A stretch of DNA of 64,000 nt. Source: Pempheris klunzingeri. Its lineage: Eukaryota > Chordata > Actinopteri > Acropomatiformes > Pempheridae. The stretch covers positions 13,326,328 through 13,390,327 of the forward strand of contig NC_092019.1 in assembly GCF_042242105.1 (NCBI RefSeq), in the 5' to 3' direction. A program made the translations under genes and the position numbers. Under the pieces are notes generated by a model, which worked only from the letters and a program-made list of their open reading frames with translations, made no database searches and had not been told where the DNA came from. Shown one piece after another: positions 1 to 64,000 of this stretch. The first letter of the stretch is position 1, and each line of letters starts with the position of its first letter.

Positions 1-477
1 TCCTGTCATGTTTTCCTTTTAATATTCTGCATTCTGATCACTAGTCAGAAATACAGAACCTTAATAAATCAGTCCTGACAACAGTCATTTGAAAAGATCA
101 GTAAACACAGAGTCAGGCAAATTAGCATTTAGGTGAATTTCCTCATGTTATTGACTTATTTTCTACTTTAGATGAGATATTACATTTGCACAAACAGCCA
201 AGAGTCCAACAAAATCATAATGACTGTTTTACCCATATAGCAGTGTTTACCTCTATGGTTTATTTCAACTGTCTTATCTTTAGAAGTTGAGTTTGTAACT
301 ATAACCATGAACAAAGTTTTCTCACAATGCAACTGAGCGATAATTTAGGGTCTAACCAACTAACCAATTCACAGTTCCTTATTTGTGTTGTTGTGTTCCT
401 CTCACTTTAAATAGATTTGGCCATAAGTTTCATTTCTCAAGAGACAGATGTTGACAGATATCTGCTTTTCTGTATGA
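1..477. other. AT-rich non-coding stretch, probable intron of the first Siglec-like gene
   Basis: No exon with splice sites and no recognisable domain could be found here on either strand. Because the first visible exon of the + strand Ig gene begins in mid-gene at 1201, this stretch and 716-1200 are most likely part of an intron of that gene. Confidence 0.4.
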
Positions 478-715
478 AGTTTCCATGCTCTCCCTGTGCT
501 TGTGTGGGTTCGCTGCAGGTACTCTGGCTCCCTCCCACAGTCCAAAGACATGCAGGTTAGGTTAATTGGTCACTCTAAATAGTCCATATGACCATGTGAG
601 CGTGAACGCTTGTCTGCCTCACAGTATCAGCCCTGTGATTGACTGGTGACCAGTCCAGGGTGTCCCCCACTTCTCGTCCAAAGTCCCCCCCTGCGACCCT
701 TAAGGATAAGTTGTA
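478..715. repeat. Dispersed teleost interspersed repeat, degraded
   Basis: The stretch contains the phrases tgcttgtgtgggttcgctgc, ctccctcccacagtccaaag, gttaggttaattggtcactc and gaccagtccagggtgtcccc in this order. I recognise these as a repeat found in many copies in percomorph fish genomes. The usual 3' portion (about one line of bases around a gataggctcc motif) is missing here, so the copy is internally deleted. I think it derives from a retroposon (LINE/SINE type), but the class is from memory and not proven by the sequence. Confidence 0.6.
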
Positions 716-1200
716 TCAATAATGAAACAAAAGTTTAGGCAACATTTCTATCTGTCCTAAAGCTTGAAATCAGACTACAGACCTTTGAATTTGTGCTATG
801 ACTATGATGTGAAGCTGAGTTTAATTCGGAGGAATTACCTTTGTGGAGACAAAGTAAGTGAATAAAGTTTCCATTATTTGTTGTATTTTTTTGTATTTTC
901 ACAGAATGGGACCAATAAGTGAGATAGATGGAGTAAAAAATAACATTAAAAGATAACACACAAAGCACATGACATAAACACCACCTGAATAAAACAGGAA
1001 ATATTGTTCTTTCTATACCTTTACCCTGCATTCCTCTGTTCACCCAATTCTTTTTTTATTTCTTTGGTATGAACAAAATCCTTTAATATCAAAACAAACG
1101 AGGCCAGAACACAAAGGTGCCTTAGTTTTGCTTTAAACAGCCCAGTAGAGTAAGTTCTCTCCCTTACTTGCAATGGCCATGACCTTTCTTATTGGTACAG

Positions 1201-3602
1201 GTGAACCAAGTCCCATCAGTTTCTCTATGAAAGAGGAGGCAATGGAGGGTGAGGCCGTGTCTGCGTCCTGCTCTGTGTCTCACTCCTGTCCCACCTCTCC
1301 TCCTGTCTTCACCTGGAGTCACTCTGGAGGGGAACATTTCCAACAACAGCGACTCGACAATGGCCAGTGGAAAGCAACATCTGCTCTGACTTTTCACCCT
1401 ACCGGTGCTGCTCACCACAAGGTTTTACAATGCACTGTAACATACAAGGGAGGGCAGCACCATCATACATCCCAGGTCCTCAAAATTAAATGTAAGTGTA
1501 TATGGCAAGGGTGGTAATTAATGCTGATGCTTTAAACACTCTATAGTAAGTATATTTAATTGGACTTTTCCAAATGAAACATGATGGATTCCAAAGATGG
1601 AAACATAAACATGGTAAACATTATACCTGCTTAGGATCAGCATGCAGGCATCGTCATTGAGAGCATATTGCAATGTAAGAATTGGGATCGACTGGCTCAA
1701 ATCACTGCTGTTCTTTTGAGTCTCACAGAGCTGTAGCATGGCTGTAGTAAAAGAGAAATATGTGAATATAAACATAAGTCTGTGAGGATCACCATGGTAT
1801 CATTAACAGTTAATTGTATTTTTCCATGCAGATGCCCCAGTGAATGTGATGGTTGGCCACAGGTCAGATATAAAGGAGGGAGACGCAGTGAAGCTGAATT
1901 GCTCCAGTGACGCTAACCCCCCTGCCAGCAGCTATGAGTGGCATAGTGAATCTGGTGCTCGGCTGCATCAGGGAAATGTCTACATGTTGCCAAATGTCTC
2001 CAGACACACAGGAGCTCTGTACTGTACTGCCATTAATACGATAGGACGGGGCAAGTCGAGCCCTGCGCAGCTCAATGTGTTATGTAAGAAAACCATAAAA
2101 GAAATGTAATGAAAATGGGTAGAATTTTTATCTAAATATGCATAATAAAAATACAGCAAACTCATTACTACATTCCTTGTCCTAACAGATGCCCCTGAGA
2201 TCAAGACCGTCTCCTCCTGCTCCTTAGAGACAGATATGGTAATGTGTATGTGCATTGCGGAGTCCAAGCCACCCAGCATGGTCTATTTTGTGCTTTCTGA
2301 CAGCGTCCTGCCAAGCACTAAGGTGGAGAAACATGGCTTTGTTACCATCGGGACTCTGCAGGCAGATTTGGGATCTTCTAAGCTGGTCTACTGTCTGGCA
2401 AACAACACACAGGGAAATTCCACCCTCAGATTCATTTTACCTGTTAACAGTAAGGAAGTTTGTACAATTTCCAGAATGCATGACATATGCTTATAGACTG
2501 TGAGCTTCTTGAGTAAGAGAAAAATGACACATGGTTTCTGTTTGAACAGATAAAATGCAGAATCTTTACATTGTCATTGCCATTGGAGCAGTCTTGATCT
2601 TGATGATAGTTTTATTCGTGGTGGGAGTTGTTAAAAAACGGTAAGTTGGTGTAGAAAATATTTTTTCCATTGGAAACAAAAACAAAAATTTGTCTGTTTC
2701 TTTTTTTATTTACTTTACTTTACTTCTCTTTTAATTTACTTTATTTTTTTAACAATTGCATTCAAATTAGAGCGCTATAAGACAAGGTTTTTATAAATAT
2801 AGAGTGAAAATGTGTCTTATAATAGACCAAATCAGGGTTCGCTTGCATTTTCATCATAGATTAAGTTCAAATTCAAAAAAACTTTATTTGTCCCCAGGGG
2901 GCAATTACAAGGCACATAGAGCAGGCAGTGCAACAATGACAAAAAATTATAGCAGCAGACAAGACAACAGGCAGTACAGCTGTAGCACAAAAAGTATATA
3001 AGTGGAAAATAAAGGTAATGAATAAAAAAAAAGGTAAAGTAAATAAATAGAAAATAAATAAAATAGAAATAAGGCAAACTCAAAACTTAAATAAAGTAAT
3101 GTTTGCACTGTTAGATCTTTGAGGTTGTGAGAACTGTCAAAAGTTTATTTTTTCAGTGTCCTATATTAAAAGCTATTATTTTGTCAGTAGGGGGAGATCT
3201 CGGGATTCAGCAACATCTCAAATGAGCACCATGACGGCAAACAAAGATGTGGTGCTACCTCAGTATGCTGCAACAAAAAGGTTAGATATTCATTTCAGCT
3301 TAAACCAAAGTAACTTCATGATGTAAAATGTCATGAGAAAGCTAATCTTGCACAGTTTTGTATGCATTTATGTCATAAATTGGTTAGAAACCATGTTTGC
3401 ATTCTGTCCTCAGAAACGAAAAGACCTATGATGATGCACATTGCCCTAGCATTTATGGCAATGATCACATATATGGCAACATGGAGGTATGTAAGGTTTT
3501 TCTTCATTCATTCATTATTTCCATGCATGAAAAAAACTGAATGAGTTAATCTTGTTTCCTATACAGACTGACTGGGATGATGCAATATATGCCAATATGT
3601 AA
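1201..3602 (+). CDS. Siglec-like (CD22/MAG-type) Ig receptor, 3' part; 5' end lies outside the window
   Basis: Seven exons with consistent frames: 1201-1491, 1832-2083, 2189-2449, 2550-2640, 3191-3280, 3414-3486 and 3567-3602 (TAA). The first three each encode one C2-set Ig domain, all in phase 1 as in Siglec genes. Domain 1 carries the cysteine-rich ASCSVSHSCP motif typical of Siglec domain 2, so the missing upstream exons should hold the signal peptide and V-set lectin domain. Exon 4 encodes a membrane segment (IVIAIGAVLILMIVLFVVGV) followed by KKR. The cytoplasmic exons contain LPQYAAT, TYDDA, IYGND, IYGNM and a terminal IYANM. None fits the ITIM consensus; YGNM and YANM fit Y-x-N (Grb2 SH2) and Y-x-x-M (PI3K p85). 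Likely a leukocyte surface receptor. Ligand binding cannot be judged because the V domain is outside the window. Confidence 0.8.
2868..3085. repeat. Teleost interspersed repeat, fragment, with A/T-rich tail
   Basis: Within the intron between the membrane exon and the first tail exon, the phrase aactttatttgtccccaggg followed by a short spacer and gcacatagagcaggcagtgc resembles a repeat motif common in fish introns. It ends in an A-rich segment with aaataaat units. The family could not be fixed by eye. Confidence 0.4.
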
Positions 3603-5641
3603 CATAGTTGGATTCCCTGGAATAACAGCTGGTGTCCCTCCACATGTTGTCTAACTGATGTGGGTCAAGAGATCCGCAAAACATTTTAATATGCTATTTT
3701 TCTGTATTACATAAGTATTATTTTTCTGTCTTTCTGTAATTCAAATATATGAAAGAAATGTTCATATCTAAAAAGAACTTTACAGTGAATACACTTGTGT
3801 TTGCAATTATAGTTTCTCTCATTCATAACTTTGTATCAACACTTTTCTGGTCATAAGTAAGTGTGTTGTGAAAACCACCGTTAAACTATTATTTTATTCA
3901 CAAATATGTTTCATAAATTGTCCTTTTTATACAGTTTCAGTCATCCAACAACAACACATACTGATTAAATTACACTAAAGTGTGGCTTTTGAATTTCCTC
4001 TTTAGCAGGAACCATTGCTTTATCAGAGTGACAGAGTTTTGAAATGCTTATTTCCTGCTGAATAGCAAATGAAGTGCAGCTAGTTTAGACCTTTTTGTGC
4101 ACTACTGTAAAAGAAACATGGTCACAACATGTTATGTGCACTTGCCTCACAAGATGGTTGTAGTATCGTAAAGTAAAAACATTCGAAGGTATTTGTATGT
4201 ATGAACACATGACAGAAGTCTGTACAGTTTATGCACCTTCACAGACTGTATTCATACATTAGTCAATGTAATGTAAAAGTAATGTGAAAGTAATATGAAC
4301 ATTTGTGTGTGCTCAGGTCAGTGCGGAAAAACCCTTGTGTGGTTTGAACTAGTGTTAATGGTAAATTTACAGGAAGACAAAGGGGAAGCTCATCACCACC
4401 TTTGCTGATAGATAAGAGTAAAATGTGTGAAACTGTCACACATTTTAAACACAACCACACCAAACATCAACCAATTCTCACCTCGGTCGATCTGATCTGT
4501 ACACCACATTTATATGTGTTCAACACCCCTCAGTATAACGGGTTGCAATTCAACAGCACATTAAAGTGCCTCCTTCAAAGACCTAACATTATTATAATTA
4601 TTGCAAGACTGTTTTATTAGTAGTTTTGGTTGGATGTGCCTAGTAAACTAAGCGTGAAAAGGAACATTTAATCACAGAATGTAAATACTTTAGAAAAAAG
4701 GAAGAAAAATATCAAAATCTAAGGAATTCCTGAAAATTCAAGAAAATACAATAACCATGATATAATGAGCAGCATATCACTTTCACTAGAGCGATCGTAG
4801 AGCAGGTGTCCCTAACCTGGTCTACATCACTGCCATTGAGAATCAAAGAATCAAAACATGATTTTAAAATTGAAAATTGAAATTGAGATTCCTTGAAAGT
4901 TTAACCTCAATTGCCATGACATTCAAATTTTGAAAATATCTTTATTTTATTATAAATTCTGAACAATTAAAAACTAAATTCACTTATGCTAACCATGAAA
5001 ATCATACAATCAGCAAGCTTATTTTTTGGATTACTACATGCATTCAAAATTACTACAGATTCTGAACTTTGCTGGTTTATACACAATCATAATGAAATCA
5101 TTTCAAACACCACACACTTTCTCAGAAAAAAACACAGCTCTGTGAAAAGGAGGGGGGGTCATCTCACCCATAAAGTTACATAATATCTAATGTTAATAAG
5201 ACACAACCATGTTGGCTGTGAAGCTCAAAAGAAGCCTTAAACACAAAGTATTTCTGAAGTAAATCTATTCTGATCATCAGTAGCTCAGCAGATATGAGGT
5301 GTTCTGATCATGATCAACTGATCATGAAAGTGATTAAAGAGACATTTCTGGTCTTTCATATGACATGTTCTGTATTTCTTAACTGATTATGTTTCTTAAT
5401 TCACAATTTATAATGGCACGTACTTAATGCTCTGTCAATTCAGCTTTGGTCCAACAGTATTTCTCTGTCATCATACCACAGCAAGGTGATGGTTCTTATT
5501 CAGCTATCAACATCTGTGTGGTGAATACATTTGCACCAGTAGCAGCTGTAAGACACCAAACTATAGATTTCTTGACACACAGGACATGAATTAATTTACC
5601 CTGAGGTATTGGATTTTATAGGATATTTACTGTGGGCCACA
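3603..5641. other. Spacer between two convergent Siglec-like genes
   Basis: AT-rich. It should contain the 3' untranslated regions of the + gene ending at 3602 and of the - gene ending at 5642. I saw no exon-like segment with splice sites, no membrane-segment exon for the - gene, and no recognisable repeat. A small palindrome (tgatcatgatca type) occurs near 5307-5332. Confidence 0.5.
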
Positions 5642-6533
5642 TCACATCCTGAGAATGGTGGAGCTCTTCACCTGCTTCCCTCCTCTGTACTGCACTGTGC
5701 AGTTTAAAGGCTTGTTGCAGTCACTGGCTAGAGGGTTAAAGGTCAGGGTTGAGACTGTTTCCCACTTCCATTCATTCAGCCTCTTTGATCGGCGTGTGGT
5801 GACTCCAGAGCGGCTCCAGGAGATTTGAGGGGGAAAAGAAGGGCAGGAGTGAGACACGGAGCAGGAGGCAGTCACTTTACCATTCACCTTCACAGACAGA
5901 GATGGAGGCTGTGGATTGCCTGCAGGGTTTGAATATCATATCAATATGGCTCATCATACAGTGAATACAGTATTATTAATAAAAACTGTTCCAACGTTGC
6001 TTTAAAAAAGATAATCTATATGGTACTCACGTATAACATCAATGGACACTGCGTTGTTTGTGTAGGAGAAGCTTTTGTACTGTGGCATTTCAATCCTGAA
6101 GTAGAAAGGGCCAACATCAGCCTTCCTGACCCCATCCAGCAGAAAAGTGCAGTTGCGCCTTTGCAGGTCTCCCAAAAACAGGGTTCGTTTTTTGTACTCC
6201 TTAGATACTTTCAATTTGCGGAGATTAGTTGAGATGATCTGTTTTCCTTTCTTCCAGAATCCTCTCCACCTGTTCAGGGTCCCTTTGGAGACGGGCTTGG
6301 GGTAAGTGTGCATGCAGGGAATAACCACACAGGAGCCGTGCACGGCAGGAATACTCTTTGGTACATTTGCTGTCCATTGGGCGTTAGAGGACTGGACATC
6401 ATGGATCACTAAAAACAAGAAAAAAGGTTGATTTGTCATCTTACATGTTTAAGCTGAAGATCTTAAGTCTTTTATGCGACAGTCAAGACTCACCGTGCAA
6501 CAACAAAAAGGAAAGCCACAACTTCAGGTCCAT
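5642..6533 (-). CDS. Siglec-like protein with V-set and C2-set domains only, predicted soluble or 3' truncated
   Basis: Three - strand exons with closed frames: 6533-6494 (signal peptide, MDLKLWLSFLLLHG), 6408-6031 (V-set) and 5919-5642 (C2-set, ending in TGA), together 231 residues. The V domain shows the Siglec pattern: C-V-V-I-P-C, RWRGFWKKG, FLGD, NCTFLLDGVRKADVG and YFRIE. The arginine of FRIE is at the position of the sialic-acid-binding arginine of Siglecs. The C2 domain has ASCSVSHSCP like its + strand neighbour. The frame ends exactly where the paralogue at 1201-1491 has a splice donor: there AAAT|gtaagt, here AGGAT|gtgatg, a weak donor, and the reading runs into TGA. No membrane exon was found downstream. 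It could be a secreted decoy-type protein, a gene that has lost its 3' half, or a gene using the weak donor to unseen exons. Confidence 0.7.
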
Positions 6534-7256
6534 CACTGATGAGGAGGAGAAAATACAAATTACAAAAAAAGCACAAGGGTAATGAAAAACATATACACCT
6601 ATGTGTTATTGTATATTTGCACACTTCCTAGTAATTCACTCACCTCTGAGTCTTTTTAACAGCTCAGTGAATATGCTTTCACTCAGACTGCTTGTGATGT
6701 CATATTTTATAGTCAAGGTTTGCCCTTCAAAACTGCAAGTGTTATCAAAGGTTTTGAAAAGCATTCAAAAGTCTTGTGAGTTAATGCTGTTGCTTGCTGT
6801 TTGACCTCTGTGTAACATTTGACTTTTGTTACTTTTTACATAGACAAACAGATACAGAAAGAAAGTCCACAGAACACCGAGTCCCAGTAATGAGCAGAAG
6901 AAACAGTTTGCCTCACTGCAGATGAAACAAACATGAGATTAATGAAAAAGATGAGTCAACAAAGGAGCGTTGTGTGGCAAAAACCATCACATGATGCTAA
7001 GACAAGCATTTCTTATTCTAAACTAAAGGCTATCATTGAGGGCAAATGCAGTATGCAATGGACTGCATTTGCATTACCACATTAAAATGTTGTTTTTTTC
7101 AGGCTATTTTTTAAGGGTAATACCACAGTTAACCAAATTTCCTGTGGAGGAAAGCAACATTGGGGAAATTTGATGTTTTGCAATGTGCTTGTTCAGGCAT
7201 ATTGCAAGTCACATCGGGCCCATTCAATTAGATCAGATCAGATTCAGTATTTTTAA
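6534..7256. other. Upstream region of the V-C2 Siglec-like gene
   Basis: Expected to hold the promoter and 5' untranslated region of the - strand gene starting at 6533. No TATA box at a convincing distance and no other coding exon was recognised. Confidence 0.4.
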
Positions 7257-7961
7257 TGCACTACTCACAAAAAGTTAGGGATATTCGGCTTTCGGGTGAA
7301 ATTTCAGGATGAACCTAAAATGCATTCTAACCTTTCCAGGTGAACTTAATGTGACCTTCTCTAAACCTTTGAATGCACATGTCCAACTGTTCAGTGTTTC
7401 AGTACTTTTTGCACAAGTTGCTGTTCTCTAACAAGAAGCTTAACAGCAAAATTCACAACAGGTTTGATCCATGAATCAACCAATACATTTCCTGCTTCAG
7501 TTAGAATTGGTATTTAAACAGTCCTCCTCATCAAGCTGTTCACATTCTGACATCATGAGACCGAGACGACACCTAACAGTTGATCAGCAGCACCTCAACA
7601 CTGGAGGCTTCAAACAGGAAGTCCTCAGATGGAAGTTTTCACTGAGTTTAGAGGGTCACAGAGTGTCACAGAGGTTGTAACAGTGATACAGAGACTGGAA
7701 GAGTCACAGAAAGGAGAGGAGTGGACGATCTTTGGCCACATCCCAATTTATTGAGACACTAAAATTTTTTTGTTGTGGTATACCCACCACTGTTGTTAGC
7801 TTTTCTTCAAATACATTGTTTAAGATGAAGAAACTACCATTGCATGCTACTACTTAAATGCCCTACTTTCATGATATAATATCACTGTAGCATTAACTTT
7901 TTACATTTTCCATATATTTCACCTGAAAGCCGAATATCACTAACTTTTTGTAAGTAGTGTA
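7257..7961. mobile_element. Degenerate Tc1/mariner DNA transposon, non-autonomous, about 705 bp
   Basis: The ends form an imperfect terminal inverted repeat of about 46 bases. The left arm (7257-7305) reads cactactcacaaaaagttag then ggatattcggctttcgggtg; the right arm (7917-7961) is its reverse complement with a few mismatches and ends in agtgta, giving the TA expected at a Tc1/mariner insertion. Inside, starting at 7555 on +, the frame reads MRPRRHLTVDQQHLNTGGF, which looks like the N-terminus of a Tc1/mariner transposase (helix-turn-helix region). It is followed by a short decayed frame. The DDE catalytic region is absent, so this is an internally deleted and inactive copy. Confidence 0.8.
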
Positions 7962-9897
7962 GCTGCTGAATCCATTGCTGGTATTTTAGTTACAAATCTA
8001 ACAAGTATGATGTTTGTGAACTGACAAAATGACCGAAATTTACTTCTATGGGTAAAGTTCACCTATGTCAGTTTTCTGGTAACATTCAGATAGGCTAAAC
8101 AGAAGTTCTAGGAGACATGGATGCAATTATTACAACAATGGCCTCAATGGAGCAGTAGACGGTAGTGTAATATATTGTTTTGAAGTACAGACTAAGCATT
8201 TCTTTGGTTGAGTTTGTCAAATAGAAAGAATTACAGAGTATGAAAAAGTAACTCCACACTTGTAAATAAACCCAGAGAAGACAGCGGTCTCTCAGCTACA
8301 ACGATAAGCTGATTCCAAGTAAGCTGGACATAGATACAACCAAGGTTGAGAAAGTCTTATTTCTCAGCACAATCTTGTCCGCTGTCTTTGTTTGGTGTAA
8401 ATGAGCTTCTAAAGCCTGCTTGAAATATCAGTGTTTGGATTTAGTTTCTTTCAATACAGATGAAATATTTACATTTCTTACCATAAGATTATGAGGAGAA
8501 ACTAAAAATGCAGAACTGCCTCTTGTTAAAATTGTACAGCATGAGTCTGAAAGTGCCCTAGGAAGCACATTGAATAGACCTTTGTGACCATTGCTCACCA
8601 AAATGAAAACAGAAAACAGTGGCAACATTAACAGCTTTATGAACTTGCCCTTTATTTATCACAGGGATTTACAGAGCTGGCCACTATTGTTTCAATTACT
8701 GTACATCACTGGGGACAAGCAATGACTTTTAACTCTAAACCTTAAATTACATATCACAGTACAAGTAATAACTTAACCACTACATAGGAGACTGAATCAG
8801 AAAAGAAAACAGAAGTTTAAGCTTCAGCAACGGTGCTGGACACACAGGAAGTGCTTTGGCAGAAATATTGAGAAAGACCAGAAAAAAACATAGTGAGTAT
8901 TTCACTAGACCCAAAATGTGTCAACCTTTTGACTAGATAAGAAGATTACACATTCAGTTCCACAGAAAACAGAACTCCAGTCATCAAATGTTACAAACAG
9001 CTTGCAAAACTAATATGCACATGCTTGATATACTTTCCTGTATTCCTGCATCAATGTAAACATATAAACAGCAAAAACCAACCATATTTCATGTTAGGCA
9101 ATAGGCTTTAATGGAAATTCTTTTTTTTTTTACATGCTGTGTTATATTTGAATAGGTTTGCTAGCATCCCTATTGGTTATGACACTGCGATGCTCACATG
9201 AGGAGAGACTGATTTTTATGTGGGCCATGAAGCAGGTAAATTGCACTGGCGGCTGTTAGCCCAACGCAATAATTTTTGTCTTTATGTTCAGTGTCAGTGT
9301 GTAGAAATTCTTGCTTTCCACAATATATAAAACATTTAGCAGTCATGGAAAGAGTAAGGAAAGATCAGGGTTATATTGTATTGTATTGTATATAGCTATT
9401 GTTAGATAACTAAAATACTTGGTTATGGTTAGGGAAAGATAAAAGTGATTGAAAGTGAAAGTGAATGAAAAGGTGGATATTGATTGCAGGTCAGTGAGGG
9501 CACATAGACTCTGGTCTCCTGCATGAATGTGAGACATGAGACATGCTACATGCCCAGCCACCATCCCAGCTGACCCGACACCTTGGCACTGAACAATGAC
9601 ATTGGATGTATCATGAGGTGCTGATTCATCCATGGGAGCAAGACTGAAGACTGACTTGACTGTGCCGTTCTTTGTTTGGCAATGACATTTAATCATGCAG
9701 ACGTAGTATTTGATAAAAGTCACAAAAAAGTGTGCATCATTTTTTCTCAAGAAAAGATAATCCTGTTGTGATGTATCCTACAAATATTCGCACATCGACA
9801 TCAACATTTGCACAAAACAATGCAGAACACAGACATAGCTTTAAGATGAAGCTTAAGTCCAAATAGATTTTGAGATTTGTGAGATGCACCTTTTTCC
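7962..9897. other. Intergenic spacer, no gene recognised
   Basis: Lies between the Tc1/mariner copy and the 3' end of the V-only Siglec-like gene. Only short chance frames on both strands; no domain, splice-consistent exon or known repeat was recognised. The end next to 9897 should include the 3' untranslated region of the - strand gene. Confidence 0.5.
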
Positions 9898-11990
9898 TTA
9901 TTTTGAATGATCCACATTTGCATATATACCCTCCATACTTTCATCCATCTGTCCTGGAGGAGCCTGCAAATATAGAAATATAGAAATTGAATTGTATGAA
10001 AGGTTCCCTGTGGAGTTTTCCCTGGGTTTTATTTTGAGTAACTTTCAAATGTAACTGGACGTTGGATATCTATTATTGGTGACTGTGGAATGAGAACGAG
10101 TAGTTTTGACTCTAATGTGAGGGAAGTGCTTTTGCCAGGTTTGTTAAACCTTGAAATGTGTTTTGGTGAGAATCACTGGATGTAACCTTAACTTTTGCTT
10201 GTTTCCAAGAAAACTCCACAGGGTGCCTTCAAGGTTAGCATCAGTTGTTAAAATGCTGAGAGTTGTACCTCCATGTTGATGTAGACAGGTTCATCAATGG
10301 CCTTCAGTGCAGGAAGCTTATTGTTGTCTTGTTTTATGCAAGATGCTTCTCTGAAAAGACAAAAGTTTGGGTTCTGATTTGAGGAACAGGAATTCATGTC
10401 TGAAATTCACATGCACACACATACAGTGCTTATACATATACATAATGATGAAAAATAATATCTCTGCTCTAAATTTATGTAATTATTGTATCATGAAACA
10501 AACCTTTCAGCTTGGTTTGATGATGGTCTGCTAAAATTTGCGTAATATCCAGATTCTTCCCTGATAAATGACTGTGACCTGTAAAAATAGGTTATTGCCA
10601 TGAGGCATGTTACTGGAAGTGATTATGAGTCACAGTTCATTAAAAATTATTTAAATCACATTGATTCCTTCTTTTCAGCATAACATATATGGCTCCTAAA
10701 CAAGCTGAGATGTCACACACTTGTTATCATATGTACATGTCTTGAACTGAAATTAAAGGTGAGCACAGAGAAATTTATGTGAAAGCGTGCCAAACTCTGC
10801 ACCTTCATCATTCTGCATTCTTCCATGTGTGCACATGGTTAATATAAGGAAAACACAAGTATCAGCATGAAACAAATACTTTTTCTGCTCATTACCGTTT
10901 GTATTTTTTGCAAAATACAATTCCAGCAACAAGGAGAATGATCAGAAGGGCAGCAATTGGTACAAAGATATACGTTGATGTTAAAATCCTCTCAGGCATA
11001 ACCGCTGTAAAGAAAATTATGATAATAATGACTTTTTTTTTTGATAAAGGAAATTGAATTACAGATTTTAACATATTAAATGTTAGAGAAACAAACTGTG
11101 CAAACTTACTTGTTATTGTTTCAGAGTTGTTAAATTGGGTGCCCGCAAAGTCTAAAAAAGAGATTTGTTTGTGTCAAAGTTTAAGCTGAGGTACGTCTTG
11201 TTTTAATTATTTGGGAAATATTGTACCACCTAATAGCAAATTGATGAGTACAGAAACAAATGATATAAACGTGGAGAGTATCATAAAAAATGAAAGGCCG
11301 TACCATTATAAGGGGTTGGAGATACTGGGATACCACCTGGCCATGTGGGAGTGAAGAGTGAAGTATTAATTTAATCTCCCTTTACTCAACCACATCAATA
11401 TGAATAAAATCATGATTAAAATGTTTTACTGAAATTCTCACCAGACACACTAATGGAGACAGAGTGATTTTTGAAACTGTAGTTGTCACAGTCTAGCTTA
11501 ACTCTCACATAGATATTTGGTTCATTCTCCGTGATGTTTTGGATCTTGAGGGTGCAATTAGTTTTATTTCCAATGAGCTTGGTCTTTCCTCTGTACTTCT
11601 CAAGCACAAAGTTTGGATTATTGTGATAAACAAATGGATTTCTGTCATTGTCTTCGATTTTTAAGTCATTTTTCCCTGCCTTTTTCCAGTAAACTTCTTT
11701 TACTGTAGTGCACTGTTTGTGCTCTGGATAGCTAAACATGCATGGTATGATCACATCTGAGCCATATGGTGTATGAATGCTTCTCATGACCTGAATATCC
11801 CAGTTGTGACCTGTGTTGAAAACAAAAGCAGATTTATAGAGATAAGATAATATTGTTACAGCAACAGAGGAGACAGAAAAGGTGCAGAAGTGTTAGTAAC
11901 AACAAACAGAAATAAATACAAATACAAAAATATTATATATATATATACACAGACACACACACACATACATTTACATATACATATATACAT

Positions 11991-12034
<44 letters not shown>

Positions 12035-12169
12035 TACATGTGGTATATACATTAAAGTGCACACTTCATAAAATAAAATTCAAAACAAACACATCAGCTC
12101 AATATCGCACCCACCTACAGAGACCAGAGTCAATATGAGGCTAAGATCAATCAGGCCTGGCAGCTTCAT
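9898..12169 (-). CDS. Siglec-like receptor with one V-set domain, membrane segment and Y-x-N tail
   Basis: Seven - strand exons close exactly to 265 residues: 12169-12115 (signal peptide MKLPGLIDLSLILTLVSVG), 11810-11442 (V-set), 11151-11110 (short stalk), 11004-10896 (membrane), 10578-10504, 10350-10269 and 9963-9898 (TAA). The V domain has V-I-I-P-C, YWKKAGKND, NCTLKIQNIT and YVRVKL; the arginine in YVRV lies where Siglecs keep the sialic-acid contact. The membrane segment is FVPIAALLIILLVAGIVF followed by CKKYKR. The tail carries YYANF, VYINM and IYANV, each a Y-x-N motif, and VYINM is also Y-x-x-M. The last two exons match the tail layout of the + strand gene ending at 3602, so the two are paralogues. 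There is no C2 domain, unlike classical Siglecs. Probably a leukocyte receptor; ligand unknown. Confidence 0.78.
11949..12032. repeat. CA/GT microsatellite cluster in intron 1 of the V-only Siglec-like gene
   Basis: A TA tract, a short CA tract, an imperfect TA/CATA stretch and a (GT)n run of about 20 units follow one another between the signal-peptide exon and the V exon. Confidence 0.9.
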
Positions 12170-12730
12170 CTGATTTAAGGAAAACATTCTGGGGTTAACA
12201 AACATAATCCTAAAATGTTCATTCATTTGGTGTTAGGTCACATCTGGTAGCCTACATACAACAAAGGTGTGGAATTAAACAGCTAGTATCCTTACATTTA
12301 CAGCTTAAACTAAATACTCACTGTGAGAGGGATCCAGAAGAGGTTGTGGGGCTTTGTAGTGCTTTGTCTGCAAGTATTCGATCTTAACATTGATGTGAAG
12401 TTTTTGGGTGTGTTTCCTGTTATTTGACAGTGTTGAATTGGCAAAAAGGGAAGTTGAGACAGTGAACACAGACCACAGTAACTTACTCATTGAGCTTGAG
12501 GGCAAATGTCATATACGAATCTTGAGGGAAAACTTATGGTCTGTGCCGGTCATGTCAGTTTAAAAATACAAGACTGAAACATACACTGAAAGTGTGCAAG
12601 ATAGAAAGGATGATATTCACTTGAATGTTTGGTGGCATTGGTAGCATTATTGGTGACATTATTGGTGACTAAAATCCACAATCCCCGTGTGCAAAAATAG
12701 TTTTAATAGTCTAAAAAGTTTACTTGAAAC
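12170..12730. other. Upstream region of the V-only Siglec-like gene
   Basis: Should contain the promoter of the - strand gene starting at 12169. No TATA box or further coding exon was recognised with confidence. Confidence 0.4.
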
Positions 12731-12960
12731 TACAGTCCCTGACAAAAGTCAAGTCGCTTACCGAAGTTGTTGGAACAACATATAATAACTTGACTTGTAG
12801 TTGATCAATTGGAATCTGAAATGGTTTATATGAAAGGCAAAGGCCTCTGGATTATGTGTATTGTACCAAAATAAGGTTTTGTATCATTCATTGAGTTTTA
12901 TCATTTAATTAGAACAGAAAGGTCAGATTTGGCTTGGACAAAAGTCTTGTCGCATACAAA
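12731..12960. mobile_element. Single end of a Tc1-type transposon with IR/DR structure
   Basis: Begins with tacagtccctgacaaaagtc at a TA, a form typical of fish Tc1-like element ends. About 200 bases further in (12934-12956) a second copy of the motif, ttggacaaaagtcttgtcgc, appears in direct orientation. Paired outer and inner direct repeats inside one terminal inverted repeat are the IR/DR arrangement of the Tc1 family. No matching right end was found by eye in the next kilobases, so this is probably a one-ended remnant. Confidence 0.6.
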
Positions 12961-14206
12961 AAAAATGTACGGTAGAAATTATATTTTATTTTGCAGCACT
13001 CAAGCTTCATATTAGCATCAGCCAAACTTTAGAACATACTTTTGCTCAGATCAGTGACTGTGTCTTATGTCCCCATCACTTCCATTTACGTCGCCTTAGG
13101 AAGGGAACATTTTAATGCCAGTGCCAACACAAGAAGCAATCACAGTGATCACCAACCCTTATAAAATAGAAGAAATGTGAGCCTGTCTTTTAAAACCTTC
13201 CACACAGTATTTTTAATGCACGCTGTGTCCTGCTGCTGAGAATGACACTGATCTTCCATACAGAAGAATTTCTTTGCAGACAACTGCTCCACGGCATTAG
13301 CTGCACCCATGACATTTAAAAATGAAAAACTTCAACTTGAACTAGTAGAGATTATGGATCGTGGTAGTTAGAAATGGTCGATATCAAAAGGTCAACAACT
13401 TAGTCAACTCAAGCATATTTAAAATCACAAATTTGCCTGAAAAGTTTTCAGTCTGTATGACACCTTCTATCATTAGGGAGGCCATGAACTGTTTGGTCAC
13501 AGATTAATTATCTACCCTTTTCAGTTGCTTATATAGGTACAGTATATCCATATTTTAGTCCCTGTTGTACTCCTCAAAAGTCATGTCTTTGAGGAAACCA
13601 GTGCTGCTGGGTTTTTCTTGTTTTGTTCATTCTTGTTTACACAACCAAAAGCAAGCAAGTGAACTTTAGGCTAATTGTTCCCACATTTACCTCCAAGGGA
13701 AACACAAGCAACAAACATGTCCACAAACAAGGGTTTAGGGATTAGCAGCTGGGGAAAGCAACAGGTAAGTCTGATATTAACATATTTATTCAAGCATAAT
13801 CTAAAGTAATTACTCCATAACGCCATAAAATAAATAAATAAAACCACTAGGTGGCGTGAGACACGCTCGCCCTGAGGTCCGGACTCCACCTGGAATGTGG
13901 GCCAAACACGGATCCCAAGGTGCAGTCATATGACTCCCAGATGGCTGGATGAGAGGCAACAGGGCAGGGAAATGGTTTAAATGGATTTGTGAAACTCATT
14001 CACTCTGTTTTTGTGATCTTGAACGACGAGGGGGAGAAAAAAAAGAAGGAAATCAGTCCTGGAAGGTTTCGGCTCCCAGATGGGAAGCAAAGGAGCAAAG
14101 TCTGTGGGAGGATGACAGAGTGTTGTTGTCCGCTCGGGCTCCGTGGATGCGGCGCGTCAGACGAGCTCTTCCTCACCTGCTGTGACCGCAAACACTTCGG
14201 GCACAG
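12961..14206. other. Spacer and GC-richer upstream region of the TBC gene
   Basis: No coding exon was recognised. From about 13850 onward the base composition becomes richer in G, C and CpG, which suggests a promoter/5' untranslated region for the TBC-domain gene. Part of 12961-13500 may be internal sequence of the Tc1-type remnant, but no transposase motif could be read. Confidence 0.4.
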
Positions 14207-14350
14207 ATGGAAGATCTGAATAATGTTGGGTCAGGACGGACAGCAGGAGAGGAGGCGACCGGTCACCGGCCATATGTCCGCCACCAGAGGAGGGTGGCAG
14301 CGGTCAGCTCTCCTGCTCTGTCCGCCGCGCGTCTCACCTTACCTGGAGTC

Positions 14351-14412
14351 ATGGACGCCGAGGGGAGGGTCGACGAGTCAAGACTGAGGATGCATATTTT
14401 CAAAAACGGTAG

Positions 14413-14448
<36 letters not shown>

Positions 14449-17400
14449 GGAAGATAAGGTGTTTGACTTTATCTTTATCCATATGCACTAACTGCAGTGT
14501 GCAACATAAGTATTTGTCATTGAGTATTAAGTTAATGCAATTGGAACTAATGATTCTGAAGTCATAATAGGTCAAGCAGAAATAATAGATAATCCCACAA
14601 TGTCCATTTGGAAGTATAACGTCTTTACTAATCCAGTGAAATCCATGTTTTAAAGATTATTCGTACATTTCTGTGGCAGCACGGTATTACATGGAAGTGC
14701 TTGGCGTGATGCTGCATAAACTACTAACCAGTTCATTTATCACAGTGTAAGATGGTTTTTCACAGAGAACGCTGTCTTTGTGAGGTTTCTGAACAAAACA
14801 GAAAAGGCTGAAAGGATTGCAGATGGTGATTTCTGTTTGTCTGAAAATATGTTACTTTACAAATTTGTCTAATTCAATAAAGGCAGTTAATATTTCCATA
14901 CAATTTGATAATAAACTTGACTTCAGTGTCCAGAAACATACAATTAAGGCCATACATGCAGCATTTTGCTGCAGTAAAATATTCCAGTAGGAATATTTAT
15001 GATCAAGTGTATCCAGATGAACTAGATCTGCACTGTTACCATTAATACAGACCAAGAGGCAGTCAAGTGATGTTTTGCTGCAGGAGCTCTCAAAAATCAT
15101 TTCATTGTGCATGAGACTCCCTTGAGCAAAGAACTCCAGCGTGACTGTTGTGATAAAACAACAGATGCCATTTAGTGAGTTGGTAAGATTCATAAGAGGC
15201 AGAATAAAGTCACATGAGATTCAACAGTTAGACGAAAACATCCAGCGAAGTGTGTGGAGCTATGAGAAATGGGGATATCTCTGGAGTAGTGCCTCCAGTT
15301 CAAATTTTTGAGGTTTCAGCAGCACAGAACAATGGACATCAACACAAAGGAGTTCTCATGGGGTAAAAACATCACACTAAATCAGTCATCTGTGAGCAGG
15401 AATGTGAAAGCTCACCCTGTTTTTTCTGTGGCCTTTAGACCTTTATGCACATTCCATCCCTCCAAACACGGAAACCAAAGATTAAAGAACTAAACATTAC
15501 ATAAGACATCTGAAATCCTCGTCTCAAAGCAGGGTAAAGTTCACCAAATTTTAGATCAGTGATTGTTTCCTAAAGATTGCTTCTTTTCTCAGCTGCAACA
15601 CAATGTGATCCAGTCAGAGTTTGTTTTGGCCTGGTGGTGACTGGCTTGACTGAATGATAATAGCTGAAATGTCCATGAGAACACTGCTGAGTCACTTATA
15701 TTGACCACCATAAATGACTGAAAGGTTTTCAATCCCTGTCCAGGTGGCGTGTATCCCTCTGAGCGTGGCCTGGTGTGGCGTTTCTTGTTTGGGATGTACC
15801 CGTGTAGCTCCACAGCTTTAGAGCGCTCTCTGCTGCAGGAGCAGCTGGCCGTACGCTATCAGGTCATGAAGAGAAAGTGGCAGCAGTTCCTTCCTTCAGC
15901 TGTGCAGATGCATCTCAACGGCACTGATGGTAAAAGCCCAAACATGCATGATGCACCACAATGAAAGGATTGCATCGTCATTCTTGTTTTTCTCTTTTTC
16001 TTCTGTCACTGCCGAACCCTCTCTTTTTAAAATTGCTGAGGCCATGTGATTCTATCTCCATTTCAGCTGAGTTGGTAGCAGCAGTCAGGTACTTTGACCA
16101 GAGGCAGGCACAGGCCCAGCAACAGACCCAGGACCAGTCTGAGGAGGTCAGGGACAGACTGGCTTTCTTGGAGCTTCAGGCACAGGTTAGCTTATAAATA
16201 TATGTTTATCTTTTCTATTTCATATGCACTTCAGTGTTTCTATTCATGTATTTCTGCTTTGGTTGTGTTTTTTTTTTGTTTGGTAGAAAAGAAAAGATGA
16301 ACTGCTTTAAGTGGGAGAAGTGACAAGTATGTTTAGGGAAATTATACAACAGGATCTAATTATGTTGAACAAACTGTGTACCATGTACCTCCTTGCTCTA
16401 GCTGTGTTTAGTAATTCTGTCCAGAGAGTGTGTGCACAGGAAGAGCTGATAGCTGGTTTGTGCATTCAGATAGTGACACTTTAACAGAATGACACTCTCA
16501 GGAAGCTACTGACTCTAGTTTACTACCCACATATTGTTATTTCCACTTCTCGTGCAAGAAGAAGAAGAATGAAGTGTAGTAAAATGTGTGGTCTCCACTA
16601 TAGCGATCAACACTGAGATGACAATCAATAGTGGTCAAACGTTTGTTTGTCTCTACATTTCCTTCCCACCAGATATTGTTTGAGCGGGTCACATTTGATC
16701 AACATGAGCTGCGAGAAGCCACGCGAATCATTGACAAGGATGTGCCCAGAACTAACAGAGACCTGAGCTACTTCCAGTGAGTGATTTAGAGCCATTGTTG
16801 TATTTTTTTAGCTATAGATCTGAGTCAACAGATAGACAGGTGAAGTTTGTGGGAGTGAACATCCAGGCACTTAGTTTTAAGCAGCCAAAAGGGAACGTTC
16901 GGTCTCCGCTCACCTCAGTTGACCAAGAAAGGAAAACAAAAAGCAACAGACTGTGGTAAGTCTGGTTTAATTCATCATCATGACAGTGTGTTAAGGCCAA
17001 AACACCTTTTTCATGGCACAATGCAGCTGTATTTATACAGCACATTTCATACACAAAGACAATTGAAAGTGCTTTAAATAGGCAAAGAAAAACATTAGAA
17101 TGACATTCAGAACAATATGAAATGCAAAGAAATAAAAAACTAATAAGATAAAGATAAATAAATAAATGAAAATGTAATAGAATACATTTCAATAAATAAA
17201 TACATACATAAATAAAATAAAAACAAGCACACAAAGGCACAGGAGAACAGCTATATCTTTAATGTAGAGCTGAAAGCAGCTTGGGTAGAGGCACATTTGA
17301 GATCACATGGAAGTTGGTTCTGTGTGCGTGCAGCATAGTGGCTAAAAGCAGCTTCCTGTGTTTTGTTCAGACTTGAGGTTCTACCAGTTGACTGCCTCCA

Positions 17401-19558
17401 AAGGTCTTTTTGGTAAGATCAGATAAGAGAGGCGTAGAACAGCCCACCCTGCTGGAAATGAAGGCATGAATGTATTTCTCTAAGTGTTGCGTGGACATGA
17501 GATTCTTGGTATTTGTTTGAGATGTTAAAATGCTGAAGCTCAAATTTGAGTTTGTTAAAACACTGAGATTGTGGTTGTATCTTGGTTTTTCATCTTCTAA
17601 TCTAAACAGGTTGCTCATATTTTGCTGTTGGATTAGACTGAAAAGATTGAAATTATGCAAATCCTCAACTGAAGTTTATTTCTGTTTTTAAATAATTTAC
17701 AACCAGCTAGCAAGATATCATAATTTTCTGCTGGTTAATAGACAGACTTTCTGTATTTTATTCAAAGGTTAATTCTTGTGAATATCCAGAATGTCTTGGA
17801 ACTACCAAGATATTTTGTCTCCTGCTCCTCTGGCCTCCAGAACCAGTCTGACTGCATCTTCTAATCAAACGCATGTTGGCACAATGTGAAAAAATAAATA
17901 AATAAAAATACTTCATGGAGAGCTTAATTCAAAATGTTGTATCTGCAAATGTGTATGGTTGTCTGTATATGTATGTATATATTACACATCAATGTGTTTC
18001 AGTTATTCTGCTTGTGTCTACAGGGGGGAAGGCTCCGGTAATCTGTTAGTGTTGAGAGACATCCTGATCACTTATGCTGCTTTTCATCCAGGTAAACAAC
18101 AAGAAAGAGTCCATCTAAGGTTCAGTGATACTCACTAAATGATTAAGTTAAAGGCACTAACTGTTTCTGCACCACTTATCTTGATTGTTGATCCAGAGGT
18201 CAGTTATGCCCAAGGAATGAATGACCTGTGCAGCCGGTTCCTGGAGGTTCTTGACTCTGAGGTCGACACGTTCTGGAGTTTCTGCTGCTACATGGAGAAA
18301 TTCTCCAAGGACTTCAGGGCTGATGGTCTGCACAGAAAAATAGGTCGGATTACCAAAAAGAAATGCAGCTTTATGTATAATAAATGTCATGTTTGTGTGT
18401 GTGTGTATGTGTGCTGAAACCTATACTGAAAATCTTCAGAAAAATAATTCCACTACGTCATCACCTGTGATATTATATATTAAAATGTTAGAGTATTTGT
18501 ATTTTATTTAATTAGTAGTTCAGTATTAGAGATATACAAATTTCTGAATCTGTCAAATCTTTATTTTTCTAGTCAGGTGAAGTTTGATGCCAGTTCAGGC
18601 ATTCAGACAAAAAACATGAATATGATCACTAACATATAACACTGGACCAAAAATAAATAAATGAATAAATAAATAAAATTAACAGTGCGTTTAATGTCTT
18701 CCAGAGTTGGAGGCAGCCCTGTTGAAGGAACTTGATCCTCTGCTTTATACTCATTTGGTCACGGACAGCATGGAGAGCTTTACTTTCTGCCACAGGTAGA
18801 TCTGTGGTACCATGCTGTGATTTAATCCTCTATATCTGAAAATGTGTTTGTATTTAAGTGCGTGCATGTGTTGTCCCTTCTTCAAGGTGGCTGCTGCTGG
18901 GTTTCCAGAGGGAGTTTGAACACAGTGAGGCATTACGTTTGTTCGAGATCCTGAGTTGTGACCACCTGGAGCTTATCTCCCAACAAGTTGACAGAGCCCG
19001 TTATCAGGAAAGGCTGACACGAAAATACATCACAGGTGAAATGCAGAATCTAAGTTGGCAGAATAAATAATACAGAACATGGGGGTATAGTTACCTCTGT
19101 GAAATGTCTGACCTTAATATAGTGATATTTGCTTTTTTAATGTTTGCAGAGGACAATTCAGAGTCAAAGCTGCAGGCCATTAACACTGACTTTACCTTTG
19201 AGCTCTTCATCTGCGCAGCCATCCTGTTAGAGAACAGAGAGTCTCTGCTGCGGTGCCGCGATGATGTGCAACTCATCCAGTTTACTAACAGGTTAGTATG
19301 CATGCTAAGACATGAAAATGTCATCACAAAAAAAGGGATTCTGTATTTGTTCATGAATATGTCAGGCAAACCTTTGCCTTTTTTTGCAGCCTTCAGGGAA
19401 CGCTGGAACTGAACAGCACGCTGAAGAAGGCAGAGCACCATTTGTACAACTACTGCAAGCGCTGTGCTTGGGACTATATGAATGGACGCTGCAGAACACA
19501 CAAGAGCAGAGAGGAGGACTTTCTTTATCAACTCCGTAGTTTACTTGTTTTAAAATGA
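14351..19558 (+). CDS. TBC-domain Rab GTPase-activating protein, TBC1D25-like
   Basis: Ten exons with closed frames give about 410 residues: 14351-14408, 15744-15929, 16067-16185, 16673-16776, 18024-18091, 18197-18343, 18705-18795, 18887-19035, 19150-19291 and 19390-19558. The frame is open upstream to an ATG at 14207, so the start is uncertain; 14351 was chosen because protein-like sequence begins there (MDAEGRVDESRLRMHIF). The TBC domain covers most of the protein. Both catalytic fingers are visible: the arginine finger in IIDKDVPRTNRD and the glutamine finger in SYAQGMNDL; RWLLLGFQREF is the usual C-terminal TBC helix. It should stimulate GTP hydrolysis by a Rab protein. The sequence around the fingers and the F-x-A-D-G motif look most like TBC1D25, but the protein is much shorter and I saw no additional domain. 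A glutamine-rich linker (about residues 90-105) precedes the arginine finger. The first intron holds a TCTA microsatellite. An AATAAA at 20179 may end the transcript. Confidence 0.8.
14412..14449. repeat. TCTA tetranucleotide microsatellite
   Basis: About nine tandem units of atct/tcta directly after the first coding exon donor of the TBC gene. Confidence 0.95.
17017..17665. repeat. Teleost interspersed repeat in a TBC-gene intron
   Basis: The phrases tgtatttatacagcacattt, gaaagtgctttaaataggca, gtgcgtgcagcatagtggct and gcgtggacatgagattcttg occur in the order I know from a long repeat common in teleost introns and intergenic DNA. It lies between exons at 16776 and 18024. The transposon class is not evident from the sequence. 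Confidence 0.55.
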
Positions 19559-20459
19559 CAGCTCCTATTTAAATACATGAGGTTCGAGACTGTTGTGAAA
19601 CTGTAATTTGTAACAAGGGACATGGAATCCCTAATCTGAGAGTTTTGTTGGCACATATTCTTTATCTTAGTTTTTATTTCTGAGGGAAACAGTGATGTAC
19701 AGATGGCTGCTTACCTTAAGTCTGATCACTTACTGCTGTTTAATATAGATGCACAGTATTTATTGTATGAAATTTGACCAACACTAACTGTGAGTCATTT
19801 TTGCTCCCCCTCTGAGCTTCCATGAATATAAAAAGTTTAAGATTATTATCTTAGTACCTCAAAATCAAAGCTCAAAAGAATTGTTTTTGCAGGTTATGCA
19901 ATATTCAACTGCTAGAAGAAACCAACTGCTTGTCAGAATGTGTGTGAATACTAAGATGTGGTGTGTCGCAACAGGTGGTGTCAGTAACGGACTGCAGTTA
20001 TATTTAATGCCAGATGGCCTATGTGTCAGAGAGGCCTATGTAACAAGAATAGATGTCTAGTTTTTGCGCTCTGGGAGAAGGACTATGCAGTAAAGGGAAG
20101 GAAAACTTACTGCACAATTGTGTCTTAAATAGAGAAGAAAAGACATATAGATAATATAAATAATTACAATTATACCTCAATAAAACTACTGCAGATTGTT
20201 TACTGTGTGATGTTGGCAACGTTTATGTCGAGTTTTGTATATGATAGAGGAGATAAGCATTGACTTTGTTATATATTAATTATTAAGTATTGTCCATACT
20301 TTGAATTAAAAACCACTTGTCTTACCACCCATTGCCTGCAGGTAGTAAATAAAGTGGAACAGAAAAGTAAGACACTGAATTTGAAGTGTAGGAATGCAAA
20401 AGAATAAAGTTCCCTCGAGAGACTCTACCTCAAAAACGTACAAAAGTATCATCAGTGTA
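19559..20459. other. 3' untranslated and intergenic sequence after the TBC gene
   Basis: AT-rich, with an AATAAA at 20179-20184 that could be the TBC gene polyadenylation signal. No other coding sequence was recognised. Confidence 0.4.
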
Positions 20460-20526
20460 AATTGACTGCATTTATACTGTATCTTTAACAGACAAAGTGC
20501 TTTACAATGTTTACCTTCCATTCATC

Positions 20527-20589
<63 letters not shown>

Positions 20590-20660
20590 ACACCGATGAC
20601 AGCAGAGTCTGCCCTTCAGGTTAACTTGCTCATGGACATCACAAAACACATCACTGCTAA
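20460..20660. repeat. Teleost repeat with CA microsatellite
   Basis: The phrases gactgcatttatactgtatc, caaagtgctttacaatgttt and ccattcatccattcacacac precede a CA run at about 20530-20592. I recognise this combination from a frequent short repeat in teleost genomes. Confidence 0.6.
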
Positions 20661-22682
20661 CAATTTGTATCTCTAAAGTGAGCCGGTGATGTCAGCTGTC
20701 TATTACAGCTGTTTTACTGCAAATTATATGAACATGTGATTGAGACTTGAGGCTTTTTATGATGACTCGTGCTTAAGATTAAGTGCATGCTGACCGACTG
20801 TCTGTGTGATTTCATAATGGTTTAGTATTTTGAAAAATGTAACACTGTGTACTGTCCCAGCAATGTGGGTAACATCAACATGTGAACAACATTATCCATG
20901 TTCCAGAAATACTTTTTCAGAACTGAGCAATGCTCACTTAATAATGAAAACATGTTTGGTTTAGATGCCAAATCAAAGCCCTGTCATTTGACATTCTTCT
21001 AGCAGAAGGCTACAGAGGTTACAACAGCAAGCTGTCTTTCAAGGAAGTCCAGTGAGCAGAAACATGGGCCTAGAACTTTCCTTGGTGGAGTCACCTGACA
21101 CCCTAATGAGCTCTCCCTGCACCGTCCTCTATATACACTGTGGAGCACTGACACTCGTCCTTTTAGTCCGCCTGCCAGGAGAGGGAAGGGAGTGCTGGAG
21201 AGGAGTGTTGTGTGCCAGGCAAAAAAAAACACCGCTTTAATTCAGTAAACTCTCAAGTCTTGAACATCTGACAGCACAAGGTAACCCCTTCGATATGAAG
21301 CATTGCACTCAGCCTGGCTTCATAGTCTATCTTGCTTGCTGTTTTGAAAGCTTAACAGCCAAACATGAGCTGTATTAGCAAATAAGCGAGGCTTGCATGG
21401 TTTCTGTTAGACAATGGCATGACATTCAAAAACCACACAGTTCACACAGTTTGTTTCATTTCCATTTCCAGTTCATTTATTCAGCAGCATCAGTCGGATG
21501 TGATATTGACTCTTCCCCAGGGGAGACTAGGGAATCGCACTAACTATACAGCAGGGCTAAGACAGAATCAAATACAAACCTCCTTTATATATGTAGTGTT
21601 TAGTCACAGGTCACAGTGTTGTTATTATCATGTTCACATGTATGTTCTTATGAACTGCACATGGCAAGTTTCAGATATGGGCGTAGGACAGGCAGTGAAG
21701 CAACAGCACTATGTCAGCATTTTCCACTCTGTGTTACACAACTGGATAACAAGCGATAATTCAATAGTCTGTAGTTGAAGCAGTTCTGGGACATTTAAGG
21801 AACAAAGTACCTATTTTCACCCATTAGGCCATACAGAGGAAAAATGTTCATCTAAACTTCTTCACACTCAAATCAAGGCAGTTTTGTACTCTGTGATTTG
21901 GTGGAGTATTTTACTGAGTTTGCAATTTTCTCTACCTCTAAAGAAGTTTTATCTCCTTTCACACCCCCTTGTAACACTAGGCCTCTGTTAAATTCTTCAG
22001 TAATTAAATATGCTTGTTTCTACACCTCAGCGCTATAGTTTTCTGTGTCTATTTTTGTTTTTAAGCCCTCTATTTTTATGCCAACTAGTCAATGATTAAT
22101 AAACACCTTCCATTCATTGCCATGTGGATACACTGATACTTATTATAGTAACTGTGAGCTATTTAGAGTCAGCTGTCGGAAAATAGACACACTGATCGCT
22201 GTTCCAAGATCAGTACATCACATTTCACAGCCTGACTGATGCACTATAGTGTTATGTTGCTGTGGGAGGAGTGGAGAGAGAAGCGGTGCAGAGGGCATAT
22301 TAAAGAGCAGGGTGACATGGGCCATAGACATTTCATCTCAAGTGTCAGGAGGTGGTTTAAGCCACTATGCCATGGACGCCACTCCACCATTAGGCAAGCC
22401 TCACATGGACATGCATCTGAATTTATGTATATTACAGGGACAGATGCACCTCCTTAGATACACCCATAATAGGTATATGTGGATGGACAAAGTTAGCAGG
22501 CACATATTCATGTTGGAATTATACTACAAGACAGCACATCTTTAAATTACAATCATAAACATCAGAATGAATATAAATCCTTTATTCAGTGATGATGAAT
22601 ACATGCAGTAATCTGGGCTTACTGTTAAAGATAAAAAGCTACAATTACTCACGTTTCTTATATTTTTTTGCTTTTATCTAAG
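20661..22682. other. Intergenic region and presumed 5' untranslated exon plus first intron of the Hsp70 gene
   Basis: The Hsp70 coding sequence starts immediately after a splice acceptor (AG at 22681-22682), so a non-coding first exon must lie upstream. A candidate is about 21160-21280, ending in gacagcacaag before gtaacc. No other gene was recognised. Confidence 0.4.
21073..21136 (+). promoter_or_regulatory. Candidate Hsp70 core promoter
   Basis: GAActTTC at 21073-21080 is two inverted GAA units, the minimum of a heat shock element, and a TATA-like ctatatac lies near 21129-21136. Both precede the candidate non-coding exon ending at 21280. The element has only two of the usual three or more units, so this is weak evidence. 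Confidence 0.25.
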
Positions 22683-25711
<3,029 letters not shown>

Positions 25712-25861
25712 GCACTCTGCTGGCAGTATCTTTATCTCAGATCTCAACATACACTAAAGATATAGATTTAGAATACACACCCATTAAACATCAGATCATG
25801 GGCTTCTTTTAACTTCAATTCTTGTCATCTCTTTTTATCTGTGATTTGTAAACATAAAATC

Positions 25862-25867
25862 AATAAA
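25862..25867 (+). terminator. Polyadenylation signal of the Hsp70 gene
   Basis: AATAAA about 150 bases after the stop codon at 25711. Confidence 0.7.
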
Positions 25868-26439
25868 GATCAACAATGGGAATCTGATTTGCAAAATACA
25901 TCGTCTGTTTCTTTTTGCAGCTGTTGAATTTTTGCTGAAAACAGACCACAGATGTCTTGACTGGTGTGCAAGCAAGTGTTGCACACAGGAAACTTTGTTA
26001 GGTTGAAAAAATACATGATAAGGATCAACTGTTGAAATGAGTTGGGGAGTTGCTCTACATTATTTGCTGCATCTTGTTTCTGCTGATGTGTAAGTGATGA
26101 AACACGGATGTAAGCAAGGGTGCATATAGCTAAACACATTAAATGTGGTTATTTTTTTCTTATATCAAGGGGCGGTGTTGTTGCTTATTACCACTGGAAT
26201 GATTACACAACAATTTGTTTGCAAAAAGCCATGACCTCCATGCACAAGAACAGGACAAACACCAGCGTAAGACTAAGTGGATGAATGTTTCACTTAGAAG
26301 TCATCTCGTGAGCTTATCACCATATGTTCTCTTCCCAGACCTATCACAGCCACTGGTGTGTGTGTGTGTGTGTGTGTGTGGGTACCTGCAGTATGGAGTA
26401 CTACACATGGAACACAGGGTCAAGTGTGTGTAATACACA
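25868..26439. other. Short intergenic region between Hsp70 and the chymotrypsin-like gene
   Basis: Contains a (GT)n run near 26357-26380. No other feature was recognised except the TATA box at its right end. Confidence 0.5.
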
Positions 26440-26446
26440 TATAAAA
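26440..26446 (+). promoter_or_regulatory. TATA box of the chymotrypsin-like gene
   Basis: TATAAAA lies 57 bases before the start codon at 26497. This spacing gives a short 5' untranslated region of about 25-30 bases, as is usual for pancreatic zymogen genes. Confidence 0.75.
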
Positions 26447-26496
26447 GCCAGTGTCCTACACAGCAGAGACTCAGGGAAGTGAATCACGATCGAGAC

Positions 26497-28670
26497 ATGG
26501 CCATGTTCTTGCTTGTCAGTTGTTTAGCTCTTGTGGCCTCCACACTGGGTGAGTGACGTGCAGTTTACAACTAGATGAGCCATTTATTTGAACAAAATGT
26601 TTCTGTGACATTCTGATCACAAAATAGTAGGTCATCACTGGTAATGTGTCTGCTTTCACATTGATAAGATTGTAGATATAAGAATACAAACAACAATTTT
26701 GGTATATATGACATATGACATATGTACTGTGAGAAGCAGATCATTTTTCAGTTGTGTGATTTGGCCTCAGGGTGTGGAGTACCTTCTATCAAGCCTGAAG
26801 TGAGTGGATACAACAAGATTGTAAATGGGCAGACTGCTGTGTCTGGGTCCTGGCCCTGGCAGGTTTCGCTTCAGGTAGTAATGCACCCTAAACACACATT
26901 GCAGTTTTGCTACAGTTTCAACCCCTTGTGCTATTTGGGTGAAAAACTTAAGCGATGAAAAACATAATTACATCCTCTCATTCCTAGGATGGTAGAGGAT
27001 TCCATTTCTGTGGAGGATCACTGATCAACCAGTACTGGGTTGTCACTGCTGCTCACTGCCGTGTGTCGTAAGTAATTTTGACACGTCCTTCATCCACATG
27101 AGAAAAATGACAACCTTGCCATCTTTAAAGTCACTCCTGTCTGTTTCTAAATATCTCCAGACCCAGAAACCACCGTGTTATCCTGGGAGAACATGATCGT
27201 CAGTACAACAGCGAGCAAATCCAGGTCAAGTCAATTTCCAGGGTAAGCTACACCATAACAGATGAATGGAAATCTCCTTGGCTGATTTGCCATTGAACTG
27301 CAGCAATGCAAAATGGCATTATATTTGCTAATGATTTACATTCCCGTCTCCATCCAGGCCATCACTCACCCCTACTACAATACCCAGAACTTCAATAATG
27401 ACATCACTCTTCTGAGGCTGTCGTCCCCGGTACAGATGACATCCCGTGTGTCTCCTGTGTGCCTGGCCTCCTCCAGCACCAGCATCCCCTCTGGAACCAA
27501 ATGTGTCACCACTGGGTGGGGCAAGACCGGCCAAACCTGTGAGTGAGCTATTGCTTTTTGTCTATTGCGCATGCAAATCAACTCTAGATATGAACAGTTC
27601 CATTTCCACAAAGGAAAAATGCAAAGGCACTGCTAAATATCCACCAGACGTCCCAAAGAACAATGTAAACGATTTATTTGTGCGGCTGGCCTCATCTCTA
27701 TTTCTTGTCTGCGGGCAGCGAGCCCCCGCTACCTCCAGCAGACTGCCCTGCCTCTGCTCTCCCCTGCTCAGTGCAAGCAGTACTGGGGCCAAAACAGAAT
27801 CACTGATGCCATGATCTGTGCTGGTGCATCTGGAGTGTCCTCCTGTCAGGTAACAACCGTTTCAAAGCCTGAAATACAGATTCATAAAAAAAGTAAATTA
27901 TTTTTCAGCTTAGCTGGTGATAACAACTAATTGTTCACAATGAACTAATGTTTACATTTTATATTTGTACAAATGTAGGTAATATTTACGCACTAGTTAA
28001 AACTGCATAAAAAAATTACTGAAATTTGTAAATTATAATTTGTTAATAATTAATAATAATAATAATAAACTGGTAGAGGTGAATATCAACAAATAATTTG
28101 TAAATTAATAATGACTTTGTATTATTAGTAGTAGTAGTATTGTTAGCTATAGTGAGTGTTATTACATAATACCCACACTGATAGTTGAGAGTTCAACATT
28201 CAAAGAATACATAAACACAGTCTATACAAACAACCAGTACCATTTGATAAATTCATCATTAGCTCATGGGTAGTAAATGACGTGATTATGACAGTGTTAC
28301 TTAAAAAGGTTCAATCTTCTTCCTCAGCAATGATGTTTTTGCTGCATATCTGTTTTCCTGTTTTTGGCTTTAAATTAGGGAATCCCACGTTCCCTGTTAA
28401 GCTGCATACAACATTACGCCACCATCGAGCAATATGAACAGCTTGAGCCATGGTTTTATTGTAATATATGACCCCATGCATTAGGTAAACATATTTGTCT
28501 CATTTCAGGGTGACTCTGGTGGCCCTCTGGTCTGTGAAAATAGTGGAGTGTGGTCCCTTGTGGGTATTGTGTCCTGGGGCACCTCTAACTGCAACGTACG
28601 CGCCCCTGCCGTGTACGCCCGTGTGTCCTACCTGCGCAGATGGATTGACCAGACAGTTGCTTCCAACTAA
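26497..28670 (+). CDS. ctrl: Chymotrypsin-like serine protease precursor
   Basis: Seven exons (26497-26548, 26771-26874, 26988-27067, 27161-27242, 27358-27538, 27719-27849, 28509-28670) close to 263 residues. There is a signal peptide ([18 protein letters not shown]), an activation peptide starting CGVPSIKP, and the activation site KIVNGQ. The catalytic triad is present: His in VVTAAHC, Asp in NNDITLL, Ser in GDSGGP. The residues before it, SSCQGDSGG, put serine at position 189 of chymotrypsin numbering, which predicts cleavage after large hydrophobic residues. Long stretches match mammalian CTRL ([31 protein letters not shown]). It should be secreted by the exocrine pancreas as a zymogen. 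Intron 6 (27850-28508) is AT-rich and holds an AAT-type repeat. Polyadenylation signal at 28819. Confidence 0.92.
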
Positions 28671-28818
28671 CATGCAAACACACACACGCAAAAAAAATCT
28701 GCAATACACGTGTTTACATGTTTCCCCATGCGCTATCATCCTCACTGTGATCAGTGAGTGAGTTCTAGACAGCATCAATGGTTGGTGCACTTGTGAGAAA
28801 TCATGCACTAAAAACAAA

Positions 28819-28824
28819 AATAAA
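28819..28824 (+). terminator. Polyadenylation signal of the chymotrypsin-like gene
   Basis: AATAAA about 150 bases after the stop codon at 28670. Confidence 0.65.
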
Positions 28825-29082
28825 ATACATAACTCTTACAAACACTAGTGTTGGATTTCATGTTTTACATTCATGCAAGCCTGGCTAGAGTGGGACAATA
28901 ACAGTCTGTTTGTAGCGTGTGCACGTGTGTGTGTTTGCGCGTGTTCAGCACAAATCAAGCGTGTTGATTGAAGATGAAAATACAAATGAAAAGAAGTTTG
29001 GCAGCAAATGATGCAAATGAAAAGCAGCTGGGTTGCAGCAGAATTATTGTCTTATTGGTGGCTGCTTGAAGGAGGGGAAATT

Positions 29083-29121
<39 letters not shown>

Positions 29122-29183
29122 AAGAGAGAATCAGGCAGGCAGAAACAGATGAGATCAACCTAGATTCAGACCGCACCAGAAAA
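28825..29183. other. Upstream region of the GPCR gene with a GA microsatellite
   Basis: A (GA)n run with aaag interruptions occupies about 29083-29129, just before the first exon of the GPCR gene. No TATA box was seen at a suitable distance. Confidence 0.6.
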
Positions 29184-30706
29184 ATGAGCACTGGTAAGAT
29201 ACTTTCAACGAATAATTGCATTGCTTTTAAATTGCATTAACTGAAAGATGGTCTACAATAATTTCTTGCTAAACTGACCTGATAGGTATGCATAAAAGCT
29301 TTTTTTTAGTTAATAGGTGGTATTCTCTGATAATAGCAGAAACTGAGTGAAATAAGTGGAAAAGTTGCTATTAAGTACAAAGCAGTCTGTGACTACTTTA
29401 TCCAGTCTTGTACTATATCAGGGAGCCAGTGTTATAGAGAACTTGTGCCAGGACAGGAGCATTTAAAAAATACAACAATACAATAGGAAGTAAAACTCAG
29501 TTCATTAAAAAAAATCATTGATGTTATAAAAGTAATCAAATTCTCTGTTTCCTCTGTGCATATTGCAGAATGTGTTAAAATCACTCATGTTTGTAATAAC
29601 ACAGCTTTTTGTTAATAGCTAACCAAACCATCAATTCCACTGGAGGTCAAACGGCTGGGATGAGCGGGGCCCACAGAAAGCTGCATGTAGCCTGCCTGGT
29701 CATCTACTGTTTGATATTAATTGTTGGGACTCTGGGAAACAGTCTGGTCATCTACGTGACAGGCTTCAAGATGAAGAAAACAGTTAACTCGGTTTTGTTT
29801 CTCAACTTGGCACTGGCTGACTTCCTCTTCACGGCCTTCCTGATTTTCTCAATAATTTCACTCTATCAGGGGCAGCAGTGGCATTTTGGACGTTTGATGT
29901 GCAAGCTCAACAATTTAGTGAATCTGGTCAACATGTTTGCCAGTGTCTTTCTTCTGACAGCCATAGCTCTGGATCGTTGCCTGACAATCTGGGTGGTGGT
30001 GTGGGCACATAACAAGCGCACAGTCCGCAAAGCTCAAATCGCAAGTGCTGTTATCTGGTTGGCCGCTCTGGTCTGCAGCATCCCTTATGCCAATTTTCGT
30101 GAGATTATGGTGAGACCGGGGAAGATATTCTGCAGTTATTCTGCATCCAGGGAACAACTGTGGATCCTGGGTATTTTTCGCTTTGCTTTGGGCTTCCTCA
30201 TCCCATTCCTGATAATATGCGTCTCTTATGCGGCCATAAGTGTTCGTGCAGGGCGCCTGAGGAAAACCAGGAAACATAGACCTCGCAAAGTCATTCTCTC
30301 TGTCATTCTTGCATTCTTCATCTGCTGGATGCCCTTCCATGTTTTGCATTTCATAGAATTGGCCAATAGGAACCCAGATATCAGGAATATTATTAGGATT
30401 GTAGGTCCTCTGGCTTTGAATCTGGCTTTCATGAACAGCTGCCTGAACCCCATCCTCTACGTCTTCATGTGTGAGGAGTTCCAGAAGAAGCTCAAGCGGT
30501 CCGTATGCTTCGTCTTAGAGAGTGCCCTTGCAGAGGACCATTTGTCATTTGTGTCCTCTCGGTCCTTGTCCTCACACTTATCCCGAATTTCCCGGAAATC
30601 CGACCCCGCTACTCCTTTGGACAAGAAAGGCACAGACACTATCTTTAACTTCAAAGACAGCAAAGTGGTCATTGCTGAGGAGAGAGTGACACTGAGTACT
30701 GAATAA
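29184..30706 (+). CDS. ptgdr2: Prostaglandin D2 receptor 2-like GPCR (CRTH2/GPR44 type)
   Basis: Two coding exons, 29184-29193 (ATGAGCACTG then gtaaga) and 29619-30706, give 365 residues beginning MSTANQT. An in-frame ATG at 29609 exists but lies in the intron before the acceptor TTAATAG at 29618. Seven membrane segments are visible, with the class A marks GTLGN (TM1), NLALAD (TM2), the extracellular cysteine pair (LMCKL and IFCSY), DRC in place of DRY after TM3, CWMPFH (TM6) and NPILY (TM7). Resemblance to human PTGDR2 is seen in NMFAS-FLL-AI-LDRCL, VWA-N-RTV, the loop around PY-FR, and VLES-L after TM7. The N-terminus has glycosylation sequons NQT and NST. The expected role is leukocyte chemotaxis through Gi; ligand specificity in fish is an inference. 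Related chemoattractant receptors are the main alternative. Confidence 0.72.
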
Positions 30707-31253
30707 GATGAATGCAAATATGGTCATGTAAATATGCTGGATTTTTAAAAAAAAAAAAAAGCTTGTAATGAATAATTAGAAAAGAGGGGCACAAACTGAA
30801 GATGTCACGGTAGATTGATTTGCACTGCCTCTGTGCACAGAAAGAAATTAGTAAGATTCTTATGATTTTAATGTTTTTTTATGTTAAAGCACCTACTCAC
30901 AAACATGTGTTTTCAATAATGGCTGATAGGAACCCTAGCCCCTGGATAGTTATGTTGCACCTGTTAAAAGATGGTGCTTTCTTCACAAATAAACTAATGT
31001 ATGGCAGCAATCTTGCAGTCTGCAATACTCCAAAATATATGAAAACACTTGTGTGGGTGTGTGCTGCTGGTTTAAGTTGTAAATAATGTTTTGTGCAACA
31101 ATGAATGTAAATACACATCTGATACAGATTTGCTATTGATTTTATATTGGGACCAGTTTTATGATTTTTAATCAATTATTAATTAATTAATTGTCCATAT
31201 CAGCATCCTTGATACTGTAATCAAGACTTTAATAATTGAGCTTTTCAGTACTG

Positions 31254-31259
31254 AATAAA
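31254..31259 (+). terminator. Polyadenylation signal of the GPCR gene
   Basis: AATAAA about 550 bases after the stop codon at 30706. Confidence 0.5.
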
Positions 31260-31478
31260 AACATATTGTTGATGAGCTGTTCTCTTCCTTCTACATGACA
31301 ACCACAAGTACACACTGTTCACCGGATGGTGTTTAATCTTACAGGATATCAGAAAGGTATATGAATGTGTGACTGATTTATTGCATTTGCAAAAGGAAAC
31401 ATAGTGACTTAAAAGCAGACCTTAAGTCAAAAATATTAGCTTAAAATAAAGAAATGAAAGAGAAAATCCCTCTATGTG

Positions 31479-32587
<1,109 letters not shown>

Positions 32588-35249
32588 TTAGCGATCATAG
32601 AACTCCTTCATCTCTTTAAGGATCTTGATACTCTCGCTGTATCTTAACTGGTTCTTGTTAGAGCATTCCTTCCATCTGGAGAAAAAAAAAAAACACACAA
32701 TATGGGTCAGCTCAACTCATTCCAAACTTTTCCAAACTAAGGAATTAGTAAAATAATTAAATTTCAGCATGGGCCCGCTTATAGCATGCATCCCATGTAT
32801 GTATCATAGAACAGCAATTTAGTATTTATACTTAAGTATAAGTATTTTGTTATACACAAGGAAATTAAATTTGACAACCACTAAAGAGGACAAATACAGA
32901 AAGGTGTTGAAATGTAAGAAGAATGACTTCAAAATTCAGTTTTTGTTGCTCAACAGAACAATTAGAAAGTCATTTTGTTTTCACGTCTTTGGTAAATTGT
33001 TACAAATTTTTTTACACAGCATACATGTATGACCCTTAAGCACCACGTGACACACACAAAAAAAACATAGGTGTAACCCTGAGAGGTCAATGAAAATGTG
33101 AATAACTGTATGAAGAACATACTTGTGCCTTATCTTTTTCCAACGTTCCATGTGATCACATACGAAAGAACCTGGCACAGGAACTGAATCTGTTAGCTGT
33201 GCAAAGAGAAAATGTTCAGACTTTGTTATAGTTCATCACAAATTTTTAACTAATGAATTCAACGTAATAACAGATGAGTGACATTTAATAGCACTGTGAA
33301 GGTACAAAAAAAAAAAAGAATAATTTTAATGCAAATATCATACAGCCTTTGTAACAGTGGGTTTTTCGATCTGTGGGATCCTGAGATTGATGGGTTCACC
33401 AGAGGTGCTGACTGGACAGGAGGTTGGCGGAGGGAGTCTGTACACATCCTGACCTTTACCATTGATCATGTCTGTAATCTGACAAAAGAAAGAAACAAAG
33501 GGAGTGCAGTTGAACAATCATTCCTTGTATTATGTTTACTTAGGACCATGGCCTAATGCCATCTTTAGAGCTAAGAAATGTCTAATACTTGATACTCTTA
33601 ATACTCTGTGGTCCAAACAGACGACAGTCCCTGACTTCTGCAGTAGGGCTTTCTCAGTATACCAAACTTACTATACTGTGGAGAGACATGCTGATAGTGA
33701 CAACAGAGCTAAAGTTTTCAGAGGGCACTATGAACACAGCACAATGCCCTCCTTCATTAACAGTTGTACATTGCTTAGCCACAAGGGAGCGCCCTTATGC
33801 TGGTCAGACAGACGAGGAGTGGTGCTCATAGTTTGCCAGGGCAAACTTTTAAAAGCCACCACTCTCGTCTACACACTGAAGCAGATTCTCAGTGAGGAGT
33901 AACTTTAACGCCATGCAGGACGTATTTTTGTACTTTTTGGTGAGGTTTGCATATTTTGAAAACAATTATTATCCAACATAACCATAGGGGCCTCACCTCT
34001 TCCTCTACCATGCTGTAGGGGGGGCTTGGGGAAGCAGCTGGCTCTCGAACAGAAGGATTGTTTCTCATCCATGCACGGCAGATAGGATAAAGTGGGGTGC
34101 TGGTGTTGAACTGAGCCAGATCAACACTGCGATCAAACAGCTTAATAATGTAAGAATCTAGCAAACAGAGAAAGAGAAAATGTCGAGATAATTAAATGTA
34201 AGAAATTGTACAATTAAGTAAAAAGCAAATTGAGGAATTTCTTGCTGAATTATTTTCAATGTTTGCAATAAAATTACTTTGTTTATGCTGATTGCTTTCT
34301 GGCATTCCCTCATCCATCTCTTTTCGCTTCTTCCTCCGGTGCTGTGGAAATCGAGCAGAGGGCCTGGAAAAATCAAAACAAGGATGGGAACTTTAGAGCA
34401 CTGTGGTCGTACCCAGTCAATGATGATGATGATTACACATTGGCCAATTGTATTCTGCCAACCATAACAGATTTGAAAAACGACCACAATGAGATGCGTT
34501 CTCCGGCCACTATGGTAGACAAAAAAATTGGTTATGTGTATGTTTTTGAGTTACTGTCAGCTCTTGTTGAAAAATATGCACTTACCTTTTTCCAGCAGAT
34601 GATGGGGACAAATCCCTAGAGATAACATGTGGAACATGAAAACAAGATTTTACACAGTATATTTAATGATAAAATAATCTAACAGATGCTCACTAACTTC
34701 ACCAGCTAGTGTATATAATGCATTCTACGACATTGAATAAATGAATTTGAAATCAAAATCATTGATCCATACTTGTTTAAAGAGTCCACTGATATTTTCC
34801 CGGTATCCCCTTCATTTTGCTCCCTGTTCAAAACACAACAGTACTTTAGATTGACTGGAAAGTGATCACCATATTTAGACACCTTTGTTATATTAATAAT
34901 GATTTTACTGACCTTTCATTTTCGCTCCTCTCTACCAGTCCCTTTAACACAGCATCCAATCTGCTGCGGGCACCAGTCCCTTCTAAATCTGCAGAAGTAG
35001 TAAGAACAGTTGTATACAGTGGTAGCTTTATTGAAACAATAAATACTACCTTTACATATACAATCGGGAATTAATATTGAATGTATGTGACATTATATAC
35101 TTTTATTACAATGTGCTGGGTCAGGAGGTCTTTTAAGTCATATTAACTTCAGTGTGAAACATTTAACGTTAGTAATAATGGGTGCTTTGGGTAGCCACTT
35201 CTCACCTGGTCTTTCAGTCTTGATCTTGACGTGATGCATTATCTCCTCC
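32588..35249 (-). CDS. lin37: LIN37, subunit of the MuvB core of the DREAM complex
   Basis: Nine exons on -: 35249-35216, 34988-34913, 34823-34773, 34615-34586, 34363-34278, 34157-33997, 33478-33344, 33196-33123 and 32675-32588 (TAA). All phases match and give 244 residues, close to the human 246. Recognised blocks shared with human LIN37 are [49 protein letters not shown], the [12 protein letters not shown] segment and [15 protein letters not shown] at the C-terminus. LIN37 acts in the nucleus with LIN9, LIN52, LIN54 and RBBP4, and is needed for DREAM to repress cell-cycle genes in quiescence. The gene lies head to head with proser3, sharing the region 35250-36167. Start chosen at MHHVKIKTE, which matches the human MFPVKVKVE position. 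Confidence 0.92.
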
Positions 35250-36167
35250 TTCCTCTTGCTATGTTCCGTACGGTAATTGGGGGGGGAGACCCGGAGTTTT
35301 ACAACCACACGTTCACTGTCGGTATCCGAAATGCAGCGTATTTAACTAGTGCGACTTTAACACTATCGTAGGACTGCTAACAGGTTAGCGAAAGCTAAGC
35401 TAGCAAGCAGCGGTTGGGTTTAGAGCGTTTACATTCAGCTAGCTAGCTAGTAACCACTGAATAACGCTTAAGCTAGCTCGCAAACCCAACTTTAAATGCG
35501 TTTACTTATTGTAACGATCAGCTGGCTAGCTGGTACCACTCACGGCTTCCCTACAGTTACTAGAACCCGTTTTGTTACTGAATCGGGACCGTGGAGCTGA
35601 CTATGACATATCACCGTTGCTAACTTAACCTAGCTTGTTTTTCACTAACGTTTAGCCTTTGCAGACTTTCCTCTTCCGCGCGCTGCCGGTTTCCTATTAA
35701 CTGATTGGCTGTTGCGTATAAAGGACCTTCTACCTGATTGGTTAAATCTTATGTCCATCATATTAAACTCGCTCCTTATTGGCTGTACGGCGAGAGTAAA
35801 TAACGACGAGCAGAAGCAGTGACGCTTTCTTCTGGTTTCATCGATAATTTTTGTCAAAAAGAGAAAAGTAATTATGGTTTGTTGTTTAAAAGTTAGACAA
35901 GTTGGATGAACAGGCCCTGTAGTAGCTTAATTTGCTGTTTTATGCACAGTTCGTATCGTGCTAGCGTGTGATTCCATGGTAACTTTCTTTTGTGGACATG
36001 TTAAGTCAACTCGGAAGGCCTGCGGATACAGTGGTATTGGTTGTAGCTGTAATTTCTAGTTTATAGAAGCTATGTTAGGATCAGGCATAAATCAAAAACC
36101 CGCCTATACTGCGCATCCTGTCCTGTTTGCTGCCATGACTCATCACCTGTGATATACTAAAGCTGTA
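35250..36167. promoter_or_regulatory. Shared upstream region of lin37 and proser3, with three inverted CCAAT boxes
   Basis: The two start codons are 918 bases apart and divergent. The region has ATTGG (CCAAT on -) at 35704, 35737 and 35778, spaced 33 and 41 bases, and a TATAAA at 35717. A CpG-containing patch (cttccgcgcgctgccgg) lies near 35672. CCAAT boxes repeated about 30-40 bases apart are typical NF-Y sites of cell-cycle genes. The left part is rich in gctagc and ttagc words. Confidence 0.55.
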
Positions 36168-39100
36168 ATGAAATCCAGGTAAGATCCAGCGATAACATTT
36201 TTATAGTATCCTAAATAGTTGTTACAGTTGGTCATAAGTGTTGTTTTTACAGTGGGCCTGTGTTCACAAGGCAGAATCCCTTCCAGTCAACATCCAGAGT
36301 GGGGAAATCGCACTACCACCCATCCTGCACTAAGTCCCTGTCAAACAAAAAGAAAAACACTGTAAGTTTGAAAGTAAACTTTACATACACATCTGCCTGT
36401 CATTTCACTTTTCTAAGCCATCACAAATGCCTTTCACTTTTTTGTTCTTTTGCAGACTTTGAGTCCTGTACGTTCAAACCAGCGACCCAGTCCACAGTTG
36501 CACACGCTGAGCCCAGAGAGCCAACAGCTGTTTGAGAAACACGACCACCTATTTGCCGCCCCGGATGGACAACCTGTTTTTGCTGAGTCCTGGCCCTCCA
36601 CTGACTGTGGATCTTCTCCAGCCAGCGCTACAACCTCATCAGACATGGAGGCACCCAAACCATCTGCAAGAGGAGGAAAAGCCACAGTTTCATCAGAGCT
36701 AGAAGATCAGCAGGATTCAGTGCTTGCAAAGTATGCTTCAGTTTGATAAAGTCGAGATCATACCCTCAGACATAACAGTGCCTGTGCCCTAAGTTTAAAC
36801 AACACAACTTTTTTTGCAATGAAAAGTGGCAATATGTAAGGAATGACATGCTACTAAAACTGGTCATGGTGATATGAGGACTTGAAGATGTAGAAACTGG
36901 TCAGTTGTTCTTTTATGTTACTATTTGAATCACAATTTATAACTGGCACTGACCTTTACCCTCCCAGGTACGTAGAACGCTTTCGCCATGGGCGACCCCA
37001 GAGTCGAGAGGACCGTCAGCAGCTGCCTTTCTGGTGGATGTCACCATCATCTTTACCCCCAAGTTCAACACCAACTAAAGCAACAGACAAAGGTACATTC
37101 TCACTTTATGCAACTTCACTGTTTTGTTTTTTAATGTGTGAGTTAACTGTTACCAGTTCCTGAATTTCAAAGAAGAAAGTAACATTTCTGGTAAAATCCT
37201 TCTGTGGAATCCCTTCCTCTAAACAGATGTTATCCAACCTCTGAAAGATGACCATGGACCTGCTGTTTTCAGTCCAGCTGGACAGCGTCAGCGTGACAGA
37301 TCCCTTTCCCCCTGTAGAGGATCCCTTAGTGTGAGCGCATCTGTGAGTTAACTGGGAATGGGCTACAACTTCCTCTAATAAATAGAAATTGTTTGTAGGA
37401 AATTTCTAAACTTACCACCAAAAACACTAGATACTATTCCATCTTCTTTATTGTTCTTTGTGTATACTATTCTTTCGTATTGGGTGTGCACCCCACCTGG
37501 TTTATGCCAGGTTCGTCTTAGTGCTCAGGAGGCAAAGTGTCTGCAGGAGAGACAACTTCCAACTAAGTGTGCATATAAATATTTGCATTTCAACGCCACA
37601 TGTCCATTTGGAGACCTCTGTTTACTAAACCCTTGGGAGGCCATTGTTTTTATAGCCATGTTTCATACATTTATGGCTGGTTCAGTCTGCTTGTGTCAAA
37701 CTCACACTCACAAAATTATAGAAGAACCTCGCCATATTTGTCAGCAATATAAAGTAAAACCAGGTAATTCGGCTGATTGATAGAATTTATTTACTATTCA
37801 TTTATAGAATATTGTCAGTTTTTCATATTAAAATATCAAGAACAGAATTGTGGCTTATTGAGTGTTCTGCTTCTTTCTCAGTTTTTCTCAGACACCTCAC
37901 AGGGGGAGTTCGATGACACAGAGATACTGCACCTTCAGGAAAGGGCCAACAGACTTCTGCTGAGAGAGCGTGACAACTAGTGAGTAACACTGAAGGTACT
38001 TTTGTTTTTTAAATTGCATTAATTCCTTGAATTCTAAGTGACTGTCTTTCTAACAGTGAATATACTGCGAGCGATGGATCTTTCCCTGTCAGCTCAGACG
38101 GCGTGGGGTGCTCAGATTTCTCCTCTCCAGTCAGTGTAGATGAGCCAATGCGAAGACCTTTGATTCCCAGTGTAATAAAATCTGCTACTGGTAAGGCAAA
38201 CCGTGTGGAGTAACTTTTGAGACAGATTCATTTTTTTTTTTTCAAATAATACAATATAAAGTCCTCTCTGCTGTTCCTTTTATATGCAACTTATTTTAGA
38301 TTCCTTTGTTTTTAATGCTTGATATTTTAAACTGTACTTCTGTGTGAGTGTTATTGTGCAATGTGTTTATTAACATTTACAGTGAAGGCCAGTTCAGACT
38401 CAGTTCAGGCTGCGTCCTGCCAAAACTCATCTGTCATTCCTGCTTTGGCCCCCCCCACATACCCGGAAGAGGACATCTTATTCCAGTGGCGTTTAAGTAG
38501 AAAGATGGAGCAGGCAAGGAAGGGGCCCCACACCCTGCAACACTCCGGTCTTTATGGTGCTACATTTAGCTGGCAGGCCCGCAGTTTAAACCATCCCTCA
38601 GCCAGTGGCCAGGTTTACAAGGTTGGAGTCAGTGTCTGATATTTACTCCATGTTTTTGGGGTTTTTTTCATAATCATTCCAGATTTACAGAATCATTTTT
38701 AATTTCCTCTGTCTTCATCATCTATAGCAACAGCAGAGCGCTCAACCTCCTGAACTGTCACAAAAAGGTACACATCCACACATCACAGCTCCCCAGCCAG
38801 AAACCAAAGAAGCCCACGGATCGAGTTTTACAGTTTCTGGCCCACCTCCCTTCCCTGCCTTTGTCGTCTCTGGCTCCTCAGTCTCTCAACCGCAAACTAT
38901 TGCCCATGTTCCTGCCCACATGCATTTACTCTGTGATGTCTTGCCCTGTCCCATCCAGTCATCTCATGCTAGCACGCAACCAAATATTTCACAAAGTGTA
39001 GGTGAGTCTTACACCAAAGTTGTCTGTAAAACAATCCAAGTCCCTGGAGACTCGATGAATACATTCACCGATGAGCCTAATCGTGCACATATGCCATCCC

Positions 39101-41063
39101 CACCACTGGCTTCATCTGGAGCTTTTGAAGGCGAGGGGCCTCGTCACCACAAGAGATCTGACAGGAAAGAAAGAAAGAAAGGAGAGAAAGAGAAAGCCCA
39201 GACAAAAGAGTTGGAGAAGACTGAGAAGAAGATGGCAACATCCGTCAGAAAGCAGAAGAAATCAGCAAGGTCAAGTATTGAAACATGCACATGCACAGTC
39301 TACAAATTTCAAGCCTGAATGCTTAATATGTTTATATATTAACATATTAAGCATTCAGGCTTAATATATATATATATTTTTTCATTTATATATCTTGCAG
39401 ATATGCTGTAGATAGGGAACATGCTGGTGGCCCGGGCTCTACAAACAGGAGTCCTTCACATCAAAGACTTCCCAAAAAGGTCATGTCATGGGCAGAGCAG
39501 CAGCAACAGGGGGGAAGCCAGGAGTTTTCCAGTGAGAGCTGTACGGCCGATCATGTACCCCCACCTTCTCCAATCCACAGTGCCTTAGGACAGGTCAGCA
39601 CATGCACAAACTGCACCACTCCATCAGTTCTAAACTTAGTTTCTTTAATGCTCTCTGTTGTTTTAATTAACACAAGCACCCTATGAAGCCTGGGAGGCCG
39701 TCTGCACATTTTGTCCAAATGTTTTTCCTGCTGTCTTATGAGCCTGCTAACTTTCCAGCAGTATATGTAATGAACTGAATGATGGCAGTGTGTTGCTGCT
39801 CAAAGTACAGTGAGCTATTGTGGAAAATGGTCCTTCCAAGTTGTCTTCAGGAGATGGACATTATATCATTTTAGATGAAAGATCATTTAGGGTGTTCATT
39901 TCTAACTATGTTAGAATAGCATGAAAAAAACAGCTATTTTCTTTAAATATACTCCATTAACCACAGATCTTGAATGGTGCTGCTATCACACCTTTTTTAT
40001 TTTTTAAATGTCATACGCCATCATCTGATGTTAAGGTACAATGACATTATGGTAACGCCAAGTGTATCATATTTGATACATACACCTCTCCATCATCAGT
40101 GTGATATTTTTTGTATTTTATCTGTGTTTTATATGTTTTGTTTGTTTAAGATAAACAAACTGTGAGCAATATATTGCACAAAAATGCCAAAGGTAGCAAA
40201 AATCATACAATGATGTACATACTTTTAGAACTTTTTTTTTTGTTGTAATTTGTCAGAAGGTTCAATAAACACTCCAGTTTCAAAAAATTCGAATTTTCTG
40301 GTAATTATTTCATGGTTCAGGCATTAACCAAGAGGGTGTTCTCATTGGGCCATGACAGGTTGTTTCAGAGGTATTGTTCCCTGCGGTGGATTCATCTCCT
40401 GCGCAAAAGACACCTGCCTCGTCACTTTCTCCTCCTTGCACCACCTCTGCACCTCCACAGTCCTCAGGTCCTCCGTGCAACGAACAGAACTCTGTGGAGG
40501 TCATTTCCCAGCTGCTACAAGACGCTGAGGGTGAGTTGAACCATGACCCTGTAGTTAAGTGTGTAGAATATATTCTGACTCATGAATAGCTTCAACAATA
40601 CAAACCCATTAGGTCAAAATCTTTTTTTGTGCATGCTGTTTGAAAGTGGAGCTGTTAACATTTGTCATCAACGTTGACTTTTAGTCATAACTACATACTG
40701 CCTTTGGGGGATTAGATAATGAGACAGTAACTTACATTCTTGGTGATATTCTATTATTAACCATAGCTGCTTATTACCTTCAATGGTACTGTTTTGTTTT
40801 TGTTTTTCAGATTCAGATGAGAAAGAGTTTGAAGATGATCCTTTATTACAAGTCCTTCGCAAACAGAGGAAATGGATAAAGGAGCAGATCAGGTAAAATA
40901 ATAACCTATAAGTAAAATTTCTCAACTAGTTAAACTGATTATTGCTCTTATAATGTTATTAGAACCATCTAAACATAGCACCCCAAAATAAAGAAAAATA
41001 ACCTACTGTATTTTTCCTTTCAGTGAAATGGACTCTATCCTGGAAGAACAACGAGTTACTTGA
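36168..41063 (+). CDS. proser3: Proline and serine-rich protein 3
   Basis: Thirteen exons with matching phases give 711 residues: 36168-36178, 36253-36361, 36456-36730, 36968-37092, 37227-37342, 37882-37979, 38057-38190, 38383-38621, 38728-39269, 39401-39593, 40359-40530, 40811-40892, 41024-41063. The start exon codes only MKS plus part of the next codon. The protein is low in complexity, rich in Ser, Pro and Gln, with a lysine/glutamate-rich stretch near residues 510-548 (KRSDRKERKKGEKEK) and a short C-terminal helix (DDPLLQVLRKQRKWIKEQ). The motif KYVERFRHGRPQSREDRQQLPFWW and its surroundings, and the position next to lin37 and a small Hsp gene, point to PROSER3 (C19orf55). In mammals it is linked to centrosomes and cilia, but no catalytic domain is visible. 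A perfect hairpin lies in intron 9. Confidence 0.82.
39311..39362. repeat. Perfect inverted repeat, 22-bp arms and 8-base loop
   Basis: In intron 9 of proser3, arms 39311-39332 and 39341-39362 are exact reverse complements around the loop tatatatt. A TA tract follows. It could fold as a DNA cruciform or an RNA hairpin. Confidence 0.95.
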
Positions 41064-41125
41064 ACATTTACAAGAGGCACCTGCTGTAGTTGCTTATTTT
41101 TATTTTTTTTTTATTTTTATAAAGA

Positions 41126-41131
41126 AATAAA
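41126..41131 (+). terminator. Polyadenylation signal of proser3
   Basis: AATAAA about 60 bases after the stop codon at 41063. Confidence 0.65.
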
Positions 41132-41539
41132 GTTTATTTGTGCTTTTTAGAAGAAATCTTTCCACATTAAAGAGTTTGGAGATATGTCTGTGTGCATCAT
41201 TGATCACAATCGCAATACAGAACAATACAGTGCATTTTACAAAAGTTGCCCAAAAAAAAACTGAACACAGAATATTTACAAAGACTCGTTCCTTGAAACA
41301 TTATGTAAGGTTGGCGAGTAATAGCAGAGCAGTATATACAAACCTCAGAGAGCAGGGAATATTAGAGTAGTGCCAGGAACAGAACAAATGAGTGTTTTGG
41401 CACACGCTTAGTGTTGCTATGACCAGAGAAGCCTGAAGTTATTTTTCTGTTTACGCCTGTGTGTTCAAAAAGGTTGCTGTTGCATTTGTTTTCATACACG
41501 GTGAAGAAAGCAGAAATGTGAGCGTTTGTATTCGCGTGA
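41132..41539. other. Region between convergent proser3 and small Hsp genes
   Basis: Should hold the 3' untranslated region of the small Hsp gene (leftward). No other feature recognised. Confidence 0.5.
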
Positions 41540-42486
41540 TTAGTTCAGGATCCTGGAGTTCTCGGTTTGCAACATCGGCGCAGATATGACAAGGATGCCG
41601 TCTGGAGAGACTGCTGACTCCAAAGCCATGGTGTGCACTCCCTTTGGGATTCGGTAGCGGCGGTTGAACTGCCGTGTTGTAAACCCTGGACCATCCTTCT
41701 AACAAAATACAGAAATAAATTTGAGGATAACACAAATCAGTAAATAAACCAAAAAGATACAGCCATGTTCCTCCCAGAATACCAACCTTTTTTTCTTCAT
41801 GCTTTCCTTGTACTTCAACAAAGTCTCCTATCACTTTCACCATTAGATCCTCTGGTTTGAAGTCCCTCACATCAACTTGAATAGTAAAACTGTTGTCATC
41901 ACAGCTCACCTGCCAACATGAGTGGAAATACTGTGTATTGTATAGAAATAAAATACCTCACGTAACATGTAGCCCATAAGCCTTACTTGCCATATTGCAC
42001 TTAATAGATACCCTTAACAAAAGCATGAAAGTTCATTATTTACATTGAATAGAATAGTTTGACAAAAATATACTTCTTACTAGCTTTTGGGGGCTTTCGA
42101 CTGCATCTCAGGGTTTTCATTTGCTGAAGAAGACTGTAAGATGCAGTTGAAAGCTCTGGAAAAAAGTTTCTAAGTGGGCCTTAAGTAAGTATCTTTTTAA
42201 TATCATTCTTTTTACCATTCTAAATGGCTGTTTGATATCGCTGAATATTTTGTGTTTCTGCTGAGCCAAAATAAATGCAATCAATCTTTTTACATATTTG
42301 CAATACCTTACCATACTTGACATGACCTACCTCTGCAGAGCTGGTGTTGTCAGTCTCTGGAATGAGTAATTTCGGGGACCATTTATATAGTCCATAAGTC
42401 CCATTCAGCCGAGGAATAAGAGGTGGCAAAACCTTCTCCCATGGGATACCACCAGCTGGCAGGGTGGGTGGCAAGATGAAGTCCAT
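41540..42486 (-). CDS. hspb6: Small heat shock protein in the hspb6 position
   Basis: Three exons on -, 42486-42331, 41909-41787 and 41698-41540, give 145 residues. The alpha-crystallin domain spans about residues 53-135: SFTIQVDVRDFKPEDLMVKV, VEVQGKHEEKK, FNRRYRIPKGV and DGILVISAPM. It should form dimers and larger oligomers that hold unfolding proteins in the cytosol. The gene lies between proser3 and psenen, where human chromosome 19 has HSPB6 beside PROSER3 and LIN37, which is the basis for the symbol. The N-terminal 50 residues (MDFILPPTLPAGGIPWEKVL) do not resemble the HSPB6 N-terminus with its WLRR and RLFDQ motifs, so the symbol is tentative and another fish-specific small Hsp (for example hspb15) is an alternative. 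A TATAAAA (on -) lies at 42784-42778. The third exon has two possible acceptors three bases apart. Confidence 0.75.
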
Positions 42487-42777
42487 TTCTAAATGGTAGA
42501 ACAATTTTTTTTTAAAAAGGAGAAAAGACTTGACGAGAGTTGATGATACAACATGAGAAGACTACAGAGCATAAAACGCTGGCCACCACTCACCTCTTCC
42601 TAAATTCCTTGACCAAATGAGTGCGCAAACGGGAGAGGACAGCCCCTGTTTAACCGCTTGTGTTCAGTCCTAAATGAGCTACAGAGGGTACCAATGATGA
42701 TCCAGTGCGGAGTCTGTCTGCCTCAGAGCCCCTCAGCTTTTGGCGTGACTGTGTGTTATGATGTGTGTGTGTGTGTG

Positions 42778-42784
42778 TTTTATA
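42778..42784 (-). promoter_or_regulatory. TATA box candidate of the small Hsp gene
   Basis: TATAAAA on the - strand about 290 bases before the start codon at 42486, next to a GT repeat. The long distance would imply a 5' untranslated region of about 260 bases. Confidence 0.4.
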
Positions 42785-43189
42785 CTGGTGTTGCATAATG
42801 AGCTGGGAATGCATAGTGGGGCACCTTGCTTCTGTTATGCTCTGGACTAATGTGTACCCTTGGGTGTTCAGGCATGGCCATATAGGATAAGAGTGCATTG
42901 TTTTGGGAGTGGTGCAGCTGTTGCGGGCTTATTGGCAATTAATGTGTTTATTGGCTTTACAGTCTATGGCTGTTACTGCAGCACACAGTTTATTCCTAAT
43001 GTTCATCAGACTGTTGGGTTATAAGACCTGTTACAAGCTGTATGCTTAAGAGCGGTTGTCAAGGAGGGTCCAGCCAAAAATAAGTTCAAAAGACGGTGTT
43101 GTTGACCCTCGTGAGCTGATGCCGGACAGACAGTGACAGCAGGGACGTCAGACACATGCCAGAGCACGTGTGCTGCCAATAAGCCTCTT

Positions 43190-43675
43190 CCCCCATCACA
43201 GTGGAAACACTACTCAGATCATTTACTCCAGTAAAAGTAGCATTACCTCAGCATTTAAGTACTCTGTTACAGGAAAAAGTCCTGCTGTCAATATCTAGGT
43301 ATAGATGGCTTAGCAGCTAAATGTATTCCTATAGTATGAAAAATGACTCATAATGCAGAAAAGTTGATCCTGTTGGATATCCTATCAGGGTTTTCATCAT
43401 TGCTGGCACTTTAATGAGTAATTAAGATTTTAACGTGGTAACTGGCCTAGGTGGAGATGTTTTTAACAACTTCATATTTTGTGGTTAGTCAGTAACAACA
43501 CATCTAAATTTCTAGGCTGGTTAAATGTTTTAAAGATAAAATCTTTAGCAGTAAAGGAGCTTGCTGTCAAATAAATATGGTGACGTTAGTGAAATATAAA
43601 GTAACATGAACTGGAAGTGCCTTAAAAATCACACTTAGGTACCTGAGTAAATGTGTTTACTTTCCACCACTTCAC
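43190..43675. mobile_element. MITE-like teleost repeat
   Basis: Left part reads actactcagatcatttactc followed by cagtaaaagtagcattacct; right end reads gagtaaatgtgtttactttc then caccactt. The two ends are roughly inverted (agtgg...catttactc against gagtaaatg...ccact). I know this sequence as a frequent teleost non-autonomous DNA element. No coding capacity. Confidence 0.55.
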
Positions 43676-44655
43676 TCAGTACATATGTATTAAATACAAT
43701 AATACAATAAGAAACAATGTCCATAAAAGGGTTCTTTTTAATTTACTCCTCATAAATCTGTTTTATTAAGTGACTCCCTGTGTCATAGAAAGTACTGATC
43801 GTGCTGATACTTCTGACTTGTTCTTGGCACGCTCTTGTGCAATGAGCAGTGGGCACATGTTCTCCCTGTTAGTAATGTCACTCCAGCTTTGACTGGAGTG
43901 ACTAAAAATGGCACTGATTATGTTATGACTCATATAGGATGATAGGGAAGTGGGGACATTTGGAGGGATTAAGTTATTGGGTTTCACAACAGGCGCCAGT
44001 CACTGTCCGGACTTCAGGAGACCTCTGTAACAATGCAAAACATTAGGAGTATAGATGGAGACCATAGTTTGCAGATGAGTCATCACACAAAAAGTCCATA
44101 CTGGATCGCAGAGGGTTATTCTAACATAACAAGTATGAAATTCTGACTCCCCATGGGAAATACAGTACACAGAATAAAGACGAAGCATTATGGATTTTTT
44201 TTTTTATTCGTCATTCATACGCAAGTAAAAATTGTTTTGGGTGCACAATCACACAAATATTAAATTTAAAAGAAAAAAAAACAAACAATTTGTTGAATCT
44301 ATTGATCAATGTCCCGGACAAACCTGAACACACAACCAGCATGATCATGACATACTGTTAGATACTGTTATTACAGTTAACATTGTCTGCTATACAAGAT
44401 TATTTAGCCAATTCAAAAAAAAAAACTTTATCAAAGGCCATGGCAAGCACATAAAACATGAATTTTCAAATCCTACAGCATTTATCTTTCAAAGACATGA
44501 GGGATTACTCTGTTAACATTATTCAGCCATTGAATTTAGCTCCAGAGACAACACAGATCACCCAGGTCTTTCACTGTATTTAAAGAAAGAAAATTCTTTG
44601 GTCCATTATAGTGGATCCTTAGTTATTTTCAAAAAACCTGTCATCAAAAAGTGTC
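43676..44655. other. Intergenic region, probable 3' untranslated region of psenen
   Basis: No gene recognised. A TTTATT (AATAAA on -) at 44203 could serve psenen. Confidence 0.4.
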
Positions 44656-46052
44656 TCAAGGAATGCCCAGTGGAATTGTAAAGGAGAGGTAGTCTCCCAC
44701 CTCGCCCCATTCTGCTCTGAAGTGCTGGAAAATAATTATCCATGTGGTGAGTACTGCCACCCAGAGCAGTAACCCCAGTGCTGACCGCTTCACATCTAGA
44801 TGAAAAACACACAACAGACAATTGCTTAGCATTAAAACAATAGACATGCTCACTGGTATATATTTCAAGCTCTATCTTTACTTAAAACTACTTTTTAAAA
44901 AAAGTTTCAGTAATGGAAGAAATATATATGGGAGACAACGGCATTCACTCTCTTAATTGCTGATTTGAGCAAAGCTCAGGTGAAATATCTGTTGATGTCA
45001 GCTAGGCTGAAATATTTGATACATATTTAATCATACTTCAGGCATAAGAGTAGGAAATATTGACCAAAATAATTTTATGACATTACATTTTTATTTAGCA
45101 ATAAGTCAACACTATATGTTAATGTATTCAAAATCACTTATTGAGTCAAATAGTTTTTATTGTTTTCCTAGAGAAAAAAATGTGTTATTAGGTATTTTAG
45201 ATCTCATTTATATAGATATAAGAATTCTATCTAAAAATACCACTATATTAAAGATCTATAATTAACAACATTTAATCATCATCCACCACAACTGAAGGAC
45301 CAGTCAATCAACTTTCTTTAACTTAAAAGGACATCATATGTCGTCCAGGATATAAGAAAAGTGAAGAGATATTCTAACTTCATCCCAGAAGTTTGACTAC
45401 AGTTGAGCAAAAATACACACATATTCTCCACAGTGTGTGTGTGCAGCACTGCTGCATCTAAATTGTACAGCCCTGCTAAACCTTAGGGTAAGATTTTGAC
45501 CAAATTAAAAACGTATCCACAGCATGCTGTAACTACTGAAGGAGATTAGATATGTACAAATATTTATTTAAGTTAAACAGGTGCAGTAATGGTTTGTAGA
45601 ATCTTTGGTATTAAAGTTGCAGTTATGACACTTACAAGTTTTTATCTGGAGCTGTTCAGTGTAAGCTGGTTTTACAAAGGCCTCTCGAAAAAACCAAACA
45701 ACATTGACCAGCCACAGGAATGGCAGAAAAGCGAAGCCACCTGAGAGAAAAAGATGGGGGAAAAAAACATCATTAATGACAATACCACAGGATTTATGCT
45801 CATATACTCAAGATTGTTCATCTTTTCCTTTACAAAATGCTTAAAGGTCCCTTAAAAGGACTACATCAGATCATTTTCATATAAATACAGAAATTACTTG
45901 GATGTACACAACCTTTACAAACCAAATGAGAAAAAGGTAAGATTGAATGTTTGTACGGGTACTTGCCATGACTCATTTTAAGTACTCTTACCTAGATAAT
46001 ATTTCCTGCAGAGGCTGAGTTTCTCCTCATTTGGCAGTCGTTCCAGATTCAT
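44656..46052 (-). CDS. psenen: PEN-2, gamma-secretase subunit
   Basis: Exons 46052-45992, 45740-45636 and 44795-44656 encode exactly 101 residues, the length of human PEN-2. The sequence begins [20 protein letters not shown], continues [20 protein letters not shown] and [17 protein letters not shown], and ends [13 protein letters not shown], matching PEN-2 almost throughout. PEN-2 is a small membrane protein that binds presenilin and triggers its maturation, so it is needed for intramembrane cleavage of Notch and APP. The splice acceptor-like sequence before the start and the donor near 46478 suggest a non-coding first exon at about 46480-46600. The gene is divergent from kmt2b, as in human 19q13.12 where both lie close. 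Confidence 0.96.
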
Positions 46053-47574
46053 CCCTGCTTTGTTTGTATCCTGCTACATAAAGAAAAGTGGGTTACAGCA
46101 CAGCAGCAACTCGACAGCCACCTAAAGACATGAAACTTTTGTGACATGTGTGATGCTGATTATTTCTATGTTTAAGACTCGATCGTCTGTTGGGCCTGAA
46201 TATTACTTAAACAAGGTAATCTTCTGAAAACTGTGTAAAATCCAAGCAATAAAGCTCCCTGCTGGTGCTTGCTGACCTGGTTTGCATTGTCAGATGACTC
46301 GAAATTCACCTCAGGCTAACGTTAGCATTTCGTTAGCTTAGCAATATAAGATTGGGTTGTTCGGACTGCTACAAACAGCTATAGCGTTAGCTTACACGGG
46401 TATCCACATACTGGGCGAAGTGGTTTTATAATGTTTCTCAGGGGCTAGTATACTATACATTTATGTGATAATTTACCTGATATTTTCACGCCCAGAAAGT
46501 CTCAATCGTCACAAATGAACAAAACAGAAAAAAAACAGATACTTCCTCCTCCTTCTTCTTCTGAACCGAGTTCTTCTTCGTCTTTCCTTTGTGTTTGTAC
46601 GGCAGCCAAACGCTAACCTGCACCGCATACCGCCACCTACCGCACCGACTGTGAGCGACATGAGTCAATGCTTTTATAATCCCTTTATAAGAGACTTAAT
46701 ACTTTAAGGATGGTCCTGTATCGTCCCTCTTCCCCTTATCTGCCGCCATCTTTATCTTTAAAAATCCTTTAATACTCAACTCCCTTCCAATCCAAGCCTT
46801 GTCACTTCTCACATGTTTTACATCCAGAGGGACAAAATAATCTCTATTACATCAACTTCAGAGTTTTAATTATACTGTTTCTGCTCACTTGTTCTCTTGC
46901 AGTACACTTGAGTCTTGTATACTTGACAAACAAATTAGGAAATGAATGATATAGGCCTACGCTAAGCTTCGTGATAAATCTTACCTTCATGAAAGTTGTA
47001 TCAGTTTTGTTGAAACTGTTTTACAGTGGTGCTGATAAAACGTTATGATCAATTTGGTTTGGTCAGTTTAGTTTTATATGGTGTTACTGAGAGGTGATGC
47101 ATTATGACAATACTTTACATTACATTACATTATAATGCATGCCTCGAAAGTCTTGCAATATTTAACTTACCAACATTTACGTTTTTAAGAACATTTTTAA
47201 ACAGCACTATGGGCAGCCTTGGAACTTTAAGTAGGATACACCAAAACAGAATCACAAATAATCAACAGAATTAAGATTCATGCAATCAATAATACATAAT
47301 AAATAGCTGGACACATCTATGTAGCTAAATAGCATAACCTGGTGTGCACTGTGTTATTTATCAATTTAATGTAATGTTATTTTATTTTTTCTAATGTGTA
47401 GTATGCATACATTTCTGGATGGAGATGTGACGCACAGTCTCCACCAGCGACCGGCCACCAAAAAAAAAAAACTCACTTTCCCTTGCAGCATTGCGGCTCC
47501 CCCCTCCCATCTCGCGCCTTCCCTCTTGTCTCTCCTCGAGCTGCTAGCCGTCGGTGTGTGTTGTTGTTGAAGCA
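46053..47574. other. Divergent upstream region of psenen and kmt2b
   Basis: Contains the presumed psenen non-coding exon (about 46480-46600 on -, donor after gaaaatatcag). The right end near kmt2b becomes richer in GC. No other coding sequence recognised. Confidence 0.45.
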
Positions 47575-50500
47575 ATGATGGCGGCAGCGGGATGCGGATC
47601 AGCAACCGCGGCTGCCGTAGGAGGCCAAGGTGGAACCGCTACGGCCAGAGGTCGTTTCCCCGGTCGGCCTTGGTCGTCACGCAGTCGTTTGCGCTCTGAG
47701 AAGAGATGGCAACTCGGACGATCAGGCTTAGAGGCTGATGATGTGACTAACGGAGGGCCAAGGCCCGCAAACCTGGTCCTATCGTTAAACGAAGACCAGT
47801 CTCACTTGCGCTTACTTGGGATAGAGGCGAGCCACAAGATCCTTGGCCAGGCTGGATACAGCTCTAGTGGGAGTGAAGAGGTGAGGTCCCAAACCGACCC
47901 AGGAGTTAGTATCTTTATTTCATCTTCTCACATTTTGTGTGATCGTTAAATGTGTAAGAATGAGTGCTGTCCACAGCAGTGTGACTGGTTAGTGCCATGG
48001 AGAAATGTCAACATCCCTTCGCTAGGCTAACGTTAACTTTAGCTTCAACCTCGGTGGGCTAGCATCTAATGCTAACTACGGTTAGCACGGGGCAGCTTTC
48101 CATGACATTTAATGGACAGTCGCAACACAAAACACCGCTCTAACAGAGCAGCGTAGCACTTTAAGTTAACGTTAGCACTGTTTCCGCTATTTCTCTCATT
48201 TAGGTTAAAATATAAGCGTGTGAAAACACGAGTAGAAGACGTTTTTAAAAAGCCAAAGAGTGAGTACGTCAATTTGTAAACAGGGATCGCAATTATTTCA
48301 TGTATGGCCCGCTCGTAATAGGGCCACAGTAGCAGCTAGCTAATAGTAGCGAACACAAAGAACGGGAAGGCTAGCGCCTCTGTGTCCTGCACAGCGGCTA
48401 GCTGCTCTGTTTTCAATCGCTGTCCAGATGCGGGCAGAGAGTTGTCTGCTTAACTACTTGAAATAGGACAGCACACGCACATCTCTTAGAGCTATACTTA
48501 TTAGCTTAAGCTAGCATTAGCACTGTGATAACTGAAGTTTTAATTTTAGCTAGGTTAGCTAGCTTTTCTGCAGGCAGAAGTGAGCTTCAATGCTCACGGC
48601 TAACGGCAGGCTAATGTTACCATGCACGGCAGGTTTAAATGGTGGTGCAGAAGTGTGCCGAAGCCAGTTGCACCCTTGTTGCTTGAAGTGAAAGCTCCCT
48701 ACGAGTGCACATATTAGCCAGTCGTTAATGTCTGATCCTGATTCATAACAGTGGAGCTGTTTGTGGGTTCTCGGGTCACAGCTGCAAGCATGAGGAGGAT
48801 GTACAGTGCTTGGAGGGAATCGTAATTACTGACCCACCTTTCCCTGCAGTTTTTTTTTTTTTTTTTTTTTTATCGCTTGTGTAGGTGTTCCTTCTTACTG
48901 TTCAAGTGTGATTCATTCAAAAGTTGTAGGATCCGGAGCTTGATGAGGTAGTAAATAAAACTAGATTACATGTAACTGTATCATGAAAAGTTCAGAAAGA
49001 GTGCCCATAAAAAAAACTAAATGCGTTTTTGCTTCTTCAAATGCAGTCTCTATCCATGGTTAATGTATTATAACACAGATGAGTTGAATGAAGGTTTGGT
49101 TTGAATGTGGAAAACTGAAATCAACTGTCCATTGTCTGTCATTGATATTTTTGCCTTGAAGAACCATTTTTTATTATTTGACATTGTTGTTGCTACGATA
49201 AATATACATTGTTTTGTTAAGAGTACGGATAAAATCATCATTATCATCATCATGCTGGACATGAAACCAGACTTCACAATGAACATTCAGACAAATGTTC
49301 TGTGCTCCTCCATCTACTTTTCCTGAATTCAAAACAAATGTGATAATTTAAACATTGTACTCATTGTTTTTGTTGATGGTTTGGCAGCTGCCAGCAGGGT
49401 GGTGTTACAGTGCTTCAAATGTTAATTACTTTTAAAATCTTTTTCAAGGGAGATGACTTCAGAGGATTTGAAGCAGAGAAAAAAGGTTCCAAAGGACCGT
49501 GGTCGCGACAAAACACTTCCAAAGGTAAAGAACAATATATTACTGCACAACAAGACCTATTTGGATTACGAACAACGCTCAAGTTAAAGTTTGAGTTAAG
49601 CATGCAATACAATAAAAAAAAGATTTAGAAGTTTTACATTCAGTGGAGCAGCCATGGATTTTGTAATATTTCATATCTTCTTGTTTTGTAGGTGATGCTG
49701 TCAACACAAAATCTAAACGACAAAGTGAGAAGCTCCCGCCTAAAATGCCAACAGCGGAGGCAGCTAATACCCCACCTGATCCCGTAAAAGATGTAAAATC
49801 TTTGGAGGAAATACACAGCTTATCTCCCGCAGCAGAGACTGCAAAGGATTGCAGGAAGGGTACAAAAGGAAAAAACACTATGGATCGACAGTCCACTAAA
49901 AGCGGAGCCTCATCAGCAGCACCAAGGATTACGATAAAGTTGGTGGCCAAAAAGAAAATGAAAACCGTAAAGGAGCCTCATAAAAAATCTGCGAAGAAGT
50001 TGAAGATAAAAGGAATTCAGGATCAGCCTAAGGCCAAGGACATTCAGGGCGACCAGATATCAAGTGCGCACGTCAAATTAAAAACTGAACCACGTGAGGA
50101 TAAACAAGGCACAGAAGATAAGGGAGGAGGGACTGTACCTGCGAGAAGGCGTGGGAGATCTGCTTCAAAGACAACAGAGCCTGTCTGCCAGACCAGCGCC
50201 AAAGTTATGGTTGATGACCAAAAATCAAAACTGAAAAAATCTACCGATCAATCTGACACTGTAAAGGAGCTGGGGACTGTTGAGCCAAAAACGGATGCAA
50301 AGAAAGTAAAGCATAAGGAAATTGTGGCAGAGGAAGGTTCTGCAGTTAATCAGCTTGTGACTCGTAGGAGCAATCGAGTCACAAACCCACTCTCTAAAAG
50401 AGTCTCGGACCGAACAGCTGAACCAGAAAGTCTGAGTACAAGTGATGCAGCTCTGGCGGAGTCAAAGCCTGAAGTTTCTAGAACAGTGGAGGCCAAACCA

Positions 50501-53500
50501 TCATCGAGAAGTGACAGACGAAGGCAAAGCAAGAGGCTGAATAAGGATGTTACGGTGCCAGAAAACCATGGTCCATCATCCACAGAGACTGATAATTTAG
50601 CTGCACAATCCAGTGACAGTTTGCCTTTGAAAAATGACGAAAGTAGGGTCCCAAGTTTAAAGTTGATAAAGATCAAAAACCCAAAATATGATGCGCAGGT
50701 CAGTGGGAAGAACTCAACCAGGAAGAAAAAAAAGAAAAAATATATGTGGACATTAACAATAGTGAAGGGAGAAAGTCAGACAAAGGGTGCTGAAAACACT
50801 GTCAAAGTAACAGAGAAGACTGTGAGTGAAGTGGATCAGTCCACTTTTTGCGACACAGATGTCAAAAAGAGTTTAGAGGGGACAGATAAAAAATCAAAAC
50901 TGGATAACTCAGCCCCACAAGAGAGTGAAAGCGTTGAAAATAATGAGAATGGTTTCCAAAACAAGGCTGACGTGCCATTTGAAGAAAAGTCTGCCTCACA
51001 GGTGGAAGTTGTGGAACACGAGGAACATGTAAATGAAACGCCGCCACAAGAAATTACTAAAATGGAATTTGGGAAAGTTGTGCCACCTCTCCAGATCAAA
51101 AAAGTCTCCTCTCCTGGTAAACATAAAAGCTCAAAGCCATCCTTCCTGATCCAGCAAGTTAGTCCTGTGCCTGAAAAGAAAGAGGATGCCCTGAAAGATC
51201 TAAGCGAGGTCAACGAGGATGCATCATCATGTGTGGATGCTGAAGCCACACCAGCGAGGAGACTAAGGAGGAGGACATCAAGCGTTGATTCACCACAGAC
51301 AAAGTCAGCCGGTCAAAAGCCAGTGACCCCTCAGAAACGGAGGCCCAGAACGAGTCCACGGGATGAAGATACTCCACAGGTGAATGTTGAAGATTCTTCT
51401 CAGGCTTCAGCTGAAGATTCCAGCGCACATGGGCTTCCTAAAAACTTGGATGAGGATCCCTCACTCGTGATAAATGCAACCCCCTCTGAAGTTCCTGATA
51501 TGGATTCCTCAAAGGTCGCTGATGAGCTCTCACAGGTGCCAGGTGAAGTTCCTCCACCGACAGTGGAGAATGAGGTAGAACCACAGATCACAGAGGCCAA
51601 ACCAATGCCTGTGCCTTCTAAACCTAAAAGATGTAGAAATAATAAATTGGGGAAAAAGAGGTCTGTTCAAAGGAAGAAGGCTGTTGTCTCTCCGGTAACT
51701 GCTGTCAACACAGAGTTGGCTACAGTTGAAGCCACTATCACTGAGCCTCTGCTAAAGGAAGATACTCAGCCTTTAGTAACAGAGGTAAGTCAGTTGGAAA
51801 CAAAAGACTGCACCCAGCCTGAGGCAAAGCAGGACACTGTGTCAGTGGCAGAGAAGCAGATACAGCCACCGGTAAAAGAGGAAACAGACATTCAGTTGAT
51901 AGATAGTCAGCAATCTGTGGTGTCCGAAAGTCAAGTGAATGATCCCAAAACATTGTGCCTACAAAAGAAATCTCTCAAAAAAGTGAAAAAGAAGCGTAAA
52001 AGTTTAATTGGGCAGCGTCAGAAACACAGGCACAGGGGCAGAGATGGGAAATTTGCTCCACTCCGATTACCTGAAAATAGTCCGAAAATTGTCGAGGGGG
52101 ACGGTGACATCTCCACCCCTTTGGCAACTACCACACTGATCCCAAGCTCCAAACTTATTGGTATACATAAAAAGTACAAGAAGAGACAGTCAGGCCTTCA
52201 ATTTATTGGGTCTAAAAGGCCAAAACCACAAGCTAAAATGATTTCTAAACTGATAGAAATGGAGCTTGACAAAGAGACTTTGAAGCAGGAAGAAACTGAC
52301 ACATTAGTCGATGGGGGACAAGCAGATGTTGCAGATGCCCAGCCTGGTAAATCAAAGTTTGTTAAGAACATCAAGCACTTCATCATGCCTGTTGTAAGTG
52401 CCAGATCCTCACGAGTGATCAAGACCCCGCAGAGATTTATGGATGATGCTGGAATGTCTGTATTGCCTCGAAGAAACTCCCCAAAGAAGGGCTTACAACT
52501 GGGCTTGCAAATGCGTCCAGTAAAGAGGCGAGACGAAGGGACAGGCAGAGCAATATCCCCTATTCTGCCAGTTGACGAGGAGGATATATTGAGTGAAGCC
52601 CAGTTGGATGTCGATCTGTTTACAGCTCAGGACCTAGATGACAACATTGATCTTGCTGACAGCCTGTTTTCTGAGAGAAAAAGTGGCAAAATTGAAAAGA
52701 AGAGGTCTCTTCTAAAGAACTCTAGTTTCAAGTGGCATGTGCCTGAAGAGTCTAGGGAAGAAGTGTATACACTGGACAAAACTCCAGAGGACAAATGTGA
52801 GGATCTGTTTTTATCTACACCAGTTGATATACCCACAGAACTATCTACTGATCTCTTGGATGCACAGAAAAAGAAAAGTTCCCCTAAGTTTAATAAGCAA
52901 ATGGCTCACCTCAAGATTTATCAAAGGCTAAAGAAGGCGCACATGGGACTTCCGAAAAGCAAAAACACAACAGAGATAGATACTGTTAGTAAACCTTCGC
53001 AGCCTCCAGTTGATTTAGCAGAAGGACTCGATGATGAGGCCATGAGCATCAGCCTCAGGCAACGGAATACAAACACAGAGAAGGACAAACCCAAGCTCAA
53101 GATAGAAGACCTTGATTCCCCTGGAGTGGTGAGAAAAGTTTCGGTGTGCGTTAAAAGTACAAACTCCAAGTCCCTGGCATTTCATCCCGGGAAAGAGGAG
53201 GATTTGGGAGGGAAAGACACTGTCCAACCTCACTCAGGTAAGCAAAATGATTAAAAATTATCAGACTATTTAATGCTAAACAAACAACATTTGCCTTTTT
53301 ACTTATAATGGAACAGAAATTGGCACATATTCCTTCATATCCGCAGGAGAGCTGCAGTCACAAAACAACTCAGGCGCAAGTGAAGGCGACTATGTGGGAT
53401 CTGTGGAGAAGGGAGCTTCACAAAGAGCGCGCCTCACTGGTGCGAATAAAAGAATGTTCAATCTCCTCAGGAAAGCCAAGGTCCAGCTCATTAAGATTGA

Positions 53501-56500
53501 CCAGCAGAAACAGCTTAAGTCCTCTGGGGTAAGTCATGATCACAAGCATGTTCTGCCACTTGGGACTTTAACTGTTCAATATATAATGTAATAGTGTCAT
53601 AGATGAGGAAAACACAAATAATTTGAATAGTACAGGGTGATTTATTTTTCATGCTTGTACTGATCTCTTGTTTTTGATTGATATTAACCCCGTAGCTGTT
53701 ATCTGGCCCAACTGGTGCAAGGTCTCGAGATGTGACCTCTAAGAGACAAAGGAGGAAACAGAGGGCTCAGCTTGATGCTGATGTCCCTGTCAAGACAGAG
53801 CCCCCTCAAGGACAAGTAAGTGTACACATCAATAGGCCCAAGGTGCAAACCGATCCAACTAAAAATCTTGTATCTGTCTTTGCTTTTAGAAACACTTATT
53901 TACCATGCCTTTATCATGCCTCGTTCGGTGTACCGCACTGAAATGTTTGACCAATGAGTCAGATTGAATTTTTTCTTATTCATATTTATATTTTCCATAT
54001 TTTTATTTGTATTTATTCATATTTTTCCAGCCACAGCTCATCTCCCCGCTGTGCCAGGAGTTCCGTAGAGCAGGAGGTCCACGTATCAAGCATGTGTGTC
54101 GTGCTGCATCTGTGGTGCTGGGGCAGCCTCGAGCCTTGGTACCTGATGACATTCCCAGACTTAGCGCCTTGCCTCTGCATGAAAGGTCTGGTATTTCTCC
54201 CTCAGACGTCTCTAAAGGTAGGTGTAAACTGATTGGCGGATGTATCAGGATTGGCTTTCTGTACACGTGTTCATAAAATTTCTCCTAATCTGAATGCGAT
54301 GACTTGATGGCTGCAGCAGCAGTACAAATGGTGATCTTACTAGTTTCAGCTTCTCAATCCTGGCAGAGGATGAAGTAGTAGAGAAATCTGAGTCACATTA
54401 GTTTATGATTAATGCAGCAGTGTAATATCTCAATTGTTCCTACTCTGTAGGTATTTGTGTCCAACAGCTTATCATTTTGACATTTCTGAATTGACATTTT
54501 TATCTATCTGTAGAATGCAAACAAATGAACTGCACAAATAAAAATTGAGCCGAATGTCAGAAGTATTTACATTAATCTTTTGTCATCATGACTAAATGCT
54601 CTAATTTACGGTAGGCTTATTGATAAAACTCTCCTCCTCTAAATCCTACTGTTACAGAGATTTGATGTATCATTAGCCATTGTGATTCTATTTGATCGTG
54701 TATTCATTAATTTTTTACTAGACAAGATATTACTGAGTGCAAGTCAATGTCCAAACCAAATTTAGTGCCACCAGATTTTTTTTTTTTCTTCTGCATCCTG
54801 AAAGGTGAATGATGAACCACTTAACTGATAAATGTCTGTTGTTGTTGCAGACATTGGGTCTCCCTCAGAATCAGACAGTCCCGGGCTGTCGGATCCAAAG
54901 GTCACCAAGGTCAAGAAGCCGCCGAATTTTGTGAAACGGAAAGGACTTGGGCCATTTGGGTATCGCTCTCGGAGGTGTGGAGTATGCAAAGGCTGCAACC
55001 ACGAGGATGATTGTGGCAAGTGCATGAACTGCCTTGACAAGCCCAAGTTTGGAGGTCCCAATACTAAACGGCAGTGTTGTGTGTAAGTTGACCTATACTT
55101 TCTTTTTAGTTGTAGTGGAGGGCATCACTGTTTTTAGGAATGATAAAGAATTATGTTTTGTTTTTTTTTTCTACCACAAGGTACAAGAGATGTGATCAAA
55201 TCGAGGAGAGAAAAGCACGCAGGCTAAGTGGAAGAACAGCACCTAAAGGTAATTTTTCACCTGAGCATGTTGTGTAAGCTTCATGATGCTGTGTTACTTC
55301 CATAAAATTCAGCTTTTCATCTGCATTTTTTTCGTAGGTTCCTCGAAACGACGACGGTCCTCTTTCAGCGGAGGTCATTCAAGTAATGACGAAGGTATCG
55401 AGGGTGCTGCGGACTCGCCATCTGGTCTACAGGGTGACAGCCACAGTCCGTCAGTAAGGAAGCAGCCGAAGCGCGTTGTGAAACCCCGTGTCTACTTTGA
55501 TCTGGTGGACTACGACTCTGATCTAGATGACAAAGCTCTCCATAGCTCTGCCTCACCAGCCCGGAGGAGGGGCACCGGATCCCGTTTCAGTCAAGGTAAA
55601 CTAACATTCAGAGGCCAGCTGAGGGAGATGCTTCACTCATGATCTAGTTGAGGATTTATATTCTCAACACCAAAGGTAATAAATACCTGTTTACTTGTAG
55701 CGTGGAGCTGTAATCCCTTTCCTAATTCATATGATTTTTTTGGGAGTATCAATCCTTGTGATGTGCATCTTAAAAATAAATGTCCTTTTTTTCCCTGTCA
55801 TCTAAAGACTTTGTGTCACTGGATGGATTCCTTGGCGACATTTCAGATGATGAAGTCAGGCATCGAAAGTCCAGCTCACACCGAGTACCAACTGGTCGAC
55901 GTAAGCCTGAGAAGGTAAGATAGTGTTTATAAGTGCTTACACCATTGATGGCCTCCACCACAAAGTTTTGTGTTTTGTTTGATATGCTTCATCACACAAG
56001 TGTCACGGCTGTGAACAGATTTCAAAAGGGTCTGTTGGCCTTCATTGACACAATACGTTGATCGATTCAAATTAAAAGCATATTGTCACAATCCAGCTCG
56101 ACTCAAACCTGCCAATTCTGCCCTTCATTCACATCTCTTCATTTTTGCAAAACCAGGACGTGATTCTTCCAAAATAAATGTCCACTGCTGGTAGCAGGTA
56201 GTTCCAGTTCTTTTTCAAACACTTCTCAACTAAGGTGGTAACATACTGTGGTACCTTCCATATAATTTCAGTCTAAAGTGCAACACACGTGTGATACATC
56301 CATCTAGTGTTGCATTAGTGCCATCAACAGGTAAACTGTAAATCAAAAAAATATTCCTGAAGTATTTGCAGTGTTCCGTTAACCCCTCGCAAATGGACAC
56401 AAAATCGTGTAAGGTGACACGAGTGATGCAAAAAAGTTGAAAATATTCAACTTGAGTGAAGAATTTGCCTGTCGGATAGCTTCGGTTTCACACAGAAACA

Positions 56501-59500
56501 ACTTCAGCCAGTTGGCTGTCAGGACATCCTATCAGCATTTCAATGCTGATAGGATGTCCTGGCGTTCTGACGTTGTGACATTCAATCAAACATGGAGATA
56601 CTGTAGCTAAGCTCTATGATACCACGCTACACACATCCAGAGACTGGACAAAAGAGGAAAGAGCTTGGAGAAAAGTCAGCAAGGAAGTTGGACTGTTATG
56701 TCTGTTACTTGATTCTAGCTTTAGGTTGTGCTTGACTATGAAGCAAGTTAGCACAAGCATTAGCTCCACTAAGCACACCAGCTGGCTCTACCGTCATTAT
56801 GTTTACTTGCACGAGTAATGCAACTGAACACAAAAAAATCAAGCTTTAATTTGAAGGAAACACACCTTAAGACTTTGAGGATTACAAAGTATATCCAATA
56901 GGCAGCAGATGAGTGCAAAATAATCCCTGCATCGGAACATACCGTCCTTGAGAACTACCAGTATTTGCACAATGTAAACTTAACTGCACATGGTGACATG
57001 TGAGGGGCTTACTTTTGTTAATGAGCAAGTGGCAGACACAGCATGAGCTTTGACAAAAGTCACCTGCTAAGCTTACCTCACGTCCTGAATCACTGGCCCC
57101 ATCGTTCATGTTCTAAATTGCTTCTTGTGGATATGCCACTTCTCACAGGGTATGTCCATGAGAATGTGTAGTTAAAAGCAAGTATATAAGCAGTTTAAGT
57201 AATGTTATGGTTGTTTCTCAGGGTCCTTTGGAGCAGACTCCTCCCAGTGTCCTGGCTGCCCTGGCCCATGGATTTGAGCAGAGAGACGTGGAGTGTTCTA
57301 AACCCACTCACAAAATCAGGGTGGACTTCAAGGTAGGTCACATGTTACAGTACATCATGTACTGTATGTTGCAATATAAACACTTCTTGCAAGTTGAGAA
57401 GCCTTTTCCAAATGTTACTCATTCTATAGGAAATATATCTCAAAGTGCTACATTGCAGAGTCACATGTCTGGTACATAAAAGCTATTGTAATTTTCTGGT
57501 TCAGGTAACATTTTAATTTTTGTCCACTAGAGGTCATGTTTCTCTTCTTAATTCTGAAATGATTATACTGCATGACTCTTGAAGTGCTTCATGAGAAGTA
57601 TGATTCAGCTGACACATTGTAACCTTAGTACATAATGCTTACATGTATTAAAAAAATGTACTGATGACAGTACTTCTTCTCGGGAAAACTTATGTGAACA
57701 CACTCATCACATAGTCACCCCACTGTTCTAGCACAACTGAAACAACAACATGATGTAAAAATTTCATATATTCTCAGCTATTAATTATGGTGTCTGCGCG
57801 GCCTCTTTGTTTTCAGGAGGACTGTACTTTGGAGAATGTCTGGAATATGGGTGGTTTAAGTATATTGACTTCTGCGCCACTCATGCCACCCTATGTCTGC
57901 TTCCTATGTGCCAGCAAAGGGCAACATGAGGTAACTACTTCATACATTTTGCTCCATTTCAATGAGAATAGTAGATCTGTTTCTTTGCCCCTCTTGTCAT
58001 CTTACATTTGTGTTAAAACTAGTGGCTGGTTGTAGAAAAAATGAACACCAAATGACGTTGATGTTGAGGGCAATTTTTAAATTCAAAGTGTCCTTTTTAT
58101 TTTTGTGAATTTCTTTTAGCAAATGCTATATTGCCAAGTATGCTGTGAGCCCTTCCACCAGTTTTGCCTTGAACCAGCGGATCGGCCCTCTGAGGAGAAC
58201 AAGGAAAACTGGTGCTGTCGTCGCTGTAAATTTTGCCATGTGTGCGGCAGGAAAAACAAGCACTCAAAAGTACAGTCTGCTAATTTGACTTGTTCTACTT
58301 ATATTTTACTTCTTAGTATCAATGTAGTTCAGTCAGTAACAATTACACTTTTCATGTCCTCCCTCAGCCATTGTTGGAGTGTGAACGATGCCAGAACTGT
58401 TATCATGCTTCCTGTCTGGGGCCCAACTATCCAAAACAAAACAAGAAGAGGAAAGCTTGGGTAGGTTCATGTTTCTTGAAGATGCACAACGTCAAGTACT
58501 GTTTGTCTACTACAAACCTGCTGAGGTCAGAATGCACTGATTGCTGGTCCTAATATGATGGTTTCTGTGCAGGTTTGTATGACATGCATCAGGTGTAAAA
58601 GTTGTGGCGTCACACCAGGGAAGAGTTGGGACACTGACTGGAACCACGACAAAGGACTCTGTCCAGACTGTTCAAAACTCTATGAACTGGGTGAGGGGAG
58701 AATGAAACCTTCAGACCATTCGGTGATCAGTCAGCTTCTTTATTATCCACCTACATTGTCGATCTATGTTAAAGTTAATCTTTTCTGAATTTCTCTCACA
58801 AGGTAACTACTGTCCAATCTGCTTCAAGTGCTATGAGGACAATGACTATGACAGTCAGATGATGCAGTGTGGCACCTGTAACCACTGGGTCCATGCCAAG
58901 TGCGAGGATCTAACAGGTAATTTTTATTCTTTATGTTTCTGAGGATGAAAGTCAGCGATGGCGTGAAACATCTGTTTAGTTGTCAGGAGGTTTGAGATTT
59001 GTTTGCATACGTTAACACAAAGTTCATCAGAATAACAGAATGTAGTGAGCGGTGAGAAGAAAACAGGGATATCTAATACTTGTTATTACCCGTTATTTGC
59101 TGAGTGTACATCCAAAGCCCTACTTCACACACATGTATTGGGTGCATGTGATCTTGAGTAGAAATATTCTCTATTGTGAGTTCCTCTTCAAAATGCAGAA
59201 AACTGCTGTAGGCAAGTGAGCAGATTTTGGTTAGAAATGCATCTCACTAAACCTCCACTGCTGTATTCCTGTCCCCTGTGAAAATGATTTCAGACGAGCT
59301 GTATGAGATCCTGTCCAGCTTGCCAGAGAGTGTTGTGTATTCATGTCGGCCATGCAGTGTGACGCAGCCCAGCGCCTGGAGAGAGCTGCTCTACATTGAG
59401 CTCAGGGCTGGGGTGGAAAAGGTGCTGGCTTGCTTGCTGTCGTCCACTCTCACCCAGCACCTTGTTACATGCTCGCAGGTAGGAGACTCTGCTTTTTTTT

Positions 59501-62500
59501 CTGCGAATCAAATTTACCATTTAACAAATACGTTTTGAATTGAATTGATTGTAGTTACTAGAATGCCTTACTATTGATTGGAATGTATGTCTCTTTTGTT
59601 TTAGCACTGATGTAACATGTCAAATATGTTTTTGTCTTTGCCGCAGTGTGAGAAGTTGGTTGATCCTGACAGTGGAATAGAAGGAGTGCCAGCCTGTGAC
59701 CTCCGAGCTGTAGGCAAGAAGTTTGACAAAGGCCTTTATACAACACTCGTGAGTACACAACCTCTTATTCAGTGTCTGGACATTCTTAATGTCACTAAGA
59801 ACAGAGAGATAGACGAGAAAGCTCTCCATAGACGCAAGACACCAGAAAATACCCAGAATATTACACGGACATTGTTCCTCAGCAAACACAGTGAGTAGGC
59901 CCACTTGTTGTTAAAGGGTCTTTGTGTAAACTACTGTAAAATACTGTCTGTACACATTAGGAAACATGTTTTAACACAGAAACCCCAGCAAACTATTGTT
60001 TGCTTCTACTCACTTCAATGACAATGTTTTGCTTATCATATTTTAAAAAAAGTGTATTTATTTATATATTATTATATTATTTATTTATTTTTAAATCACA
60101 GCAGGAGTCACACATAGAGACTAGAAAGCTCAGACAGTAAAAGCCAGTGACAATCAAAGTTCAAAAATAAAATGCACAGCTTAAAACTTTCGCCACTCCT
60201 CCCAGTGTACAGTGGTAGGGGAAACTGAGATATGCAACTTTATGGATTCTAAGAAATGTTTTTATTTCTCTAATATGTAGAAAATGTTCCATGAAGATGT
60301 GGTTCAGGTGGTACGAAAGAGGCTCGAGCAAGAGGAGGATCTTCCAGAGGAGCAGAGACCAACCGCCCTGGCACGCAGTTACTACTTAAAGGTGCTGTAT
60401 GACCCAAAAGTAGTGCAGAGATCTCTGAGAATTGTATATAAACAAATTATTTTACTATCTTGCTAAGGGGGAGTATGAGAAACTGAGAGGCCATGTAATA
60501 GTCTCAATAGTCTCTTTCATCTTGCTAACTTGACTGTTTGTTCTCTTTAGCTCCTTGAGGAGGTATTTAATTGGTTCAACAGCCAAGACCCAAAGGTGTG
60601 GAACCCTTGTACCAAAGACTTGCCAATGTGAGTAATGGTTTGTGTACAATCAATCAATACATCAAGCATTCAGTTTTTATTTATATGTGCCAATTTGTAA
60701 GGTTATCTCAGGACACTTTTCATATAGATCAGGCAAAGACCATGCTCTTGAATTTTCAGTGATCTATACTACTATAATACTACTCTCACTACTCACTACT
60801 CTTTGCATACATGGCTCATGCCAAAAATGATAAAGTACATACATTTTTGACACTAGATGTTTGAAAAGTTCTATGTGGAGACAATCCGTCACAAGTATGT
60901 TTAGTCTATTGCATACTGCATATTAATGCATACTGCATTAAGCAGCTATTGAACACTTGAACTGCTTTCTGAAATAGGGGGATGCTGCCCCATGCTGTTC
61001 ATCCTCCTACAACGGAGCATGTTTACGCCCAGTGGAAGGAGAGGGGGGAGCTCTCGTCTGTGACGCCAACAGGGCTCCTGCAGGAGGACAGTGAACAAAG
61101 CTTAGAAGTAAAGGAAGAAGAGGCCGTTTCTCCACTGTCTGGGGAGCCAACAAGCAGGAACCACTTCAAAACCAGCAGGGCTGTCAGGCTGAAATTCAAA
61201 GGTAATGCCGTCAATTCAGGAGAGATGATAATAAAAGTGGCAATTTGTAATTTTGCGCAGTGTTTGGTGATCTAAGTACTTTTGTACATTTATATAGGGA
61301 AAAGAGGACGGCTTTCAAAAGCTGATTTAGACACCGGATGGTCTAAGGATGATGAGAGACAGTGCTCTTTGTGCCAAAAATATGGAGATCTCAAACCCAA
61401 TGTAAGAAAATACCCAACATAGAGAGTAAACTGTTTATGACTTCTTATATTTACTGGTCACTCAAGTGGATTCACGGATTTGTTTGTGTTGTTGTTATAT
61501 AGGAAGCAGGCAGGTTGCTGTATTTGGGCCAGAATGAGTGGGCACATGTCAACTGCTGTCTGTGGTCAGCGGAGGTGTTTGAAGAGGAGAATGGATCTCT
61601 ACTACATGTGCACAGTGCGGTCACGAGGGGCCGCTTGATGGTTGGTTGTTAACCTACCATATTAATTGATTTACCTATATTGATATTTGAGAGTGAAAAA
61701 ATCTTATTACAATAGATCAGTTAGGCTCCATTCTCAAAAATTGCAGTTCCCTAATTGCTCTTTTCATTTCATCCTTTACCACCACCAACTTCCAAACCTC
61801 TCTTAGCGATGTGAACGCTGTAACCAGACTGGTGCCACGGTTGGCTGCTGCCTGACATCTTGTCAAAGCAACTATCACTTCATGTGTGCCCGTTCCCGTC
61901 ACTGTGTGTTCCAGGATGATAAGAAGGTCTACTGCTACAAACACCGACATCTCATCAGTGGCGGGGTAAATTCTGCTGTTCTTGTCTCTTACCGTATAAA
62001 CTTAAAGGTTTGAAATTTGATTCTGGGTTGTATAAACCTCAACATTATGCATATTTTCTTTTGTTGTATAGATGATAACTGGTCAAGAATTTGAAGTAAA
62101 CCGCAGGGTGTATGTAGATTTTGAGGGCATCAGCCTCCGCAGAAAGTACTTGACTGGACTGGAACCAGAATTAATCAACGTGATGATTGGTAAGGGCCTT
62201 TGTTTCACCTATTCACTCATTGGCATTTACTTAATATGATCTTATGTTTAACTAAGAATTCTATCCGCATTGTCACTGCACAGGTTCCTTACAGATAGAC
62301 AGACTGGGTGTGCTGACAGAACTTTCTGCTAGCAAAGGAAAACTGTGTCCTGTGGGGTTTCAGTAAGTTGCAGCTTTTCAAACTTTATTATACCAATAAA
62401 TTATGACTGCAACATGGGATGAGAAGCACTTTTAAAACTTTGTTTGTCCTTCCTAAGGTGTTCTCGTTGGTACTGGAGTACAATTAATCCATTGCGCCGG

Positions 62501-64000
62501 TGCAGATATACATGTACAGTGCGGGAGGTCCGGCCCATTGTGCCTGAGAAGCCTGTTGAGGAGATGCCTGACCAAGGAGACAATCACACCATTGCTCACA
62601 GCCCCTGTCCACTACCTGGTGTGTGTTTTACCACTGAAAAACTGAACTACATTATGAAGTGATTTACAGTAAACTGATAAAGATGCTAATAGTTCCTCCA
62701 ACTGTTTTTGTGAATCTTCAGAATCCAAAGCCCAAGAGACTGCTCTAACAGAATCCCAAACCCCAACAGAGGAAACCTTTGTCCTAGGACATCCCCTCAA
62801 GTCAGATCACGGTGCAAGGCCAAAGATTCCCAGCTATCCGCAAACCAGGAGACCAGCTGGAGGAATGTCCCGACCTCTGCCATCCCCAGGTAAAATATGT
62901 TTTTTGTTAGTGAATTTAAGTAATTCCTATCAAAGAAAAATGTATGTTGATTCAATCAAGAGGACACAAGTCTCAAGCTGATTCATTCTGATTTCTTCGT
63001 AGGATTAGCCCAGCTGAAACCCCACCACATATTAACCATAAGTGATCTGGAGGAGACCCGAAGGGTTCGTCGCCACAGCCCACACTCACAGACAACAGGC
63101 TCCCGCGGTCACATGTCGCCCCCACCTCTGGGCCTTCTGCCTGGACCGATCACCCTCCGTACTGGAAAATCTTCCCTTCCCACTTCACCAGTGTTCCCAC
63201 TCGGTGCCCCAGATAACCTGATAAATTCTCCATCATCCCGCCCAGTCGGAGGTAGAAGTGCTTCCTCAGTGCGGTGCCCTGGGAATACAATGACCCACTG
63301 TACCTCATCCTTCTTTCCTCAGTCTCCTTGGCAGGACAGTGCGGGAAGCTTTCCCTCTCCAAGTCTGTCTCTCTCTTCATCCATACAACATCTTCCCAGA
63401 ACTCGATTGTCATTTGATCTGAGCCAGTCAGACTCAGTTGAGGTACCACACAACTTTTTAGCGTCACCAGAACCTGAAGATGTCTCTCCAGCAAATGGTA
63501 CATCACCCCAGGGGGACTTAGACACACAGAAGAGTGAAGAGGAATTTCCCTACAGTTCATTCCACAAGGATCCCAGCATGAGCCTGGGCCAAGAGATGAG
63601 GACAGAACTGGAGATTGAGGAGACACTCCTGAATGAAGGTGTGGCAATGAACTGTGGGGGGCAAATAGTGGTGGAGGGTGATGATCAAGAGGAATTCTGG
63701 GGACGAGCCCAAGAGGTACATAAGAGGAAAACTCTTGTTGCCAACCTGCCACGCTCTGCAGCGTCAGCCAGGGATGACTTAGGCAACACCTCCTCCGATG
63801 ATGATATGGAGCGCTATTTTGACTTCTCTCGGACAATAGTCAGCTGTCCTGGATCAAAAGATCATTCCAAGTCACCCTCTTCCCCTTCCTCCCGGCCTAT
63901 GGCTCAGCTGGATGGAGTAGATGACGGTACAGAGAGTGATGCAAGTATAGCACCCAACGATGATGCTCAGAAAGTTGCCGGTTCGAGTCGAGCTCAGATA
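47575..64000 (+). CDS. kmt2b: Histone H3K4 methyltransferase KMT2B (MLL family), 3' end outside the window
   Basis: Twenty-nine exons in phase give 2802 residues to the edge: 47575-47880, 49449-49524, 49692-53237, 53347-53528, 53696-53815, 54031-54217, 54851-55082, 55181-55248, 55338-55595, 55808-55914, 57222-57332, 57817-57930, 58120-58269, 58368-58460, 58573-58690, 58803-58916, 59294-59478, 59647-59748, 60281-60391, 60551-60627, 60978-61201, 61298-61401, 61503-61640, 61807-61965, 62072-62189, 62284-62362, 62458-62618, 62722-62889, 63003-64000. In order: menin-binding motif ARGRFPGRPW (about residue 26), LEDGF-type motif DDFRGF, AT-hook-like RRRGRSAS, KTPQRFMDD block, CXXC zinc finger for unmethylated CpG (about 1500-1550), three PHD fingers (1757-1948), bromodomain (1950-2080), extended PHD (2161-2294), FYRN (2295-2400) and the Taspase1 site QLDGVDDG (2771). 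FYRC and the catalytic SET domain must follow at the right. It matches KMT2B rather than KMT2A in NIKHFIMPVVSARSSRVIKT and by neighbourhood. ATG 47575 chosen over the upstream GTG. Confidence 0.95.
47881..49448. other. Large first intron of kmt2b
   Basis: Rich in gctagc/gttagc words; a poly-T run of about 24 bases lies at 48849-48872. No gene or recognised repeat. Confidence 0.6.
54218..54850. other. kmt2b intron 6
   Basis: AT-rich intron between the H-V-C-R-A-A block and the CXXC exon; nothing else recognised. Confidence 0.6.
55915..57221. other. kmt2b intron 10
   Basis: Intron of 1.3 kb before the first PHD-region exons. It holds a perfect hairpin at 56520-56561; no gene recognised. Confidence 0.6.
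56520..56561. repeat. Perfect inverted repeat, 19-bp arms and 4-base loop
   Basis: Arms 56520-56538 and 56543-56561 are exact reverse complements around ttca. It can form a tight hairpin; the loop is too short for a typical microRNA precursor. Confidence 0.95.
63905..63928 (+). other. Taspase1 cleavage site in kmt2b
   Basis: Encodes QLDGVDDG. Taspase1 cuts MLL-family proteins after the aspartate of this motif; here between D2773 and G2774 of the hand-built model. Human KMT2B has the same core. Confidence 0.85.

Follow-up and report, generated by a model that had tools for sequence, protein, structure and literature searches.

In the window analysed here, a stretch of 64,000 nucleotides from Pempheris klunzingeri (C8:13326328-13390327 of a 646-Mb genome), two Siglec-like genes, A and C, encode receptors whose cytoplasmic tails each carry three Y-x-N tyrosine motifs and no ITIM. 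With somewhat better than even confidence, we propose that these may be fish Siglecs endowed with the Grb2 arm of CD22, in three Y-x-N copies each, and with no SHP arm. The best reading of the tails of A and C would be that of CD22's Grb2-type site multiplied, the SHP sites being absent. The proposal builds on the gene models and the kinship of the encoded proteins, on the motif content of the tails, their shared exons and their lack of ITIMs, and on the uncharged transmembrane (TM) spans.

Three Siglec-like genes (A, B and C) occupy the first 12 kb of the window. Gene C lies on the minus strand (12169-9898) and is modelled as eight exons forming one 276-aa frame, every modelled intron being bounded by GT...AG:

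12115..12169, minus strand: exon 1, encoding the signal peptide MKLPGLIDLSLILTLVSVG (opens with ATG, GT donor, reading frame continuous with that of the V exon)
11442..11810, minus strand: exon 2, single Siglec-like V-set domain (gene model, PDB matches, V-domain alignment)
11304..11336, minus strand: short stalk exon, optional, the frame being intact with or without it (gene model)
11110..11151, minus strand: second short stalk exon (gene model)
10896..11004, minus strand: TM exon with uncharged span (gene model)
10504..10578, minus strand: tail exon 1, SGYYANF (gene model, acceptor 9.4)
10269..10350, minus strand: tail exon 2, PVYINME at the exon end (gene model, acceptor 12.4)
9898..9963, minus strand: tail exon 3, EGIYANVDHSK and stop (gene model, acceptor 11.9)

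The stretch 9898-10578 (minus) corresponds exactly to the three tail exons, and their acceptor scores (9.4, 12.4 and 11.9) are the highest among the candidates listed for that stretch. The V exon of gene A is not inside the window but some 80 bases before its start (matched at C8:13325908-13326246), and the rest of gene A, followed by gene B, is as follows:

1201..1491, plus strand: gene A, C2 domain 1 (gene model, PDB match)
1832..2083, plus strand: gene A, C2 domain 2 (gene model, PDB match)
2189..2449, plus strand: gene A, membrane-near C2 domain resembling the last domain of MAG (gene model, PDB match)
2550..2640, plus strand: gene A, TM exon with uncharged span (gene model)
3191..3280, plus strand: gene A, tail exon 1, with one tyrosine outside all motifs tested (acceptor 8.4)
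3414..3486, plus strand: gene A, tail exon 2, SIYGND and, at the exon end, HIYGNME (acceptor 6.5)
3567..3602, plus strand: gene A, tail exon 3, AIYANM as C-terminus, then stop (acceptor 10.2)
5642..6533, minus strand: gene B, signal peptide 6533-6494, V domain 6408-6031 and C2 domain 5919-5642 running into a stop (model, 231 aa)

No TM segment, tail or other exon of gene B was found by tblastn with A, B and C, and we read gene B as a decoy that is secreted, or else as a truncated or decayed member. A fourth Siglec-like gene, D, is located upstream of the window and consists of V, C2, TM and a short tail, in which reading by hand revealed no tyrosine motif. The remainder of the window (18139-64000) contains, as judged by domains, a TBC-domain gene, HSP70, a trypsin-like gene, a rhodopsin-type GPCR, an HSP20-like gene and a PHD-finger gene, the last of which we take to resemble KMT2B, the name being a guess. 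In human, CD22, MAG, HSPB6 and KMT2B are neighbours in 19q13.12, and the gene order of the window may be conserved synteny with that region.

That the genes are Siglec-like, as the preliminary description had it, is borne out by PDB matches and an invariant arginine, with gene C as a reduced member of the family. The best PDB match of both A and B is MAG (3e-23 and 8e-21, respectively), CD22 reaching 4e-17 and 1e-15, and gene B exceeds the Pfam Ig_CD22 cut-off. For the V domain of gene C the best matches are Siglec-5, CD33, sialoadhesin and MAG (6e-6 to 1e-4); Siglecs account for 18 of its 52 matches with E up to 10, including the best 17 (6e-6 to 9e-4), and the first non-Siglec appears at 0.022. 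A genome scan with Pfam Ig_CD22 gave 26 matches, 17 on C3 and 9 on C8, among them the V exons of A and B; gene C has no Ig_CD22 match and is not among the 26, its V-set match in Pfam being under the cut-off. All four V domains (A, B, C and D) have the arginine of the sialic-acid site (as YVR in gene C), which aligns with the FR of Siglec-5, CD33 and MAG; in CD22 the sialic-acid-binding arginine is R120 (PMC7226832). As regards CD22 orthology, the CD22-like V domain at C8:21954413 is the stronger by score, with 138 bits for Ig_CD22 versus 29 bits for A and likewise for B. Siglecs have a characteristic cysteine pattern: the first V strand contains two cysteines, NCxL contributes one, and a partner lies in the next C2 domain. 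A, B and D retain this pattern in their V domains and gene C does not, the first cysteine being missing (GSDVIIPC, Asp taking the place of the Cys found in A, B and D), which counts against gene C being a canonical Siglec. Since gene C also lacks a C2 domain and thus has only one Ig domain, it is a stripped member. Its V domain contains two further cysteines (HKQC, KLDC) that are absent from those of A and B, and a re-wired disulphide is possible; the AlphaFold model of this domain, computed with no alignment, has a mean pLDDT of 46, too poor to judge the disulphide. On these comparisons, A and C are probably divergent Siglecs of fish that belong to the CD22/MAG branch. No relatives of genes A and C were found in viral contigs, nor any of gene A in bacterial or archaeal contigs.

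Both tails contain five tyrosines, three of which lie in Y-x-N (YGND, YGNM and YANM in gene A; YANF, YINM and YANV in gene C), so that the repeated Y-x-N motifs of the preliminary description were confirmed for both genes. Its statement that none of these motifs fits an ITIM held as well: the ITIM ([ILVS]xYxx[ILV]) was matched by regex at 0 of the 10 tyrosines, and a relaxed ITIM and the ITSM-like TxYxx[VI] were likewise found zero times in either tail. When compared with the Siglec types, A and C therefore do not belong with the ITIM Siglecs (0/10), nor with the DAP12 type, K, R, D and E being absent from both TM spans, and what they do possess is the ITT/Grb2-docking motif Y-x-N, at three of five tyrosines in each tail. 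Methionine occupies position +3 in just three of the six sites. At least three Y-x-N arose in 383 (gene A) and 506 (gene C) of 200,000 composition-keeping shuffles, i.e. 0.2-0.3%, and 94% (A) and 88% (C) of shuffles were free of ITIMs by chance; missing ITIMs alone are not unusual for tails of this composition. The two tails have equal exon number and equal phases, Y-x-N-M-E ends tail exon 2 and I-Y-A-N sits in tail exon 3 in both, and the shared motifs differ by silent codon changes (TAT/TAC for Tyr, GCC/GCA for Ala). Such common motifs with silent differences, set against V domains that are only 36% identical, suggest constraint on the tail motif, for the one paralogue pair compared. Because A and C are relatives, their tails do not represent two independent cases. 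A scan for alternative ITIM exons (acceptor score of 7 or more, donor score of 4 or more; from the TM exon to 5600 on the plus strand for gene A and down to 7500 on the minus strand for gene C) yielded none for gene C, at cut-offs that miss the real donor of its exon 10350-10269, and one poor candidate for gene A, 5583-5707, partly antisense to gene B; the scan is not exhaustive, the cut-offs also missing gene A exon 3414-3486.

For some of the 26 Ig_CD22 matches, the flanking sequence was read with the same exon finder, or by tblastn with the tails so found. Eight other tyrosine-motif tails were obtained, each with an ITIM; the hand-read tail of gene D, a ninth, has neither ITIM nor Y-x-N. 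The eight motif-bearing tails are:

MAG-like gene: LNYAAL, SNYTEI; ITIMs, without Y-x-N
CD22-like gene: YENV, LNYSRV, TQYSDI; YENV beside ITIM
Gene at C8:21945209: YVNK, LHYANV, TEYAEI
Three tandem copies at C8:21.96-21.98 Mb: VEYxxI/L, TEYAEI, and YSNV near the C-terminus
Two C3 tails: LYYASV, VEYTVV and YSNC in one, LQYASV in the other

All eight contain an ITIM and six contain Y-x-N. Each of the three tandem copies combines an ITIM with TEYAEI and YSNV, so the ITIM plus Y-x-N combination is the local design, and the presence of Y-x-N in the CD22-like gene and most other tails implies that the motif belongs to a CD22-like kit and is not an invention of this pair. What is peculiar to A and C, as far as these sequences go, is the lack of ITIMs, the three copies of Y-x-N and the methionine at +3. 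Counted per tyrosine, Y-x-N is found at 6/10 in A and C versus 7/27 in the eight tails (p 0.12, not significant), ITIMs at 0/10 versus 11/27 (p 0.018) and YxxM at 3/10 versus 0/27 (p 0.015), the last two p values deriving from small samples, related and non-independent sequences and a search that was mostly motif-guided. In this count LHYANV and VVYSNV enter twice, as ITIM and as Y-x-N, and gene D, a gene with a lysine in its TM stretch (C8:8636182) and an ITIM-like exon at C8:8639367 (IVYSVL) are omitted. A smaller count, of five of the eight tails plus gene D, gave 6/10 versus 5/18 for Y-x-N (p 0.12), 0/10 versus 11/18 for ITIM or ITSM-like motifs (p 0.0016) and 3/10 versus 0/18 for YxxM (p 0.037). 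Motif-free tails are under-counted, because the search mostly asked for exons with an ITIM, an ITSM-like motif or Y-x-N; the copy at C8:21987499 had no recognisable tail exon, and none was recognised in stretches L021, L023, L025 and L026.

Two other Siglec-like loci were noted. In the gene at C8:8636182-8638200 (plus strand), Siglec-like V and C2 exons precede a hydrophobic stretch that contains a lysine (ILLVGIGVKVVILLFLP) and has a stop close by, and the gene looks like an activating, DAP12-type Siglec; the ITIM-like exon with IVYSVL at 8639367 belongs to its minus-strand neighbour, in a paired-receptor-like arrangement. On C3, a large CD22-like tandem array (2.83-2.93 and 3.34-3.40 Mb) holds 17 of the 26 Ig_CD22 matches, and a retroelement reverse-transcriptase-like frame is present inside it (minus strand, about 3393-3609 of stretch L026).

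Among known receptors, CD22 (Siglec-2) is the closest model. It shares with these genes the V and C2 ectodomain and, in the tail, a Grb2 site of the form Y-x-N-V together with a YXXM, but has ITIMs and more C2 domains, whereas A and C are ITIM-free and C has a single Ig domain. In mouse CD22, pYxNV at Y828 recruits Grb2 and its tyrosine accounts for about 70% of negative Ca2+ regulation in DT40 cells, and the N830D mutation significantly diminished inhibition, which was nearly abolished when four other tyrosines were mutated as well (PMC5302901). CD22 has a YXXM, undergoes endocytosis and is associated with AP50 (PMC6173129). The preliminary description had contrasted A and C with inhibitory CD22. 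This contrast does not survive, since mouse CD22 lowers Ca2+ largely through its own Grb2 site (PMC5302901), since CD22 has YXXM (PMC6173129) and since the P. klunzingeri CD22-like gene itself has YENV together with an ITIM. MAG (Siglec-4) is the best PDB match of A and B, and A also resembles it in the membrane-near domain, but the MAG-like gene of P. klunzingeri has ITIMs (LNYAAL, SNYTEI) and no Y-x-N.

Membrane IgG (mIgG) and TIGIT are not Siglecs. Their tails have the motif type of A and C and likely use the same adaptor, but IgG signals with Ig-alpha/beta and TIGIT also has an ITIM. For the Y-x-N-M of mIgG, which comes nearest to these tails in motif, the direct partners identified were Grb2-family adaptors alone and did not include p85 (PMC4263166), and the ITT-like motif of TIGIT together with Grb2 brings in SHIP1 and inhibits (PMC7395714). 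The teleost Ig receptor IpLITR 1.1b of catfish has a Y-x-N Grb2 site at Y463, but belongs to the LITR family and also has ITIMs and an ITSM (PMC4810170). Tilapia On-CD22 (LOC102077587) is, like these receptors, a short fish CD22-like protein (356 aa), but is reported to have an ITSM-like motif at 335-341 (PMC12837193), and marsupial CEACAM1-related receptors have Y-x-N beside an ITAM (PMC2832619). For two salmonids and pikeperch, Siglec1, CD22, MAG and Siglec15 have been treated, with ITIMs in MAG and trout CD22, and the Siglec tail classes described are the ITIM and DAP10/DAP12 types (PMC7226832); a term search of the main text of that paper, and of PMC5112662, returned neither Grb2 nor YxN. 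The preliminary description had seen here an undescribed signalling design. In respect of the motif this was too much, Y-x-N being already known from CD28, IgG tails, TIGIT and a fish LITR, but an ITIM-free Siglec tail with Y-x-N only was absent among the literature matches listed (partly the best 20 of 55, 121 and 36; few subscription journals).

How such receptors would work can be outlined from these precedents. The V domains of A and C may bind sialylated glycans, as suggested by the retained arginine, a Src-family kinase would phosphorylate the Y-x-N tyrosines, and the phosphorylated motifs would dock Grb2-family adaptors (Grb2, GRAP, GADS) in tandem, the VYINM of gene C possibly taking p85 too. 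A and C would then do what CD22 does through its Grb2 half, or IgG through its tail tyrosine, minus the phosphatase half. Of the Grb2/PI3K signalling put forward in the preliminary description, the Grb2-type motif is supported by sequence and family context, but the PI3K part is weak, mIgG Y-x-N-M having bound the Grb2 family only (PMC4263166), and PI3K was demoted from co-equal partner for this reason. Since the users of Y-x-N span CD22, mIgG, TIGIT, LITR and CTLA4, the motif would predict Grb2-family docking, and possibly endocytosis, but not the sign of the signal. We lean slightly towards dampening (as in CD22 and TIGIT) over costimulation (as in IgG and CD28), because this is what the Y-x-N site of CD22 does.

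Against the proposal stand the relatedness of A and C, the Y-x-N share with its p of 0.12, the small and related samples behind the ITIM and YxxM counts, the frequency of ITIM-free shuffles, the sub-cut-off V-set score of gene C with its missing Ig_CD22 match, and the overlap with YxxPhi. It could be that A and C are sialoglycan uptake receptors whose tyrosine motifs are mainly endocytic (YxxPhi, AP-2), Y-x-N being secondary, which we consider a serious rival although an unlikely one. YxxPhi fits three of the five tyrosines in C and two of five in A and covers five of the six Y-x-N sites; CD22 is itself endocytic and AP50-associated (PMC6173129), and the YxNF of teleost CTLA4, to which the YANF of gene C corresponds, supports clathrin-mediated endocytosis (PMC11599192). 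Yet asparagine at +2 is not needed for YxxPhi and is nevertheless found at all five YxxPhi tyrosines, and YGND carries the asparagine without fitting YxxPhi at all. Rather less likely still is costimulation of the CD28 kind, in which Y-x-N-M would take up Grb2/GADS plus PI3K. Three of the six sites are Y-x-N-M and YxxM occurs at none of the 27 tyrosines of the eight other tails, but p85 prefers a bulky hydrophobic residue at +1, and VYINM is the sole site that has one. The Y-x-N-M of the CD28 family has been read as binding PI3K and Grb2/GADS (PMC11599192), whereas the direct partners of mIgG Y-x-N-M were Grb2-family adaptors alone (PMC4263166). That A and C are relaxed, decaying receptors of a cluster whose ITIMs are gone, with leftover Y-x-N as remnants without selected function, is improbable: gene B does stop after C2 and the gene D tail has no tyrosine motif, but A and C have open frames through every modelled exon, with GT/AG borders, and the motifs keep their positions though most other tail residues differ between them.

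The proposal of Siglecs with a Grb2 arm and no SHP arm bears on the family as a whole. In the mammalian CD22 tail, an ITIM-SHP-1 phosphatase arm is mixed with the Grb2 arm and the two are hard to separate; if the proposal is true, Grb2-only Siglecs would let nature show cleanly what the Grb2 arm does, and would extend the Siglec tail types described so far, ITIM and DAP10/DAP12 (PMC7226832), by a third. One may go further, though only tentatively, and suppose that teleosts possess a third Siglec class, neither ITIM-bearing nor DAP12-coupled, made up of small lectin receptors with pure tandem Grb2-docking (ITT-type) tails at a locus with a tail-less secreted member, in which sialic-acid sensing would lead directly to Grb2 without SHP.
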